From Bifidobacterium crudilactis (GTDB lineage: Bacteria; Actinomycetota; Actinomycetes; Actinomycetales; Bifidobacteriaceae), in assembly GCF_000738005.1 (NCBI RefSeq), contig NZ_JHAL01000001.1:245108-309107 (forward strand): a stretch of 64,000 nt of DNA, given 5' to 3'. Made by a program: the position numbers and the translations under genes. Position 1 is the stretch's first letter; each line of letters begins with the position of its first letter. The notes under the pieces were generated by a model, which saw nothing but the letters and a program-made list of their open reading frames with translations, made no database searches and had not been told where the DNA came from. Below, in pieces: positions 1 to 64,000 of this stretch.

Positions 1-46
1 AGAAGTTGCTTGGTGAAGCAGTTATCGTATTTCCGGTCATAACACC

Positions 47-451
47 CTATACCAGCGGCAATAACGAGCTCAAATCGTCGCGTTCGCCTATGGCGCTGAT
101 TCGTCCGGCCTCGCGTTCCGCGTCCCAGCTGCTGATCCCACAGGCCAGGCGGAGCCATACCTCAGGCTCCAATTCGATGGTGTCCGGCGGCGTGAGATTA
201 TGGGGGTCCGAGTTGGGGCCATCGAGTATCTTGACGGCGGCCCATGGGGCCACGCGGACTTCCACGGCACCGCCTGGTGCCCTCATCGACAGTAGATACA
301 AGGAGTAGCGCACGGCCATCCCGCAGTCTTTGCGCGGCAGGTCCACAGGGGCCGTGGGGTCACCCGCCTTCTTGTTGGACAGCGCTGCTGCTCGCCACTG
401 CTCAAGGGCTAATCGGCCCGATTCAACATCCTGTTCTCTGATGACGCTCAT
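47..451 (-). CDS. SCP-like (sterol carrier family) protein
   Basis: About 134 residues. The middle of the protein, with an APWAAVKILDG stretch followed by a Pro/Thr-rich segment and WLRLACG, resembles the small actinobacterial proteins annotated as sterol carrier family or bacterial SCP orthologues. Their biochemical role is not established; a lipid-binding or fold-only role is inferred from the family. The start is set at the ATG at 451; a GTG two codons further upstream is also in frame and neither has a strong ribosome binding site. No signal peptide or membrane segment is visible, so it is probably cytoplasmic. It is divergent from glgP, with about 140 bp between the two starts that must hold both promoters. 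Confidence 0.6.
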   Translation of the reverse strand: MSVIREQDVESGRLALEQWRAAALSNKKAGDPTAPVDLPRKDCGMAVRYSLYLLSMRAPGGAVEVRVAPWAAVKILDGPNSDPHNLTPPDTIELEPEVWLRLACGISSWDAEREAGRISAIGERDDLSSLLPLV

Positions 452-590
452 AGGCACATTCTTGCGCTAATGCTGGTCATCGGTCGTCGAAAGCCCCGAG
501 ATTACCTGATGTTCATGTCGTCATGCCTGTCGCAACATGAAAAAGCGGGCATAATGATAAGCACGATTCGATCAGGAAAGAGGATTCTTC

Positions 591-3047
591 ATGACTGAAG
601 TAACTGCACCGAAAGCGTCGCTATCGGGTTCGGAGTTTGCGAACGAAATCCGGAACAAATTGAAATACCAGCAGGGAGTCGAGCTGTCATCGGCCACACC
701 CGCTGATATCTACGTCGCTGTGGCAGGGGCGGTACGAGATCATCTGGTTGATTCCTGGTCGCGGACGCGCAACGATATGGTCTCCGGCAATACCAAGGCT
801 GTCGGTTATCTCAGTGCGGAGTTCCTGATCGGCAAACAGCTGTCCAACGCCTTGCTGAATGTGGGGCTGGACGAGCAATTCGCGCAGGCGGCGAAGGAAC
901 TTGGTTTTTCGCAGGCCGAGGTACTTGCCGCTGAGCGTGAGCCGGGCTTGGGCAATGGTGGTCTTGGCCGTCTGGCTGCGTGCTATGTGGATTCGCTCGC
1001 TTCTCTTGGCGTTCCTGCATTCGGCTACGGCATTCGGTACCGCTACGGCATTTTTCGTCAGGAATTCGATGATGCCGGTCGGCAGGTCGAGAAGCCGGAT
1101 TATTGGCTGACCGAAGAGGAGCCCTGGGGTCACGCGGATTACCAGCGCTCGCAGCGTGTCTCCTTCGGGGGCGAAGTCGTGGAGAACGATGGCGTCACCG
1201 TATGGAAGCCGGCATGGTCAGTGCGCGCGGTCCCCGTGGATTACATGGTTCCGGGGTATCGCTCCGGCAGAGTCAACACCCTCCGCCTCTGGGAGTCCCG
1301 TTCATACGACGAATTCGACCTTGGAGCGTTCAACCGTTCCGAGTACATGGAGGCCGTCATCCCGCAGGTCGATGCGGAGAACATCACCAAGATTCTGTAT
1401 CCGGAGGATTCGACTCCGCAGGGCAAGCGCCTGCGTCTTGAGCAGCAGTACTTCTTCGTAGCCGCATCAATCCATGACGCCATCGCCACCTTCTACCCGG
1501 GTGAGGATCACCCCGACCTGCGTGGCTTCCCCGAGAAGATATGCTTCCAGTTGAACGACACCCATCCCGTCATCGGGATTCCGGAACTGATGCGCGTGCT
1601 GCTCGATGAGTATGGATACGACTGGGACACCGCTTGGGACATCACCACCAGAACCTTCAACTACACCTGCCACACCTTGCTGCCGGAGGCACTTGAGGTC
1701 TGGTCGGGCGAATTGATCGGCGAGCTGCTGCCGCGCCATCTGCAGATCATCGATCGTATCGACGCCCAATTCGTCGAGGGCCTTCAGGCGAAGGGCATAG
1801 ACGGCGAACAGATCGACCGGATGCGCATCTTGACGCGTGATGGCAACCCTCAGGTTCGCATGGCATTCCTGGCGACTGTCGGAGGGTCTCACGTCAACGG
1901 CGTCGCCGAGCTGCATTCTCAGCTGCTGCGAGATGTCACGCTGAAGGACTTCAGCGAGGTGTTCCCCGATCGCTTCACGAATGTGACCAACGGCGTCACG
2001 CCCAGGCGCTTCGTGCGCTTGGCCAATCCAAGACTCTCGGCGCTGATTACCGAAGGGCTGGGTACGGACAGCTGGATGGCGGATCTGGAGCAGCTCCAAG
2101 GATTGGCGCCTTTGGCGGATGACGCATCCTTCCTGGAGCGTTTCGCCGAGGTCAAGCAGGCCAACAAGCGAGATTTCGCCGATTTCGCAGCGGCACGCTA
2201 CGGGTTCTCGATCGATCCCAATACCATGTTCGACTCGATGGTGAAGCGTCTGCACGAGTACAAGCGGCAGTCTTTGAAGATTCTTGCGGTCATCGCGCAG
2301 TACGCGGCCATCAAGGACGGCAGCGCCGAGAACCTGCTGCCAAGGACCGTGTTCTTCGGCGCGAAGGCGGCTCCCGGATATGCCATGGCGAAGCTGACGA
2401 TACGGCTTATCAACAATGTCGCGCGAGTTATCGACCAGGACCCGGATGTCGCAGGCCGTCTCCAGGTACGGTTCCCCGAGAACTACAACATCGAACTGGC
2501 GGAGCACCTCATACCCGCGACCGAGCTTGACGAGCAGATTTCCCAGGCAGGCAAGGAAGCGTCGGGCACGGGCAATATGAAGTTCGCGCTCAACGGCGCG
2601 TTGACCGTCGGTACCTTGGACGGTGCGAATGTGGAGATCCGTGAGCGAGTGGGTGCGGAGAACTTCTTCCTCTTCGGTCTCGAAGTTGAGGATGTCGACC
2701 GTCTCTACGCCGGAAACTACAATCCGATGTCGTATGTCCAGGCCGACCCCAGGCTCAAGAAAGCCATTGACCTGGTTGCGAACGGCACCTTCTCGGAGGG
2801 TGACAGGGATGTCTACGCGCCCTTGGTCTCTGATTGGCTGACGAAGGATTACTTCATGGCGATGGCCGATTTCACCGCCTACATGGACATCCAGCAGGAG
2901 ATCGAAGATACGTACCGGGACCAGAAGGCATGGAACCGCAGTGCGATCCTCAATGTGGCGAACAGCGGTTACTTCAGTTCGGACCGTTCCATCCAGGATT
3001 ATCTGGACCGTATCTGGCACACCGCACCATTGCCCGAGAACAACTGA
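591..3047 (+). CDS. glgP: Glycogen/maltodextrin phosphorylase
   Basis: 818 residues, the full length expected of bacterial glycogen phosphorylases (GH/GT35). It releases glucose-1-phosphate from alpha-1,4-glucans using pyridoxal phosphate. Recognisable blocks are the N-terminal GYLSAEFLIG and GNGGLGRLAACY motifs, the KRLHEYKRQ block, and near the C terminus the EASGTGNMKFALNG region that carries the PLP-binding lysine and runs into TLDGANVEI. The ATG start is preceded by AAAGAGG at suitable spacing. It is monocistronic: a strong hairpin follows at 3210-3253. In bifidobacteria the product feeds the phosphoketolase (bifid) pathway after conversion to glucose-6-phosphate; this is family knowledge, not read from the sequence. 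Confidence 0.96.
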   Translation: MTEVTAPKASLSGSEFANEIRNKLKYQQGVELSSATPADIYVAVAGAVRDHLVDSWSRTRNDMVSGNTKAVGYLSAEFLIGKQLSNALLNVGLDEQFAQAAKELGFSQAEVLAAEREPGLGNGGLGRLAACYVDSLASLGVPAFGYGIRYRYGIFRQEFDDAGRQVEKPDYWLTEEEPWGHADYQRSQRVSFGGEVVENDGVTVWKPAWSVRAVPVDYMVPGYRSGRVNTLRLWESRSYDEFDLGAFNRSEYMEAVIPQVDAENITKILYPEDSTPQGKRLRLEQQYFFVAASIHDAIATFYPGEDHPDLRGFPEKICFQLNDTHPVIGIPELMRVLLDEYGYDWDTAWDITTRTFNYTCHTLLPEALEVWSGELIGELLPRHLQIIDRIDAQFVEGLQAKGIDGEQIDRMRILTRDGNPQVRMAFLATVGGSHVNGVAELHSQLLRDVTLKDFSEVFPDRFTNVTNGVTPRRFVRLANPRLSALITEGLGTDSWMADLEQLQGLAPLADDASFLERFAEVKQANKRDFADFAAARYGFSIDPNTMFDSMVKRLHEYKRQSLKILAVIAQYAAIKDGSAENLLPRTVFFGAKAAPGYAMAKLTIRLINNVARVIDQDPDVAGRLQVRFPENYNIELAEHLIPATELDEQISQAGKEASGTGNMKFALNGALTVGTLDGANVEIRERVGAENFFLFGLEVEDVDRLYAGNYNPMSYVQADPRLKKAIDLVANGTFSEGDRDVYAPLVSDWLTKDYFMAMADFTAYMDIQQEIEDTYRDQKAWNRSAILNVANSGYFSSDRSIQDYLDRIWHTAPLPENN

Positions 3048-3209
3048 GCGCTCTGAGACATTACACGGGCATCCTTCGCCGTATGTCGCGGTCCCCGACT
3101 TTCTCGGGAGTGAGATTCGGCGAAGGCCTGCGAAGGACCTGGGGCATGCCACGCGAACTACGGAGCATCCGGTGCGCGTGAGTGGCTCGCTTCAGGGGTA
3201 CTCCGAGTG

Positions 3210-3253
3210 AAGAGCACGCGAAGCTTGAGAACAATCAAGCCTCGCGTGCTCTT
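3210..3253 (+). terminator. Rho-independent terminator of glgP
   Basis: An 11-bp stem (AAGAGCACGCG pairing with CGCGTGCTCTT) encloses a second 6-bp stem (GCTTGA with TCAAGC) and is followed by CTTTT. It lies about 160 bp after the glgP stop codon. Confidence 0.75.
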
Positions 3254-3396
3254 TTGCATGGTTGCTGTCCGGAACGCGCTCGCCATTATGCACCTGTGCA
3301 TTGAGATACACGGGACACCCTGCTGATTTGTTGCCTTCACACATGCTTCGCCGCACGCGTTCAGGCGCCGCCATTAGCCTTCTATCGGGGTACGAA

Positions 3397-3456
3397 AACA
3401 GCGACTTAGATGCCCGAGCACCGCCACATCCGGTACTTGGCACATAAGTCGCTGTT
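3397..3456. repeat. Long inverted repeat in intergenic DNA
   Basis: Twelve-base arms AACAGCGACTTA (3397-3408) and TAAGTCGCTGTT (3445-3456) are perfect complements. After a 2-nt mismatch the stem resumes with TGCC/GGCA. There is no U-tract, so it is not a classical terminator. It does not match the dispersed palindrome family found elsewhere in this window. Confidence 0.6.
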
Positions 3457-3580
3457 CAATCACAACACCGCTTCGAAAACTTGGGCCGAAATCATTGGGT
3501 CGAAATCATTGGTTCCACGACACTGCTTTGAAAACATTGAGTCGTATAACCGCTGAGGTCAGGATTCGGCCCTGAAACCC

Positions 3581-3853
3581 TTACTTCTGCTCGTCGGCCT
3601 TGTCTTCGTTGGCCGTATCCTCGGCGTCTTCGGCGTTTTCGTCCTCGTCGGCATCTTCCTCGGAGTCCGTCTGCGACTCGGCCTTCTCGGCGATACCAAG
3701 ATCAACCGGCGATGAGCTGTTCTCCCATGGTTCTTCCCAAGGGTCGTAGTCTGGATTCTGCTGCTTGTAGATGTACAGTCCGACTACTCCTGCAAGCAGT
3801 GCGCCGAACAGCAACGCGAAAAACTTCCAGCCGTTTGAAGACTTGTTCTTCAT
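3581..3853 (-). CDS. Small single-pass membrane protein with acidic tail
   Basis: 90 residues. The start is the ATG at 3853, which has GGAAGGAG five to six bases upstream; an in-frame upstream codon would overlap this site. Residues about 9-28 form one hydrophobic helix (FFALLFGALLAGVVGLYIY). The rest is very acidic, ending in a run of Glu, Asp and Ala. The N terminus is basic, so the acidic tail is predicted to be outside the membrane. No family is recognised. The acidic tail could reflect a cation or surface interaction, but no function can be assigned. Confidence 0.65.
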   Translation of the reverse strand: MKNKSSNGWKFFALLFGALLAGVVGLYIYKQQNPDYDPWEEPWENSSSPVDLGIAEKAESQTDSEEDADEDENAEDAEDTANEDKADEQK

Positions 3854-4026
3854 GTTGGCTCCTTCCACCGTGTTAAGGCGACCTGCCCATCCAAGCCACC
3901 GCTAGTCACCATCATAATTGTTTTTTGTGGCGATTGCGTGTGAATTGTCTCCTGAACGGGGTGATTCCTATGAACAGGACATGGAGATTGGGTATTCGCG
4001 ACTGTGCTTTCGATAGAGTGAGTCGC

Positions 4027-4812
4027 ATGAACAATGCATTCAATCGCGGGGGTTTCGGCCTCGGCTCCGGCCCATCACTCTCGACCCTGTTTTCCCGTAG
4101 GCGCATTGCCGCCTCGTGGCGCAACGGTGGGGCAGTGGTAACGGGCGGCATCATCGTCGCCTGCGTGCTCATATGGCTGGTTGAAATCGCATTGAGGGTT
4201 TTCGCTCCAAACGCTTTGAACGCGATGCTGAGCAATACGGTGTTCATTCCGGTCTATGCCGTGTCGAGGCCGTGGATTTTCCTTTCCGCGATGTTTCTTC
4301 ATGCGACGAATCTGCTGCATGTGCTGTTCAATATGCTGACCCTGTGGTCGATAGGCCCGGTCTTGGAAAAAATGATGGGGCATTGGCGTTTCCTGGCGCT
4401 CTATGTCCTGGCTGGGCTGGGTGGCGGTGTCGGGATGATGGTGTGGAGCGTGTTCTCGCCGTCAGGATGGGTCACGGCATCCTATGGGGCGTCCGGAGCG
4501 TTGTTCGGTCTCTTCGCCGCGGTCCTCATCGTATTCAGACGGATAGGCGCGGATATTCGTTCGATGAGCATTTGGATCGGCATAAACGTGCTGATGCCTT
4601 TGGTCGTGCCGGGAATCGCGTGGCAGGCGCATGCGGGCGGCTTCGTCATCGGTGGATTGCTGACGTGGTTGCTGGTGTCCGGCGTCCCCGCGTTGCGAAA
4701 GACCAGTTTTGCACGCCGAATGTGGATATATGCTTCAGCGGTGTTTGTGTTGCTGCTGGCTGTCGCGCTGCTGTGCAATACCCAGAATCCCTTGTCGTCA
4801 TTGACTTATTAA
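4027..4812 (+). CDS. Rhomboid family intramembrane serine protease
   Basis: 261 residues with about six hydrophobic segments. The catalytic serine lies in YGASGALFG (GxSG) and the catalytic histidine in WQAHAGGFVIGG, one helix pair later. HATNLLHVLFNMLTLW matches the L1-TM2 region of rhomboids. It would cleave membrane-protein substrates within the bilayer; the substrates are unknown. The start is placed at 4027 because a -10-like TAGAGT (4014-4019) lies seven bases before it and no Shine-Dalgarno site is visible, which suggests a leaderless mRNA. An upstream in-frame ATG at 3970 would add 19 residues. The gene converges on crgA, with a terminator and DnaA boxes between. Confidence 0.9.
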   Translation: MNNAFNRGGFGLGSGPSLSTLFSRRRIAASWRNGGAVVTGGIIVACVLIWLVEIALRVFAPNALNAMLSNTVFIPVYAVSRPWIFLSAMFLHATNLLHVLFNMLTLWSIGPVLEKMMGHWRFLALYVLAGLGGGVGMMVWSVFSPSGWVTASYGASGALFGLFAAVLIVFRRIGADIRSMSIWIGINVLMPLVVPGIAWQAHAGGFVIGGLLTWLLVSGVPALRKTSFARRMWIYASAVFVLLLAVALLCNTQNPLSSLTY

Positions 4813-4813
4813 G

Positions 4814-4847
4814 CGTTCGACCCCGGGCTGGGCTTCGGGGTCGAACG
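4814..4847. terminator. Hairpin terminator after the rhomboid gene
   Basis: Twelve-base arms CGTTCGACCCCG and CGGGGTCGAACG flank a 10-nt loop, starting just after the rhomboid stop codon. It could serve both convergent genes. The U-tract is poor. Confidence 0.65.
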
Positions 4848-4867
4848 GCAAATTACACGCATGTAAT

Positions 4868-4942
4868 CTATCCACAGAGTGTGTACAACGTTGTGGATAA
4901 CCACCCCATCCTTGGGGATAAGTATTCACATAATGTGCATAA
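4868..4942. promoter_or_regulatory. Cluster of DnaA-box-like 9-mers
   Basis: Five 9-mers close to TTATNCACA lie in 75 bp. The one at 4892-4900 (minus strand) is a perfect TTATCCACA, and the one at 4934-4942 (minus strand) is a perfect TTATGCACA. Those at 4868-4876 (plus), 4913-4921 (minus) and 4922-4930 (plus) each have one mismatch. The region lies between two convergent genes, so a promoter role is unlikely. An origin-linked or DnaA-titrating site is inferred; dnaA and dnaN are not in the window. Confidence 0.6.
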
Positions 4943-4960
4943 CAATGGATTTCGGGGGAG

Positions 4961-5425
4961 TTACCTCCACCACATGGTCATGAGGAATCCAACCATCACC
5001 GAGGAGAAACCGATGGCGAGATTCCACGAGTTGATGTTGGGGATGGGGTATTTACCCGTCAGGTAATACGTCGCACACCAGATAAGGCCGAGAATCATGA
5101 AAGCGCAGAACACGGGGACGAACCATCCCGGATTTGCCTTCGTTCCTTTGATCGATTCCTCCACACGCTTCGTGTTGTCATCCTGACGTTGAATCATGCG
5201 TTTCATCTGAGGAGTCAGAGCAGACTTATCAACATTCGCGTTCAGTACCGCTTCAACTTTGTCGATTGAGACACCGAAATCGTCATCGCTCGACGACTTC
5301 TTCGTGGTTTCGCTCTCAGTATGTTGTTCGGACGGTGTTTCGGTTGCTAGTTGTGCCCCGGACTCGTTGCCCTGCCATGATTCCTGCGCTTGCGCGTCGG
5401 TTTCGTGCAGCTCTTGCTCAGCCAT
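4961..5425 (-). CDS. crgA: Cell division protein CrgA
   Basis: 154 residues. The C-terminal half is a typical CrgA/UPF0233 module: a soluble segment, GWFVPVFCAFMILGLIWCATYYL as helix one, a KYPIPNINSWN loop, and a second helix ending MTMWWR. The N-terminal 70 or so residues are acidic and Gln/Ser-rich, longer than in many homologues. CrgA proteins sit at the septum and regulate FtsZ-ring assembly and recruitment of wall enzymes in actinobacteria. The start at 5425 has AAGGAGAAC upstream; longer frames have no such signal. It is divergent from the DUF881 gene with 85 bp of shared promoter DNA, the conserved actinobacterial arrangement. Confidence 0.93.
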   Translation of the reverse strand: MAEQELHETDAQAQESWQGNESGAQLATETPSEQHTESETTKKSSSDDDFGVSIDKVEAVLNANVDKSALTPQMKRMIQRQDDNTKRVEESIKGTKANPGWFVPVFCAFMILGLIWCATYYLTGKYPIPNINSWNLAIGFSSVMVGFLMTMWWR

Positions 5426-5510
5426 GGGTGTGTTCTCCTTCGATAGGCTATAAGTCATAGTAATGGGTAGACTCGAAACCGACCACATCGGTAGTCGGGA
5501 AAGGGTGTTC

Positions 5511-6257
5511 ATGGCTCGGCGAAACGAACGGCACAGAGCTCGGCGCAGCACTGCCGGGTTGATCAGTGTTGCCTTGGTCATGGCGCTTGCCGGATTCCTG
5601 CTGATTACGAATCTTCGCGTCAACCGGACGGTGACGGTCACCTCTGACACGGCAGGTCTTGTGGCCGAACGAGAGCAGCTCGTCACCAAGCTCAGCGGAC
5701 AGATCAATACGCTCAGTGAGCAGATCAATACGCTCAAGGACCTCACCAGCGCCTCAAACACCGCAAACGATACTGATGACGCCGGTTCGGGAACGGTGCT
5801 GCCAGCCATAGAAGGTCCGGGAGTGACCGTGACGCTTGACGATTCGCCATTATGGGAGCAGCAGGTCGATCAATCGGGTTCGTCGGCCACCATCAACGAC
5901 TATGTCGTTCATCAGCAGGACATCGAAGGCGTGGTCAATGCGCTCTGGGCCGGTGGCGCCGAGTCCATGCAGATTCAGGACCAACGAGTGCTGCCCACCA
6001 CCGCTGTGCGCTGCGTGGGCAATGTGCTGCTCCTCCAGGGAAAGAAATACTCCCCGCCCTACAAGGTCTCCGCCATCGGGCCCACGCAACAGATGACAGC
6101 GGCTCTCGATGATTCCAGAACGATTCAGATATACAAACGCTATGTCAACACGATAGGTCTGGGCTGGTCCGTGGAGACTTCGGACAACCTGAAATTCGCG
6201 AAAACCACAGCAGTGCTGCAACCCTTGCACTACGCCACCGAGTACAAGAAGGACTGA
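5511..6257 (+). CDS. DUF881 membrane-anchored protein
   Basis: 248 residues. It has a basic N terminus, one transmembrane helix (about residues 16-36), then a coiled-coil stretch with repeated SGQINTLSEQINTLK segments. A C-terminal DUF881 domain follows, including GPGVTVTLDDSPLW, a VNALWAGGAE motif and a closing YxxxIGLGW region. Proteins of this family flank crgA in many actinobacteria and resemble YlxW/YlxX-type division-associated proteins; a role in envelope or septum biology is inferred from context. The start at 5511 has GGGAAAGGG upstream. The stop is followed seven bases later by the sortase gene, so the two are cotranscribed. Confidence 0.85.
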   Translation: MARRNERHRARRSTAGLISVALVMALAGFLLITNLRVNRTVTVTSDTAGLVAEREQLVTKLSGQINTLSEQINTLKDLTSASNTANDTDDAGSGTVLPAIEGPGVTVTLDDSPLWEQQVDQSGSSATINDYVVHQQDIEGVVNALWAGGAESMQIQDQRVLPTTAVRCVGNVLLLQGKKYSPPYKVSAIGPTQQMTAALDDSRTIQIYKRYVNTIGLGWSVETSDNLKFAKTTAVLQPLHYATEYKKD

Positions 6258-6264
6258 GCCGAAT

Positions 6265-7380
6265 ATGGCACGTCAAGATCACACACGCAGAAGCATGCGG
6301 TCCGCACCCAAACGCAGCGCATTGTTCAGCGTTCTCGGCATATTGGGCGAGATATTGCTGACCCTCGCAGTGCTCTGCGGCTTGTATATCGCCTGGCAGT
6401 TGTGGTGGACGGGCGTTGAATCATCTCAGAGTCAATTGCAGCAGCGTCAATCGGTATCGTGGTCGGAACCCGCGAGCGACAACGGCACCTCGGCGGTGGC
6501 GGCCGCACAGCAGGGCGATCCGCCGGTGCAGCCCACAAGCGCCGCGGAGGGTGATCTCGTTGCTGAAATCTACATCCCGCGTTTCGGTTCCGCCTGGCAG
6601 CGCAACGTCGTTCAGGGAACGTCGAACGAACAGCTGGCCAAACACGGTCTGGGGCATTATGAGGATACGCAGATGCCGGGGGAGCTGGGAAACTTCGCCG
6701 TCGCGGGGCATCGCTCAGGATACGGCGAGCCGCTCGCCCATGTGGACGAGCTGCAGGAGGGCGATGCGATTGTGGTGCGTACCAAGGACTACTGGTACGT
6801 GTATCACTACACCACGCACAAGATCGTCCTGCCGGACCAGACGGATGTGGTGGCGGCGAATCCCGAGGACCCGACCGTGGCGGCTACCAAACGGATGATT
6901 ACCTTGACCACCTGCGAACCCCGATACACCTCGGCGACCCACCGGTGGATCAGCTGGGGTGAGTTGGATTACTGGGCAAAAGTCTCTGACGGGGTGCCGA
7001 AGGAACTCTCATCCGGGGATTCCTCGGCTTCGACGGTGTTCTCCAGTCAGAAGAGCACGTCTCCGCTGGACAGTCTGACATCTCTGGTGCCTGTGGTGAC
7101 ATGGCTGCTGATCGCCTATCTGGTGATTTCCATCGCTGCGGCGATCGCATGGAGATATCCGGTGCTCAGAAGAATACGCCAGGGAGAGCAGGCGCGCCCT
7201 GATGTCAGCATCTTTGGCTGGCTGAGTCGGCACCAACCGGGTATCAAGCCCATACGCATACTGCTGATGGCGCTGCTCGCGCTCGCCGCCGCCGCCGCGC
7301 TCTTCCAGTGGGGCTTCCCCTGGCTGGCCTCGCACGTGCCTTATCTGCAGTTGATGTCCAACTATGTTTCGGTCAATTAG
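6265..7380 (+). CDS. Class E sortase
   Basis: 371 residues. A basic N terminus and one membrane helix (about residues 26-46) precede a Gln/Ser-rich linker. The catalytic sortase domain follows, with histidine in FAVAGHRSGYGEP, cysteine in ITLTTCEPRY and arginine in the downstream ATHRWI. A second membrane segment, a short cytoplasmic stretch and a third hydrophobic segment occupy the C-terminal 120 residues; this longer tail is seen in actinobacterial housekeeping sortases next to crgA. Class E sortases generally attach proteins bearing LAxTG-like signals to the wall. It starts seven bases after the DUF881 gene. Its own substrates in this window are unclear; the adhesin at 47.8 kb carries LPYMG. 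Confidence 0.92.
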   Translation: MARQDHTRRSMRSAPKRSALFSVLGILGEILLTLAVLCGLYIAWQLWWTGVESSQSQLQQRQSVSWSEPASDNGTSAVAAAQQGDPPVQPTSAAEGDLVAEIYIPRFGSAWQRNVVQGTSNEQLAKHGLGHYEDTQMPGELGNFAVAGHRSGYGEPLAHVDELQEGDAIVVRTKDYWYVYHYTTHKIVLPDQTDVVAANPEDPTVAATKRMITLTTCEPRYTSATHRWISWGELDYWAKVSDGVPKELSSGDSSASTVFSSQKSTSPLDSLTSLVPVVTWLLIAYLVISIAAAIAWRYPVLRRIRQGEQARPDVSIFGWLSRHQPGIKPIRILLMALLALAAAAALFQWGFPWLASHVPYLQLMSNYVSVN

Positions 7381-7547
7381 CGATGATCCGGTGAATCGGC
7401 GCCGCGACTGCGGAATGCGACGTCGGGTCAGGTGCGCTTATGGTCAATCGCCTGCCATGCAAGCGTCTGCGAGATAATGTGAGGACACGTGTTCTATAGT
7501 CGATTCAACAAGTGAAGCAAAAGTTAGGCCACAGTACGGGGAGCAGC

Positions 7548-8198
7548 ATGACGGACAGTGCGAGGATTCTGGTCATCGACAACTACGATTCGTTTGTCTA
7601 CACCATCGTGGGTTATCTGAAGACTCTCGGGGCGACGGTAAGCGTCGTCCGCAACGATGCCGTCTCCGGCGACGCACCAGGTCTGCTTGACGACTATGAC
7701 GGTGTATTGATATCCCCGGGCCCTGGGGCGCCTGCGGATTCAGGTGCAAGCGAGGCGTTGATCAGATTGTGCGCCCGTACCGAAACACCCATGTTCGGTG
7801 TGTGCCTGGGGCTGCAGGCCCTGGCCGAGGTCTATGGGTGCACTGTAGGTCACGCCCCGACCATCATGCATGGCAAGACCAGCAGTGTGGAGCACATCGA
7901 GGATGAGATATTCGCCGGCCTGCCTAATCCGATGACGGCGACGCGGTACCATTCACTCGCTGTGGAGCCTTCGACCGTTCCGGCCGAGCTGGTGGTGACT
8001 GCATGGACGCAATCGGATCACATCATCCAGGGCCTCAAACATCGCAGCCTGCCGTTGTACGCGGTGCAGTTCCATCCCGAATCCGTGATGACCGAGGGAG
8101 GCTACCGTCTGCTTGCCAACTGGCTTGAGCTTTGCGGACAGGGGAATGCGGTGCAACGCTCGGCAGGTCTGAAACCAAAGGTCGCCTCGCAATCGTGA
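7548..8198 (+). CDS. Glutamine amidotransferase, anthranilate/aminodeoxychorismate synthase component II
   Basis: 216 residues of a class I glutamine amidotransferase. IDNYDSFVYTI at the N terminus and LISPGPGAPADSG are typical of TrpG/PabA. The nucleophile is the cysteine in GVCLGLQAL, and the His-Glu pair is in QFHPESV. It supplies ammonia from glutamine to a chorismate-using partner (TrpE or PabB), which is not in this window, so trpG and pabA cannot be told apart. The start at 7548 has GGGGAG upstream. The gene sits in the conserved place between sortase/DUF881 and the facing pknB; a palindromic repeat follows its stop codon. Confidence 0.9.
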   Translation: MTDSARILVIDNYDSFVYTIVGYLKTLGATVSVVRNDAVSGDAPGLLDDYDGVLISPGPGAPADSGASEALIRLCARTETPMFGVCLGLQALAEVYGCTVGHAPTIMHGKTSSVEHIEDEIFAGLPNPMTATRYHSLAVEPSTVPAELVVTAWTQSDHIIQGLKHRSLPLYAVQFHPESVMTEGGYRLLANWLELCGQGNAVQRSAGLKPKVASQS

Positions 8199-8224
8199 GG
8201 ATATGTCTTGGAAATCGACCGTCG

Positions 8225-8303
8225 ATGAGATAACTGCAATAAAAGGACAGCAATTCGGTGATAATCCTCCCGTAAAGCTGTCCTTTTATTGCAGTTATCT
8301 CAT
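8225..8303 (+). repeat. Dispersed palindromic element, copy 1
   Basis: Perfect 27-bp arms at 8225-8251 and 8277-8303 flank a 25-nt loop (8252-8276). The inner part of each arm is AAAAGGACAGC or its complement. The loop reads AATTCGGTGATAATCC and ends GTAAA. It lies between the convergent trpG/pabA-like gene and pknB. Four more copies with matching stems and loops occur at 26073, 26407, 50930 and 62756. There is no U-tract; a terminator, REP-like or mobile-element role is open. Confidence 0.85.
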
Positions 8304-8348
8304 TGAGGCAGTGGTGGCTTCAGACAAGCGCGGACATCTTCACCACGC

Positions 8349-10505
8349 TCAGTTTGAACCGGTGTAGAGAGTCACCTGTTTGTCGCTGACGGTGATTCTC
8401 GTTACGGTGTCTGTATCCGAGCTGTTGCTGCTGTTCCGCTTAACCGTATATCCGTGCGCCTGCAGGTCGCTGGTGGCATCGCTCTGGGTCATACCGACCA
8501 CGCTGCTCGGGTTGTATGAGGATGTCGGTGCGGTGGTGGTCAGTGCAACCGCCGTCCCCTTGTCGACGGAGGCATTCGCGGCGGGGTTCTGCTGCGTGAC
8601 CGTGGAGGAGCCATCCTGAGAGCCGGTTATCGTGCCGGTTGACAGAGAGGCGCTGCTCAGGGCCTTCTTCGCCTCATCCAGAGTCATGCCGACAAGGTTC
8701 GGCACCGTCACCTGCTCCTTGCCTTTGGAGATGTAGACGGTGATGGCCGTGCCTTGCTCCACGGAAGTGCCGGCAGCCGGATTGGTTCGGGTTACGGAAC
8801 CTGCGGGAACCGTATCCGAATTCTCCTCCGTGGTGTTCGTATTGAATCCCTGATCATTGAGCGTCTGCAGGGCCTCGGCCTGGGCTTTGCCTGTGACGTC
8901 GGGAATCTTGGTCATGCCGGAGGATATGTACAGCAGCACGCTGCTGCCCTTGGAAAGCGACTGACCGGCTGCGGGATCCGTGCGGGTGACATGATCCTTC
9001 TGGACGGTTCCACTGTCTTCGACGGAAGCGGTCGAACCGACCGTGAATCCGGCGTTCTGGAGCTCCTGTCGGGCTTCATCCTGGGATTTGCCGGTGACAT
9101 CGGGGACCTTTACGGATTGCGGACCTGTCGAGAACCATACAGTCACCGTCGAGCCCTTCGACACCTTGTCTCCGGCCTTCGGACTCTGCTTGGTGAAGGT
9201 GCCCTGGGGTTCCGTCGAGTTGGTGTCCTGCTTCTCGGCGAATACCAGTCCTGCGCTCTCTATCTTCTCCTGAGCCCGCGCAGCGGACATCTGCGAGGTG
9301 ATTTCAGGCACCTCAACCGTTTCGGGCGATGCCGGTTGGTTGAAATACCAAAGAGCGCCGATTGCGGCGAGAACCGCCAGAATGCCCACGACCGACCAGA
9401 TGATTATGGCCTTTTTCCTCTTCTTCTGCTTGTCGGCGGCACGCTGGTCGGCTCGAGAGGCCGTGGCGAGATTGCCGTTCATCGGAGAGCTCTGGGTTCC
9501 GGTCGGGTTGAATGCCTGTGTGGCCGCCATGCTCTCGGTCGGAGAGCCCATCGCGACCGTCGTGGCGTCCTGCTCGGCGTCCTTACGGGCCTTCATGTTG
9601 GACAGGTCGGTCAGCGGATTGAAAGCGGCCGCAAGAGGCGTTCCGCCATTCATGAAGGTGAGTACATCGTTCTTGAAGTCGGCGGCGGTACCGTAGCGGT
9701 TCTGGCGGTCCTTGGCCATCGCCTTGGCGCAGATGGAATCCCACATCTTCGGGAGGCCCGGAATGAGCACGCTCGGCGGAGTGGCCACTTCGGAAACATG
9801 CTGGTATGCGATGGCCACGGCCGAATCGCCCTTGAAAGGAGGGCGTCCCGTGAGCATTTCGTAGAGTACGCATCCGGCGGAATACAGGTCGGAGCGCATA
9901 TCCACGCTCTCGCCCCGTGCCTGCTCGGGGCTCAGGTATTGTGCCGTCCCCACCACGCCCTGTGATTGGGTCATTGTGGCCGCAGAGTCATCAAGGGCGC
10001 GTGCGATGCCGAAATCCATGACCTTGACCATGCCTTGGTCGCTGATCATGATGTTTCCGGGTTTGATGTCGCGATGGATGATGCCCATGCGGTGCGAATA
10101 TTCCAGGGCGTTGAGCACGCCGAGCATCACCTGTTCTGCGTCGCGCTGGCTCAGAGGGCCGTTGGATTTGATGATATCCCTGAGCGTCTGGCCTTTCACA
10201 TATTCCATGACCAGGTACGGCACGCGTTCATGGTTGCCGTTTTCGTCGACCAGCGTTTCCTCGCCCGAGTCGTATATGGATACGATATTCGGATTGTTGA
10301 GCTGCGCCACGGAGTGGGCCTCGCGGCGGAAGCGCGACAGGAAAATCTCGTCGTTGGTCAGATCGGAGCGCATGATTTTGATGGCCACGGTTCGTCCCAG
10401 GCGCGCATCCTGCGCCACATGGACCTCGGCCATGCCTCCCCGCCCTATAAGCTGCCCAAGCTCATAGCGACCATTCGCCAGTGATGACGGCAACGTGGTG
10501 CTCAT
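8349..10505 (-). CDS. pknB: Ser/Thr protein kinase with PASTA repeats (PknB)
   Basis: 718 residues. The N-terminal kinase domain has a GRGGMAEV glycine loop, the VAIKIM lysine, HRDIKPGNIM and DFG. A basic juxtamembrane segment with KKRKKA precedes a single helix at about residues 367-389. Outside the membrane are four PASTA domains, each opening with a VPxxxGx-like motif, then a fifth, shorter and degenerate PASTA-like segment. PASTA kinases sense wall fragments or lipid II and phosphorylate division and wall-synthesis proteins. It is the last gene of the fhaA-pknB operon; its ATG overlaps the pknA stop as ATGA (10502-10505), implying translational coupling. The palindromic element lies just beyond its stop. 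Confidence 0.96.
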   Translation of the reverse strand: MSTTLPSSLANGRYELGQLIGRGGMAEVHVAQDARLGRTVAIKIMRSDLTNDEIFLSRFRREAHSVAQLNNPNIVSIYDSGEETLVDENGNHERVPYLVMEYVKGQTLRDIIKSNGPLSQRDAEQVMLGVLNALEYSHRMGIIHRDIKPGNIMISDQGMVKVMDFGIARALDDSAATMTQSQGVVGTAQYLSPEQARGESVDMRSDLYSAGCVLYEMLTGRPPFKGDSAVAIAYQHVSEVATPPSVLIPGLPKMWDSICAKAMAKDRQNRYGTAADFKNDVLTFMNGGTPLAAAFNPLTDLSNMKARKDAEQDATTVAMGSPTESMAATQAFNPTGTQSSPMNGNLATASRADQRAADKQKKRKKAIIIWSVVGILAVLAAIGALWYFNQPASPETVEVPEITSQMSAARAQEKIESAGLVFAEKQDTNSTEPQGTFTKQSPKAGDKVSKGSTVTVWFSTGPQSVKVPDVTGKSQDEARQELQNAGFTVGSTASVEDSGTVQKDHVTRTDPAAGQSLSKGSSVLLYISSGMTKIPDVTGKAQAEALQTLNDQGFNTNTTEENSDTVPAGSVTRTNPAAGTSVEQGTAITVYISKGKEQVTVPNLVGMTLDEAKKALSSASLSTGTITGSQDGSSTVTQQNPAANASVDKGTAVALTTTAPTSSYNPSSVVGMTQSDATSDLQAHGYTVKRNSSNSSDTDTVTRITVSDKQVTLYTGSN

Positions 10506-11536
10506 ATCGAATCCTCTCTGCTCAACATCTCTGATTCGGTGTTCAAGTTCTGTACTATTCGTGCGGCCGCGCCCAAATCTGCAGTCGTCAGCTTACGCGA
10601 AGCCTGCCATGCCGCTTGTAGCATATTGTGCACGGCGTGCGGCGCGCTGACCACTCTTCTGGGCATGCGTTTGCTCGTCTCGACAATAAGTTCGGTGTCG
10701 TGGGTCTGCTGGTCCAGCAGACGACGCTCTATGCGTGCCAGGGTCTTGGAGACCATCATCGCATCTGGTGGGCGGTCAAGCGGATCCTTGGCGAGCATCG
10801 ACATGACGAAAGCGGCCAATTGGGTGTCGACGGTGTCGGGGAGCGGCGGAACGGGCTCATTGACGTGTGCGGCGGCGATGTCCACAGCCGTGGCACCCGT
10901 GAAGGGCCTGTGCCCGCACAGTCCCTCGTATGCGACGACTCCCAGCGAATAGATATCCGACTGCGGGGTGGCTTTCAAGCCCTGAGCCTGCTCGGGGGAA
11001 ATGTATTGCGCCGTCCCGACCACCATGCCGTCCTGTGTGATCTGGCCTTGATTGGTGGAGTAAGAGACGCCGAAATCGGTTATCTTCACTTCGCCGGTGT
11101 CCGAAACCATGATGTTCGCGGGTTTCACATCCCTGTGAATCACGCCGTGGGAATGCGCCACAAACAGTCCGCGCGCCGTCTGGATGAGAATCGGCAGGAG
11201 GTCGATTGCATCCATGGCTCCGGAATCCTGGAAAATCTCGGCGAGCGATTTGCTGGGAACGTATTCCATGATGAGGAACCCGATGCCGTCATGCTCGTAG
11301 TACTCGAAGAGGGCCGCGATATTCGGGTGTGCAAGATTCGCCGAGTTGTGCGCTTCGGCGCGCAGGCGTCGCAGCTTGGCCTCTTCATTGGCCACATCGC
11401 CGCGCAGAGCCTTAATCGCCACGGTTCTGCCGAGTTCGATGTCGTAGCCCTTCCAGACCTCGCCCATGCCTCCCTGAGCAAGTCGTTGGTCAAGACGGTA
11501 CCTTCTGTGAATCAGTTGGCCCTCGATGAGTTTCAT
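10502..11536 (-). CDS. pknA: Ser/Thr protein kinase (PknA-like)
   Basis: 344 residues. The kinase motifs are AQGGMGEVW, VAIKALR, HRDVKPANIM, DFGVSY and an APE-like SPEQ block. The start at 11536 is fixed by AGGAGG upstream and by an ATGA overlap with the pbpA stop. The C-terminal 80 residues are basic and Ala/Thr-rich but show no hydrophobic helix. Unlike many PknA proteins it therefore looks soluble and would need a partner or the FHA proteins for localisation. In the conserved actinobacterial operon PknA acts with PknB on growth and division substrates; the targets here are inferred. Confidence 0.92.
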   Translation of the reverse strand: MKLIEGQLIHRRYRLDQRLAQGGMGEVWKGYDIELGRTVAIKALRGDVANEEAKLRRLRAEAHNSANLAHPNIAALFEYYEHDGIGFLIMEYVPSKSLAEIFQDSGAMDAIDLLPILIQTARGLFVAHSHGVIHRDVKPANIMVSDTGEVKITDFGVSYSTNQGQITQDGMVVGTAQYISPEQAQGLKATPQSDIYSLGVVAYEGLCGHRPFTGATAVDIAAAHVNEPVPPLPDTVDTQLAAFVMSMLAKDPLDRPPDAMMVSKTLARIERRLLDQQTHDTELIVETSKRMPRRVVSAPHAVHNMLQAAWQASRKLTTADLGAAARIVQNLNTESEMLSREDSI

Positions 11537-12993
11537 TTGAGTGCCTCCTGCATCATCTGTTTCATAATCGGGCCGGCCGTGACGGCTCCGGCCGATGGCG
11601 CATCGCGCAGTACGACGGCGACGGCGATCTTCGGGTCGTCGGCGGGGGCGAATCCGATCATCCATGCGTCGATGGAGGTGTTGTCGCCTGTCTGGGCGGT
11701 GCCGCTCTTCGCTGCGACCGCGGCATTCGACAATTGCAGTTCGGGCGCGTCTTTGACCACCATGCTCTTCATCATATTGGTCAGTGATTTGGCGGTGTCG
11801 GAGGAGAAGGCGTCGGAATATACCGAGGGACTTGTCTGGGAGATGACGCTGAGATCGCTCGAACGCACGCGATCGACGATTGTCGGTTGCATGAGCTTGC
11901 CGTTGTTCGCGACCGCGGCCGCGATCATCGCGTTCTGCAGCGGCGTTTCGACGGTGTCGCCCTGGCCGATGGATGCGAGAGCGAGTCTGTCCGCCGATGC
12001 CGTGTCGGGGAAGCTGGATGCAGTGGCCTTCATCGGTACGCCTGTCGTCGTCGAACCGTCCACGGTGATGCTGCTGCCGAAGCCGAGCTTCGCAGCCTCA
12101 TCGCTGATGGCTTTGTTGCCGAGCGCCACGCCAAGCTGGGCGAAAGCGGTATTCGAGGAATACGCCAAGGCATCGCTCATGGAAATCTTGTTGTTCGTAC
12201 CGTTTGCGGCCGTGGTGGTATTCGTCAGCTGCGTGTTCGTGCCCGGCAGAGTGTAGGAACTCCCTGCGGGCAGCTCGGTGTCCTCTTTGTACTGGCCCGA
12301 TTCGAGCGCAGCCGCCGCAACGACCACCTTGAAGGTCGATCCCGGAGGGTAATGCTCCGCGATGGCGCGGTTGAGCATGGGGTTGCTGTTGTCCTGGACG
12401 AGGGCCGAGTAAGTGGCGTTCGCCTTCGTGGAATCATGGACGGCAAGCCTGTTCGGATCGTAGCTGGGTGTGCTCGCCATTGCCAGAATCCGACCGGTGC
12501 TGGGTTCGATGGCGACCACCGAACCGGATTTGTTGCCCAGAAGGGAGTAGGCAAGCGTCTGCAGCTTCGGATTGATAGATGTTTCGATTGACGCGCCGCG
12601 GTTCTGGCTGCCGGAAATCAGCGATTTGAACTTATTCCACCACAGGCTGTCGGATTGGCCGCTGAGCAGCTCGTTTCTCGATGCCTCAACGCCTCGGTCC
12701 GCACGTGCGGTAATCGAATAGTAACCGGTTACAGGGGCGAATACGGAACCGTTGGAGTATTTGCGCTGATACTCCAAGGAGTCGTTGGACGGGTCGGATT
12801 CCGCAAGGACCGTTCCGTCGGAGGCGAGTATCGAACCCCTGGGAACGCCGAATTCGTGGTACAGGGCGCGGCTGTTGCGTGAATCCGCGTTCAGGGCACC
12901 CGCTCGGAAGGTCATCAGGACCGTTGTGGACATGCCCAGAATCACGAAGAGCACGATGACGGCGGTGAAGAGCTGACGTAATGACTTGTTCAC
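11533..12993 (-). CDS. pbpA: Penicillin-binding protein 2-type transpeptidase (PbpA)
   Basis: 486 residues. A short cytoplasmic N terminus and one helix (about residues 8-28) are followed by a small dimerisation/pedestal region and a class B transpeptidase domain. The active-site serine is in PPGSTFKVV (SxxK), SxN is YSSNTAF, and KSGTAQTG is the KTG-like motif. It cross-links peptidoglycan with its SEDS partner RodA, encoded just upstream. The start is GTG at 12993, overlapping the rodA stop as GTGA, with GAGGAGG upstream. The length matches actinobacterial PbpA. Confidence 0.95.
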   Translation of the reverse strand: MNKSLRQLFTAVIVLFVILGMSTTVLMTFRAGALNADSRNSRALYHEFGVPRGSILASDGTVLAESDPSNDSLEYQRKYSNGSVFAPVTGYYSITARADRGVEASRNELLSGQSDSLWWNKFKSLISGSQNRGASIETSINPKLQTLAYSLLGNKSGSVVAIEPSTGRILAMASTPSYDPNRLAVHDSTKANATYSALVQDNSNPMLNRAIAEHYPPGSTFKVVVAAAALESGQYKEDTELPAGSSYTLPGTNTQLTNTTTAANGTNNKISMSDALAYSSNTAFAQLGVALGNKAISDEAAKLGFGSSITVDGSTTTGVPMKATASSFPDTASADRLALASIGQGDTVETPLQNAMIAAAVANNGKLMQPTIVDRVRSSDLSVISQTSPSVYSDAFSSDTAKSLTNMMKSMVVKDAPELQLSNAAVAAKSGTAQTGDNTSIDAWMIGFAPADDPKIAVAVVLRDAPSAGAVTAGPIMKQMMQEALK

Positions 12994-14522
12994 TGTGCTC
13001 CTCCTCGTACTGTGCGCGCTTGCTGTGCTGCCGCTTGCCCATCATCGTCGGCATGTACACGATCCGGGTGCTTCGTGGCGACCGGGAACTGCGATGTGCT
13101 GTCCGGTTGTTCCGATTCGGCGTCTTTGGCCGCCTGACGGGTTTTGATCTCATGGTCTCTGAGAGCAGCCAGGGCTTCATGCTGGAAGGTCTCCGAAGAC
13201 ACCTCCGGTTCCGGCCTGTTGGCCTGGTTGGAGATGACTATCAGCAGCGAGGCCAATATGGAGTTGGCCACCATGCTGGAGCCGCCTGCCGCCATAAAGG
13301 GCATGGTCAGACCTGTCAGCGGAATGACCAGGGTTATGCCACCGACGACGGTGAAGACCTGGAAGGCCATGGTGAACACCAGACCGGAGGCAAGGAGCTT
13401 GCCGAATCCATCCTTCACCTTCATCGCCGTGATCATGCCGGAGGCGATGATGATGAGATACAGCATCAGCACGACCAGCAGACCGGCAAGGCCCAGTTCC
13501 TCGCCGATGGAGGAGTAGATGAAATCGGAATTTGCCAGCGGCGTGAACCACGGATGACCCTCGCCGAGACCGGTGCCCAGCAAGCCGCCTGTCGCCAGGC
13601 CGAACACGCCACGGACCAGCTGTCCTGAACCGCCGAAGGCCTTGTTGTATTCCGCGTCGCTGAAAGGATGCAGCCACGCGTCGACTCTGGCGTTGACATG
13701 GCTGAACATCAGCGTTGCCGCGAAGGCGCCGATGACGAAGAACACCGCCCCCAGGAATATCCAGCTGCGTCGGCCCGTCGCGACATACAGCATCGAGACG
13801 AACATGGCGAAGAACATCAATGAGGTGCCCAGGTCATGTTGCAGGACCAGCACGCCCATGGATGCGACCCATACGACGATGATCGGTCCCAGGTCGCGGA
13901 TGCGGGGCAGACGGACGCCGAGGAACTTGCTGCCACCCACGGCCAGCTGGTCGCGATGGTCGAAGAGATAGGAGGCGAAGAAAAACGCCAGGAAGAGTTT
14001 GGCGAATTCGCCCGGCTGCAGGCTATGGCTGCCTATGCCGATCCAGATGCGGGCGCCGCCGATCTCCCGTCCGACCACGGGAAGCATAGGTGACAGCAGC
14101 AACGCTATGCCTACGACCATGCTCACGTAGGAGAAGCGTCTCAATACTCGATAGTCCCGAAGGAATACGATAAGCAGACAGCTGAGGACCAAGGCAGTGG
14201 CGAGCCAGACCAACTGCCTGGTGGCCACATCGGAAGCGTTGCCGAGAGCGGTGTTGGCTATGTCGATGCGGGCGATCAGCAGTATGCCGATGGAACTGAG
14301 CAGCAGCACGCAAGGCAGTATGGTCTGGCTGGCGTAGGGCTGAAAACGGGCTGTCAGCGCCCACAAGAGCACGAACAGTGCCCCCACGGCAAGCAGCAGC
14401 ACGATGAAGGTGAAGGACGCATCGCCGGAAGTCCTGCGGAACAGCTGGAAGAAGCCTATGGCGCTGATGGCCATAGCCAGCATCAGCAGACCGATCTGTT
14501 TGAGTCGCATGGGAATCGTCAT
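12990..14522 (-). CDS. rodA: SEDS family peptidoglycan polymerase (RodA/FtsW)
   Basis: 510 residues with about twelve hydrophobic segments and a long, charged cytoplasmic C-terminal tail. SEDS hallmarks include PGEFAKLFLAFFFASYL, LVLQHDLGTSL and the C-terminal LTGLTMPFMAAGGSSM block. Its position between pstP and pbpA identifies it as RodA, the glycosyltransferase that makes glycan strands for lateral growth with PbpA. It has ATGA/GTGA overlaps at both ends. The tail (about residues 410-510) is rich in Glu, Gln, Ser and Thr and could be a phosphorylation target of PknA/PknB; that is an inference. Confidence 0.95.
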   Translation of the reverse strand: MTIPMRLKQIGLLMLAMAISAIGFFQLFRRTSGDASFTFIVLLLAVGALFVLLWALTARFQPYASQTILPCVLLLSSIGILLIARIDIANTALGNASDVATRQLVWLATALVLSCLLIVFLRDYRVLRRFSYVSMVVGIALLLSPMLPVVGREIGGARIWIGIGSHSLQPGEFAKLFLAFFFASYLFDHRDQLAVGGSKFLGVRLPRIRDLGPIIVVWVASMGVLVLQHDLGTSLMFFAMFVSMLYVATGRRSWIFLGAVFFVIGAFAATLMFSHVNARVDAWLHPFSDAEYNKAFGGSGQLVRGVFGLATGGLLGTGLGEGHPWFTPLANSDFIYSSIGEELGLAGLLVVLMLYLIIIASGMITAMKVKDGFGKLLASGLVFTMAFQVFTVVGGITLVIPLTGLTMPFMAAGGSSMVANSILASLLIVISNQANRPEPEVSSETFQHEALAALRDHEIKTRQAAKDAESEQPDSTSQFPVATKHPDRVHADDDGQAAAQQARTVRGGAQ

Positions 14523-16096
14523 GAGCTCTGCCCCCCGCTTGGCGAGGCCGTGCCGGATGAAGGGCTCTGCGTCGATGATGAGGACGAGGCCGAGGCCGAG
14601 GCACTGGCCGATGCCGATTCGGAATCGTGAAGAGTGCTGGCCTCGCTATGTATCAGCTGGGCATGGTCGCGGGCTTCCTGAAGATTCGCCACGCTGATGC
14701 CGTCCCTGAGCTGCTCGCGCCAGGACTTCGGCAGCGAACTGACCTGGATGGTGGTGCGTTCGACCTCATGTGAAAGGCTCAATCCAAACACATTCGTGGG
14801 AACGCCTTGGTAAATGGCCACGCGATTATCGCTTTCGCCGAGATAATACTGTGTCTGACTCCACCGATATGAGGCGAACACGCCTATGGAGACCACCGCC
14901 AGAATCGCCGCGACGAAGGATGCGACGATGATCTGGATGCGGCGTTTACGCGAACGGTGCTGCTGACGCTGCTCCACATGTTTGTGGTGGATGGCCTGGG
15001 CGACGGCAGGATCGTTCGGATCGGCGCTGGCACTGCCGTCCTTCTTGTGTACGACGGGAATCTCTCCGGTGTCGGGAACCTGGCGGTCTCCACGGTCTTC
15101 ACGTGTTGAGGAAGGCTGAGCCATCCTGACGCCGTCTTCGCCATCCTGCTGGTGCGAGCGCTGCTTGGAGTCGCTGGAGGACAGGGCGGCCGCGCGTTGC
15201 GCAGGAGAACCGTTGCCTTCCCTGAGCTTGGGTGCCGTGGTCACGGGCCCTTCGACGATGTCGGCTATGGGCTCGAGACTTGCGCTTGCGGCTCCTGCGA
15301 TGACGGGATTCTGATGCGGCAAGTCGAAGGCATTGGCGTCCAGGGCAAGTGTCGCATCCGCGACCACCGCGGTCACGTTGTCGGTGCTGCCGGCTTTCAA
15401 CGCCATCATGACCAGACGCTGGGCGCACTCCTCCTGATCGGAAATCGTGGCCAGAGCCTGTTCGATTGTCGAGTTCTCCAGAACACCGCACAAACCGTCC
15501 GAGCAGAGCAGCCACCGGTCCGCCGGCTTGGCGGCGCGGATGGAGATATCCGGGTGGGGGTCGATGTCGAAATCGCCGAGCACTCTCATAACGACATTGC
15601 GCTGAGGATGATTCTTGGCTTCGGCTTCGCTGATTCTGCCGGTGTTGATGAGGTGCTGAACGTAGCTGTGATCCTGGGTCACGCGGATGATATGTCCGTC
15701 GCGGAGGAGGTAGGCGCGTGAATCGCCTATATGGGCGAGAACCCAATAGCCGCCGACCAGTGCGACGCTGGTGACTGTGGTCCCCATCCCGGACAACCGC
15801 CGTTCGCGCTTCGCCTTGCCTACGATGGCGTCGTGGGCGGCCATGACGGAGGTTTCCATCATTTCCGCGACGCGTTGCACGTCGCTGTCGTTGTCGTCGC
15901 GTTCGATGTGTGCAAGGGAGCGTATCGCTATCGTCGAGGCCGTATCGCCCCCGGCGTGGCCTCCCATGCCGTCGCAAATGGCTACCAGACGTTCGCCCGC
16001 GAATGCGGAATCCTGGTTGTTGCTGCGCACGTATCCGACATCCGACACTGCGGTGGAATATAGGAACAGCGAGCGAGCCGACCGATTATCGTTCAT
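14519..16096 (-). CDS. pstP: PP2C-family Ser/Thr phosphatase (PstP)
   Basis: 525 residues. The N-terminal 240 residues are a PP2C metal-dependent phosphatase with AICDGMGGHAGGD, AHIGDSRAYLL, CSDGL and TDNVTAV. A low-complexity cytoplasmic linker leads to one helix (about residues 390-412). The extracellular tail ends in a Ser-Ala dipeptide run and poly-Ser, encoded by short GAGGCC-type DNA repeats. It reverses phosphorylation by PknA and PknB. The start at 16096 has GAGG upstream and lies six bases after fhaB. The simple-sequence tail is longer than in many homologues and may vary in length between strains. Confidence 0.94.
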   Translation of the reverse strand: MNDNRSARSLFLYSTAVSDVGYVRSNNQDSAFAGERLVAICDGMGGHAGGDTASTIAIRSLAHIERDDNDSDVQRVAEMMETSVMAAHDAIVGKAKRERRLSGMGTTVTSVALVGGYWVLAHIGDSRAYLLRDGHIIRVTQDHSYVQHLINTGRISEAEAKNHPQRNVVMRVLGDFDIDPHPDISIRAAKPADRWLLCSDGLCGVLENSTIEQALATISDQEECAQRLVMMALKAGSTDNVTAVVADATLALDANAFDLPHQNPVIAGAASASLEPIADIVEGPVTTAPKLREGNGSPAQRAAALSSSDSKQRSHQQDGEDGVRMAQPSSTREDRGDRQVPDTGEIPVVHKKDGSASADPNDPAVAQAIHHKHVEQRQQHRSRKRRIQIIVASFVAAILAVVSIGVFASYRWSQTQYYLGESDNRVAIYQGVPTNVFGLSLSHEVERTTIQVSSLPKSWREQLRDGISVANLQEARDHAQLIHSEASTLHDSESASASASASASSSSSTQSPSSGTASPSGGQSS

Positions 16097-16102
16097 GCCG
16101 CG

Positions 16103-16618
16103 TTACCTCAACTCGAAGGTGGTCGCGCCGATGCGAACAGGTACTCTGGGCTCCAGAATGGTGGGGGAGCTGATCCGCTGACCATCGACGACAGTGCCGT
16201 TGGTGCTGTGCAGGTCGTGGATGATCCAGCGGGCGTGATCCGGGTCAGGAGCCACGCTGGCATGATGCGAGGAGACGAACTCGTCGTCGAGGACCATGGT
16301 GTTCGACGCGGCGCGTCCCAGTGTGATGGCCTGATGGCCGAGGGGAACCGAGACTCCTGCTATCGGCCCGTCGATGACCACGAGAAGCGTCGGACCGGCG
16401 TTATGCTCGGCGTTGCCCGATACGCCGCGAGGTGAGGTCGGCTGTGGCGACACCGACACCGCTTCGCGCGCGGCTTTTTCGCGTCTTCTTCTCGCTCGTG
16501 AAGGGCGGGGTGAAAAAGCGGTGATCTCCTTGTTCAATGAACGTATGGCCAGCCACACGAACACCCACAGCAGGGCCAGGAACCCGTACTTGAGGATGGC
16601 GAATGTAAGTTCCGTCAT
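16103..16618 (-). CDS. fhaB: FHA-domain membrane protein (FhaB/FipA type)
   Basis: 171 residues. One N-terminal helix (about residues 5-25) is followed by a basic Arg-rich linker and a C-terminal FHA domain. The domain contains ITLGRAASN, the SSHHASV phosphopeptide-contact segment and HSTNGTVVDG. FHA domains bind phosphothreonine, so the protein should read PknA/PknB output at the membrane, as FhaB does for division in related bacteria. It lies 24 bp downstream of fhaA and six bases upstream of pstP in the same operon. Confidence 0.92.
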   Translation of the reverse strand: MTELTFAILKYGFLALLWVFVWLAIRSLNKEITAFSPRPSRARRRREKAAREAVSVSPQPTSPRGVSGNAEHNAGPTLLVVIDGPIAGVSVPLGHQAITLGRAASNTMVLDDEFVSSHHASVAPDPDHARWIIHDLHSTNGTVVDGQRISSPTILEPRVPVRIGATTFELR

Positions 16619-16642
16619 ACTTTGACCTTACGCCTATTCGGC

Positions 16643-17344
16643 CTACCCTTGTTCCTGCGAAGAAGCCCAGTACAGGATACGGGTACGTCCTATGGTGACT
16701 GTGTTGCCGTCCAGGAGGGTCGCGGCCGGCACCTGGTGGCCTTCCACATACGTGCCGTTGGTGGAACCCAGGTCACGGGCAATCACGCCTTTATCGGTTA
16801 TATCAATTTCAAGATGCCTGCGGGATATGCCCGGGTCATCAATGACGATGTCGCTGTTCGAGCCTCTGCCCAGAACCGTTTTCGGAGCCGTGAGCAGATA
16901 TTGCCTGCCATTGATCTCCAGGACGGGGCAGTCCTTGCTTTCGCTCGGAGTGGTCACGGGCGCGGCGTTGCCTTGCACGGATTCGGAGGCGAGGTGGAAA
17001 TCACCCTTGCTGAGGTTCAGGTCCTCTTCAAAGATCACGACCACCGGGCCGACGAAGGCGTAATGCTGGCTTTCGGCGTATTTGGTGAGGTTGTCGGCCA
17101 ATTCGTTGGCCAGCGCCTCGGAACCCCACTGCTCGATACGGTCGAAGTCCGGAGTGGACAGCTTGAAGCGGTATTCGTTGGGTGCGACTGTGCGGTCACG
17201 ACCCATAGGCATCGCCTGTGCGTCGATTTCGCGCTCAAGTGCGCTGGACAGATCGACAGGCTGAAGATCCTTGGAGCCGAACTTTGAGAATACGCCGTTA
17301 ACGGCACTTTCAACGCTTTTCTCAAAACGGTCGAGAACGCTCAT
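16643..17344 (-). CDS. fhaA: DUF3662 and FHA domain protein (FhaA)
   Basis: 233 residues. The N-terminal half (MSVLDRFEKSVE onwards) is the DUF3662 domain, and the C-terminal half is an FHA domain with VLGRGSNSDI, ISRRHLEI and GSTNGTYVEG. In mycobacteria FhaA binds the phosphorylated MviN pseudokinase domain and tunes peptidoglycan synthesis; the same role is inferred here. The start at 17344 is preferred to an ATG two codons upstream because GAAAGGG is spaced correctly for it. It is the first gene of the seven-gene operon; the promoter should lie within 17345-17470, shared with the divergent peptidase gene. Confidence 0.93.
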   Translation of the reverse strand: MSVLDRFEKSVESAVNGVFSKFGSKDLQPVDLSSALEREIDAQAMPMGRDRTVAPNEYRFKLSTPDFDRIEQWGSEALANELADNLTKYAESQHYAFVGPVVVIFEEDLNLSKGDFHLASESVQGNAAPVTTPSESKDCPVLEINGRQYLLTAPKTVLGRGSNSDIVIDDPGISRRHLEIDITDKGVIARDLGSTNGTYVEGHQVPAATLLDGNTVTIGRTRILYWASSQEQG

Positions 17345-17478
17345 AGTCATCCCTTTCTATATACTCACATCATCCTACGCAGTGCGCTCGGCCTGTATCG
17401 CTGGGGGAGGCAATACTTGCAAAGTCTTCAAGCGAAGGGCACTACGACCGCTTCAGACATGGTGCTAGCGTGAGTTGC

Positions 17479-19746
17479 ATGGGCGAATCCAAGCATACCT
17501 TGAGTAATGATGTGATATCCGATTTTCCGGGAAAGCGTGCCAGAACACTACGTTTCAGCCTCGGTGCCCCGCGTTCGGCACAGGTGATCGGCGGTGGCAG
17601 CAGAGCGTTGTTCCTGCGCTCCGATGGTCCTGAAGACCTGGCCACGAGCTTGTGGATCAGTGTATTCGACGAGCATGGTGAGCATGCGGAGCATCTCTTG
17701 GCCGATCCGCGCGAGCTGCTCGGCGGTGAGCGTCGGGAGGAAATACCCGCGGAGGAGCGGGCCCGGCGCGAACGAGCCCGTGAGGGTGCGGAAGGCATCG
17801 TCTCCTTCAGTGTCGATGATGCCGGTGACACCGTCGTATTCCCTCTGGACGGGAGACTTTGGGCTGGCCGTATCGGTGCCGACGCCGACAAGGTGCGAAT
17901 AGGTGAGGTCCCTGTTTCAGGCGGTGCGCGAATCGAAGCCCGTGATCTGCAGCCGGTACTCAACCCCCGCATCAGTCCGGACGGCACTCTTGTGGCGTAC
18001 ACCACGGGCCGCAAGATGGTGGTCGTGCCTGTCAACGCGGGTGCTCAGGCGAAAGTCGTCCTGGATGTCGATGCCACCGTTCGGCCCGACACCACAGTCG
18101 GACTCGCTGAGTTCGTCGCTGGCGAGGAGATGGACAGATACGAGGGATTCTGGTGGTCTCCCGATTCGGATGCCCTGCTGGTGGAGCGGGCGGATGAGTC
18201 CAGGGAGACGATGTGGTACATCAGCGATCCCGCGAATCCGGATCATCCGGCGGTTGGGCGCAGATACCCCCGCGCGTTGACCGACAATGCCGAGGTCGAC
18301 CTCGTCGCCTTGCGTCTGTCGAGGGATTCCGGACCTGCCGGCAGCATCGAGATAGCTGTCGCTGCAAGCGCCGATGTCCATTGGGACCAGCAGGAATACG
18401 AGTATCTGTCCGCGCTGCGCTGGCAGCAGGGGAACGACCCCCTGGCCTTGGTCCAGAACCGCTTGCAGAACAAGGACCGTATTGTGACGATCCCACTTGC
18501 TTCCGAACTGGATTCCGCAGGCGGCGAGCATGATATCGAAGCAACCGTTCTGTTGGAACATGGCAGTGACACGTGGATTGACCTCTTTGCGGGTTGCCCC
18601 TGCCGTACTCCACGCGGAGAGCTGATCAGTGCCGTATCCGATGAGCGGAGCGACACCAACAGGCTGGAGATTGACGGCAAGGCTTTCACCCCGGCGGGGT
18701 GGCAGCTGCGGGAACTGCTGGATGTCGACGAGAGCGGTGTGCTTGCCGTGGCATCGCAGGATCCCAGAAGCTTCGATGTGGTGGCATTCGGTTTCGACGG
18801 TTCCGTGAGAAGACTCAATGAGCGGCCAGGTGTATGGACCGCATCCCGGGCGTCTTCGGGCATGGTCCTCAGCGGCAGGGATATGGACAACGCCCGTAGC
18901 GTGATGACGCACTCCTGGGTCAGAGGCAACGAGGTGTTCCGCGCCACTATTGGCAACCACGCCGCCGAAGCAGGCTTTGCGCCTCGTGTCCAATTCCTGC
19001 AACTCGGTGGTGATCGTTTGCAGGCCGCCGTCATCCGCCCCTCCCAAGGCAGCAGGTATGAGCATGCCGAGAAACTACCCGTGCTGCTCAAGCCCTATGG
19101 AGGCCCGGGATTCCAGCAAGTGGTCTACAGTCAGGCGATGTATCTGGAGGCGCAGTGGTGGGCGGACCAGGGCTTTATCGTACTGACCGCGGACGGTCAC
19201 GGTACGACGGGCCGCGGACCCTCATGGGATCGGGCAATCTTCAAGAACATGGCCGAAGTGACGCTCAACGACCAGATAGCAGCCCTGCATGCCCTTCCCG
19301 AGGCCGTTCCGGAGGCAGATCTCGAGCACGTGGCCATGATCGGTTGGTCATATGGTGGATTCCTGTCGGCGCTCGCCGTGCTGAGGGCCCCGGAGGCCGT
19401 GCACGCCGCATGTGCGGGGGCGCCGCCTACCGACTGGACCTTGTACGACACCCATTACACCGAACGCTACCTCGGACTCGATCCGCAGGTGTATGAGGAC
19501 AACAGCCTTCTCGACGATGCCGCAGGTCTGAAACGTCCCTTGATGCTGATTCACGGATTCGCGGATGACAACGTCTCCGTGGCGAATACCCTGCGTCTTT
19601 CGCAGGCCTTGCTTGCCGCGGGCAGGGATCATACGGTGCTGCCACTTAACGGCATCACCCATATGACCAATGATGAGACCGTGGCCGAAAATCTGCTGCT
19701 TGCCCAGCGCGACTTCCTCTATCAGGCATTGGGTATGGAGGGCTAG
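17479..19746 (+). CDS. S9 family serine peptidase (dipeptidyl-peptidase IV-like)
   Basis: About 755 residues. The N-terminal two thirds is a DPP IV-type beta-propeller region with an EEMDRYEGFWWSPDSD-like segment. The C-terminal alpha/beta-hydrolase domain has the catalytic serine in GWSYGG, aspartate in HGFADDNV and histidine in GITHMTND. No signal peptide is visible, so it probably acts on peptides in the cytoplasm. The start is uncertain: GTG at 17470 is in frame, but ATG at 17479 is chosen because TAGCGT (17466-17471) lies seven bases before it, matching other apparently leaderless genes in this window. It is monocistronic and divergent from fhaA. Confidence 0.92.
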   Translation: MGESKHTLSNDVISDFPGKRARTLRFSLGAPRSAQVIGGGSRALFLRSDGPEDLATSLWISVFDEHGEHAEHLLADPRELLGGERREEIPAEERARRERAREGAEGIVSFSVDDAGDTVVFPLDGRLWAGRIGADADKVRIGEVPVSGGARIEARDLQPVLNPRISPDGTLVAYTTGRKMVVVPVNAGAQAKVVLDVDATVRPDTTVGLAEFVAGEEMDRYEGFWWSPDSDALLVERADESRETMWYISDPANPDHPAVGRRYPRALTDNAEVDLVALRLSRDSGPAGSIEIAVAASADVHWDQQEYEYLSALRWQQGNDPLALVQNRLQNKDRIVTIPLASELDSAGGEHDIEATVLLEHGSDTWIDLFAGCPCRTPRGELISAVSDERSDTNRLEIDGKAFTPAGWQLRELLDVDESGVLAVASQDPRSFDVVAFGFDGSVRRLNERPGVWTASRASSGMVLSGRDMDNARSVMTHSWVRGNEVFRATIGNHAAEAGFAPRVQFLQLGGDRLQAAVIRPSQGSRYEHAEKLPVLLKPYGGPGFQQVVYSQAMYLEAQWWADQGFIVLTADGHGTTGRGPSWDRAIFKNMAEVTLNDQIAALHALPEAVPEADLEHVAMIGWSYGGFLSALAVLRAPEAVHAACAGAPPTDWTLYDTHYTERYLGLDPQVYEDNSLLDDAAGLKRPLMLIHGFADDNVSVANTLRLSQALLAAGRDHTVLPLNGITHMTNDETVAENLLLAQRDFLYQALGMEG

Positions 19747-19825
19747 GTGCGGAAAGCCGGGCTTGGCGGGCATGGCGTGGGGAGCTGACGCGGCGAAAAG
19801 GGATACCGCATACGGTGGGTTTCAG

Positions 19826-19854
19826 GTGTCCGGCGTCCCTCATCTTCCGGACAC
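19826..19854. terminator. Hairpin between the S9 peptidase and YhgE/Pip genes
   Basis: Eight-base arms GTGTCCGG and CCGGACAC with a 13-nt loop, 80 bp after the peptidase stop. No U-run follows, so termination is only a possibility. Confidence 0.4.
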
Positions 19855-19929
19855 AGCCAAAGCCTGATGGCCGATGGCGGCGGTAGAGTGATGTTGAATT
19901 CGGGCAATGTGCGCTAAGGGGGCGATCGG

Positions 19930-22716
19930 TTGAAGGCTGTGTCACGCATCTTCTTTCGTGATGTCATTCGTTTGGTGCGCAACCCTGTGGCCGTGGTGAT
20001 CACCCTGGGGGTAATCATCATCCCGTCTCTGTACGCATGGTTCAACATCATTGCCAACTGGGACCCGTATGCGAATACCGGCAATATCAAGGTGGCCGTA
20101 GCCAACGCGGATACGGGGTATACATCCGATATCGCAGGGGATCTCAACGCCGGCAAGCAGGTCGTGCAGAAGCTGAAGAGCGATCATCAGCTGGGATGGA
20201 CCTTCGTCGACCGAGAACAGGCGGTCGAAGGTGTGCATTCAGGCGAATATTACGCTGCCATCGTCATCCCGAAGGATTTCAGCCGCAGCCTGATATCTTC
20301 GCTCGACGGCACATCCTCCCGTGCCTCCTTGCAGTATTACGTGAACGAAAAGAAGAACGCCGTCGCGCCCAAGGTCACTGATACGGGCGCCAGCACCATC
20401 GAAGAGCAGATCGACGCCACCTTCATCTCCACGGTCAGCGACGTCGTGGTGAAGAACATCACGAACGCCGCGGGAATCATCGACTCATCAGGCACGCAGG
20501 CCAGGGCATCGGTGACCGCCGACCTCAATGCGGCGGTGGATAACATCGCTCATGTGCAGTCGACCCTTGCCGATGTTTCGCAAACCATGCAGCAGGCCAC
20601 GGAGGATATTCGCTCGGCCCAACAGGATTCGGACAAGCTGATCGCTCAGATCGCCACAGCCCAGCAGACCCTGCAGAACACCCGGAGTGTGCTGGAGCAA
20701 AGCCGGAGCAGTTCGCTCACCTTCTCCAACACCCTGCTCACAGGGTTGGGCAACGCGTCCACCGGGCTTTCGGGCATGGCAGTCGACGCCAACGCGCTTT
20801 CGGGAACCGTTGTCGGAGGATTCAACGATGCCGGAAGAGCTGTAGACCAGGTGAACGCTGCGGTGGGCAACGTCATCGATGCCAACGACCAGGCGATTGC
20901 GCGACTCAGAACGGCTCTGGAAGAGTCGGGACTCGACAACAGCGACGATCTGTACAAAGCCATCGAAGCTCAGATTCAGCAGCTTCAGGACGCCAACACC
21001 GTTCAGCAGCAGCATCTCGATGCTTTCAAGAACTCTTCGTCGACGATCATCAACTCGGGAAAATCCGCCGCGACGAATCTCTCGCAGGCTGTCTCGACTT
21101 CGACGAACAGTGGTGTGGCCGCTTTCAACACGGCGAGTGCGAACATATCCGGCACGGTGGTCCCAGGTCTGCTTAATGGCATGGACAACTTCTCCGCGAT
21201 GACAGGCACGCTTTCCGGAACGATGACCGGTCTGTCCTCGACGGTTTCGCAGTCCAAGGCCCTGATGGGACAGCTCATCAGCACCATGGATCAGACACGG
21301 ACGACCATGGCCTCCACCGAGGCGTCGCTGGCCTCGGTGAAAAGCGGCCTGACGTCCGTCCGCGATGATATCGCCGCATTGGGCAGCTCGGCGGTGATGC
21401 AGAAGCTGTCGTCGCTGCTCGATCTCGACGAGAACGGCATCGGCGAATTCATGGCCTCACCCGTGGCTCTGAGAACGACGGTGGTCTATCCGATCGGCAA
21501 CTACGGTTCGGCGGTCACACCCTTCTATACGAATCTGGCCCTTTGGGTGGGCGGTTTCGTCATCATCGCCATCTACAAGCTCGAAGTGGACCGTGAAGGT
21601 CTCGACAAGATGAACGCCGCGCAGTCGTATCTCGGCAGAGGCCTGCTGCTCAGTCTCATCGGCATACTGCAGTCTCTGATCGTGACCATCGGCGATCTGG
21701 TCATCGGCGTGCAGAACGAGAGACCGGCGCTGTTCATCCTTGCCGGAGCCTTCATCTCTCTGGTCTACGTGAACATCATCTATGCCTTGGCTTCGGCACT
21801 GCGGCATATCGGCAAGGCCATAGCAGTCGTGGTGCTCATCCTCCAGATACCGGGGTCTTCCGGTATGTACCCGATCGAGCTCATGCCTCAGTTCTTCCGC
21901 AATCTCAGCCCTTGGCTGCCCTTCACCTATGGAATCAACGCGATGAGAGAGACCATCGGAGGGATGTACCGCAGCCACTACTGGGGGAATATGCTTGCGG
22001 TGTTCTGGTATCTGCCCGTTGCGCTGGTAGTCGGCATCCTCGGCAAGAAAGTGCTGGCCAATCTCAATGCGATGTTCGACCGCAGGCTTGCGGCCACCGA
22101 TCTGCTGATCACCGAGCAGAGTCATGGGGAACGCGATTCGATCGGCATGGGTTCCATTCTGGAGATATTCGCGAATTCGGGAGAGTATCGTAAGCGTATT
22201 TCGCAACGCGCACACCGTTTCCTCGCCCTGTACCCGAGTCTGGTGCGTACCGGTCTGATCATGGTCGTCGTGCTGCCGGTGGTGTTCCTGGTGCTGCTGT
22301 TCAGCGTCGAAGCCAAAATCGTGATGCTCACCTTGTGGATAGTGTCCATTATTCTGATTGACTTCTATCTCATCGTCGTGGAATACATGCGTGACAGTTT
22401 CATCAAACAGGTCGGATACAGCAGCGTCGTAGCAAAAGAGCTGCCCGTCGGAGCAAGGCCGGGAGATGCTCCAGACAAGTCCGCAGGGGAAGATGAGCAT
22501 GTCCGGACGATGCGACCCGGTGACCACGGTGATGCCGAGAGCACCATGGTTCTTCCTCCGATGGCGACGTCCGAGGACGGCAGTGCAGTGCAAGCCGAGC
22601 CCGAAGCCGAGTCGCAGGGCGAAAGGGACGGAACGGACGAGACGACCGTGCCGCACGAGACGCGGGAGCCCTCAGAGACTCGAGGGGCACAAGGTAATCG
22701 GGGTGAGGACTCATGA
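19930..22716 (+). CDS. YhgE/Pip family membrane protein, first of pair
   Basis: 928 residues. It has one N-terminal helix ending PSLYAWFNI, then a YhgE/Pip domain (VAVANADTGY, YYAAIVIPKDFS). A long extracellular Ala/Ser/Gln-rich coiled-coil region spans about residues 180-500. A C-terminal bundle of about six helices follows, including FTYGINAMRETIGGMY, then two further helices and a 110-residue acidic cytoplasmic tail. The fold resembles ABC-2-type permeases and EsaA-like proteins, but the role in bifidobacteria is not known. The start is TTG at 19930 with AAGGGGGCG upstream. The tail overlaps the next gene as ATGA, so the two are translationally coupled and probably form a heteromeric complex. 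Confidence 0.88.
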   Translation: MKAVSRIFFRDVIRLVRNPVAVVITLGVIIIPSLYAWFNIIANWDPYANTGNIKVAVANADTGYTSDIAGDLNAGKQVVQKLKSDHQLGWTFVDREQAVEGVHSGEYYAAIVIPKDFSRSLISSLDGTSSRASLQYYVNEKKNAVAPKVTDTGASTIEEQIDATFISTVSDVVVKNITNAAGIIDSSGTQARASVTADLNAAVDNIAHVQSTLADVSQTMQQATEDIRSAQQDSDKLIAQIATAQQTLQNTRSVLEQSRSSSLTFSNTLLTGLGNASTGLSGMAVDANALSGTVVGGFNDAGRAVDQVNAAVGNVIDANDQAIARLRTALEESGLDNSDDLYKAIEAQIQQLQDANTVQQQHLDAFKNSSSTIINSGKSAATNLSQAVSTSTNSGVAAFNTASANISGTVVPGLLNGMDNFSAMTGTLSGTMTGLSSTVSQSKALMGQLISTMDQTRTTMASTEASLASVKSGLTSVRDDIAALGSSAVMQKLSSLLDLDENGIGEFMASPVALRTTVVYPIGNYGSAVTPFYTNLALWVGGFVIIAIYKLEVDREGLDKMNAAQSYLGRGLLLSLIGILQSLIVTIGDLVIGVQNERPALFILAGAFISLVYVNIIYALASALRHIGKAIAVVVLILQIPGSSGMYPIELMPQFFRNLSPWLPFTYGINAMRETIGGMYRSHYWGNMLAVFWYLPVALVVGILGKKVLANLNAMFDRRLAATDLLITEQSHGERDSIGMGSILEIFANSGEYRKRISQRAHRFLALYPSLVRTGLIMVVVLPVVFLVLLFSVEAKIVMLTLWIVSIILIDFYLIVVEYMRDSFIKQVGYSSVVAKELPVGARPGDAPDKSAGEDEHVRTMRPGDHGDAESTMVLPPMATSEDGSAVQAEPEAESQGERDGTDETTVPHETREPSETRGAQGNRGEDS

Positions 22717-24953
22717 GTGCAATATGGCGGATATTCGCCCGTGACCTTCGGAACCTGACCAGGAACGTCATCGGCGTCATCGTCCTGATCGGGCTGATAG
22801 TGGTTCCCGCCCTGTACGCGTGGTTCAACATCGCTGCGAGTTGGAATCCCTACGGCAATACCAAGGATCTGAAGGTGGCCGTGGCCAACGAAGACCGAGG
22901 ATACTCTTCGGATCTGATGCCGATTCGCATCAATGTCGGCGAAACGGTGGTCAACAAACTCCGGGCCAACGACTCACTGAACTGGCAGTTCACGGACAGC
23001 GCCGAAGCCAGGGACGGCGTCGCTTCGGGGCAGTACTATGCGGCCATCATCATACCGAAGCAATTCAGTGCCGATATGATGACGCTCTTTTCATCCGAAG
23101 TCACCCATGCGAAGCTGGAATACGTCATCAATGAGAAATCGAATGCCATAGCTCCGCACATCACCGGTCAGGGTGCCGATGCCCTGACCACGACCATCGA
23201 CCAGAGTTTTGCGAAAACCATCGGGACGGTCGGCTTGGATATGGCCTCAAGCCTGCTGAAATACGCCAAAAGCCCGGAGATGCAGCAGTATGTAAATGCC
23301 GCGACGGGGCATGTGGGAGATTTGGCGGGACAGCTCAATAGCGCCAGCGAACAGTTGCGCGCGTATTCGAGCCTGCTGTCATCCTCGCAGTCGATTATCA
23401 CCTCCACGAATGCCCTGCTCACCCAAACGGGAAAATCGGCTGACGGTGCATCCGCCGCGCTGAAGCAGGGTTCGGACGGTATGAGCGCATTCGAAAGCAC
23501 GTTGAATTCCAGCGGCAACGCGCTCTCCGCCGCGCTCACACAAGCCGACTCCGCATACGGGCAGGTATCCACGCAGATAGACAGTGCCCTCGCCAGCGCG
23601 GGGAAACAGTCGAGCGCGGTCGCGGACCAGATGACCTCTTTGCAAGGCACGGTGAATTCCGGTGCAGAAGGTTTCGGAAGTCTTGCGGACGACCTCGCCA
23701 AGCAGGCCCAATCAACCGAGCAGGCGGACCTGAAACAGGCACTTCAGCAGGCTTCGGATCGCGCAAAGTCCGCGCAGCAGTCGCTTAACGGCGTCGCCGA
23801 CAGTCTGGGCGCCGCCGCCGGCAGCGTCAAGCAGAACAATGCATCCCTGCAAAGCGCCCAGCAGACGACCAAGCAGCGCATCGCCGAAGCCCGTGCCGCC
23901 GTGGCCTCGCTTTCTTCGGATTACGACGACAATCTCAAACCGAAGCTCAAGGAACTCAACACCTCCGTGAACGCCCTCATCGCCCAGAGCACGGCCATCG
24001 TCGGAGATTTGGGCGATACGGCCGGGGGCGTGACGCAGCTGTCGGACAGTCTGCTGGGGAGCATCGGCGCAATCCGGACGGACCTGGACAAGGGAGCCGA
24101 TGCCTTGGCAACCGCATCCGGGAAGCTATCCGATTTCGGCAACAGGCTTACTGCGGCATACAACAACGGCAATCCCGCGAACCTTGATCAGTTGAGCTCA
24201 TCCGACCCCGACGCACTCGCGACGCTGCTGTCTTCTCCTGTCGCCTTGCACCGGGTAGCGGTCTATCCGATTGCGAACTACGGTTCGGCGATGACGCCTT
24301 TCTACACCGTGCTGTCCATATGGGTGGGCAGCGTCATCCTCGTGGCGATGGTGTCCGTGAACATATCGGATAGGCAGCGCAGGGCGGTTCTGGGACTGGA
24401 CGACATCGGGCAACACGAACGCGATAGGCGACATGGCGCGCAGAGCGAGTTGAAGGCCCATCAGCGGTATTTCGGCCGATACCTGATATTCCTGGTCATC
24501 GCGCTGTTCCAGGCAGGTCTGGTCGCTCTGGGCGACCTGTTCTATCTCGGGGTTCAGGCCAACCATGCATTCAAGTTCCTGCTGGTCGCGTGGATGTGCG
24601 CCCTGGTGTTTTCCGCCATCATGTACACCCTGACCCTGTCCTTCGGGGATGTGGGCAAGGCGCTGTGCGTGGTGCTGCTCGTGATGCAGGTCGCCGGCTC
24701 CGGAGGCACATTCCCCATAGAGATGCTGCCGGGATTCTTCAGGGCGGTGTATCCCTTCCTTCCCTTCCCCCATGCAATCGACGCGATGCACGCAGCGATG
24801 ACCGACTCGTATGGCGCGGAATATTGGGAAGCGATGGGCGCGCTCGCCCTCTTCCTCATTCCTACGCTGTTCCTGGGGCTGGTTCTGCGACGTCCGATGG
24901 TGCGTTTCAACGCCTGGGTGAACAGAAGCCTGGCGAGCACCAAACTCATGTAG
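22713..24953 (+). CDS. YhgE/Pip family membrane protein, second of pair
   Basis: 746 residues with the same plan as its upstream neighbour: an N-terminal helix with PALYAWFNI, VAVANEDRGY, YYAAIIIPKQFS, a long coiled-coil stalk rich in Ala, Ser and Gln (about residues 170-500), and a C-terminal six-helix bundle with FPHAIDAMHAAMTDSYG. It lacks the extra helices and acidic tail of the first protein. The pair looks like an ancient duplication kept as a heteromer. Export of an envelope component is a guess from the ABC-2-like topology; there is no adjacent ATPase. Confidence 0.88.
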   Translation: MSAIWRIFARDLRNLTRNVIGVIVLIGLIVVPALYAWFNIAASWNPYGNTKDLKVAVANEDRGYSSDLMPIRINVGETVVNKLRANDSLNWQFTDSAEARDGVASGQYYAAIIIPKQFSADMMTLFSSEVTHAKLEYVINEKSNAIAPHITGQGADALTTTIDQSFAKTIGTVGLDMASSLLKYAKSPEMQQYVNAATGHVGDLAGQLNSASEQLRAYSSLLSSSQSIITSTNALLTQTGKSADGASAALKQGSDGMSAFESTLNSSGNALSAALTQADSAYGQVSTQIDSALASAGKQSSAVADQMTSLQGTVNSGAEGFGSLADDLAKQAQSTEQADLKQALQQASDRAKSAQQSLNGVADSLGAAAGSVKQNNASLQSAQQTTKQRIAEARAAVASLSSDYDDNLKPKLKELNTSVNALIAQSTAIVGDLGDTAGGVTQLSDSLLGSIGAIRTDLDKGADALATASGKLSDFGNRLTAAYNNGNPANLDQLSSSDPDALATLLSSPVALHRVAVYPIANYGSAMTPFYTVLSIWVGSVILVAMVSVNISDRQRRAVLGLDDIGQHERDRRHGAQSELKAHQRYFGRYLIFLVIALFQAGLVALGDLFYLGVQANHAFKFLLVAWMCALVFSAIMYTLTLSFGDVGKALCVVLLVMQVAGSGGTFPIEMLPGFFRAVYPFLPFPHAIDAMHAAMTDSYGAEYWEAMGALALFLIPTLFLGLVLRRPMVRFNAWVNRSLASTKLM

Positions 24954-24999
24954 CGGCACCGCCTACCAACTGGTGGCCCCTGGGTTGTAGCGTGGACGT

Positions 25000-26046
25000 A
25001 TGCAATTCGAACTTCTCGATGAGAGTCACTACGCCGAAATCATGAACACGACCGTGGTGCCCGCCTTGGAATCCTGTCGGGTCGAAGGATGGATGGAGGC
25101 ATCGCCCTCGTTGCAGGGCCATGCTCCACATCAGAACGGGAAACTGCACTATGTGTGCTATCCGGCCGAGGACTTCGATGGCCTGCATCGAAGCGAAGCG
25201 TCCGCGAGGTTGCGTGGCGTGGTGGTGATTTCCCACGGTTTCACGGAGTTCGCCGAAAAATACGATGAAATGGTCTGGTATTTCCTCCTGGCCGGGTACT
25301 CCGTATGCGTGCTGGAGCATCGCGGGCATGGCTTCTCGGTGAGGGATGTGCAGGACCCGAATCTGGTATCGATCGACGATTGGCACCGCTATGTCGAGGA
25401 CCTGTCGCATTTCTGTTCCAGTGTGGCCCAGGAGCTTGCCGGAGGTCGGCCCGTCTATCTCTTCGGACACTCCATGGGCGGTGCCATCGGCGCCGGGGTA
25501 CTGCAACGCTATCCGACGCTGTTCGACAAGGCCGTGTTGTCGTCGCCGATGATTGCCCCGCGTACAGGGATGCCGATGCTGCTCGCTCCGATGGTTGTCG
25601 GTGCTGCCTGCATGGCTGGTTTTTCCTCACGCATGGTGCCCGGGCACGCCCCGTTTTCTCAGGCCATCGACGAACGGGACTATCGAAGGGCCAGCGCGAA
25701 TCGTATCGAATGGTTCCAATCCTTGCGCACCGAGCACATCGAGTACCAGACAAGCGCCGCCACCTTCGCCTGGGTCAGGGAGGCGCTGCGCATGTCGAGA
25801 TCGCTGCTGCGGCAGTCGAACTGTGATCGCATCGAAACGCCGATGCTGCTGCTGCAAGCCACCAATGACGATTATGTGTTGGAACGGCAGGAACGGCAGT
25901 TCGTGGAGCAGGTGCAGGAAGGCGGTTGCCATGCCGAGCTGGTGAGGGTGGAAGACAGCAGGCACGAACTCTTCGGCATGCCGAATGCGGCGATGTCCTC
26001 ATATGTGAGGACGATTCTTGATTTCTTCGACCGGGCCGTGCACTGA
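25000..26046 (+). CDS. Alpha/beta hydrolase (monoacylglycerol lipase/lysophospholipase-like)
   Basis: 348 residues. The alpha/beta-hydrolase fold shows VVISHGFTEFAEKYDE, HRGHGFS, the nucleophile elbow GHSMGG, an aspartate in ATNDDYVLE and the histidine in DSRHELFGM. The family includes monoacylglycerol lipases and lysophospholipases (PldB); the exact ester substrate is not known. No signal peptide. The start at 25000 has no Shine-Dalgarno site, but TAGCGT (24988-24993) lies six bases upstream, pointing to a leaderless mRNA. A palindromic element follows the stop. Confidence 0.85.
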   Translation: MQFELLDESHYAEIMNTTVVPALESCRVEGWMEASPSLQGHAPHQNGKLHYVCYPAEDFDGLHRSEASARLRGVVVISHGFTEFAEKYDEMVWYFLLAGYSVCVLEHRGHGFSVRDVQDPNLVSIDDWHRYVEDLSHFCSSVAQELAGGRPVYLFGHSMGGAIGAGVLQRYPTLFDKAVLSSPMIAPRTGMPMLLAPMVVGAACMAGFSSRMVPGHAPFSQAIDERDYRRASANRIEWFQSLRTEHIEYQTSAATFAWVREALRMSRSLLRQSNCDRIETPMLLLQATNDDYVLERQERQFVEQVQEGGCHAELVRVEDSRHELFGMPNAAMSSYVRTILDFFDRAVH

Positions 26047-26072
26047 GTGCACTCGAACCTTGCACTGAATAC

Positions 26073-26142
26073 GATACCTGCTTCAACAGGACAGCCTCAT
26101 CGGTGATTTTCCGACGAAAACTGTCCTGTTGAAGCAGGTATC
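26073..26142 (+). repeat. Dispersed palindromic element, copy 2
   Basis: Perfect 22-bp arms (26073-26094 and 26121-26142) with a 26-nt loop containing TCGGTGATTTTCCG. It is the most diverged copy: the stem reads GATACCTGCTTCAACAGG before ACAG, yet the opposite arm carries every complementary change. It lies between the hydrolase gene and the facing small membrane protein gene. Confidence 0.82.
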
Positions 26143-26162
26143 CTATTGCTGAAAGACCGGGC

Positions 26163-26324
26163 TCAGTTCTTCTTGGAGAACACGCCTTTGACGAATCCCC
26201 AGATGGCCGTGATGATGAACAGCACGAGCGACACGAAGAACAGCCAGATAAGACCCTTGACGGCGAGGCCTGCGATTCCGCCGACAATCCACAGCAGCAT
26301 AAGAATGATGAATAAAGCTAACAT
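26163..26324 (-). CDS. Small two-helix membrane protein
   Basis: 53 residues starting at the ATG at 26324, which is preceded by AAGGGGAG; an upstream in-frame start would lie over this site. The protein is almost entirely hydrophobic (LALFIILMLLWIVGGIAGLA, then GLIWLFFVSLVLFIITAIWG) and ends GVFSKKN. It resembles short conserved actinobacterial membrane proteins of unknown function. The gene is bracketed by palindromic elements copies 2 and 3. Confidence 0.65.
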   Translation of the reverse strand: MLALFIILMLLWIVGGIAGLAVKGLIWLFFVSLVLFIITAIWGFVKGVFSKKN

Positions 26325-26406
26325 AATCTCCCCTTGATTGCGCTTCAATAGCGGCTACATCATAGCAGTGTTCATCCGTTTCGCGGGCATTATTCATATG
26401 GGAGGT

Positions 26407-26477
26407 GATAACTGCACTACAAGGACAGCAATGTGGTGATAATTTCTCCGCAAAGCTGTCCTTGTAGTGCAGTTATC
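26407..26477 (+). repeat. Dispersed palindromic element, copy 3
   Basis: Perfect 23-bp arms (26407-26429 and 26455-26477) around a 25-nt loop containing GTGGTGATAATTTCTCCG. Stem and loop match copy 1 in the same orientation, with matched changes in both arms. It lies between the ABC gene stop at 26499 and the upstream region of the small membrane protein gene. Confidence 0.85.
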
Positions 26478-26498
26478 GGGCGTCGCAGGTGCACATGG

Positions 26499-28535
26499 TC
26501 ACTCCAGTTCCAACGCGCCCGTGTACAGCTGATAGTACTGACCGCGTTGTGCGATCAGCTCATCATGCGTGCCCCGTTCGATGATCGCGCCGTGGTCGAG
26601 CACCATAATCACATCCGCATTGCGCACGGTCGACAGACGGTGCGCAATAACGAACACGGTGCGGTTGTTCATCAGCGCGTCCATGCCCTGCTGCACCACT
26701 GATTCGGTGCGGGTATCGATGGAGGATGTGGCCTCGTCGAGAATCATCGCCGGTGGGTCCGCTACGGCGGCCCTCGCGATGGAGATCAGCTGACGCTGGC
26801 CCTGGGAAAGTCCGCTGCCGTCGCCCTGCAGGACGGTCTGGTAGCCGTCCGGGAGCATACGGATGAAACCGTCGGCATTGGTCAGCTTCGCCGCCTCGAC
26901 GCATTCCGCATCGGTGGCGTTCAAACGACCGTAGCGAATGTTGTCCATCACCGTGCCGGTGAAGAGATTCACATCCTGCAGGACGATTCCTAGGGAATGC
27001 CTGAGGTCGGGCTTGCGGATGTGGCTGACATCGATGCCGTCGTACAGTATCTGCCCTTGCTGAATGTCATAGAAACGGTTGATCAGATTCGTCACCGTGG
27101 TCTTCCCCGCGCCGGTCGCGCCCACGAGCGCGACTTTCTGCCCTGCCTTGGCGAACCACGTGATGTCGTGCAGCACCGCTTTGGAGGGATTGTATCCGAA
27201 GGTCACATCGGTGAAGCGGACGTCCCCACGCAGCAGGGTAAGTCGCCCATCGGCGGAGGTGACGGAGCTTTCCCTTGCCTTCTGTGCCACCTCTGCTGCA
27301 CGGGGGCTGAGCTGGCCGGCCGCTTGCATCGAATGCGTGCCGTCATCGTCGGCCTGTCGTTTCCATGCCCAGTGCTGGGTGGCTTCTTGCGACTCCCTGA
27401 GTTCTCCGTTGTCGTCGATGGTGACGTTGACCAAAGTGACCGTGCCGTCGTCCTGCTCCACCGGCTCATCCATCAGCGCGAAGATCCGTGATGCGCCTGC
27501 CAACGCCATCATCACCATGTTGAACTGCATGGATACCTGGCCTATGGGGTTGATGAAGGACCTGGAAAGCGTCAGCAGGGAAATGAGCGTTCCCAAGGTC
27601 AATGCGCCGGCACCTGAAAGCCCGATGTTGCCCCATCCTGCGATTCCTGCGATGCCACCGACGATGGCCAGCAGCACATAGAGCAGATAGCCCATGTTGC
27701 CCACCACGGGCATCGTGATGTTGCCGTAGATGTTTGCCTGAGTGCTGGCCTCGAAGAGCTTCTCGTTTTTCTCGGCGAAGGTTGCCGCGGAAGCATGCTC
27801 GTGGTTGAAGATCTTGATGACCTTCTGACCGTTGACGGCCTCCTCGACGAAGCCGTTGACGTCGCCTATGGACTGCTGCTGGTACATGAAATACCGACCG
27901 CTCCTGGTGACAAGCACCCGGACCACCACGATAAGGACCACCGTGAACAGCAGCGTGAACACCGTGAAGGGAATCGACAGCCATAGCATCGCCGCGAGGG
28001 CTGCCAGGGCCGAGACGGCCGATGAGAACATCTGGGGGAAGGATTGGCTGATGGCCTGACGGAGCGTGTCGGTGTCATTGGTGTATCGGCTCATGACATC
28101 GCCATGCTCATGAGTGTCGAAATACCTGATGGGAAGCAGCTGTTGATGGGCGAACATCTCGTCGCGTATCTGCTTGAGGGTGCCTTGTTCGACGCCGACC
28201 AGAAGCCAATTGTACAGCCAGGTGCTCAATGTGCCGACCGCATAGAGGCACCCCATGAGAATCAGCGCTTCGATCAGGGGCATCCAGTCTGGATTGTCGA
28301 CACCGACGAGCGGCAGGATATAGGTGTCGATGAGCGTTTGCAGGAACAATGCCGATCCGGCCTGAGCCGCCGCGGAAAGCAGGATGCAGACGATGATTGC
28401 GGTGACTCGCCATTTATAGGTGAATATGTAGGCGAACAGTCGTTTGGTGGTTCCAGGTGCGGCTTTCGGCGCGCTGCGGTGTTCTGCCGACGGGGCGTCC
28501 GCTGCCTTGGTCGCTTTCGAAGTTGTTGTGCTCAT
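26499..28535 (-). CDS. ABC exporter half-transporter, consensus ATPase site (pair A)
   Basis: About 678 residues: six transmembrane helices, then a nucleotide-binding domain with Walker A GATGAGKTT, a Q-loop, signature LSQGQRQL, Walker B AMILDEATSSID and the H-loop VIAHRLS. The catalytic glutamate is present. A long linker (about residues 370-430) separates the two domains. It forms a TGATG overlap with the preceding half-transporter, whose ATPase site is degenerate, so the two should make one heterodimeric exporter of the BmrCD/LmrCD type. The substrate is unknown; drugs, peptides or lipids are possible. It is the last gene of the MarR operon. Confidence 0.92.
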   Translation of the reverse strand: MSTTTSKATKAADAPSAEHRSAPKAAPGTTKRLFAYIFTYKWRVTAIIVCILLSAAAQAGSALFLQTLIDTYILPLVGVDNPDWMPLIEALILMGCLYAVGTLSTWLYNWLLVGVEQGTLKQIRDEMFAHQQLLPIRYFDTHEHGDVMSRYTNDTDTLRQAISQSFPQMFSSAVSALAALAAMLWLSIPFTVFTLLFTVVLIVVVRVLVTRSGRYFMYQQQSIGDVNGFVEEAVNGQKVIKIFNHEHASAATFAEKNEKLFEASTQANIYGNITMPVVGNMGYLLYVLLAIVGGIAGIAGWGNIGLSGAGALTLGTLISLLTLSRSFINPIGQVSMQFNMVMMALAGASRIFALMDEPVEQDDGTVTLVNVTIDDNGELRESQEATQHWAWKRQADDDGTHSMQAAGQLSPRAAEVAQKARESSVTSADGRLTLLRGDVRFTDVTFGYNPSKAVLHDITWFAKAGQKVALVGATGAGKTTVTNLINRFYDIQQGQILYDGIDVSHIRKPDLRHSLGIVLQDVNLFTGTVMDNIRYGRLNATDAECVEAAKLTNADGFIRMLPDGYQTVLQGDGSGLSQGQRQLISIARAAVADPPAMILDEATSSIDTRTESVVQQGMDALMNNRTVFVIAHRLSTVRNADVIMVLDHGAIIERGTHDELIAQRGQYYQLYTGALELE

Positions 28536-30388
28536 CACTTGTCATCTCCGGAATTTCTGGTCTGGGATTCGTATATCTCGCGGTATTCTTCGCTGGTGCG
28601 CAGCAGCTCTTCATGGTTGCCGTGGTCGAGGATGCGACCTTCCTGCATCACGATGATGTCATCGGACTCCTGCACCGAGGCGATGCGCTGAGCGATGATG
28701 ATTTTCGTCGTGTCGGGGATTTCGCTGCTGAATGCTTCCCGTATGAGCTGATCCGTCTTGGTGTCTACGGCGCTTGTGGAATCGTCGAGAATAAGAATCT
28801 TCGGATGTTTGAGCAGTGCGCGGGCGATGCACAGCCGCTGGCGTTGACCGCCGGAAACATTGCTTCCGCCCTGTTCGATGTAGGTGTCGTACCCGTCGGG
28901 GAACTCCGTGATGAATTCGTCTGCCTGAGCGAGCCTGCAGGCGTGGACGAGTTCGGCATCGCTCGCGTCGGGATTTCCCCACCTCAGGTTTTCCTTGATG
29001 GTTCCGCTGAACAGCACGTTCTTCTGCAGCACCATGGCGACCTGGTCGCGCAGCACTTCGAGATCGTATTCACGCACATCATGCCCGCCTACGCGCAACG
29101 ATCCGGAAGTCACATCATAGAGACGTGGGATGAGCTGTACCAGGCTGGACTTCGACGAACCGGTACCTCCTACGATGCCTATGGTCGTTCCTGATTCGAT
29201 GTGGAGCGATATGGAGTCCAGGACGGGGTTTTCGGAGCTGTCCGCATATCGGAAACCGACGTCGGAGAAGTCAACGGAACCATCCGCGACGGTGGTCAGA
29301 GGATGATCCGGTGCACTGACGGTACTGACCTCGGTGAGGATTGCCTGGATGCGTTCGGCGGATGCCCTGGAGATGATGACCATCACGAAGATCATCGAAA
29401 GCATCATCATGCTCATGAGAATCTGCATGGCATAGGTCACCAAAGCGGTAAGGTCGCCCGTGCTGAGGCCGTTGGCGCTGTTGTTGCCGGACGCGACTAT
29501 CTGATTGGCTCCCAACCATGCGATGGCGATCATCGACACATACATGCACAGCTGCATCAATGGCATGTTGAAGCTCATGGTTTTCTCGGCCTTGACGAAA
29601 TATCGGTAGATGCGTTCCGAAATCGCCGAGAACTTGCCGACTTCGTGTTCTTCGCGGTTGAAGGATTTGACCACGCGGATACCCTGAAGGTTCTCGTCGA
29701 CGACATTGTTCAATTCGTCATAGGTGTGGAAAACCTTCTCGAATACCGGATGCACGATAACGGTCAGCGCGAACAGCCCGATACCGAGAACGGGTATCGT
29801 GGCGACGAACACCATGGATATCGAGGGGCTGATGCGAAAAGCGAAGACCCAGGAGATGATGACCATAATCGGCGCTCGCACGCCGAGGCGTATGAGCATC
29901 TGATATGCGTTCTGGAGATTGGTCACATCCGTGGTGAGCCTGGTGATGATGGAACCTGTGGAGAAGTGGTCGATGTTGGTGAAGCTGAAGGACTGCACTG
30001 TATCGAAGAGGTCGTGCCTCAGATTCTTGGCCAGGCCGGATGAGGCTATGGCCGCGTATCTGCCGGCTAGGAACCCGCAGCTCAGCGAAACGGCCGAACA
30101 TGCGATGAGCATCAGTCCGAAACGCCAGATGTTCGGCATGCTCCTGCCGGAGATGCCCTTGTCGATCAGCAGCGCCATGACGGTCGGAATGATGATTTCC
30201 AGAACGCTTTCCACGGCTACGAAAGTCGGCGCCAGCAGACTTTCCTTTCGGTACTCCCTGAGGCTTCTCAACAGCGTGCTGATGGTATGGCTTTGCTGCT
30301 TATGCCCTTCCCCCTGCTCCTGCGCCGGTGACTGCGGTTGGGACTGTGGTTTCGGGGTGGTTGTGGCAGTTCTGGTGGTCGCTGTCAT
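28535..30388 (-). CDS. ABC exporter half-transporter, degenerate ATPase site (pair A)
   Basis: 617 residues from the ATG at 30388, which has GGGAGAAG upstream and overlaps the marR stop as ATGA. A Thr/Pro/Gln-rich cytoplasmic N terminus precedes six helices and an ATPase domain with Walker A GGTGSSKSS, signature VSGGQRQR and Walker B LILDDSTSAVD. The usual catalytic glutamate after Walker B is aspartate here, which marks the non-hydrolysing site of heterodimeric exporters. It pairs with the downstream half-transporter. Confidence 0.92.
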   Translation of the reverse strand: MTATTRTATTTPKPQSQPQSPAQEQGEGHKQQSHTISTLLRSLREYRKESLLAPTFVAVESVLEIIIPTVMALLIDKGISGRSMPNIWRFGLMLIACSAVSLSCGFLAGRYAAIASSGLAKNLRHDLFDTVQSFSFTNIDHFSTGSIITRLTTDVTNLQNAYQMLIRLGVRAPIMVIISWVFAFRISPSISMVFVATIPVLGIGLFALTVIVHPVFEKVFHTYDELNNVVDENLQGIRVVKSFNREEHEVGKFSAISERIYRYFVKAEKTMSFNMPLMQLCMYVSMIAIAWLGANQIVASGNNSANGLSTGDLTALVTYAMQILMSMMMLSMIFVMVIISRASAERIQAILTEVSTVSAPDHPLTTVADGSVDFSDVGFRYADSSENPVLDSISLHIESGTTIGIVGGTGSSKSSLVQLIPRLYDVTSGSLRVGGHDVREYDLEVLRDQVAMVLQKNVLFSGTIKENLRWGNPDASDAELVHACRLAQADEFITEFPDGYDTYIEQGGSNVSGGQRQRLCIARALLKHPKILILDDSTSAVDTKTDQLIREAFSSEIPDTTKIIIAQRIASVQESDDIIVMQEGRILDHGNHEELLRTSEEYREIYESQTRNSGDDK

Positions 30389-30972
30389 GATGTGCTTCTC
30401 CCGTTCTCTGCGTTTCTCTGATTCGTGCAGGACCCGCTTACCAGACCCGTATCCAGCAGATTGCTTCTCATGCGTATGAAATATGAGGAGAGCCGGGTCA
30501 TTTCGGAGGGTGAGAATCCTTCGAACAGCGTCGTCTCCATGGCGTTCGCATTCCGTTTGAGCTCGTCGACGATGTCGAAGGCGGACGGTGTCAACACGAT
30601 TCTTCTCAGTCGCGCGTCCCTTTCGACTGCCTGCCGTTCGATTAATCCCTTTTTCTCCATCAGGCTCAACACCCTTGAGGCGGTGGAGGGGGTTATGGAG
30701 CAACGTTCCTCGATGTCATATTGGAATATGTCGCGGTCCTGGTTCCGCGCGAGAAACATGATGATCCGGACATTGCCGCCGGTGGCGGTCCGGGCGCTTT
30801 CCGGCATCGTCGCATTGAGATACCTGCTGATCATATTGCTGAGCGAGCGTATCTCGAGTCCCAAAGGAGCATGATGACGTTCATGGTCATCGTGCGGACT
30901 TGGGGTTTTCCCCGATAGGGGGCGTTGGGACGTCGTCTCCGCCCCGTCATGGTGGTCCTGCTGATGTATCAC
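30385..30972 (-). CDS. MarR family transcriptional regulator of ABC pair A
   Basis: 195 residues. A His-rich, probably unstructured 45-residue N terminus precedes a MarR winged helix: DIEERCSITPSTASRVLSLMEKKGLIERQ is the helix-turn-helix, followed by a wing with ERDARLRRIVLT. It should repress this operon and be released by a ligand of the exporter. The start is GTG at 30972, six bases after TAGTCT (30979-30984), so the mRNA is likely leaderless. A double palindrome just upstream (30990-31016) is the expected operator. Confidence 0.88.
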   Translation of the reverse strand: MIHQQDHHDGAETTSQRPLSGKTPSPHDDHERHHAPLGLEIRSLSNMISRYLNATMPESARTATGGNVRIIMFLARNQDRDIFQYDIEERCSITPSTASRVLSLMEKKGLIERQAVERDARLRRIVLTPSAFDIVDELKRNANAMETTLFEGFSPSEMTRLSSYFIRMRSNLLDTGLVSGSCTNQRNAENGRSTS

Positions 30973-30978
30973 TCGAAC

Positions 30979-31016
30979 AGACTAGACCCTTGTATATACA
31001 ACAGTTGTATATACAA
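30979..31016 (-). promoter_or_regulatory. marR-ABC promoter with double palindromic operator
   Basis: Two identical 12-bp perfect palindromes TTGTATATACAA occupy 30990-31001 and 31005-31016, separated by CAG. Their centres are 15 bp apart. They lie directly upstream of the -10-like TAGTCT (minus strand, 30979-30984) and cover the spacer and -35 region. MarR binding here would block transcription. Both the repetition and the position support an operator. Confidence 0.8.
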
Positions 31017-31102
31017 TAATTACCGATTTGCGCATCGAGCAGTCGACAACCGGAAGTCGTCGTGGATATGACGTTGACAACTGCCACGGGATGTGACCGG
31101 CC

Positions 31103-31150
31103 GCGGTGTGGATGCCGGGATGTGGCGCGGTATGGATACCGCAATGTGAC
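31103..31150. repeat. Two-unit 24-bp imperfect tandem repeat
   Basis: Units at 31103-31126 and 31127-31150 match at about 19 of 24 positions; both begin GCGGT and contain ATGTG. A partial third unit may precede them. No function is apparent. Confidence 0.5.
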
Positions 31151-31158
31151 GGGGATAG

Positions 31159-31194
31159 CAGTCAGGCTGGCGTTGGGGGACGCCAGCCTGACTG
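31159..31194 (-). terminator. Hairpin downstream of the CLC channel gene
   Basis: Fourteen-base arms CAGTCAGGCTGGCG and CGCCAGCCTGACTG with an 8-nt loop, about 150 bp after the CLC stop. The stem is strong but there is no clear U-tract on the minus strand. Confidence 0.5.
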
Positions 31195-31345
31195 TATAGA
31201 GGAGAGAGAAGAAGGGTTCAGTTATGGTTTTCGGGAACCTTGAGAAGGGGAACGGGTTCCTGGTCTGAGAGGCGGGTGTCTCCTGTCAGTGCGGTGCACC
31301 ACGAGGAGCTGTGCTCGACTTCCTTCGACAACCTCTAGTAAAGCC

Positions 31346-32716
31346 TTAGTGTCTGGGGAGGCCGTCGGATTTCGGTAGGAAGGGTGATGGAGTTTGCTGG
31401 GAGTCTCCTGAAACGCTTGATGCCAGTACCAGGCGGGATGATACGACTCCCAGGCATGTGGACAGTCCAAGCGGTCCGAGAGCGGTTATGGGTAGGTGGC
31501 TTATTTCCATCAGCATCATCAGTGCCATCAGAGGAGCCTGTTGGGAGGCCGACAGCAGGGCTACGGCTCCGACGATAGCGCATTGCCAAATAGGAATGCC
31601 TGGAAGCGTGCTTCCTGACGCCGTCATGTTCTGTGCCGCCAGATTCCATACTGCTCCGAGTGCGGCTCCCGTGCTTGCGCCCAAAGCGATGGAAGGCGTC
31701 AGCGTTCCTCCCGAAGCGCCCGAACGGATGGTCAGAATCGTCAGAACGGCTTTGACCGCTCCCAACAGCACGATGCTGAGGACGGCGGGTGATAGCGTCG
31801 CGTTCATGGCGATCTGGGCCAGCGCCCTGCCGTTGCCCATCACCGCAGGGCCCCATATCGATACCACGGCTGTCAGCAACGCCGCCAGCGGTAGCTGCCA
31901 GAGGATGTGGACGTCGGTCGTTTTGCGTTGTTCCGCCCAGGATGTCGCTTTCGCGAAGCAGCCGCCGATATATCCTGCAAGAGGCGCCGCAATGAGGACG
32001 AACAGCAGCAGTGGAGTCTGAAAATCCTGAGTGCCGGTCGCATAGTAAGGGTCCGTGCCGTGAATCATGCCACCGACCCATGCGGCGATGGCAGCCATGG
32101 AGAAGCTCACCGCCACAGTGGTCGTGGTGATGCGTTTGAGCAAAATCTCGATGCTGAACAGCGCCCCGGTCAGCGGGGATATGTATATTCCGGCGAAGCC
32201 CGCGCCCGCCGCGGCTGCGACGAGCAGACGACGGTCATCCTCGCGCAGACCGATGCGTCTGCATGCCCGAACCCATAGGCCGCCGAGCATGGCCCCCGCT
32301 TCTCGTGGGGCGACCTCTCTGCCGATCGAGGCTCCGGTCCCGACCAGGAAAATCTGTGTGGCGACGTGAACGATGGTTTGCCACACCGGCATGTCCCTGC
32401 CTTTGACGGCTTGCCCGACGGTGGGCACCGTTTTGGCGCGGTTGCGTAGCAGCCACCATATGACGGCGGCGATGATGCCGCCGATGACCACGGACGCGGC
32501 ACGCCATAGCCAGGGCGTATTGAACGGTCCTGGCAGGGATGGGGACTCGTTGAAGTTCAGAAACAGCGACTCGACGGATTTGAGCAGCAGAGCCAGCAGG
32601 CCCGAGGAAAGTCCCGTGGCGACGCCCAGAACCAGCGTGGAGAGCATCATCGTCAGCGGCCTTCGCCAGGAGATGTTGCTCTGCCGAATCCGGGCTTTGC
32701 GGAACTGTGCATTCAC
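31346..32716 (-). CDS. CLC-type chloride channel/antiporter
   Basis: 456 residues with about ten to eleven hydrophobic segments. CLC signatures are VGTGASIGREVAPREAG (the region of the gating glutamate), the GAGFAGIYISPLTGALFSIEILL block and GASGGTLTPSIALGA. It moves chloride, often in exchange for protons, and helps with acid resistance. The start is GTG at 32716; TAGATT (32723-32728) lies six bases upstream with no Shine-Dalgarno site, again suggesting a leaderless mRNA. It is divergent from the MarR/CDF genes with about 100 bp between. Confidence 0.9.
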   Translation of the reverse strand: MNAQFRKARIRQSNISWRRPLTMMLSTLVLGVATGLSSGLLALLLKSVESLFLNFNESPSLPGPFNTPWLWRAASVVIGGIIAAVIWWLLRNRAKTVPTVGQAVKGRDMPVWQTIVHVATQIFLVGTGASIGREVAPREAGAMLGGLWVRACRRIGLREDDRRLLVAAAAGAGFAGIYISPLTGALFSIEILLKRITTTTVAVSFSMAAIAAWVGGMIHGTDPYYATGTQDFQTPLLLFVLIAAPLAGYIGGCFAKATSWAEQRKTTDVHILWQLPLAALLTAVVSIWGPAVMGNGRALAQIAMNATLSPAVLSIVLLGAVKAVLTILTIRSGASGGTLTPSIALGASTGAALGAVWNLAAQNMTASGSTLPGIPIWQCAIVGAVALLSASQQAPLMALMMLMEISHLPITALGPLGLSTCLGVVSSRLVLASSVSGDSQQTPSPFLPKSDGLPRH

Positions 32717-32820
32717 GCAATCAATCTATCCGATGGTGTGCACACTGTGAACATGCTTGCACGGAAAAAGACCACTGTGGTTATATGGTTAGGCAAATAG
32801 AACTATCTGATTGGGGGATT

Positions 32821-33261
32821 ATGGACCTCGTTGAATGCGTCGGACAGATGTACTACAGCATCGTGATCAACGAACTCAAGCGTATGCGTACCAGCGGTCT
32901 GTATCGCGGAGTTTCATACAACGGACTGCTCTACATGGACCTGATACGTCAGATGGACAATCCGACGGTGAGCAGCATCGCGGAAACGCTTGGGGTGGCC
33001 AAGTCCTCCGTATCGCAAAAGGTCAGTGAACTCGAATGCAGGGGGTTGGTCAACAGGGAGAGGGATGCCCTGGACGGAAGGGTCAGCCATGTGAGCATCG
33101 CGCCCGAGGCCGTCGACGACGTCAGTGCGATTGATGCGCCAATCCGCGCCGCTCTGGAGAGCGTGAGCCGCGACTACAGCGAGGAACAGATTCAGATGGT
33201 CTGCGCCATGATCACCAGTGTCGCTCGTGCATTGGATGCACAGACCCAGGATGACCGGTGA
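32821..33261 (+). CDS. MarR family regulator next to the cation efflux gene
   Basis: 146 residues from the ATG at 32821, with TTGGGGGA upstream. A winged helix is visible: NPTVSSIAETLGVAKSSVSQKVSELECRGLVNRERD, then a wing with GRVSHVSIAPEA. It ends with a TGATG overlap on the cation diffusion facilitator gene, so it probably controls that gene. A TTGCAC and TTATAT pair upstream (about 32757-32785) is a possible promoter. The inducing signal is unknown. Confidence 0.85.
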   Translation: MDLVECVGQMYYSIVINELKRMRTSGLYRGVSYNGLLYMDLIRQMDNPTVSSIAETLGVAKSSVSQKVSELECRGLVNRERDALDGRVSHVSIAPEAVDDVSAIDAPIRAALESVSRDYSEEQIQMVCAMITSVARALDAQTQDDR

Positions 33262-34208
33262 TGACCGAGGACCGTCGCTCGCGCAATGTCGAGTCTCGCG
33301 CCCTGCTGGTGGGCACGGTTATCAACGGGGCCATGGGCGTCGCGGGGCTCGTGGTCTACCTGATTACCGATATTCAGGCGTTGTTGCTGGATGCGGCCTT
33401 CACCATCATCGCGGTCATATCGGGGCTGGTCTCCATCGCGATTTCCAGTACGAGCTCCACACGCAGCCAGCGATACCCATATGGCCGTTTCGCGCTTGAA
33501 TCCCTGTATATGCTGGCGAAATCGGTGTTGATTATCGCTCTGATGGCGCTGACGCTATGGAAGGTCAGCGTCAAAGCTTACGACTACTGGCGATACGGTA
33601 CAGGGGAAGCCATGAATATCGGCCCGGTCATCTTCTACGAGATCATCATGGTCACCTGCGGCTTCATCCTGTATGCGTATCTGCAGAGAAGAAACCACGT
33701 CCTGCATGACACCAGCTCGCTGCTCGATGTGGAGGCGACCAATACCAGAATCGACGCCTTGATGTCGGGTGGCATCGGCGTGGCGGCCCTGGTGGTGTCG
33801 CAGATACCGATGAATTCCCCCTTCGCATTCCTCCTGTACACCGGCGACTTCTTCATCACCCTGGTGCTGACGATATTCACGGTCAAAGACCCCTTGGTGA
33901 TGTGCGGGCAGGCGTGGACGGAGTTGTCGAACGGCATATTGACCTCGGGGGGAATGCAGCTCGAGATCAGCAGAATCGTGCGTGATATGTCCCCCTCGAA
34001 AACCATAGGGCATAGATGCATGGTGTTTCGGCAGGGCAAAGGCCTGAGGGTGGCGATTCCGATCGTCGGTGATGCCGGTGTGGCCACCTCGGCCTGGAGG
34101 GATGCGGCCGTCGCGATCCGTGAGCGCCTCGCGCATGAGTACGGCCATGTCGTCGTTGAGTATGTTATCGGCGGTCAGGACGAGGAGCGTCCCATTCGTG
34201 AACGTTAG
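33261..34208 (+). CDS. Cation diffusion facilitator (CDF) family efflux protein
   Basis: 315 residues with six predicted helices and a C-terminal cytoplasmic domain. QRYPYGRFALESLYML matches the TM2-TM3 loop of CDF proteins, and DVEATNTRIDALMSGG the TM5 region. The residues usually coordinating zinc (HxxxD in TM2 and TM5) are not all obvious: TM2 shows LLLDAAFT and TM5 shows RIDAL, so the metal preference may differ from zinc. The start at 33261 is coupled to the MarR stop (TGATG). A strong hairpin terminator follows. Confidence 0.85.
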   Translation: MTEDRRSRNVESRALLVGTVINGAMGVAGLVVYLITDIQALLLDAAFTIIAVISGLVSIAISSTSSTRSQRYPYGRFALESLYMLAKSVLIIALMALTLWKVSVKAYDYWRYGTGEAMNIGPVIFYEIIMVTCGFILYAYLQRRNHVLHDTSSLLDVEATNTRIDALMSGGIGVAALVVSQIPMNSPFAFLLYTGDFFITLVLTIFTVKDPLVMCGQAWTELSNGILTSGGMQLEISRIVRDMSPSKTIGHRCMVFRQGKGLRVAIPIVGDAGVATSAWRDAAVAIRERLAHEYGHVVVEYVIGGQDEERPIRER

Positions 34209-34218
34209 GTCGGACAAA

Positions 34219-34261
34219 CGTCAGGCCGGTCGCCCCAAACTTTGGGGCGACCGGCCTGACG
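34219..34261. terminator. Terminator between the CDF gene and the GlsB-like gene
   Basis: A 21-bp perfect inverted repeat with arms at 34219-34239 and 34241-34261, centred on C34240. The central AAACTTT would form the loop. Convergent genes lie on both sides, so it may work in both directions. Confidence 0.75.
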
Positions 34262-34288
34262 ATGTGATGCTATATGACCTGCAGAGCG

Positions 34289-34537
34289 TCAGCTATTTGA
34301 CTTGCTGACGAAGAAGGACACGACTGCGACGACGATGACAGCTCCGATAATCGAAGGAATCAGTGCCATTCCCGCCAGCTGTGGTCCCCATGAGCCGAAC
34401 AGCGCCTGGCCGACGGCCGAACCGATCAGGCCGGCGATGATGTTGCTGATCCAGCCCATCGACTTGCCCTTGCTGGTAATGGCCCCTGCGATGATGCCGA
34501 TAATCGCACCTACGATAAGCGTCCAAATCCAATACAT
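34289..34537 (-). CDS. GlsB/YeaQ/YmgE family (transglycosylase-associated) membrane protein
   Basis: 82 residues, three hydrophobic helices rich in Gly and Ile. GAIIGIIAGAITSKGKSMGWISNIIAGLIGSAVGQALFG, read in segments, is typical of this stress-induced membrane family. The molecular function is unsettled; the transglycosylase label is historical. The ATG at 34537 has GGAAGGGGA upstream. Confidence 0.88.
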   Translation of the reverse strand: MYWIWTLIVGAIIGIIAGAITSKGKSMGWISNIIAGLIGSAVGQALFGSWGPQLAGMALIPSIIGAVIVVAVVSFFVSKSNS

Positions 34538-34632
34538 GATTTCCCCTTCCGTTGTTCCACTCTTCGTGTCTCGATGGTAGAGAGAAAAATCGGGCGAGGA
34601 GTCTGGTTACTCTCGTAGCGTTGTGGTGACGT

Positions 34633-34675
34633 GCTTCGGGAAGAACGGCATATAATAAGGCTATTTTCCCGAAGC
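34633..34675 (-). terminator. Hairpin downstream of ABC pair B
   Basis: Ten-base arms GCTTCGGGAA and TTCCCGAAGC with a 23-nt AT-rich loop, 15 bp beyond the stop codon of the last ABC gene of this locus. Confidence 0.5.
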
Positions 34676-34689
34676 GAGCGTTATTCGGT

Positions 34690-36594
34690 TTATGCCATCA
34701 GTTCCGCGTTCGTGAACTGACTGTTGTACAGGTCGGCGTAGAAGCCACCGCGCGCGAGCAGCTCCTCGTGTGTGCCACGTTCGACGATATCGCCGCTGCG
34801 CATCACCAGAATCATATCCGCGTTCTTGATTGTGGACAGACGGTGGGCGATGACGAAGCTGGTCCTGCCCACGGTGAGTGCATCCATGGCCTGCTGAATC
34901 AGTTCCTCGGTTCGCGTATCCACTGAGCTGGTCGCTTCGTCGAGTATCAGTATCGGCGCGTTCTTGACCATCGCTCGGGCGATGGTGACCAGCTGTCGTT
35001 GTCCTTGCGACAGCGTGGTCTTGTCGTCGAGCATAGTGTCATAACCTTTGGGGAGCGTCCGGATGAAATGGTCCAGACCCACCGCCTTGCAGGCATTGAC
35101 GACCTGCTCGTCGCTGACCCCCGTTTTGGCGTAGACGATATTCTCACGGATGGTTCCGCGGAATATCCAGGTGTCCTGAAGCACCATGGAGAACTGGTCG
35201 TGAACGTTCCAGCGCGGAACGCTTGCGGTCGATACGCCGTCGATGAGGATGTCCCCGGACGTAACGTCGTAGAAGCGCATCAGCAGGTTCACCATCGTGG
35301 TTTTCCCTGCGCCGGTCGGCCCGACGATGGCGATTTTCTGCCCGGCGCTGACCTGTGCGCTGAAGTCGTGGATGATGGTCTTGTCGGGCGAGTAGCCGAA
35401 GCTGACATGGTCGAATTCGACATCGCCGCGAAGCTGCTTCGGACTTCCGTCGGCATTCTCACCGAGGAGAGCGGCTTTCCCTGATTCGTCGGACATTTCC
35501 TCTTCGTCCAGGAATTCGAACACACGCTCGGATGCCGCCGCGGTACGTTGAAGATTCTGGAATGCCTGAGCGAACTGGCTCAAAGGTTGTGTGAACAGGC
35601 GGACGTACATCATGAAGGCCACGATGACGCCGAAGGTGATGGAACCGTTGACCACAAGGGCCGCACCCACGACGCAGACCACCACGTATCCGAGATTGCC
35701 CACGAAGTTCATCAAGGGCATCATCAGACCGGAGAGGAACTGAGACTTCCAACCGGAGTCGTAGAGGTCGCGATTGTACTTCTCGAACTGATTGATGGAG
35801 GATTCCTCGCCGTTGTAGGACTTCACGATGACGTGCCCGGCGTACTTCTCCTCCACATGTCCGTTGACGTCGCCGAGCGCCACCTGCTGACGCACGAAGT
35901 AGCTCTGCGAATACTTCATCACCACAAGCATGAGCACGATGCCAACGAGGCTCGAAGCGATTGCCGCGAAAGTCATGATGACATTGTTGGCGAACATCAT
36001 GATCAGCGAACCGATGAAGAGGGTGATCGAGGTTATCAGCGCCCCGATGCTCTGCCCGAGTGTCTGGCCGATGGTGTCGACGTCATTCGTGATGCGGCTG
36101 AGCACGTCGCCATAGCTCACGCGATCGAAATACCGCAAGGGCAGCTTGTTGATCTTCTTCGAAATGGCATCGCGCATCTTCCGGGCCGTCTCCTGGGTGA
36201 TGTTCGCCATGATCCAGCTCTGCAGATACGTGAGCACGGCGTAGCCGACATACAGGGCGACCAGGGTGAACGCGATATGCTCCACCTGGGTGAAGTCAAT
36301 CGAGCCGACGACCGGCTTGCCGTGGACCAAGGAGGGAAGGCCTTTCATCACCAGATTGGTGATGTCCTTGAGCTTGTCGGGCCCTATGATCTGAAAGACC
36401 GTTCCCACCGCTCCCAGCACCAAAGCGAATATGATGGCGGGGATGTAGCTGCGTGTGAAGTGCAGGAGCTGACCCAGCACCCCTTTGAAGTTCTGTGGTT
36501 TCTCGGCGGGGCCTCCGCCTCCCGGGCCATGTCCCGGGCCGAAGCCGCCGCGACGTGGCGCCCGGCTGTGCGCCTGTGCATTCGTACTAGTCAT
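34690..36594 (-). CDS. ABC exporter half-transporter, consensus ATPase site (pair B)
   Basis: 634 residues. A Gly/Pro-rich N terminus (GGFGPGHGPGGGGP) precedes six helices and an ATPase with Walker A GPTGAGKTT, signature LSQGQRQL, Walker B LILDEATSSVD and VIAHRLS. The start at 36594 has GGAGG five bases upstream. Its partner is the gene just upstream (36752-38524), whose ATPase site is degenerate. Compared with pair A the order is the same: regulator, degenerate half, consensus half. Confidence 0.92.
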   Translation of the reverse strand: MTSTNAQAHSRAPRRGGFGPGHGPGGGGPAEKPQNFKGVLGQLLHFTRSYIPAIIFALVLGAVGTVFQIIGPDKLKDITNLVMKGLPSLVHGKPVVGSIDFTQVEHIAFTLVALYVGYAVLTYLQSWIMANITQETARKMRDAISKKINKLPLRYFDRVSYGDVLSRITNDVDTIGQTLGQSIGALITSITLFIGSLIMMFANNVIMTFAAIASSLVGIVLMLVVMKYSQSYFVRQQVALGDVNGHVEEKYAGHVIVKSYNGEESSINQFEKYNRDLYDSGWKSQFLSGLMMPLMNFVGNLGYVVVCVVGAALVVNGSITFGVIVAFMMYVRLFTQPLSQFAQAFQNLQRTAAASERVFEFLDEEEMSDESGKAALLGENADGSPKQLRGDVEFDHVSFGYSPDKTIIHDFSAQVSAGQKIAIVGPTGAGKTTMVNLLMRFYDVTSGDILIDGVSTASVPRWNVHDQFSMVLQDTWIFRGTIRENIVYAKTGVSDEQVVNACKAVGLDHFIRTLPKGYDTMLDDKTTLSQGQRQLVTIARAMVKNAPILILDEATSSVDTRTEELIQQAMDALTVGRTSFVIAHRLSTIKNADMILVMRSGDIVERGTHEELLARGGFYADLYNSQFTNAELMA

Positions 36595-36751
36595 CAATCC
36601 TCCAGCTTTCTGCCCGACAAACGGACATACGCCACATCACATCGTTCAACCTTGCGCTGTATACGCCAGCGCTGAATTCGACCGCCAGGAACGGCCCCGT
36701 CGCCATCGGCGGCAATGCCGTCGGGTGCGGATTTCTCATGCAGGGATACGC

Positions 36752-38524
36752 TCATGCCGTGAGCTCCTTCTCGCTGAGCTGTCCTTCTGCGATCTGCCTG
36801 TACACCTCGCAGGTATCCAGCAGTTCCTTGTGTGTTCCCAATCCCACGACTTTTCCTTCATCGAGGACCATGATCTGGTCCGCGTTCATGATGGTGCCGA
36901 TACGTTGCGCGACGATAAGCATGGTGCTGCCTGAGGTCTCCTTCGCCAGGGCGTCGCGTACCTCTCTGTCCGTTTTGAAATCCAACGCGGAGAAGGAATC
37001 GTCGAACACCAGAATCTCCGGTTTGCTCCATACCGCCCGTGCGATCGAAAGACGCTGTTTCTGTCCGCCGGAAAAGTTCGATCCGCCTTGGGCGACAGGA
37101 GCGTCGTAGCCCTCCGGCAGTCCTTCGACGAATTCCGCGGCCTGTGCGACCGAGGACGCGTGCCTGACGTCTTCAAGGGTCCGCTCCGCGGAATCGGCGT
37201 CGGAGGCCTTGTCGCCGTAAGCGACATTGGAAGCGACCGTTCCTCTGAACATGACGGACTGCTGGGGAACGTAGCCAATCTTGCTGCGCAAGGTCTTGAG
37301 ACGATATTCACGAATATCGACCCCGTCGACGCTGACCGTGCCGGAAGTCGGGTCATAGAATCGCAGAAGAAGATTCAGCAAGGTGGTTTTGCCTGATCCC
37401 GTGGAGCCGATGAACGCCATGGTCTGACCTTGGGCAACCTTGAAATTGATGTGTTCGAGCACCTTGTCCTGTGCATCGGGATAGGCGAAGCTCACGTCGC
37501 GGAATTCGACGAGACCCTGTTGCCCGTCGACCCCTTGCGTGCGCGTCCCGTCGATGATGCTCGGTTCGGTGTCGAGCACTTCCAGAATACGTTGGGCCGA
37601 CACGTCGGCACGGGGGAGCAGTACGAACACCATGCTCATCAGCAGGAAGGCCATGATGACCTGGACCGAATAGCTCGAGAACACCACCATGTTCGAGAAG
37701 ACGGTGAGTTTGTCTCCCATGGAGGCCGATTCGATGAGGTATGCGCCGATCCAGTAGACCGCGAGCATCAACCCGTTCATCACGGTGTTCATCAAGGGCA
37801 TCATCACCGCCATTGAGCGTGTGGTGAACAGCTGCGTATCGGTCAGGTCATTGTTGGCCTTCTCGAATTTGTTCTCCTGGTAATCCTCGGCGTTGTATGC
37901 GCGGACGACTCTCACGCCGACGAGATTCTCGCGTGCAACGAGGTTGATGTTGTCGGTGAGCTTCTGCATGCTGCGGAATTTAGGAATCACCAGCACCATC
38001 AGCGTGCCGATGGTCACCATAAGCACGGCGACCGCGATGCCGGTGGCCAAGGTCCATTCGAAACCCTTCCCTGCGATCTTGAGCACGGCCCAGACGGCCA
38101 TGATCGGCGCACGGACCAGCATCATCAGTCCCATGGTGATGAACATCTGGATTTGGGTGATGTCGTTCGTGGAACGCGTGATCAGGCTGGGTGTCGAGAA
38201 CTTGTTCAGCTCTGCCGTCGAGAAGGACTCGACTTTGGCGAATTGCATGGAGCGGATGCGCTGGGTGAAGGATGCCGCGACTCTGGCCACGATGAATCCC
38301 GTAATGACCGTGCAGATCACCGAACCAAGGGATACCAGCAGCATTTTGCCTCCGGCGGACCAGACGGAGGACATTTTCGTCCCGGGCTGTTCGACCATCT
38401 GCGTGATGTCCGACATGTAGTCGGGCAGTTTCAGGTCGAACCAGACCTGGGCGACGATGAACACCAAAGCCAGGAACAGCTGGCCTATTTCCCGTTTAGA
38501 GAGATATTTGCATATACGAACCAC
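36752..38524 (-). CDS. ABC exporter half-transporter, degenerate ATPase site (pair B)
   Basis: 590 residues from a GTG at 38524, chosen because GAAAGG lies just upstream and the protein then begins VVRICKYLSKREIGQLF, a usual start for this subfamily; longer frames have no signal. There are six helices, then an ATPase with Walker A GSTGSGKTT, signature FSGGQKQRL and Walker B VFDDSFSALD. The catalytic glutamate is replaced by aspartate. It is separated from the MarR gene upstream by about 370 bp and from its partner downstream by about 157 bp, wider gaps than in pair A. Confidence 0.91.
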   Translation of the reverse strand: MVRICKYLSKREIGQLFLALVFIVAQVWFDLKLPDYMSDITQMVEQPGTKMSSVWSAGGKMLLVSLGSVICTVITGFIVARVAASFTQRIRSMQFAKVESFSTAELNKFSTPSLITRSTNDITQIQMFITMGLMMLVRAPIMAVWAVLKIAGKGFEWTLATGIAVAVLMVTIGTLMVLVIPKFRSMQKLTDNINLVARENLVGVRVVRAYNAEDYQENKFEKANNDLTDTQLFTTRSMAVMMPLMNTVMNGLMLAVYWIGAYLIESASMGDKLTVFSNMVVFSSYSVQVIMAFLLMSMVFVLLPRADVSAQRILEVLDTEPSIIDGTRTQGVDGQQGLVEFRDVSFAYPDAQDKVLEHINFKVAQGQTMAFIGSTGSGKTTLLNLLLRFYDPTSGTVSVDGVDIREYRLKTLRSKIGYVPQQSVMFRGTVASNVAYGDKASDADSAERTLEDVRHASSVAQAAEFVEGLPEGYDAPVAQGGSNFSGGQKQRLSIARAVWSKPEILVFDDSFSALDFKTDREVRDALAKETSGSTMLIVAQRIGTIMNADQIMVLDEGKVVGLGTHKELLDTCEVYRQIAEGQLSEKELTA

Positions 38525-38892
38525 GAATAATCCTTTCAGTGGTTGCCGAATCATGAGATGCATGCTGCTGAATGGAGGACACACCGTCGCATGCATAACG
38601 GAGGAAGAGCAGGGGAAGAACAGAGGAAGAGCGGGCATCGAGGATGTCCGGGAGAAGTTCCCGTCGCCTGACGCGACAGGGAACGCGCAGTGCGAAGCGC
38701 GCCAAACAGTCCGGTCGGTAAGTCTGTCGGCGCTTCAGGGCTTCGTGAATCGGTACTGCGGAGATTGACACCATAGGTGCCGAGACCGTGGCTGTCTGCT
38801 GCCGGGAATTTCAGCCCCGCGGTCGCGGCGTACCAACACCGGCGCGGGTGCTGGTGCTTATTGGAGGTCCGGCGGCCTCGAGGATGCGCTCT
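38525..38892. other. Gene-free interval within the second MarR-ABC locus
   Basis: About 370 bp between the marR stop and the first ABC start. No reading frame with a ribosome binding site is visible. It could hold a separate ABC promoter or a long leader; no clear hairpin or palindrome was found. Confidence 0.5.
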
Positions 38893-39396
38893 TTATGTCT
38901 TCGTGGAGGCCGCCTTCATGCGCTGCTGGTGAAATACCTCAGCAATCTCCTCTTCGGAAGGTCGAGGCTGGCCGGGCTGGCACAGTGTGGTGTATGTGGT
39001 GAATTCCGTCATCAACTTGATGAACTGTTTGGTTTTGCGCTCGCCCATCTGTTCAAAGACCCAGCACAGGGCCGAATGCATCTCTTCGTGGCGTTGTTTG
39101 CCTACTTCCCGGCCCGCCTCCGTGAGGGTGACCAGAATGTTGCGTCTATCCTCATGGTCGATGTCTCTTGTGATAAGACCCTTTTTCTCCAAGGAGGAGA
39201 GTACGGCGCTGATACGGGCCGAGCTGCTTCCGAGGCCGGAGGCAAGTTCGGAAGGCGTCATCGTGCCATTGTGACCGAGTTGTGCGAGGACGAAGGGCTC
39301 GCCCTTCATGTCCCGGCTCATCCGGTTCATCATTTCCGAGTGTTTTTCAGCGGCTAAGTGAATAAGTTGCTGGTATCCCTCGTCTGCAAATGTCAT
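38893..39396 (-). CDS. MarR family transcriptional regulator of ABC pair B
   Basis: 167 residues. MTPSELASGLGSSSARISAVLSSLEKKGLITRDID is the helix-turn-helix, followed by a DRRNILVTLTEAG wing. The start at 39396 has AGGGGG upstream; a GTG two codons earlier is less likely. A -10-like TATAGT (39419-39424, minus strand) lies upstream. No operator as clear as that of pair A was found, although ACACTAT and ACAGTGT form a loose dyad near 39417-39442. Confidence 0.86.
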   Translation of the reverse strand: MTFADEGYQQLIHLAAEKHSEMMNRMSRDMKGEPFVLAQLGHNGTMTPSELASGLGSSSARISAVLSSLEKKGLITRDIDHEDRRNILVTLTEAGREVGKQRHEEMHSALCWVFEQMGERKTKQFIKLMTEFTTYTTLCQPGQPRPSEEEIAEVFHQQRMKAASTKT

Positions 39397-39770
39397 TCGC
39401 ACCCCCTGTTCGACCTACACTATACACCATATCTCACAGTGTTAACTATTCATGTCGTATGTTATTAACGTCCGTTATTAAATTTGGGATGCAGGAGTGG
39501 CCTGTCAAGCGGGTGGGTTGCGCCGTCATGCTGCGCATAGTGGCTGTATCCCTCCGCGGCAGGAATGCGGCGTGTGCTCTTCTCGCATCGCGGTTCACGT
39601 CGCGATATGCGGATAGGGGTCTGCTGTAACAGGCGTGGGTTTGGAATCGGCGGATTGCGAGCCATCGTGGATGCGCGTAGGGCATAACAAACGTGCCACC
39701 CGGGTAAGCGGATGGCACGGAAAACTCGCGTAGTGGCTAGACAGTCACAGCAGAACGGGTGGAGGCCCTG
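39397..39770. other. Gene-free interval upstream of marR of pair B
   Basis: About 370 bp. It includes the marR promoter region, a direct repeat of GTTATTAA around 39460-39480, and a hairpin at 39694-39719. Frames in it lack ribosome binding sites and family similarity. Confidence 0.5.
39694..39719 (-). terminator. Hairpin downstream of the 39771-40430 gene
   Basis: GTGCCA and TGGCAC arms with an inner CCG/CGG pairing; the minus strand continues with a T-rich GTTTGTTAT. It lies about 50 bp past the stop codon. Confidence 0.5.
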
Positions 39771-40430
39771 TCACTGCCATGGCCGTTGCTCGCTGTCATC
39801 GTCGTGGCTTGAAGACCATGAGGTGCCGCTACCTGTGGGTTGCCCAGATGCTTGTGTCGGGAGAGGCGCTGCATAGCTCGAAGCGGACGGTTCTGAAGAT
39901 ATGTAGCTTTGCGCGGTTTCATCCTGGCGGCGGCGGGGCTTCGGGGCCTTCTCGCTGTATTCGGGATGTTCCTTGGCCCACTCTTCGAAATGGACCGTCA
40001 GCAACTTGTTTGTTCTGAATGCATTGCGCAGTGGTTTCAATGCCGCGAAAACCATCAGCAGTACGACGACCACCACCGCGAAGCCGACGCCGATGCGAAT
40101 CCAGACGGTATACGGGTTGAACATGACGCAGAACAGCGCGACCGCCACAATGGAGAGGTACAGCGCGCGCTTCGTGAGCGGACCATATGACCGGCGGCAC
40201 GTAATCAGTGCGTCGATAATCTCCAGCACCGCCTTCGCTTCATCGTCGTCGACCGGGTGCTGCGAGAAGGACATCTGCCCTGCTGCGTCGCGGGTGAGAT
40301 TACGCTTCGTCACGGTAAGCGAGTGGTACTTCGGCCGGTGGTAGATGGCCCAGCTGAAGATGAACAGCACGGCGAATATCATGAGTCCGAAGAAAAAAGC
40401 GACCAGAGCAATGGTTTCTGTTTCTGTCAT
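39771..40430 (-). CDS. Membrane protein of unknown function
   Basis: 219 residues from the ATG at 40430; longer frames run into the tRNA-Leu gene. Residues about 5-27 are a helix, followed by a cytoplasmic stretch with DDDEAKAVLEIIDALITCRRSYG. Two adjacent helices (about 90-130) are followed by a polar tail rich in Ser, Gln, Pro and acidic residues. The tail resembles a disordered segment. No family is recognised. Confidence 0.65.
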   Translation of the reverse strand: MTETETIALVAFFFGLMIFAVLFIFSWAIYHRPKYHSLTVTKRNLTRDAAGQMSFSQHPVDDDEAKAVLEIIDALITCRRSYGPLTKRALYLSIVAVALFCVMFNPYTVWIRIGVGFAVVVVVLLMVFAALKPLRNAFRTNKLLTVHFEEWAKEHPEYSEKAPKPRRRQDETAQSYISSEPSASSYAAPLPTQASGQPTGSGTSWSSSHDDDSEQRPWQ

Positions 40431-40569
40431 ACCGCCATCTTTCAGGAGGTCTTGGACCGGTGCCTTGCCGCCGTTATGATGCGAAGGTTTCGAATCACCT
40501 TGAGTTGAAGTGACCGTATCCCCAGTGTGGGCAAAACGTGGGCACGAGGCTATGGGTGCGGGTAAAGAA

Positions 40570-40610
40570 AAACCCTCGGACCGCTGATTAATCAACAGTT
40601 CCGAGGGTTT
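40570..40610 (-). terminator. Terminator after tRNA-Leu
   Basis: Arms AAACCCTCGGA and TCCGAGGGTTT (11 bp) flank a loop containing TGATTAATCA. On the minus strand the stem is followed by T-rich sequence, a standard Rho-independent signal. Confidence 0.8.
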
Positions 40611-40618
40611 CACTCTCG

Positions 40619-40700
40619 TGCGCGCGGGGGAGTTGAACCCCCACGACCTTGCGATCACTGGCACCTGAAGCCAGCGCGTCTACCATTCCGCCACGCGCGC
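40619..40700 (-). tRNA. tRNA-Leu (anticodon CAG)
   Basis: 82 nt as encoded. Acceptor stem GCGCGCG pairs with CGCGCGC. The anticodon arm is CTGGC-TTCAGGT-GCCAG, giving anticodon CAG. The T arm contains GGGGGTTCAACTCCCCC, and a long variable arm is present, as expected for a class II tRNA. CCA is not encoded. Confidence 0.95.
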
Positions 40701-40812
40701 AGACAAACGTCAAAAATAGCACTACCTATCCGTGATGTGCAAGTCCGTGCGAATGTCAGCGTGTTCCGCAGGAAGAGCAAGGACCCTGCGGCTCGGGCGA
40801 TGCCGCGAACCG

Positions 40813-42111
40813 TCAGCCCCGCGAACCGTTCGCGTAGAAACGTGCCAGCGTCTCCTGCTTGAACTTGTCGAAATATCCGCCGTCAATGGAGGCACGAATA
40901 TCGTCAAGGAGTTTGACGAAGAAATGCTCGTTGTGGATGGTCGCCAAGGTGAATCCGTTGAATTCGCGTGCTCTGAGCAGATGGTCCACATATGCACGGG
41001 AATAGTTGCGGCAGGTGTAGCAGTCGCAACCGTCCTCAAGCGGGCGGAAATCGTGCTTGAACTGGGCGCGTTTCACGTTCCATCGTCCGTCACGGGTGAA
41101 AATGGCACCGTTGCGGCCATTGCGTGCGGGTGCGACACAGTCGAAGGTGTCTCCACCGTTCTCCACCGCATTGAAGATATCGTTTACGGCTGCGATGCCC
41201 AGAACGTGCCGTGGCCTGGATTCAGGCATTTCGTCGCATATCCAAGCACACGTCTGGCCGAGCAGCTGCTTTTCGATGGCGCCTCCGATTCCCACGCCGT
41301 CAAAATCCAACGAGGCGATTTGCGAGGCGGCCAGACGGCGGAGGTCTTCATAGTTCGCGCCCTGCACCACTCCGAATAATGCCTGATAGGGCTTGCCCAC
41401 CCTTGAAGCGGTCAGTTTCCGGTGTTCCGATACGCAGCGTTGCGCCCACCGGAAGGTGCGGTCGACCGATTGCTCCTGATAGCTCCTGGTGTTCATCAGT
41501 GTGGTGAGCTCGTCGAAGGCAAACATGATATCGGCACCGATTTTATGCTGGATGCCCATCGAGATTTCTGCCGAAAAGCGATGCAGAGAGCCGTTCAGGG
41601 GAGATTTGAAGGTCACGCCGTCCTCGTCGACGAAGGCCATGCGTTCCTTGCCGTCGGCGATGACATCGTCAGATTTCATACCCTTCACGTCCATGGCGAG
41701 GGTCTTTTTGAAACCCGCTCCCAGGGAGAGGACCTGAAAGCCGCCTGAATCCGTATATGTGGGGCCGTCCCAGTTCATGAATTGGGCCAGACCACCCGCC
41801 TCGTCCAGCACATCTTCTCCCGGTCGCTCGAAGAGGTGGAAGGCGTTGGACAGCAGACACTGTGCCCCTAATTCCTTCATCTGCTCCGGCAGCACGCCTT
41901 TCATCGCGCTTTGTGTGGCGACCGGCACGAAAGCGGGCGTGCGAATATCCCCGTGCGGCGTATGGATGACCCCGGTACGGCCGTGGCGTTTTCCTCCTCT
42001 GCCAAGACCTTGGACGCTGTCGTCCAAACGTGTGGTGATGTCGAAGCTGAATGTTCTGCGATCTCCAGGCTGGTCCGGTGCGCATCCCAGTGGGCTCAAA
42101 GTCAGTGTCAT
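40813..42111 (-). CDS. tgt: Queuine tRNA-ribosyltransferase
   Basis: 432 residues. The TIM-barrel enzyme exchanges guanine-34 for a queuine-type base in GUN-anticodon tRNAs. TDSGGFQVLSLG is the substrate-binding block, the nucleophilic aspartate lies in GGDTFDCVAPARNGRNG, and zinc is bound by CDCYTC with a following histidine. The ATG at 42111 is preferred: TACAGT (42119-42124) is seven bases upstream and no Shine-Dalgarno site is present. No queuosine biosynthesis genes are in the window, so the base may be salvaged; that is an inference. It is divergent from htrA. Confidence 0.95.
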   Translation of the reverse strand: MTLTLSPLGCAPDQPGDRRTFSFDITTRLDDSVQGLGRGGKRHGRTGVIHTPHGDIRTPAFVPVATQSAMKGVLPEQMKELGAQCLLSNAFHLFERPGEDVLDEAGGLAQFMNWDGPTYTDSGGFQVLSLGAGFKKTLAMDVKGMKSDDVIADGKERMAFVDEDGVTFKSPLNGSLHRFSAEISMGIQHKIGADIMFAFDELTTLMNTRSYQEQSVDRTFRWAQRCVSEHRKLTASRVGKPYQALFGVVQGANYEDLRRLAASQIASLDFDGVGIGGAIEKQLLGQTCAWICDEMPESRPRHVLGIAAVNDIFNAVENGGDTFDCVAPARNGRNGAIFTRDGRWNVKRAQFKHDFRPLEDGCDCYTCRNYSRAYVDHLLRAREFNGFTLATIHNEHFFVKLLDDIRASIDGGYFDKFKQETLARFYANGSRG

Positions 42112-42452
42112 GGACACCACTGTAGCGGGGAAGGCCTGATTTCCCGACCTTTGTTGGGCGTCCGGACGGCTTGCGGTCAGCCCAAGGCGGAACCGGACGA
42201 AGCCGGGTGAAAGCCGCTGTGCCGCGGGGGCAGAGGAGCTGCGATGCGCCTGTATATCAAGGAATATCCCTTCTTTTATGTGGTTTTCGGTGGAGAATTC
42301 GCCCTCTTCTTACAACAAACACTCAGAAAACTTCCAGTACCGCTATCTTTACTTCTATATAGCAGTTGAATGAAGGCGGCACGGAGAGGCTCCAATGGGG
42401 TCGTTGCGGTGCGCCTGGCATGCGTACCGCAGGAAGTTGTTAAGGAGTAGCA
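42112..42452. other. Divergent promoter region between tgt and htrA
   Basis: About 340 bp without a gene. The tgt -10 is at 42119-42124. AT-rich DNA around 42300-42360 (including CTATATAG) is the likely htrA promoter region. No operator could be assigned. Confidence 0.55.
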
Positions 42453-44498
42453 ATGGCAGAAGAACATAATCTGTATCCGTGGAAGGGTCCGCACGATGAG
42501 TCGTCATGGCAGCCCAGCCCAATAGCCCGTAACGGTGCAGCGAATCAGGAAAAGCATGCGGAGCAGAGCGACGTGAACAACGCAAGCGTGAACGGCGAGC
42601 ACGGTGCCGCCCAGGACCCGCAGAACGACAACACACCTCAGGACTCCCAGGAGACGCAGAATTATACGGACTTCGGTGTCCCGTCGATTCCGTCGATGTC
42701 CGACAGCCTGAATACTCAGCGGACCACTCCGCTGCCCACCGTGCATGCGGGCGATTCGGCAAGCGGAGACGACGCTCAGCAGACCCGAGTGGTTCCAACG
42801 GCGGATAGTGAGGACACTTTTGCGCTTCGCGGTCTGGGCGCCGGTACACAGCGATATGACGGTTTCGTGGCGCCACGGTCCGATGAATCAGCTGGACAGA
42901 GCCAGGGTCAGGAGCAGAACCAGACCTCGGATGGAGGCGAAGTTCACCCGCAGCCTTCATACGAATCAGGGCAGACGCAGCAGATTCAGCCGATGCAACC
43001 GGCGCAGCCCACCGAACAGTTCGCGCAGCAGACCCAGTACCGTCCGGCTCCGCAATACGGCGCATACGCTCCCAGGCAAGACAATGTGCAGCCTCAGGAG
43101 ACCCAAGGCCAGAATGCGCAATACGGTGCACCTCAAGAGCAGAACAATCCTTTCATGCCTGAATATGGAGTCTCCGACGGCGGGCAGATTCCGCCGCAGG
43201 CACCGGAAGGACCCGGGCAGAACCACGCCGAGAACAGCGGTGGCAAGGGCGGCAGCAAGACGCTGAGCATGGTGATGGTGGCGGTTATCGCCGCTGTGCT
43301 CAGCGCCGCACTGATGCTCGGTCTGGGCTGGGCCGCCATCTCGAACGGCTTGATTTCGGGACCGACGACCTCATCCCTGTCCGGTATCAATTCGAATTCC
43401 TCGGGTTCCGGGAGCGCGACCGCAAAGTCCGGTGAAGCCGCCGATTGGGAGGCTGTGAGCAAGAGTGTCTCGAACTCGGTGGTAGCCATCGACACGGTCG
43501 TCTCGGGTGGAACGGCCAAAGGCTCCGGCGCAATCATCGACACGTCAGGTGAGGTGGTAACCAACAACCACGTCGTGGAGGGGGCCACGAAAATTCAAGT
43601 AACCCTGTCAAGCGGGCAGATTTACTCTGCCAAGGTTGTCGGCACCGACACCACAACGGATCTGGCGGTCATCAAAATCGAAAACCCGCCGAGTGACCTC
43701 CAGGCGGTGACTTTCGCCGACTCGGACAGCCTGGCCGTCGGTGAGAGCGTCATGGCCATCGGCAACCCGCTGGGGTATGACAATACCGCCACCACCGGTA
43801 TCGTATCCGCCTTGAACCGCCCGGTTTCGGTTATGGACGACACCAACACGACGATTGTGACGAACGCGGTCCAGATTGACGCGGCCATCAACCCAGGCAA
43901 CTCGGGCGGTCCTACGTTCAATGCCGCGGGGCAGGTAATCGGCATCAACTCATCGATTGCCTCTACCGCGACGACCAGCTCCAGCGCAGGTTCCATCGGC
44001 ATTGGTTTCGCCATTCCTTCGAATCTTGTGAAGCGTGTGGCGAATGAAATCATCCAGAACGGTTCGGTGCAGCATGTGGTGCTGGGCATCACCATTCAGA
44101 GCGCCACGGCGGAGGCTGATGGTGTGACGCGCACCGGCGCACAGGTCACGAAGGTCACCTCCGGCAGCGCGGCGGCCAATGGCGGGGTCAGAACGGGCGA
44201 CACGATTGTCGCCTTCAACGGCCACGCAGTGAACAGCAATTACGCACTGCTCGGATTCGTACGTGCCTCTGCACTCGGTGACAAGGTGACCCTGACTGTG
44301 GTGCGCAGCGGCAAAACCCTGGACCTCAGTGTGACCTTGGACCAGAAGGAGGCTGCGGTTTCCGGATCGTCGAAGTCCGATTCCAACGACAGCGGCAACT
44401 CGGGCGGTTCCGGCTCTGACGGTGATTCGGGGAGCGGTTCAGGAAGTGGTTCTGATGACGGCGGTCTGACCGACCCGTACGGGTTGTTCGGGAACTAA
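42453..44498 (+). CDS. HtrA/DegP-type trypsin-like serine protease with PDZ domain
   Basis: 681 residues. The first 268 residues are cytoplasmic and low-complexity, rich in Gln, Pro and Ser. One helix (about 269-297) anchors it. The protease domain outside has His373 in TNNHVVEG, Asp403 in TTDLAVIKI and Ser484 in PGNSGGP. A PDZ domain follows (RTGAQVTKVTSGSAAANGGVRTGD), then a Gly/Ser/Asp-rich tail. It degrades misfolded envelope proteins. The ATG has AAGGAG upstream, and a strong terminator follows. The disordered N terminus is unusually long for the family. Confidence 0.94.
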   Translation: MAEEHNLYPWKGPHDESSWQPSPIARNGAANQEKHAEQSDVNNASVNGEHGAAQDPQNDNTPQDSQETQNYTDFGVPSIPSMSDSLNTQRTTPLPTVHAGDSASGDDAQQTRVVPTADSEDTFALRGLGAGTQRYDGFVAPRSDESAGQSQGQEQNQTSDGGEVHPQPSYESGQTQQIQPMQPAQPTEQFAQQTQYRPAPQYGAYAPRQDNVQPQETQGQNAQYGAPQEQNNPFMPEYGVSDGGQIPPQAPEGPGQNHAENSGGKGGSKTLSMVMVAVIAAVLSAALMLGLGWAAISNGLISGPTTSSLSGINSNSSGSGSATAKSGEAADWEAVSKSVSNSVVAIDTVVSGGTAKGSGAIIDTSGEVVTNNHVVEGATKIQVTLSSGQIYSAKVVGTDTTTDLAVIKIENPPSDLQAVTFADSDSLAVGESVMAIGNPLGYDNTATTGIVSALNRPVSVMDDTNTTIVTNAVQIDAAINPGNSGGPTFNAAGQVIGINSSIASTATTSSSAGSIGIGFAIPSNLVKRVANEIIQNGSVQHVVLGITIQSATAEADGVTRTGAQVTKVTSGSAAANGGVRTGDTIVAFNGHAVNSNYALLGFVRASALGDKVTLTVVRSGKTLDLSVTLDQKEAAVSGSSKSDSNDSGNSGGSGSDGDSGSGSGSGSDDGGLTDPYGLFGN

Positions 44499-44537
44499 AA
44501 CGCATGTTCTGACCGCATGAGCATAGACATGACCGTG

Positions 44538-44574
44538 GCCGCGCCGCAGGTAAGCATCCTGCGGCGCGGCTTTT
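44538..44574 (+). terminator. Rho-independent terminator of htrA
   Basis: Thirteen-base arms GCCGCGCCGCAGG and CCTGCGGCGCGGC with a 7-nt loop, followed directly by TTTT. Confidence 0.88.
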
Positions 44575-44630
44575 CCATGCCGGTCTGTCGAAAAACTGCT
44601 TCAGATGCAGACAAATTCATTGGAATAATG

Positions 44631-44733
44631 CGTTTGTGTAGGGATTTTCATGTATATGGCGAAGTTTTTGGCGCCAAACCGCCATCGTCCATGCGCGTGG
44701 TCGGGCGTGTCCAAAACAATCCCTACACAAACG
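44631..44733. mobile_element. Miniature element with 16-bp terminal inverted repeats, copy A
   Basis: The ends CGTTTGTGTAGGGATT (44631-44646) and its exact complement (44718-44733) bound 103 bp of non-coding DNA. The same ends, with one mismatch, bound 115 bp at 54360-54474. The interiors differ. No obvious target duplication was seen. It lies between htrA and the reductase gene. It is called MITE-like; a large stem-loop regulator is an alternative. Confidence 0.55.
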
Positions 44734-44739
44734 TACGAG

Positions 44740-44785
44740 CAGGGTGATTTTCACCCTGTTGCTGTGTCCCGTCCTGGGATAATCT
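44740..44785 (+). promoter_or_regulatory. Palindrome and -10 upstream of the ferredoxin reductase gene
   Basis: CAGGGTGA and TCACCCTG form a perfect 8-bp dyad with a TTT spacer (44740-44758). A -10-like TAATCT sits at 44780-44785, seven bases before the GTG start. The dyad overlaps the expected -35 region, so an operator is plausible. Confidence 0.5.
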
Positions 44786-44792
44786 GTTACTC

Positions 44793-46310
44793 GTGAATGA
44801 TTTATTGCAATCCGCCGACGGCAACCTGTCCGAAAAATCCAAGGTGACAGCGGTTGATTCTGCGTCCGTGCATGACGATGGCCCACTACGCATCGCTGTG
44901 GTCGGTGCCGGGCCCGCCGGAGTGTACGCTTCGGATATTCTGCTCCGACAGCTGCAACAGCATGGTGAGGAGCGCGGCCTTGGCGCTGCCGCCAGAATCG
45001 ACCTGTTCGAAAAGCTTCCCGTCCCCTTCGGTCTGGTCCGCTACGGTGTGGCCCCTGACCATCCGAGCATCAAATTCATTGCAGGGGCATTGCAGAAAAC
45101 CCTTGATAATCCGAATATCCACCTGTATGCGGATGTCGAATTCGGCAAGGACCTGACGCTTGACGACCTGCGTCAACGATATGACGCAGTGCTCTTCGCC
45201 ACCGGAGCCACCGAGGATCGTGTTCTTGACATCCCCGGTCATCAGCTGGACGGCGTTCATGGTGCGGCAGGCTTCGTCGAATGGTATGACGGTTACCCCA
45301 CGGCCGTTGACGAGTGGCCCTTGGAGGCGCAGGATGTGGCCGTCATCGGCGGAGGCAACGTCGCCATGGACGTCGCGAGGATACTGATGCGCAGACCTGA
45401 CGACCTGTTGAGCACCGACATCCCCGACAATGTATATGAAGGACTGCAGAAGAACTCGGCGCGTGACCTGCATCTCTTCATACGCAGAGGGCCCGCACAA
45501 GCCAAGTTCTCCGTCCAGGAACTGCGGGAGATGGAAAAGCTTCCCGGAGTCCAGCTCATCATCGAGGAGGATGATTTCGAACTTGATGACGAGACCTTGC
45601 AGCGAGCGAGCGAGGACAAGCTGACCCGACAGATGCTGGAGGAGCTCTACACCATCCGCGAGATGGCGGAGGATATGGAGGACGACGGCAACACCGACTT
45701 CGCGGGCGACCCTGCCGACAGGCGGTACCACATTCACTTCTTCTCGTCTCCGACCGAGATTCTCGGCGCGGACGGCAAGGTGACGGCGATTCGCGTTGAG
45801 CGTACCCAGGTTGATGCACAGGGCCATCTTGCCGGTACTGGTGAGAACATCGACTACCCTGTTCAAGCGGTCTATCACGCCATCGGATACCGTCCGGCGC
45901 AGGTCCCTGGAATCCCCTATGACCAGAACCGTTTCACCCTGGCGAATGTGGGTGGGCGGGTGTTCACGGCGCCCGAGTCGGAAGGCGGGGAACGCATTCC
46001 GGGGCTGTATGCCACTGGTTGGGCGAAACGTGGTCCGGTGGGGCTTATCGGTTCGACGAAGTCGGATGCCCTCGAAACCGTGGGGAATATCCTCGACGAT
46101 CTCGCCGCGAGCGAAGAGCATGGCCGTTTGGCCGAGGATCGCTCCGAGACATCCATCGACGACCTTCTGGAAAGCCGTGGAGTCAGGCCGATCACCTTCG
46201 AGGGATGGCGGAAGATTGACGCGTATGAACGATCCTCGGGTGCGGCTTCTGGCCGTGAGCATATCAAGGTCATCGACCCTGAAGAGATGAGACGCATCGC
46301 TTTGGGCTGA
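44793..46310 (+). CDS. FAD-dependent ferredoxin-NADP+ reductase-like oxidoreductase
   Basis: 505 residues of the adrenodoxin-reductase/FprA type. FAD is bound by AVVGAGPAGVYASDIL, followed by KLPVPFGLVRYGVAPDHP. NADP is bound by VAVIGGGNVAMDVARIL. GLYATGWAKRGPVGLIGSTKSDA is the C-terminal FAD-contact block. It shuttles electrons between NADPH and ferredoxin or a related carrier; the partner is not encoded here. The start is GTG at 44793, judged leaderless from TAATCT-N7-GTG. About 60 bp separate it from htpX. Confidence 0.93.
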   Translation: MNDLLQSADGNLSEKSKVTAVDSASVHDDGPLRIAVVGAGPAGVYASDILLRQLQQHGEERGLGAAARIDLFEKLPVPFGLVRYGVAPDHPSIKFIAGALQKTLDNPNIHLYADVEFGKDLTLDDLRQRYDAVLFATGATEDRVLDIPGHQLDGVHGAAGFVEWYDGYPTAVDEWPLEAQDVAVIGGGNVAMDVARILMRRPDDLLSTDIPDNVYEGLQKNSARDLHLFIRRGPAQAKFSVQELREMEKLPGVQLIIEEDDFELDDETLQRASEDKLTRQMLEELYTIREMAEDMEDDGNTDFAGDPADRRYHIHFFSSPTEILGADGKVTAIRVERTQVDAQGHLAGTGENIDYPVQAVYHAIGYRPAQVPGIPYDQNRFTLANVGGRVFTAPESEGGERIPGLYATGWAKRGPVGLIGSTKSDALETVGNILDDLAASEEHGRLAEDRSETSIDDLLESRGVRPITFEGWRKIDAYERSSGAASGREHIKVIDPEEMRRIALG

Positions 46311-46373
46311 TGGCGCGCTCGCGTACAGCATGTAATCAGAAAAAATCCAGCGTTTATCGCTACTGTATGGAGC

Positions 46374-47327
46374 ATGACAGGCAATATGAAGGTTCATGGG
46401 CATCTCAATGGCTTGAAGACCACTGTGCTCTTTGGGCTGATGTGGGCGATCGTCATGCTCATATGGTGGTTTACGGGCGGCTCCCAAGGTACCTTGGGTA
46501 TTTTTATCGTCATCGGGCTGGCGACCACTTTCGGGTCGTACTGGTTCTCCGACAAGTTGGCGATCGCGTCGATGGGAGCGAAGCATGTCAGCGAGCAGGA
46601 AGCTCCGGAGCTGTACCGCATCGTGCGCGAGCTGTCCATGAAGGCGGGGAAGCCCATGCCGCGGATATACATCGCGCCGACGATGTCTCCGAACGCTTTC
46701 GCGACGGGACGCAACGAGCGTCATGCGGCGGTATGCTGCACGCAGGGAATTCTGCAGATTCTCAACGAGCGCGAGATTCGCGGTGTGCTGGGTCATGAGC
46801 TGATGCACGTCTACAATCACGACATCCTGACTTCCGCCGTGGCATCGGCGATGGCCACGGTCATCACCTACCTGGGATACTCTTTGATGTATATGGGTGG
46901 CGGCCGGGACCGTGATGGCAGGGATTCCGGTGGCATCGGCATCATCGGTGTGCTGTTGAGCAGCATTCTCGCTCCGATCGGGGCTTCGCTGATACAGATG
47001 GCCATCTCGCGTACCAGAGAATTCGATGCGGATGAAGACGGCAGCAGGCTCACCGGCGACCCGGAGGCCTTGGCGTCGGCCCTGAACAGAATCGAGTCAG
47101 GCGTTCAGCAGGAGCCTCTTGCACAAACCGCAGGCACGCAAAGCGTTTCCTCGATGATGATTGCGAATCCTTTCAATGCCAAGGGCATGAGCAGGCTTTT
47201 CTCCACGCATCCCCCCACCAGCGAGCGTATCGGACGTCTGATGCAGATGAGCGCCGAGATGGGCGGGGAGGCAAGCATCGAAACTCCGGCCCCCTCATAC
47301 CGGCAGCGTTCGGACATCGGGGCGTAA
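46374..47327 (+). CDS. htpX: M48 family zinc metalloprotease HtpX
   Basis: 317 residues. Two N-terminal helices, then the zinc site VLGHELMHVYNHD (HExxH), two more helices and a distal glutamate in REFDADEDGSRL. HtpX degrades damaged membrane proteins and works alongside HtrA in envelope quality control. The ATG at 46374 is used because TACTGT (46361-46366) lies seven bases upstream; a later ATG at 46386 is also possible. Confidence 0.93.
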   Translation: MTGNMKVHGHLNGLKTTVLFGLMWAIVMLIWWFTGGSQGTLGIFIVIGLATTFGSYWFSDKLAIASMGAKHVSEQEAPELYRIVRELSMKAGKPMPRIYIAPTMSPNAFATGRNERHAAVCCTQGILQILNEREIRGVLGHELMHVYNHDILTSAVASAMATVITYLGYSLMYMGGGRDRDGRDSGGIGIIGVLLSSILAPIGASLIQMAISRTREFDADEDGSRLTGDPEALASALNRIESGVQQEPLAQTAGTQSVSSMMIANPFNAKGMSRLFSTHPPTSERIGRLMQMSAEMGGEASIETPAPSYRQRSDIGA

Positions 47328-47421
47328 CATCACAGGGGCGTAACACCACGGAGCGTAAGGCCGCATCGGGCCTCGTGCTACACTGATTCCTCGTACGGAT
47401 TCCCCGCGGGGAATCATATTT

Positions 47422-47492
47422 GCGGGCGTAGTTCATCGGTAGAATGGAAGCTTCCCAAGCTTCAGAGGCGGGTTCGATTCCCGTCGCCCGCT
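47422..47492 (+). tRNA. tRNA-Gly (anticodon CCC)
   Basis: 71 nt. Acceptor GCGGGCG pairs with CGCCCGC, discriminator T. The anticodon arm GAAGC-TTCCCAA-GCTTC gives anticodon CCC. The T arm has GCGGGTTCGATTCCCGT. CCA is not encoded. It borders the adhesin region. Confidence 0.96.
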
Positions 47493-47822
47493 CTCTTGAT
47501 ATTCGTTGGTATTCCGCCGTTTCTGGCACTTTTCCGAACTAGACTTTTCGGTTTCATGTTATTGCTATGTTATTAAAATCGGACTGATTGCGGTGTTGGT
47601 AGAGGTGGAATTCTCGCGAGATGCCCATATCGGGGTGCCGGGTATCGGCTTGCGGTGAACATCTTGTACAACATGTATGATTAACGACATCATGTTTCCT
47701 AGCATGTTCCCTCCGCGTATGGTGCGTGGTGTTGTGTCACCGAAGTCCTGACACATCACACATCACACATTTTCCGGTTTTCCGGTCGCGGGGGGGGGGG
47801 GCTGTTTTTTGACATCCCTAGG
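47493..47822. other. Gene-free interval between tRNA-Gly and the adhesin gene
   Basis: About 330 bp, AT-richer than its surroundings. It contains short CACATCA repeats (about 47752-47769), a 12-G run and a TTGACA box just before the adhesin. No repeat of the tRNA 3' end was seen on the far side of the adhesin gene. Confidence 0.6.
47790..47801 (+). repeat. Homopolymeric tract of 12 G
   Basis: Twelve consecutive G at 47790-47801, 8 bp before a TTGACA box (47809-47814). Runs of this length are prone to slippage, and G-tracts are associated with phase-variable pili and adhesins in bifidobacteria. With 12 G no upstream start is in frame with the adhesin; a frame from a GTG at 47726 crosses the tract and would join it if one G were lost. 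Confidence 0.75.
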
Positions 47823-47836
47823 GTGGTGCTGAGTAT
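47809..47836 (+). promoter_or_regulatory. Candidate promoter of the adhesin gene
   Basis: TTGACA at 47809-47814 and a weak -10 GAGTAT at 47831-47836, 16 bp apart, or TATGCG three bases later. If used, translation would begin at the ATG at 47877 rather than at the earlier GTG. Confidence 0.4.
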
Positions 47837-50800
47837 GCGATGGTTGGGTTCTCATGGGTTTGCTGGCGGTCTGCGGATGAAGGGCGGGTTTTGCGCTCTT
47901 GTCGCGTTCGTGCTTTCGATGTTCATGCTGTTGGGTGGTGTGCTGGTTGGGTTGCCGGTGGAGCGGGCTGCGGCTGATGATGCTGCGGTTACGGGTACGG
48001 TGAAGGCTGGTGTGGCCGACGGCTATTTCAGTACGTTGACCGCGTTTCCGATGCGGTCTGTGGGTGCGACTGCGGATGGGGCTCGGAAGGTGTTGTTCGG
48101 CAGGTCGGGTTCGTTGGCGAATGCGGCGCAGGAGGTTGAGTCGGGTGATGCTGACACTGCTGAGGTTGATGGCAAGTATCTGGTGTTGGGTAAGGGTCCG
48201 AACACGACCTCGGTCAATCGTTCTCCGAGGTCTACTAGTGAGAGTGATTCGTGGGCGTGGTCGAAGACGACGCAGTTGGATGCGAATGAGGTGTTGTTGT
48301 GGGCTGATGATGTGGTGACCACCCCGTTCGCGTTTGCTGCCGGTTCGTCGTGCAGTGGGTATCCGTGTAACACGTTTGATGCCGGTACAGCTACTGACGG
48401 CGTGGCGTCGTATGAGTCGTATGTGGCTAAGGTGTCTCGGCAGTTGGGTTCTGACACGTATTATTCTGATGTCGAGTTGAACCAGATGGGTGCTGCCTCG
48501 AAGTTGTCCGGAGTTTGCACCAAGGGCGGTACTACGGGATGTAACAGTGGGTATGCTACTGACCAGTCCACGTCTGTGGGTTCGTATCGTGTGTTTCCGT
48601 TATCGACGGGTGATATGGCCGAATATTTCAACGCCAACGATGGCTACATTGATGCTGATAACGTCAAACGTTGTCCCAATATTATTCATAGTGCTTCTGC
48701 CTCTTGGTTGCGTTCTGCTTACTGGAGCAATTCGAATTATGCGTTCTATATGGAGTACGGCGGTCGCCCGAACTATATCTTTACGTACGACACCGGTCTC
48801 GGGTTGCGGCCTGCTCTTCGTCTGAATGTTGATAATCTGCTGCTGTCGGCTGACAGCAGCAATCAAAGCCAGGGCGGTGGTGGTGATTTGAGGCTCACGT
48901 TTGTGGAGTCAGGTAAGAAGTTGCATAATGGTTGGTCTGCTTCGGTTTCTGGTGGTGAGGGTTCGCGCGTGTTGAGTTTGTCTGGGAGTTCGGATTTGGA
49001 TGCTCAGTCGGGTTTGGGTTGGAAGGTTGTCGACCCTGAGTCGAATACGGTGTTGGGTTCGGGCAGGACGAGCAGTGGTGGCAATATGGCGTTGCCCGAG
49101 TCGGCTATGAGCGATGAGTCGAAGGATTACGACTTGTATGTGTGGGGTCAGGAGGATGGCAGTGCGGCCGAGGGGTTGACAAACAAAGCCACGGAGCCGG
49201 TGAAGACCACCATCAAGGGGTGGAAGGTGAAGACCCCGCCCTCCTACGGTATTGAGTTGACGGGCACCACGACGGGCACATTGAGCGCGTACAAGATTGG
49301 TGACTACAAGGACGAGGTGTTTGACCAGACCGGTGCGTTGAAGCGCGTGATGTTGACCACTCCGGCCGCGTTGAAGGACACGCTCAAGGAGGCCGCTGAG
49401 ATTGTTGGTGGTTCGAATGTGGATGCGGATAATCCCATCGGTTGGGTGGCGTCGCACTGGTTGGGGTATCCGACTGACCCGCCTACTGATGATGTGACGA
49501 GTGCATATAGCCCATATGCGGGCAAGCTTCAACTGTTCGCCAAGGAACTGGCGAACAAGGATGCTGCGACGCTGGGTGGGGTCAAGGGCAGTCTGAACGG
49601 CTTGGCTGGTGGCCCTGAGACGCTCAACGTGACTGGCGGCCCTGGCTTGTATCTGATTGTGGATTCCTCTCAGTTGTCTGGTGGTTCTCTGCCGATTGTC
49701 GTGGGCACGAAGGTGTTCAACGAGGCTCTTGGTGATGAAGGTCGTTTCGTGGATTTTGCTGATGCCGGTGTGAAGGGCAAGCCGCGTCTTGGTCAGGCGT
49801 CGTTGAAGACTACGGTGACGGATATTGCGAAGCGGATTGTCAATGATGCGGGTGTGGATGGTTTTGATGTGGGTAGTCAGGTGGAGTATGAGATAGCGCT
49901 CCAGGTGCCTGATTTGAGCGATGCGGGGTATTCGTCCGTCGCGTACGACTCGTATGCGTTCGATGTGGCTGATGTGGCGGAGTCGGGGTTGACGTTGCCT
50001 GCCGCGTCCGGGGTGAGGGTGTTGGTGGATGTGCCGTCGTCGGATACTGATGTGACCGGCCAGTTGCCGTCCAATTCGATTATGGTGTCGGGTCAGACGT
50101 TGACGGTGACGGGGTTGAAGGCCTTGTTTGCGGAGTCGGATGGTGCTTCGGGGGTGCGGAACAAGGCCGTGGTGCCTGCGGGTTCGCTGATTCGACTCCG
50201 CTACAAGGCGGTGTTAAATGCGTCGGCCGTGGTGTCGTCTCCTGTTGAGGGGGAGTCGTTGAAGCCGAATGTGAATACCGCGACCCTGACCCGCTCCCGT
50301 ATCGGCGAGGTATCCAACGGTTGGACGGATGCGGGTGCTGGTTTGGAGTCGAAGGCCGCGACGGCGAACGCGTACACGTTCAAGCTGGACTTGGTGAAGC
50401 TGGACAAGGACGACCTGTCGAAGACGCTTGGCGGCGTGGAATTCGAGGTGTCGCGTGACGGGCAGGTGTTGAAGTTTACGCAGGTGTCGGATGGTGTGTA
50501 TCGTTTGGATGCTGCGGGCGGTACCGAGGTCGTGACGCATACGGATGGCACGTTGTCCTTGTCGGGTGTTGAGGCTCCTGAGCTCTCCTTCAAGGAGACT
50601 ACGGCTCCGTCGGGCTATTTCAAGGTGTCCGATTTCACGGTGGACATCCGTCCCGAGTGGAATGAGGATGCGACCCAGGTGACGAAGGTCACGTATGCCA
50701 CGTCGGGCACGAACCTCGCCTACGTGTCCCAGGAGGGCAGGCAGGTCATGGTGCTTGACCCGGCGTGGAGCCTGGCCAACCTGCCCTACATGGGTGGTAT

Positions 50801-50903
50801 CGGCATCCTCGTCCTGCTTATCGTCGGCGGCCTGATGCTTGTGTTCGCCGTCCGCCCCTATGTCCTCTCCAAGCGGGCCGAGCGCGACGCGAACCTGGTC
50901 TAG
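47823..50903 (+). CDS. Large wall-anchored surface adhesin (pilin-like)
   Basis: 1026 residues by the longest reading. A signal peptide (MKGGFCALVAFVLSMF to VERAAADD) favours a start at 47877 or 47835. Residues about 294-335 (SWLRSAYWSNSNYAFYM to GLGLRPALRLN) resemble the DUF6273 domain of bifidobacterial surface proteins. An isopeptide-forming fimbrial domain begins near residue 689 (YEIALQVPDL), and a SpaA/Cna-B-like domain lies near 858-950 (LGGVEFEV, KETTAPSGYFKV). The C terminus has LPYMG at 987-991, a helix and a basic tail; the usual Thr is Met. Leu is often TTG, unlike neighbours, a hint of acquisition. No class C sortase is nearby. Confidence 0.85.
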   Translation: MVLSMRWLGSHGFAGGLRMKGGFCALVAFVLSMFMLLGGVLVGLPVERAAADDAAVTGTVKAGVADGYFSTLTAFPMRSVGATADGARKVLFGRSGSLANAAQEVESGDADTAEVDGKYLVLGKGPNTTSVNRSPRSTSESDSWAWSKTTQLDANEVLLWADDVVTTPFAFAAGSSCSGYPCNTFDAGTATDGVASYESYVAKVSRQLGSDTYYSDVELNQMGAASKLSGVCTKGGTTGCNSGYATDQSTSVGSYRVFPLSTGDMAEYFNANDGYIDADNVKRCPNIIHSASASWLRSAYWSNSNYAFYMEYGGRPNYIFTYDTGLGLRPALRLNVDNLLLSADSSNQSQGGGGDLRLTFVESGKKLHNGWSASVSGGEGSRVLSLSGSSDLDAQSGLGWKVVDPESNTVLGSGRTSSGGNMALPESAMSDESKDYDLYVWGQEDGSAAEGLTNKATEPVKTTIKGWKVKTPPSYGIELTGTTTGTLSAYKIGDYKDEVFDQTGALKRVMLTTPAALKDTLKEAAEIVGGSNVDADNPIGWVASHWLGYPTDPPTDDVTSAYSPYAGKLQLFAKELANKDAATLGGVKGSLNGLAGGPETLNVTGGPGLYLIVDSSQLSGGSLPIVVGTKVFNEALGDEGRFVDFADAGVKGKPRLGQASLKTTVTDIAKRIVNDAGVDGFDVGSQVEYEIALQVPDLSDAGYSSVAYDSYAFDVADVAESGLTLPAASGVRVLVDVPSSDTDVTGQLPSNSIMVSGQTLTVTGLKALFAESDGASGVRNKAVVPAGSLIRLRYKAVLNASAVVSSPVEGESLKPNVNTATLTRSRIGEVSNGWTDAGAGLESKAATANAYTFKLDLVKLDKDDLSKTLGGVEFEVSRDGQVLKFTQVSDGVYRLDAAGGTEVVTHTDGTLSLSGVEAPELSFKETTAPSGYFKVSDFTVDIRPEWNEDATQVTKVTYATSGTNLAYVSQEGRQVMVLDPAWSLANLPYMGGIGILVLLIVGGLMLVFAVRPYVLSKRAERDANLV

Positions 50904-50929
50904 CCGTTCCGTCCAGGGGCTTAAACGGA

Positions 50930-51000
50930 GATAACTGCACTAAAAGGACAGCTTTTCCGGTGAAGTATCACCGAATTGCTGTCCTTTTAGTGCAGTTATC
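50930..51000 (-). repeat. Dispersed palindromic element, copy 4 (inverted orientation)
   Basis: Perfect 23-bp arms (50930-50952 and 50978-51000). The 25-nt loop reads, on the minus strand, AATTCGGTGATACTTC, aligning with copy 1. It sits between the adhesin and the convergent glycosyltransferase gene. Confidence 0.85.
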
Positions 51001-51069
51001 GTATTAGATGGGTTATTACCTGCCAAAATGCGAAGAACCGGATTGTTTGTGGACGTTCTGACGGGTCTA

Positions 51070-53277
51070 TCAGGAGGCTTCGGCGGATAGGTCGTACACG
51101 GTCACTCCATCCACGGTGGTTGCGGTGTAGTGTTCGGTGACCCAGGAGGATATCTCGGAAGCGGAGCCCGAACCTCCCATCTGCGTGCCTCCTCCGGACG
51201 AGCTGGCGATGTAGTAGTGAATCAGTCCTTGTCGCACATACTCCTTGAACTGTTTGAGAGTGGGTGCCGGGTCCGAGCCATTGAAACCGCCGATGGCCAT
51301 GACCGCTTTCTGCGAAGCCAACTGATAGCTGGCCGCATTCTGCGAACCGGTGATTGCGGCTGCCCATCGATACGAGCTTGACGACTGCTCCAGCATCGAG
51401 ACGATTTTGGAACTTGCAGAGCTGCCGCCCATACCCATGCCGCCCATTGAGCCGCCGCCCATGCCTTCGCTGGACGTTCCTTCACCGATGGAGCCGCTCG
51501 GGGCCGAAGCGTTGCCGTAGCCGGAAGCGGAGCTGGGGGGTTGGCCCATTGTTCCGCTGGGCGCCTCCGGTGCGCTTCCCGAGCCTTGCCCGGGTGTGCC
51601 TGAAGGAGCCTCCTGCATGGTGCCGTCCGAGGAGCCGGGGCCTCCCTGACCGCCTCCCGGGCCTCCGCCCTGTCCGCCCATACCTCCGCCCATGCCGCCC
51701 ATCCCGGTGGATGACGTCACGCTCGGACCGGCCAGAACGATGGAACCATTGTGCCCGGTGGCGACCGTGTAGGCCGTCCAGGCCAAGGGGCCTGAAAGCA
51801 GCGATACCGCGGATAACGTCATACCGCATATCGCGATTCTCCTTGAGGAAGACAGCGCTGCGATGATGAATACGACGGTTGCGAGGATACCGAAGCTGAG
51901 TATGCACCATTTCAGCCAGGGCAGCCAGGTGCTCCTGCCCGCAAGCGTGAACGCCCAGTATGCGGAGCCGAGGACCAATGCGGGCGTGACGATTCTCGAC
52001 CACAGGGATTTGCGGGACACCCACAGTCCGGTAACTGCAATCGCCGCGAGGACGGCGACGGCGGGTGCCAGCGCGACCGTGTAGTACTGGTGGAAGATAC
52101 CCGCCATGAAGCTGAAGGTCAACCACGTGACGGCGAGCCAGCCACCGAAGACGATGACGCTTGCCCTGCGCAGGTCAATACGTGCCGCACGTCCCAGCGT
52201 CACCAGACCTATGACGATTCCGGCAAAGGCGAGTGGTGCGAGCCAGGCAATCTGCGTACCGTATTCACCGTCGAGCAGTCGCGTCCAACCCGTTTGACCC
52301 CACATGCCTCCGCCTGTTCCGCCGGTCGAGGACCCGCCCGGAACGACGGAACCCTCTTCGCTGCCGGTGAGTCTTCCGAAACCGTTGTAACTGAAGGTGA
52401 GTTCTAGGAAGGAGTCCGTTTGCGAGCCGCCGATATACGGGCGCGAGCCGGATGGGACGAGGACGGTCAGCGCGACCCACCATCCGGCAGCCAAGACCAT
52501 GCCGATTACCGCGGCTACGCCGTCCACCACGCGGCGAAGGAAGCCTGTCGGGGACGCTATCAGGAAGGCGATGGCGAATCCGGGAAGCACCAGAAACACC
52601 TGCATCTGCTTGGTGAGGAATCCGAAACCGACCAGTATTCCAGCCAGAACCATCCACCAGGTACGGCGTCGATTGCCTGCCCTGGTCTTGGCGTATTCCA
52701 GTGAGCGCAGCACGCAATGCGCGGCCCCGACCATCAGCAGGACGAGCAGAGCGTCAGGGTTGTTGAACCTGAACATCAATGCCGCCACAGGGGTCAGTAC
52801 GAAAGCGATTCCTGTAATCAGCCCTGCCGCGTTGCCCCAGTAGCGGCGGACGGTCGCATAGAGCAGATAGGTCGTCAGCACGCCCATAATCGCCTGGGGG
52901 AACAGTATGGAGAAGGAACTGAGGCCAAACGCACGCACGGAGAGGGCCATCAGCCATATGGATGCAGGCGGCTTGTCGACCGTTATCGCATTGCCCGAGT
53001 CCAGGGAGCCCCACAGGAAGGACTCCCAGTTCACCGAACCCGCTTGTGCCGCCGCCGAATAGAACTCATTGGCGTAGCCGGATGCCGTGAGATTGACGAA
53101 GTATGTCGCTGCGGCCATAGCCATCAGCGCGAGCAGCAGAATCCAGTCCGACAGCCTGCGTTTCGGCAGCCGGTACATGGTGATGCCCGTGTGTGATGCG
53201 CGTCCGTGGTCGTGCGACCTGGTCTGGTGCGACCGGTCCTTCGCCAAAGGGAGTGACATGTCGGATTGCTCGCTCAT
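51070..53277 (-). CDS. GT39-type (ArnT/PMT-like) membrane glycosyltransferase
   Basis: 735 residues. N-terminal part: about eleven helices with a first-loop aspartate motif VDKPPASIWLMAL, typical of dolichyl/undecaprenyl-phosphate sugar transferases. An extracellular low-complexity segment (about residues 520-620) is rich in Gly, Met, Gln and Pro, followed by a folded C-terminal domain (QASQKAVMAIGGFNGSDPAPTL in segments). It should transfer a lipid-linked sugar to a wall polymer or protein outside the membrane. Its start overlaps the upstream GT2 stop (TAATG), so the lipid-linked sugar is probably made by that enzyme. Confidence 0.88.
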   Translation of the reverse strand: MSEQSDMSLPLAKDRSHQTRSHDHGRASHTGITMYRLPKRRLSDWILLLALMAMAAATYFVNLTASGYANEFYSAAAQAGSVNWESFLWGSLDSGNAITVDKPPASIWLMALSVRAFGLSSFSILFPQAIMGVLTTYLLYATVRRYWGNAAGLITGIAFVLTPVAALMFRFNNPDALLVLLMVGAAHCVLRSLEYAKTRAGNRRRTWWMVLAGILVGFGFLTKQMQVFLVLPGFAIAFLIASPTGFLRRVVDGVAAVIGMVLAAGWWVALTVLVPSGSRPYIGGSQTDSFLELTFSYNGFGRLTGSEEGSVVPGGSSTGGTGGGMWGQTGWTRLLDGEYGTQIAWLAPLAFAGIVIGLVTLGRAARIDLRRASVIVFGGWLAVTWLTFSFMAGIFHQYYTVALAPAVAVLAAIAVTGLWVSRKSLWSRIVTPALVLGSAYWAFTLAGRSTWLPWLKWCILSFGILATVVFIIAALSSSRRIAICGMTLSAVSLLSGPLAWTAYTVATGHNGSIVLAGPSVTSSTGMGGMGGGMGGQGGGPGGGQGGPGSSDGTMQEAPSGTPGQGSGSAPEAPSGTMGQPPSSASGYGNASAPSGSIGEGTSSEGMGGGSMGGMGMGGSSASSKIVSMLEQSSSSYRWAAAITGSQNAASYQLASQKAVMAIGGFNGSDPAPTLKQFKEYVRQGLIHYYIASSSGGGTQMGGSGSASEISSWVTEHYTATTVDGVTVYDLSAEAS

Positions 53278-54206
53278 TATGCGCCCACTTTCACGTTGGC
53301 GAGTTCAATCAATGACCCGCGTAATTCATCTTGGTTCCGGACTCCCCAGCCGAGCGTCGCGTAGGGATTGGTGATGGGGCTTTTCCCGTCTTTCCGGCTT
53401 TCCTGACGCATGCGACGCATCCCTGCGATGTCTTTGCTGACGGTATCGGGGATGTTCACCCTGCTGTCGCTGTCCTCGACCCAGGTCACCGGTATCTCGT
53501 AGATTTGCATCCCACGACGTTCGGCCAGCACCAGCAGTTCGGTGTCGAAAAACCATTCGTCGTCTTTGATTCTGGGGAGCAGGGCGTCGGCGGCGGCTGC
53601 GGTCATGGCTTTGAAGCCGCACTGTGCGTCGTGGAATTTCACACCGAGATAGGTTCTGAGCATGAGGTTGTAGGTGCGTGAGATGAATTCGCGTTTCGTC
53701 GAACGGGTCACATCGGATTGCGCGAGCAGTCGGGAGCCGATGGATACGTCGGCCCCTCCGGCGAGCAGTGAGCCGATGAGTATGCCGGTGCAGCGAATAT
53801 CGGTGGAAAGGTCCACATCCATGTATGACACCACTCTGGCCAACGATTCCGACCATGCCAGTTTCAGGGCGGCACCCCGGCCTTTGCGCCCGATGCGGAC
53901 GGCCCTCAGCGATTCAGGGTATTGCGCGCACAGGGCCGTCGCGACATCCCATGTGGCGTCGGTGCTGGCGTTGTCGGCGATGATGATGTTCCAGGTGAAG
54001 GCGCTGCCCGGGTTGGCTTCATGGGAAAGGTAGGCTTCCAGCGTCTGAATGCAGGTCTGCAGGGTGTGTTCCTCGTTGTACACGGGAATCACGATATCCG
54101 CATCCACCTGTTGCGGATGGCCACGGCGGTCGATGATTGCCGTGCCTTGCGGGGTTGTTCCGTCATGCTTCGGACTGGGTTCCGTGGGTTTCTTGTTGGT
54201 GTTCAT
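53277..54206 (-). CDS. GT2 family glycosyltransferase (polyprenyl-phosphate sugar synthase-like)
   Basis: 309 residues from the ATG at 54206, which has TGGAAGC upstream. The GT-A fold begins DADIVIPVYNEEHTLQTC; the DxD-like motif is MDVDLSTD, with IADNASTDATWDVA earlier and CGFKAMTAAAADALL later. It resembles dolichol-phosphate mannose or glucose synthases that load a lipid carrier. There is no C-terminal helix pair. An upstream in-frame ATG near 54260 is possible. It is coupled to the GT39 gene. Confidence 0.88.
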   Translation of the reverse strand: MNTNKKPTEPSPKHDGTTPQGTAIIDRRGHPQQVDADIVIPVYNEEHTLQTCIQTLEAYLSHEANPGSAFTWNIIIADNASTDATWDVATALCAQYPESLRAVRIGRKGRGAALKLAWSESLARVVSYMDVDLSTDIRCTGILIGSLLAGGADVSIGSRLLAQSDVTRSTKREFISRTYNLMLRTYLGVKFHDAQCGFKAMTAAAADALLPRIKDDEWFFDTELLVLAERRGMQIYEIPVTWVEDSDSRVNIPDTVSKDIAGMRRMRQESRKDGKSPITNPYATLGWGVRNQDELRGSLIELANVKVGA

Positions 54207-54359
54207 GCTTCCATGAAAGTGCCGGAGCCTTGCCGTTTTCTTCGGCCGACATTCATGTTGCATCCGATGCGGGAAAGAATTCTCTGAATGATTTCTGGAT
54301 GTCTTCTGTGCCTGAGAGGGCTTCAGCGGGTCTCGGGAGTCCCTCAGCGTGCTGATCGC

Positions 54360-54474
54360 CGTATGTGTAGGGATTCTGAAGTAGACAGGGCCGTGGAGAT
54401 GCGGAAAATAGCGGAACCGCAATAGCGGTTGTTGCGTAGTAGCCGACGGCTCTTAAAAAATCCCTACACAAACG
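54360..54474. mobile_element. Miniature element with 16-bp terminal inverted repeats, copy B
   Basis: Ends CGTATGTGTAGGGATT (54360-54375) and the complement of CGTTTGTGTAGGGATT (54459-54474) differ at one position and match copy A at 44631-44733. The 115-bp interior contains its own small inverted repeats (AGCGGAACCGC and nearby). It lies between the deacetylase and GT2 genes. Confidence 0.55.
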
Positions 54475-54515
54475 CAGCGAAAGCCCCGGTTATGGTGTGA
54501 AAGCTCTCGGAATGC

Positions 54516-55784
54516 CTATTTCGTCTGAGGTGCCACTTCATTCTTGGCCACCCATTCGGGGAAGCGACCATCCATCGCAATCAGGTCGTTGACCGTCACG
54601 AACTCATATCCCTGTGCATGCAGGGCGTCGATGATGGAGGGGAGCACGTTCACGTCTTCGGTTCTGTCGCCGCCGCCGTCATGCATGAGGACGATTGCGC
54701 CGGAGTACGCGTGTTTCAACACCTGATCCTTAATGGCCTGTTCGCCGGGCCTCTTCCAGTCCAAGGTGTCTGTGGTCCAGAGAATGTTGGAGCTGACCAT
54801 ATCCGAGGCGTCGCTCCAGCATTGTTTGTTGAATGCGCCATAGGGGGCCCTCAGCATACGGGATTGCGTGTTGGATGCACTGCTGATGGCGCTGAATCCC
54901 GCATCCAGCTCCTTGCGCAGGGCGTCCCGTCCCAGTGTCGTCAAATCAGGGTGAGTGTTGCTGTGGCTGGCGACCTGGTTGCCGTCGGCAAGGATTTGCT
55001 GCTCCATCTGGGGCATTTCCGCCGACTGCTTGCCAATGTCGAAGAAGGTGGCTTTGGCGCCTTTGCTTTTGAGGATGTCGAGTATCGGAGCGGTGAAATT
55101 GCTTGGTCCGTCATCGAAGGTCAGCGCGATGACCTTCTTGTCCTCCGGTGGCTTGGGGCTCAGGGAGTTGATTTTCAGTTGGGTCGGTTGCTTGGTCACC
55201 GACTTGTCGACCTGCTCGCCGGAACGATCGCCGACCCAATACTCCTGCCGGCCTGCCCGGCCTTGCTGTTCGACGAACTGTATGGCGCCACCGGTGGTGA
55301 CGCTGGTGTCGAAGGGAATGTCCTTCTCATGAACGGTGTGCTTCTCCTCGAGGTCCTTGCCGTCCTGAACCGTGATTGAATCGTTGGAGCGCAGATAGGT
55401 ATTGCCGAGGTCACCACTGCTGATGGTCGCATTGTTGTTCTTCACCGATATGCCGGCCCCGCCATGTTCTTCAAGGGTCTTGCCGGTGAGGGAAAGCAGT
55501 CTGCCGGCCTTCTTGTCAAAGTCGTGATGCTCTTCAAGAATGTCTTTGAGACTTTGGTTGGCGGTGACCTGCATGGCGACGTTGTTGATGGTCACGTTGA
55601 AGGTGCGGTAGTTGTTCCACCAGAACCATGCGCCGAAGACCAGGGCTGCGCACAGTGCCACGGAGATGACGGACACGGCGATTCTGGTGTTGCGTCGCTT
55701 CGGAGACGTGGGGATGTCGAGCGCCTCGACACCGTTTCCACGTAAGGACGATGATGACTCACCGTTGTTCTCGTTCGCTCCCAT
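54516..55784 (-). CDS. Membrane-anchored polysaccharide deacetylase with DUF348/G5-like region
   Basis: 422 residues. One helix (about 33-53), then VTINNVAMQVTANQSLKDIL, resembling a DUF348 domain, and an IPFDTSVTTG to YWVGDRSGEQVDKS stretch resembling a G5 domain. The C-terminal NodB-type deacetylase has TFDDGPSNFT, HSNTHPDL, RAPYG and LMHDGGGDR. It would remove acetyl groups from peptidoglycan or another wall glycan, affecting lysozyme resistance. The start at 55784 has GGGGAAG upstream. The DUF348-G5 pairing is better known from RpfB-like resuscitation factors. Confidence 0.88.
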   Translation of the reverse strand: MGANENNGESSSSLRGNGVEALDIPTSPKRRNTRIAVSVISVALCAALVFGAWFWWNNYRTFNVTINNVAMQVTANQSLKDILEEHHDFDKKAGRLLSLTGKTLEEHGGAGISVKNNNATISSGDLGNTYLRSNDSITVQDGKDLEEKHTVHEKDIPFDTSVTTGGAIQFVEQQGRAGRQEYWVGDRSGEQVDKSVTKQPTQLKINSLSPKPPEDKKVIALTFDDGPSNFTAPILDILKSKGAKATFFDIGKQSAEMPQMEQQILADGNQVASHSNTHPDLTTLGRDALRKELDAGFSAISSASNTQSRMLRAPYGAFNKQCWSDASDMVSSNILWTTDTLDWKRPGEQAIKDQVLKHAYSGAIVLMHDGGGDRTEDVNVLPSIIDALHAQGYEFVTVNDLIAMDGRFPEWVAKNEVAPQTK

Positions 55785-56150
55785 GACTTCCCCCTGACTC
55801 TTCCCCTGCTCGTTACCCGCAACTATTGTAGTGGGAAAGCCACGAAAAGTTAATGTTGATTAGTACAAAGTACTTTGTTCTGTAAAGCTTTCTGGAGTGC
55901 GGCTATTGCCAATCGGGAGAAGGGATGAAAGGGGTCTTTCCATGAAGGGCAAATCTCGGTGCTGCCAAGATGCACCAAATCGACACCTCCTGTCGCTGTC
56001 AACTGTTCACCGGCCATTTCCTCTGCGGCTATTCAAGTGGGCAAATCACCGCTCGGAAGATGAGCGCTTCGCGGCCGTCCGGCGCGTGGATGGGGCGGTC
56101 GTTCGGTGCCGAGGGCGTCGGCAGGTCATCATGCCGATGGAGCGTGCGGC
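55785..56150. other. Interval upstream of the winged-helix regulator
   Basis: About 365 bp holding a palindrome (55865-55878) and a weak open frame (55942-56154) that overlaps the next gene as ATGA. Confidence 0.5.
55865..55878. promoter_or_regulatory. Perfect 14-bp palindrome, possible operator
   Basis: ACAAAGTACTTTGT, a perfect palindrome about 285 bp upstream of the winged-helix regulator gene and 80 bp upstream of the deacetylase start. Either gene could be controlled from it. Confidence 0.5.
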
Positions 56151-56154
56151 ATGA
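55942..56154 (+). CDS. Doubtful small ORF, possibly a relic
   Basis: 70 codons beginning MKGKSRCCQDAPN, with AAAGGGG upstream and an ATGA overlap with the regulator. It is rich in Arg and Cys, has no helix pattern or known family, and its composition looks non-coding. Genes of this regulator class are often preceded by a small membrane protein; this may be a decayed one. Translation is doubtful. Confidence 0.25.
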   Translation: MKGKSRCCQDAPNRHLLSLSTVHRPFPLRLFKWANHRSEDERFAAVRRVDGAVVRCRGRRQVIMPMERAA

Positions 56155-56444
56155 GCGATGCACTCGATCCGGTCATTCATCCTGCCTCCAGACTGAGAAT
56201 CATGACGACCCTGTACCGGACGGACCATGGACATCCCGTCAGCTTTCAGGAGCTCGCCGCTTCGCTCCGAATGACCTCGGGGAACCTGGCCGTTCATCTG
56301 CGGAGATTGGAACACGCCCGCTACATCAACATCGAGAAAAGCATCGAGCTGAAGAAGCCGGTGACGAGAATCTCGCTCACCGCATCGGGGCGTCGAGCAT
56401 TCAACAATTATCTCGAGACATTGCAACAGCTATTGCAGGGATGA
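56151..56444 (+). CDS. Winged-helix transcriptional regulator
   Basis: 97 residues. SRLRIMTTLYRTDHGHPVSF, then LAASLRMTSGNLAVHLRRLE, is an ArsR/MarR-like helix-turn-helix (the HTH_27 type); the wing is VTRISLTASGRRAF. ATG at 56151 has GGAG upstream. It probably binds the palindrome at 55865. No metal-binding cysteines are present. Confidence 0.82.
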   Translation: MSDALDPVIHPASRLRIMTTLYRTDHGHPVSFQELAASLRMTSGNLAVHLRRLEHARYINIEKSIELKKPVTRISLTASGRRAFNNYLETLQQLLQG

Positions 56445-56486
56445 TGACTGAGCAGTCGACGCGACGAAACGCCGTGGACCGAGCCC

Positions 56487-56517
56487 TTGACCTGGAGCTA
56501 ACTCCAAGTTCTAGAAT
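56487..56517 (+). promoter_or_regulatory. MerR-type promoter with 19-bp spacer
   Basis: TTGACC (56487-56492) and TAGAAT (56512-56517) are exactly 19 bp apart, and the spacer carries the dyad TGGAG-N4-CTCCA. This over-long spacer with a central dyad is the hallmark of promoters activated by MerR regulators through DNA distortion. Confidence 0.82.
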
Positions 56518-56524
56518 CGCAGTC

Positions 56525-56962
56525 ATGCTTAAGAAAAACAACACCGTGCGTCTGCTCGGTGAAGCCGACGGCGCCCCGGAGGAGTGGTCGGTGCCGCGTT
56601 GGTCGATTGGACAGGCCGCTGAACGCACAGGGGTCTCTGCAGATACGCTCCGATACTACGAACGCGAAGGAATCCTCTCTCCCGCCGGACGCACACCAGG
56701 TGGCCTTCGTCGCTACAGTGAACTGGATCTCGAAAAAATATCCTGTGCGCACTGGCTTCGGTGTGCGGGGGTGTCATTGAACACCATCAGGGAGTTCGAT
56801 GCACTCCGTGACGGCGGCAGGCAGACCCTCAGCGGAAGAAGGGCCTTGCTTGAAGACCACCTTGATGAGCTGGAGCGAAAGCGGGAGGAAATCGACGCGT
56901 CGATGACCTCCATCAAGGCGAAAATCGCCAAATACGACCGTCTGATTGAGGAACGACAATGA
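56525..56962 (+). CDS. MerR family transcriptional regulator
   Basis: 145 residues. WSIGQAAERTGVSADTLRYYEREGILSP is the MerR winged helix, followed by GLRRYSELDLEKI and a C-terminal coiled coil rich in Glu, Lys and Arg. There is no Cys-rich metal site; a ligand or redox signal through one of its few cysteines (SCAHWLRC) is possible. ATG at 56525 is seven bases after the -10, so the mRNA is leaderless; the longer frame upstream overlaps the promoter. It is coupled to the DMT transporter (ATGA), which is its likely target. Confidence 0.88.
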   Translation: MLKKNNTVRLLGEADGAPEEWSVPRWSIGQAAERTGVSADTLRYYEREGILSPAGRTPGGLRRYSELDLEKISCAHWLRCAGVSLNTIREFDALRDGGRQTLSGRRALLEDHLDELERKREEIDASMTSIKAKIAKYDRLIEERQ

Positions 56963-57873
56963 CCGCACGCGCACGAGCCTTCATCGCCCTGGTCGCAGCC
57001 GCTGCGTTCTGGGCGGGCAATTACGTCTTCGGCCATGTCGCGGTCGCCACTATGTCCCCCTTCAGCATCGTGTTGTTTCGTTGGGCGCTCGCGCTGATAC
57101 CGCTGGGTATCATCGCCCAGTGTCTTGAGCACCGGCGCTGGAAGGATCTCCTGGCTCATTGGCCCTTCCTGCTCATGCAGGCAGCTCTCGGCATGTTCGC
57201 CTACAACATCCTGCTGTATGCGGCTCTCCATGTATCGACCGCGTTCGAGGCGTCACTGATCAATGCCGCGAATCCCGCTTTGATCGCCGTAGCCGCCACG
57301 GTGCTGCTTCATGAGCGGATTGGCTGGAAAGGTGCTGTGGGCATCGCCCTGGCGCTGTTCGGCGTGCTGATTGTGCTGACCCGGGGCGACATATCCACAC
57401 TGTTCCGCAATGCTTTCGGCCCCGGGGCCCTGCTGATGATAGGAGCCATAGTCGTCTGGACCGCTTACAGCATCGCTGGCCGCATGGGGCCTCGACTGCC
57501 TCCTGTGTCCTCGGTCCTGGTGCAGGCGATGTTCGTGGTCATCGTCATGGGTGCTGCGGCGCCCTTCGTGGGAGTCACTCTACCGACCAGTACCGAGGCA
57601 TTCGCGTCCCTGCTGTTCATCGCGGTGTTTCCCTCATGCCTGTCCTACGTGCTGTGGAACGTCGCTTTGACGCAGATTCCATCCGGCATGGCAGGAGTGT
57701 TCCTCAATCTCATCACCCTGTTCACGGCGATATGGGCTCTGATGACAGGAGAGACCATTACGGTCTCGCAGATTGTCGGCGGGCTCGTCATCATAGGCGG
57801 TGTCATGCTGACGGCGCTCTCGAAGCGAGGAGACGGCAACCACGTCGAGGCGGATGTCCCCCGAGAGGTCTGA
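56959..57873 (+). CDS. EamA/DMT family transporter
   Basis: 304 residues, ten predicted helices arranged as two EamA repeats: AAAFWAGNYVFGHVA begins the first, and GALLMIGAIVVWTAYSIAGR the second. SYVLWNVALTQIPSGMAGVFLNLITLF is typical of the family. It exports or imports small metabolites or drugs; the substrate is not predictable. It is cotranscribed with the MerR gene, which suggests inducible efflux. Confidence 0.88.
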   Translation: MTARARAFIALVAAAAFWAGNYVFGHVAVATMSPFSIVLFRWALALIPLGIIAQCLEHRRWKDLLAHWPFLLMQAALGMFAYNILLYAALHVSTAFEASLINAANPALIAVAATVLLHERIGWKGAVGIALALFGVLIVLTRGDISTLFRNAFGPGALLMIGAIVVWTAYSIAGRMGPRLPPVSSVLVQAMFVVIVMGAAAPFVGVTLPTSTEAFASLLFIAVFPSCLSYVLWNVALTQIPSGMAGVFLNLITLFTAIWALMTGETITVSQIVGGLVIIGGVMLTALSKRGDGNHVEADVPREV

Positions 57874-57995
57874 GGGGCTTGTCCCCGCTATGCGAAGGCG
57901 TTCAGAAGGCCAAGCGAACAATCAGAGGCATGGAGGCAGTGCCCGGTGTAGACGACACGACGGCAGTCGCCTCTGAGAGCAGGACCCTGATTGCT

Positions 57996-58316
57996 CTAGT
58001 GTTCGCCGAAGCGTTTCGTGAGCTTTTCCTCGCTCGCCTGCATCAGGTCATCCGCTGTGAAACCGTACTTGTCCGCCATGATGAGCAGGTTGTCGAGAAC
58101 ATCGGCAAGTTCCTCGCGAATATGCAATAGCTGCCCGTCTTCGGAGAGCTTCTGCTCGTGGGGGTGGTCCCTGCCGATTTCATGGGTGCGCACCGCCTGC
58201 GCCAACTCTCCGAGCTCTTCGCTCATGAAAGCCAACCTGACGAAGGGCGGGTAGGGGTACCATTGTCGGCTGATGTAGAAGTCTTTCAGCCATCGGGCAT
58301 GATCGTGGATGTCCAT
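57996..58316 (-). CDS. MazG-like nucleotide pyrophosphohydrolase
   Basis: 106 residues, the length of single-domain MazG proteins. The metal-binding pattern is SEELGELAQAVRT (ExxE) and REELADVLDNLLIMA (ExxD). It would hydrolyse nucleoside triphosphates or modified nucleotides. The start at 58316 follows AAGGTCGAAG. A TATAGT about 45 bp upstream may be its -10. It is divergent from the LOG gene. Confidence 0.87.
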   Translation of the reverse strand: MDIHDHARWLKDFYISRQWYPYPPFVRLAFMSEELGELAQAVRTHEIGRDHPHEQKLSEDGQLLHIREELADVLDNLLIMADKYGFTADDLMQASEEKLTKRFGEH

Positions 58317-58379
58317 GAGCTTCGACCTTCGGGAAGAGACGTTGTTGAACTTCGAATCACTATAGGCAGAGGAGCGGAA

Positions 58380-58988
58380 TTGACCCGGAACATTGTGGTG
58401 TACTGCGGCGCGGCAAACGGCAATAGCGCGGATTTCACGGCGACGGCGATAGCGGTCGCGGACTGGATTGTGGACAACCGCTACACGATGGTGTACGGCG
58501 GGGGCAGCGTCGGACTCATGGGCACCACGGCGAAACGAGTGCTCGACCGCGGCGGCAGTGTGCACGGCGTCATCCCGAAGATACTGCGGGACCGTGGCAC
58601 CGCGATGGAAGGTCTGACCCAGCTGAGCGTCGTCCCCGACATGACCGCGCGCAAACACATGATGTTGGAACTCGGCGACGTCTGTCTGGCGTTGCCTGGA
58701 GGTCCGGGCACGCTGGAGGAGATCAGCGAGGCTTTTTCCTGGGCGCGGCTGGGGCTGAACAACAATCCCTGCATCTTTCTCGACGTGCATGATTTCTGGA
58801 AGCCTCTGGCCCAGATGTTCGACACCATGGTCGCCAATGCTTTCCTGACAGCGGAGGATCGTAAGAAGCTGCTGTTCACATCCTCGCTTGATTCATTGAA
58901 CGAGTGGATATCTTCGTATGAGCCTCCTGCCATACGGCAGTACCATACTTCCACCTCCGACGAGAGGTCCTCGGAGGGTGGCAGATAG
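58380..58988 (+). CDS. LOG family protein (putative lysine decarboxylase fold)
   Basis: 202 residues. YTMVYGGGSVGLMG and the PGGPGTLEEI motif identify the LOG/TIGR00730 family, phosphoribohydrolases acting on nucleoside 5'-monophosphates. The start is a TTG at 58380, fixed by GAGGAG upstream; extending the frame further runs into the MazG promoter. It and MazG diverge, and both act on nucleotides. Confidence 0.88.
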   Translation: MTRNIVVYCGAANGNSADFTATAIAVADWIVDNRYTMVYGGGSVGLMGTTAKRVLDRGGSVHGVIPKILRDRGTAMEGLTQLSVVPDMTARKHMMLELGDVCLALPGGPGTLEEISEAFSWARLGLNNNPCIFLDVHDFWKPLAQMFDTMVANAFLTAEDRKKLLFTSSLDSLNEWISSYEPPAIRQYHTSTSDERSSEGGR

Positions 58989-59177
58989 ACCGCGTCCAGA
59001 CACCGGCTGCCCGTATGCGAGGTGAAGGACCGCGTGTTCTTGCCGGAGCGGAAGTTCGGGTGCTTCCCCGAGGTTCCCGGTAGAATGGAATACCATATCC
59101 ATCGTGACATTGATAGGGCAGCTGTCGGTTTAGGGCGTTGATGAGCATCGGCGCCCGGAGCGGCACTGGGAGGGCTC

Positions 59178-59885
59178 ATGAAAATCCTTGTTGTGGATGA
59201 CGACCGCACATTTACGGAAATGTTGCGCGCCGCCCTGCTGACGCAAGGGTATGAGGTCGCAGTAGCCTCCGCGGGCAGCGGTTGCCTCGCTGCGGTGCCG
59301 CAGGAGAAACCGGATTTGATACTGCTTGACATGGAGTTGCCGGACACTGACGGTCTGAGCGTCATACGAAGCGTTCGCCGGTGGAGCGATGTGCCGATTC
59401 TGGTGGTTTCGGGCCAGGGTGCCACTGCCGAACAGGATGTTCCCGAGGTCATCGAGGCCTTGGATGCCGGTGCGGACGAGTATGTGCCGAAGCCTGTGGC
59501 TCTGGACGAGATTCTTGCCCGGGTGAGGGCACTTTGCAGACGAATTCCCCATGACAGTGGAGCGCCTCTGGTCACCATGGGGCATGTCACCATCGACCTG
59601 TCCACGCATTCGGTGTTCAGACAGTTCCGCGGACGCCAGACCAGGGTGCAGCTGACTCCCACGGAGTGGAAGGTGCTGCAGATGCTGGTCAAGAATGTCG
59701 GACGTCTGGTTACCAGACAGGATTTGCTCACCGAGATATGGGGGAGCGAACATGTGCATGATTCGGGCAATCTGAGACTGTACGTCTCCCAGTTGCGCAA
59801 GAAGATCGAGCAGGACCCGGCGAAGCCGCAGTTCCTGAAAACGGAGACCGGCATGGGGTATCGCTTGGAGCTTCAGGATAGCTGA
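59178..59885 (+). CDS. OmpR/KdpE-type response regulator, apparently orphan
   Basis: 235 residues. The receiver domain has DDD at positions 8-10, the phospho-acceptor aspartate in LILLDMELPD and the lysine in EYVPKPVA. The effector is a winged helix with LTPTEWKVLQMLVKN and a GTGYRL-like MGYRLEL end. ATG at 59178 has GGGAGGG upstream. No histidine kinase is next to it, so the partner kinase lies elsewhere. Confidence 0.9.
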   Translation: MKILVVDDDRTFTEMLRAALLTQGYEVAVASAGSGCLAAVPQEKPDLILLDMELPDTDGLSVIRSVRRWSDVPILVVSGQGATAEQDVPEVIEALDAGADEYVPKPVALDEILARVRALCRRIPHDSGAPLVTMGHVTIDLSTHSVFRQFRGRQTRVQLTPTEWKVLQMLVKNVGRLVTRQDLLTEIWGSEHVHDSGNLRLYVSQLRKKIEQDPAKPQFLKTETGMGYRLELQDS

Positions 59886-60089
59886 CATCACGGTGTTCTG
59901 CGCAATAATCCCTGCGCAACTCCCTGTACAGGTCTCTCAACCATTCTCCAAACGACTCTCCGGACCATCGCGTGCCTGGTGGAGGAGTGCCGCACGAAGT
60001 GGCGCACGGGATTGTGAACCCTGCCACAGTCCGTGGAGTTATGCGGACGCAAGAGGAAATTCGTATCGTGGGCAGTGGATAATGAAGGT

Positions 60090-61157
60090 ATGACTATTGC
60101 CACACCGGAGCGTTACGCTCACATGCTTGAAGCCGCCAGAAGCGGAGGATATGCATATCCCGCCATTAATGTCACCAGCACCCAGACACTTAATGCGGCG
60201 CTCCAGGGTTTTGCCGAGGCGGAGTCCGATGGCATCATTCAGGTATCCGTCGGCGGGGCCTCGTACCTTTCGGGGCAGGCCGTCGCAGACAGAGTCACCG
60301 GGTCTCTCGCGCTTGCGGCCTTCGCCAGAGAGGTCGCCAAACGCTATTCGCATATCACGATTGCACTGCACACCGATCATTGCGCGGTGCAGTATCTTGA
60401 CGAGTGGGTACGGCCACTGTTGGCATATGAGGCGGAGCAGGTTGCACATGGCGAGGAACCGGCCTTCCAATCGCATATGTGGGACGGCTCCACGGTGCCT
60501 CTCGACCAAAATCTGACCATCGCCGAGGAGCTTCTCGATAAATCGCAGGCGGCCCGTACCGTGCTTGAAATCGAGATCGGCGCGGTCGGCGGCGAGGAGG
60601 ACGGTCATCGTGCCTCCGAGAACGCCAAGCTCTACTCCACGCCCGAGGATGCCGTCGAAGTCGCCCGACGGCTGGGACTGGGCGAAAGAGGCCGATACAT
60701 CGCGGCCTTCACCTTCGGCAATGTGCACGGTGCCTACAAACCCGGATTCGTGAAATTGCGCCCGGACATTCTCGGTGACATCCAGCGGGAAACCGCATCG
60801 GCTGTGTCGCAGGGGAAGGTCGAGGGACTGGATGCCTCCACGCGTTATCCTGACGATAAGCCCTTCATGCTGGTGTTCCACGGAGGTTCGGGCTCATCTC
60901 CCGAGGACATCGCGACGGCGGTCGGCAACGGTGTGGTGAAGATGAATATCGACACCGATACGCAGTACGCCTTCACCCGCGCGGTGGCGGGCCATATGTT
61001 CGCCAACTACGACAAGGTTCTCAAAATCGACGGTGAGGTCGGAGAAAAGAAGCAGTATGACCCGCGTTCGTGGGGGAAGCAGGGGGAAATCTCGATGGCG
61101 CAACGGGTCGTCGAAGCGTGCCAGGAGCTGGGTAGCGCCGGACATGCATTGCGATAG
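60090..61157 (+). CDS. fba: Class II fructose-bisphosphate aldolase
   Basis: 355 residues. Zinc-binding histidines are in LHTDHC and FHGGSGSS, and ASYLSGQAV and FGNVHGAYKPGF are family blocks. It splits fructose-1,6-bisphosphate; in bifidobacteria this is mainly for gluconeogenesis or hexose interconversion, since glycolysis runs through the phosphoketolase route. ATG at 60090 is six bases after GATAAT (60078-60083), so it is probably leaderless. Confidence 0.95.
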   Translation: MTIATPERYAHMLEAARSGGYAYPAINVTSTQTLNAALQGFAEAESDGIIQVSVGGASYLSGQAVADRVTGSLALAAFAREVAKRYSHITIALHTDHCAVQYLDEWVRPLLAYEAEQVAHGEEPAFQSHMWDGSTVPLDQNLTIAEELLDKSQAARTVLEIEIGAVGGEEDGHRASENAKLYSTPEDAVEVARRLGLGERGRYIAAFTFGNVHGAYKPGFVKLRPDILGDIQRETASAVSQGKVEGLDASTRYPDDKPFMLVFHGGSGSSPEDIATAVGNGVVKMNIDTDTQYAFTRAVAGHMFANYDKVLKIDGEVGEKKQYDPRSWGKQGEISMAQRVVEACQELGSAGHALR

Positions 61158-61302
61158 GCCGCTTTTCTGACCGTGCACACGCATCCGTGCGCTTAACCGT
61201 GCGCTGATTCGGGCCGGAGGGCTGACCGGATACCGCTCCAGGCTTCGGGGTATTCTCATTGTGGCGGACGGGGTGTCCCCGACGCACGAATGGAGGTGCA
61301 GT

Positions 61303-62604
61303 ATGCCCGGAATCGTTCTCATCGGAGCCCAGTGGGGTGACGAAGGCAAAGGCAAAGCCACGGATCTCATCGGTGACAAGGTTGATTACGTCGCCCGGTT
61401 CAATGGCGGCAACAACGCTGGTCATACGGTCGTGGTCGGTGACCAGACCTATGCGCTTCATCTGCTGCCTTCCGGTATCATCCACCCGAATGTGACGCCT
61501 GTTGTGGGCAATGGGGTCGTCGTCGATCCCGAAGCGCTGTTCTCGGAAATAGACGGGTTGGAATCACGCGGGGTGGACTGCAGTCGACTTCTCGTCAGCG
61601 AATCCGCACACATCATCACGCCGTATCATCGCACGCTCGACAAGGTGACCGAGCGCTTCCTCGGTAAACACAAGATAGGCACCACTGGTCGCGGCATAGG
61701 TCCGGCCTACGCCGACAAGGTCAATCGCGTGGGTATCCGCGTCCATGACCTGTTCAATCCGCAGCATCTGCACGACAAGGTCGAGGCCAGCCTCCACCAG
61801 AAGAACCAGATGCTCGTCAAACTGTACAATCGCAGGGCCATAGACGTCGATGCCATCGTCGATGAGCTCCTCGCAGTCGCAGGGCGTCTCAAGCCCTACG
61901 TAGCGAATACTTCGCTCGTGCTGAATTCGGCATTGGACGAAGGGAAAACCGTGCTCTTCGAAGGTGGCCAGGCGACCATGCTCGATGTGGACCACGGTAC
62001 CTATCCTTTCGTTACGTCATCGAATTGCACGGCGGGCGGAGCATGCACGGGAACGGGCGTCGGCCCGACGAAGATCAGTCGTGTCATCGGGGTTTCCAAG
62101 GCGTACATCACCCGAGTCGGGGAAGGGCCGTTCCCGACCGAGCTGAATGACGCCTCGGGAGAGTGGCTGCGCGCGCAAGGTCACGAGTTCGGCGTCACCA
62201 CGGGAAGGCCGCGTCGTTGCGGCTGGTTCGACGCCCTGGTCAACCGCTACGCGGCACAGATCAATGGTCTGACCGACATCGTGCTGACCAAGCTTGACGT
62301 ATTGACCGGTCTTGAAAGCATTCCGATATGCACGGCATATGATGTCACGCTTGCCGATGGTTCGCACGCAACCGTGCGTGATATGCCTACCGATCAGGCC
62401 GAGTTCGCTTCCGCTGTGCCTGTTTACGAGGAAATGCCCGGATGGAGCGAGGATATTTCCCAGGTGCGGTCCTTCGAAGAGTTTCCTCAGAAGACGAAGG
62501 ATTATGTCAAAAGACTCGAAGATCTGTCCACATGTCGGATTTCCGCCATCGGCACGGGCCCTGGCAGAGATCAGATCGTATCCGTTCATTCGCTGATCGA
62601 CTGA
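61303..62604 (+). CDS. purA: Adenylosuccinate synthetase
   Basis: 433 residues, the usual length. [12 protein letters not shown] is the GTP-binding P-loop; [20 protein letters not shown] and [11 protein letters not shown] are further family blocks. It converts IMP and aspartate to adenylosuccinate. ATG at 61303 has TGGAGG upstream; a terminator and a palindromic element follow. Confidence 0.97.
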
Positions 62605-62674
62605 CGCTTTCGCACGCTCGTCCTGTCTCCCCGAGAAGGGGAGGAGCAGTCGTTGAAGAGCCCGCGATGAGAAG

Positions 62675-62703
62675 CCTCTGACACCAAGCGTGTCAGGGGT
62701 TTT
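62675..62703 (+). terminator. Rho-independent terminator of purA
   Basis: CCTCTGACAC pairs with GTGTCAGGGG (one G-U pair) around a 5-nt loop, followed by TTTT. Confidence 0.85.
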
Positions 62704-62755
62704 CGTCATTCAAGAGACTTCCGGGCTGTTTGGCGTGAAAAGGACCGCAGCATAC

Positions 62756-62826
62756 GATAACTGCACTAAAAGGACAGCTTTTCCGAGAAACTATTACCAA
62801 ATTGCTGTCCTTTTAGTGCAGTTATC
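62756..62826 (-). repeat. Dispersed palindromic element, copy 5 (inverted orientation)
   Basis: Perfect 23-bp arms (62756-62778 and 62804-62826), stems identical to copy 4. The 25-nt loop read on the minus strand (AATTTGGTAATAGTTTCTCG) aligns with the other loops. It sits between purA and the permease gene, both on the plus strand. Confidence 0.85.
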
Positions 62827-62957
62827 TCTGCCGCTCAATAGGTGACGAGTCGTTCGGCAATGTTTCCAATCGGCGTTCTCCGTAATATCCGAGAAATATT
62901 GGTGCAACCAGATAAGGACTTCCGTCTTTTAGGTTAAAGCCCATCGGAGGGAGCCAT

Positions 62958-64000
62958 ATGATTGCATATGTTTCAAAGAGGAGAGTGCTTCGCCCTGCCC
63001 TGATGTGCGTTGGGTTGGCGATTGCCCTTATGGTCTTGCTGTTTGGTGTGAACCCAGTGACCGCGAACGCCGCGGAAGCAGTCGAGACGTGTAATCCCAC
63101 AAGTGAAATCGCTTGTGTGAACGGCGTGCTGCAGGATTCGGCGAAAGCCCCTATCGCAGGTGTCGAGGTCACGCTGGGAGGGGCCGAAAGCGCGACCGCG
63201 ACAACGGACGCTTCGGGGAAATGGGCGTTTTCGGTCACTGCGGATGGCGAGTACACGGTTTCGATACCTGCGTCCGTTGTGCAAGAGCACGGTCTGAAAG
63301 CGGACACCGCAACCGTCGACGTCAAAAAAGGCGATTTCAGCAAAGCGCGGCGGGTGGTGAGATTCGACGAAGTGCAGGCGTCGTCGGAGGCTTCCTCCGG
63401 CAGCAAGGCTTCTTCGGATACCGGAAAGTCGTCGGAATCCGCATCATCGACGGCGGAGGGGCCCAGCGCCTTCTCGACCTTCATGTCTCGCTTCTGGCAG
63501 CAGTTGTTCAGTGGAGTCATTTTCGGCCTGATGCTTGGACTGATGTCGGTAGGCATGAACCTCGTCTACGGAACGACGAAGCTGAGCTCCTTCTCACACG
63601 GCGAGCAGGTGTCTCTTGGTGGTCTGATGGCGTATGTCGGCACGCAGCTGCTGCACTGGCCCCTGGTGGTTTCAGCGATATTCGCGGTGGCGGTCGGAGC
63701 GTTGACCGGTTGGATTCAGAACGAACTCGTATGGAGCCCCTTGCGGCGTAAGCGCGTCGGTCCAACGCAGCAGATGATCGTGACCATCGGTCTGTCCATG
63801 GCCTTGCAATATGTGTTCCAGTTCTTCTTCGGAGGCGATGTCAAGGGCATCACCACCACAGTCCCCAAAGGATTCCAGATAGGTCCGATCACGACCGATG
63901 CGACGACGCTCGTACTGGCAGGTATCGCGCTTGCGGTAATCATCGCCTTCACGTTGTTCCTCTACGGCACCAGACTCGGCAGGGCGACTCGTGCGGTCTC
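62958..64000 (+). CDS. LivH-type branched-chain amino acid ABC permease with extracellular N-terminal domain (partial)
   Basis: At least 347 codons; the gene runs off the window. ATG at 62958 has GGAGGGAG upstream. Residues 1-38 look like a signal sequence or anchor (ending TANAAEA). A beta-rich domain (about 45-118) with a carboxypeptidase-regulatory-like pattern (GVLQDSAKAPIAGVEVTLGG, then TDASGKWAFSV) and a Ser-rich linker follow. The LivH permease begins near residue 155 (GLMLGLMSVGMNLVYGTTKLSSFSHGE). An outside domain fused to such a permease is unusual; it could help capture substrate. Confidence 0.85.
   Translation, partial: MIAYVSKRRVLRPALMCVGLAIALMVLLFGVNPVTANAAEAVETCNPTSEIACVNGVLQDSAKAPIAGVEVTLGGAESATATTDASGKWAFSVTADGEYTVSIPASVVQEHGLKADTATVDVKKGDFSKARRVVRFDEVQASSEASSGSKASSDTGKSSESASSTAEGPSAFSTFMSRFWQQLFSGVIFGLMLGLMSVGMNLVYGTTKLSSFSHGEQVSLGGLMAYVGTQLLHWPLVVSAIFAVAVGALTGWIQNELVWSPLRRKRVGPTQQMIVTIGLSMALQYVFQFFFGGDVKGITTTVPKGFQIGPITTDATTLVLAGIALAVIIAFTLFLYGTRLGRATRAV

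Follow-up and report, generated by a model that had tools for sequence, protein, structure and literature searches.

Five long palindromes lie dispersed over a 64,000-nucleotide stretch of the Bifidobacterium crudilactis genome (the window), and where one copy differs from another in the stem, the difference is found in both arms. What kind of element these palindromes are, and what keeps their arms alike, are the questions addressed here. A first-pass annotation, made from the sequence alone, had suggested a REP/MITE-like or RNA-structured element located just past gene ends, and had attributed the matched arms either to selection on folded RNA or DNA or to copying as a unit. The five palindromes were found where it had placed them, with the perfect arms and the loops listed in Table 1, and with the loops of copies 1–3 oriented on one strand and those of copies 4 and 5 on the opposite strand. 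Eight places in the window have perfect arms of at least 14 bp and a loop of 3–80 nt, five of them being these copies, and the pattern GGACAGC-N22..30-GCTGTCC occurs four times compared with a mean of 0.01 in 100 shuffles. The only Rfam matches above the gathering score in the window were two tRNAs, with none on the palindromes. A further inverted repeat at 44631–44733, whose perfect 16-bp arms are separated by 71 nt (CGTTTGTGTAGGGATT), is unrelated to the palindrome family.

Table 1. Palindrome copies and adjoining features in the window
Feature	Position	Strand	Structure	Context
Copy 1	8225–8303	+	arms 27 bp, loop 25 nt (8252–8276)	flanked by glutamine-amidotransferase (GATase) and PASTA-kinase (PknB-like) genes that converge on it
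Copy 2	26073–26142	+	arms 22 bp, loop 26 nt; old arm type (TTCAACAGGACAG)	convergent alpha/beta hydrolase gene on one side; on the other, a small gene with no Pfam match
Copy 3	26407–26477	+	arms 23 bp, loop 25 nt	past ABC transporter gene end, upstream of small gene
Copy 4	50930–51000	−	arms 23 bp, loop 25 nt; the loop contains a perfect inner hairpin (GGTGATACTTCACC)	flanked by SpaA/pilin-like and mannosyltransferase-like genes that converge on it
Module flanking copy 4 on one side	51001–51039	+	ends in ISL3-terminal-repeat-like sequence (51018–51039)	
Ordinary hairpin followed by TTTT	62675–62704	+		upstream of copy 5, which is not the first terminator-like site past the adenylosuccinate synthetase gene
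Copy 5	62756–62826	−	arms 23 bp, loop 25 nt	downstream of the adenylosuccinate synthetase gene (151 bp from its stop)

The palindrome family and its setting

The five palindromes in the window are members of a dispersed repeat family of a known, REP/MITE-like kind. The whole-genome search on which the first-pass annotation had made its proposal depend found the core AGGACAG-N20..32-CTGTCCT at 100 places in the 2,362,816-base genome (100 exact matches per strand) and none for the reversed control, and a covariance model found further copies, giving at least 150 matches over both strands. Covariation of the arms also extended genome-wide, the observed level being reached in 0 of 500 shuffles and the slid controls lying far lower. 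The 111 copies measured are either 71 nt (92 copies) or 70 nt (19 copies) long, with 23-bp arms and a loop of 24–25 nt; lengths of 66–74 nt were accepted in this measurement, the pattern that yielded most of the copies accepted 20–32 nt between the inner boxes, and the set leaves out five unrelated palindromes, locus L048 and at least six more copies that exist in this genome. Perfectly paired 23-bp arms are present in 66 of the 111, and 51 carry the exact modal arm (GATAACTGCACTAAAAGGACAGC) on both sides. Mean identity between the 71-nt copies is 95 % in the arms, 60 % in the loops, for which the loose consensus is AATTTGGTAATAATTTCTCCGAAAA, 33 % in the near flank (12 nt each side) and 26 % in the next 13 nt outward. 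The outer GATAACTGC makes up a large share of the arm's least variable portion. Decayed, older-looking copies that have TCA-type arms with GGACAG are found both in this species and in a second one, represented by genome G004. Degenerate single arms adjoin the full copies in the flanks of L018 and L021, as if elements had landed beside older ones.

When genes were predicted with our own codon-usage gene caller, 44 of the 111 copies were convergent, 58 tandem and 7 divergent in context, one was inside a called ORF and one was unassigned; of the 47 junctions called in the window, 6 are convergent, 34 are tandem and 7 are divergent. At the median, the copies lie 35 bp from a gene 3′ end and 175 bp from a gene start, and 46 of the 59 copies classed as tandem in the distance analysis are nearer to the end of the upstream gene. 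Likewise, the 44 copies in G004 divide into 19 convergent, 21 tandem and 4 divergent, with medians of 17 bp to 3′ ends and 147 bp to starts. The high copy number and the gene-end distances support a dispersed REP/MITE-like family near gene 3′ ends. Within the window, the claim that all copies lie just past a gene end needs correcting for two of them, in that copy 3 follows the end of one gene only, with the start of a small gene on its other side, and copy 5 lies behind an ordinary terminator-like hairpin; it overlaps the stop of a doubtful minus-strand ORF (62822–63556) that was not picked by the gene caller and has no Pfam match. The same gene end is found beside seven copies (L002, L009, L038, L059, L080, L082 and L103, of which L009 is copy 4 of the window), and so they were duplicated together with that end. 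The loop has the same orientation as the gene in 30 cases and the opposite orientation in 29.

Many copies were found only in this genome and in G004 when 27 genomes of the genus were searched with one covariance model (R2), G011 giving two hits. With a second model (R1) at an E value of 0.01, there were four matches in G011 and two in G018, and none in 35 of 39 genomes, while a search of 189 genomes of the family at an E value of 1e-4 with stricter filters returned only this genome, G004 and one hit in G181. That single hit (L307, E value 1.4e-8), in another genus of the family, is a hairpin with repeated GGGCGATA motifs. In G004, elements of the same 71-nt build occupy 44 places, and their inner stem frequently differs, reading GATAACTGC(A/G)ATAAAAGTGGAG. 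The closest named relative seen was B. psychraerophilum (kinase 87 %), in which model R2 gave two hits, one with a related GATAACTGC arm, and in which no element was present at the eight junctions inspected, of eleven matched, or at the junction of copy 1. A tree of 1,080 columns gave a three-way split without order, and is compatible both with loss of the family from B. psychraerophilum and with its original absence there. Different long palindromes lie past the same genes in B. santillanense, B. ramosum and G018 (L135, L180 and L283), with two or three copies at L135 and at L180. The genus Bifidobacterium may commonly harbour palindrome families that are specific to single lineages.

Possible termination, and selection on RNA or DNA

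Read from either strand, the element consists of an A-tract, inner stem, loop, inner stem and T-tract. The statement in the first-pass annotation that no U-tract lies inside the palindromes needs qualifying, in that TTTT follows the inner stem, within the 3′ arm, on both strands in 83 of the 111 copies, and is missing on one or both strands in the other 28; the corresponding number in G004, where a few rows are misframed by one base, is 25 of 44. At least three T in four positions were present on both strands in 106/111 copies here and 35/44 in G004. The accessible part of a study of B. breve describes bidirectional terminators at convergent genes as polyA-stem-polyT structures (PMC5746004). 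Using a strict home-made scan, other terminators were found to be rarer at element-bearing gene ends (1/126 versus 9/134, P=0.02 pooled), the depletion not being significant within either class (convergent, P=0.25; tandem, P=0.28). In relatives, a perfect hairpin of at least 10 bp lies within 350 nt past the kinase gene that adjoins copy 1 in 41 of 52 named Bifidobacteriaceae loci, with differing sequences, compared with 0 of 52 for control stretches inside the kinase gene, which are coding and not intergenic. The 52 loci came from 63, of which 53 were chosen and one with runs of N was dropped, the rest being duplicate, cut-off or non-bifidobacterial. B. psychraerophilum falls outside the 41, with a hairpin of only 8 bp past the kinase gene.

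From the A-tract/T-tract layout, the smaller number of other terminators and the hairpins past the kinase gene of relatives, we infer that a role in termination is plausible, and the palindromes are probably bidirectional terminators at gene ends. Against this reading, 28 copies here and 19 of the 44 in G004 do not have TTTT on both strands, and copy 5 comes after an ordinary terminator-like hairpin. In addition, the loop of 24–25 nt is long for an intrinsic terminator, and neither the conserved outer GATAACTGC nor the nearly fixed loop length would be needed or explained by termination alone. RNA folding gave terminal loops mostly of 3–13 nt, with two of 17 nt, and covariation inside the loop was weak, the best of the 253 column pairs tested having a z of 4.5.

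When long stems show compensatory change, selection on RNA is the usual interpretation. The mismatches in the arms include 24 G-U and 20 A-C when counted by the strand of the loop, and 9 G-U and 14 A-C on the transcribed strand of the 59 tandem copies. The proposal of selection on folded RNA hence gained no specific support, and selection on RNA only was rejected because G-U mismatches are not in excess over A-C. Since there is no preference for G-U pairs, the arms may also be important at the DNA level.

Inherited sites and changed arms

The sites shared by the two species make it possible to separate descent, seen in the flanks and some of the loops, from homogenisation, seen in the arms. 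Of the 44 copies in G004, 19 are flanked on one or both sides by genes that match the neighbours of a copy in this genome, both sides matching in 11. An ortholog beside an element here was found for 20 of 55 gene 3′ ends that adjoin an element in G004 but for only 1 of 65 other ends (P=2e-7), and from this excess it follows that many sites were inherited. Copy 2 is the sole window copy among the 19 shared junctions, and both of its flanking genes match; for copy 3, the orthologous transporter end in G004 has no element within 300 bp (44 G004 places checked).

The inner stem differs between the species, being GGACAGC here versus GTGGAGC in G004. When orthologous copies were compared in 17 of the 19 shared pairs (two were left out on account of unequal length), the loops were found to share an identity of 0.50 versus 0.42 when permuted (P=0.001), and the arms showed no excess (0.749 versus 0.749). 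In the later analysis, from which L130 and L272 were set aside as misframed by one base, 16 well-framed pairs gave 0.51 versus 0.43 for the loops (P=0.0009) and 0.772 versus 0.771 for the arms; the loop signal is carried by four of these pairs, and the other 12 gave 0.437 versus 0.435 (P=0.47). Three pairs (L121/L087, L117/L065 and L274/L055) have flanks and loops that can be aligned. In the clearest, L121/L087, both align closely, and at five base pairs the two arms have changed together with pairing retained; in L274/L055 the G004 copy is of the decayed old type and the copy here combines perfect modern arms with a recognisable old loop. Over the nine well-framed pairs in which both flanking genes match, 33 of 207 base pairs differ between the species on both arms while being paired in each, 154 are identical and 20 lack pairing in at least one species. 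Copying as a unit, as the first-pass annotation had offered, accounts for part of the covariation, namely that between subfamilies, but not for orthologous pairs in which flanks and loop align and yet both arms are different. The best reading is that the arms have been homogenised within each genome, by a mechanism that we infer as follows.

We give about an even chance to the explanation that this is a REP/MITE-like family kept at gene ends as likely bidirectional terminators, with arms homogenised genome by genome. Transcribed from either side, the element would serve convergent and tandem genes as a bidirectional terminator or 3′-end hairpin, a role that would keep it in place. Template switching between inverted repeats would maintain the identity of the two arms of one copy, and the arms of different copies would be homogenised by short recombination or template-switch tracts; these would stop where homology stops, at the loop and the flanks, giving rise to a species-specific arm dialect. 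The accessible portions of two papers describe template switching as homogenising the arms of inverted repeats and as able to invert the spacers between them (PMC8604942; PMC8794818). Inversion of the loop between the species gave no overall signal (reversed identity 0.40 versus 0.42 permuted). The loops of one pair, L125 (1510–1580) and L079 (1506–1576), match at 0.68 reversed versus 0.44 forward, a possible loop inversion. Homologous recombination over 23-bp arms with about five mismatches would be inefficient, and a dialect shared across copies calls either for copies to exchange sequence or for a binding factor that they have in common. It is possible, though we hold it only tentatively, that both arms of palindromes inherited at fixed gene ends are rewritten in place, in step throughout the genome, by a trans-acting recogniser or by arm-limited conversion, the loop and flanks being spared.

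A rather unlikely alternative is that the arms are paired inverted sites, with a 25-bp spacer, for a DNA-binding or DNA-processing protein with a species-specific preference, and that the hairpin is incidental. Arms that are 95 % identical beside loops that are 60 % identical, the almost invariant loop length, the lack of a G-U bias and the in-place change of dialect in the clearest shared pairs would all fit such sites, but the protein remains hypothetical, the preference for gene 3′ ends is left unexplained and many parallel fixations would be needed at each shared site.

Mobility and comparison with known systems

The family has terminal inverted arms and no coding capacity, 71 nt being too small for a transposase, as expected of a MITE. 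A module of approximately 40 bp ending in GCGAAGAGCC adjoins 27 of the 111 copies, on one side only, and none of 221 control flanks. Its sequence, GTATTNGG(TGG)NCCTTACACGCCAAAATGCGAAGAGCC, resembles an ISL3 terminal repeat, and it matches the terminal repeats of the single PF01610 (ISL3) element of this genome at 17 of 22 positions at one end and 16 at the other. The module is absent from the inherited copies (0/18 versus 27/93, P=0.006), and an ISL3-type end may therefore have taken part in the spread of the newer copies here. On the other side of the module-bearing copies, no second ISL3-like repeat stood above the level of shuffles within 700 nt. Target-site duplications were not convincingly above control, exact direct repeats of at least 4 nt being found in 0/111 copies and of 3 nt in five (none in one shifted control), and the best 8-mer flank match of the 27 module-bearing copies averaging 5.04 versus 4.81 in the control, with one exact 8-bp case, L037. 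Similar module ends are found in G014 and G018, at some loci beside unrelated TCTCGAG-type palindromes.

These elements could be purely selfish MITEs or REPs tolerated only past gene ends, their arm types recording successive bursts and their shared junctions reflecting repeated insertion into safe sites. The one-sided module with its bias away from shared copies, the decayed copies with other arm types, and loops without a trace of common descent in 12 of the 16 well-framed shared pairs are what this would predict, but 20 of 55 shared ends versus 1 of 65 are many for chance safe sites, three pairs (L121/L087, L117/L065 and L274/L055) have alignable flanks and loops, and target-site duplications are not convincingly above control. 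We therefore regard it as improbable. Elements driven by a RAYT, like REPs and REPINs, are also palindromic, extragenic and of high copy number, and the REP classes described next to orthologous RAYT genes differ between related strains (PMC3686654, accessible part), but this origin is very improbable, as the RAYT-like or IS200-like transposase that the first-pass annotation had suggested looking for did not turn up, no Y1_Tnp (PF01797) match being found in the 27 genus genomes, this one included, while 5 of 14 control genomes matched, and as the outward flanks seem to favour GTATT or TC over the GTAG/CGTC tag (PMC3733652, accessible part). The commonest outward trinucleotides at the foot of the palindrome are GTA (45/222), TCC (23) and TCA (22).

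No report of such a family in Bifidobacterium was returned by searches of open-licence PMC papers, and the accessible parts of two surveys (PMC12306157; PMC2267715) make no mention of the genus. The likenesses to known systems that follow draw, where papers are cited, on the portions of them that were accessible. REPs and REPINs with their RAYTs (PMC3116915; PMC3686654) are, like the present family, short extragenic palindromes of high copy number with classes that differ between related strains; here, in contrast, the genomes of the genus that were searched yielded no Y1 transposase, the unit is one 71-nt hairpin with a large loop, and orthologs are kept with changed arms. The bidirectional intrinsic terminators of B. 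breve (PMC5746004) have the same A-tract, stem and T-tract at convergent ends, but are not presented there as a repeat family, whereas here more than 100 copies share their arms and a loop of 24–25 nt. SPRITE, RUP and BOX of Streptococcus pneumoniae (PMC10969869) are likewise dispersed MITE-like repeats, and SPRITE is terminator-like; the likeness is one of description, and a change of arm dialect at shared sites is not mentioned in that account. An ISL3-family insertion sequence resembles the one-sided flank module in its terminal repeat, and not the arms of the palindrome. The EFAR repeats of Enterococcus faecalis are also small and palindromic, and a role as bidirectional terminators between convergent genes has been proposed for them. 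What is unusual in the present palindrome family is that inherited positions are combined with homogenised arms, and this makes two ideas testable: the concerted evolution of dispersed palindromes, and palindromes as a genome's own set of bidirectional terminators.
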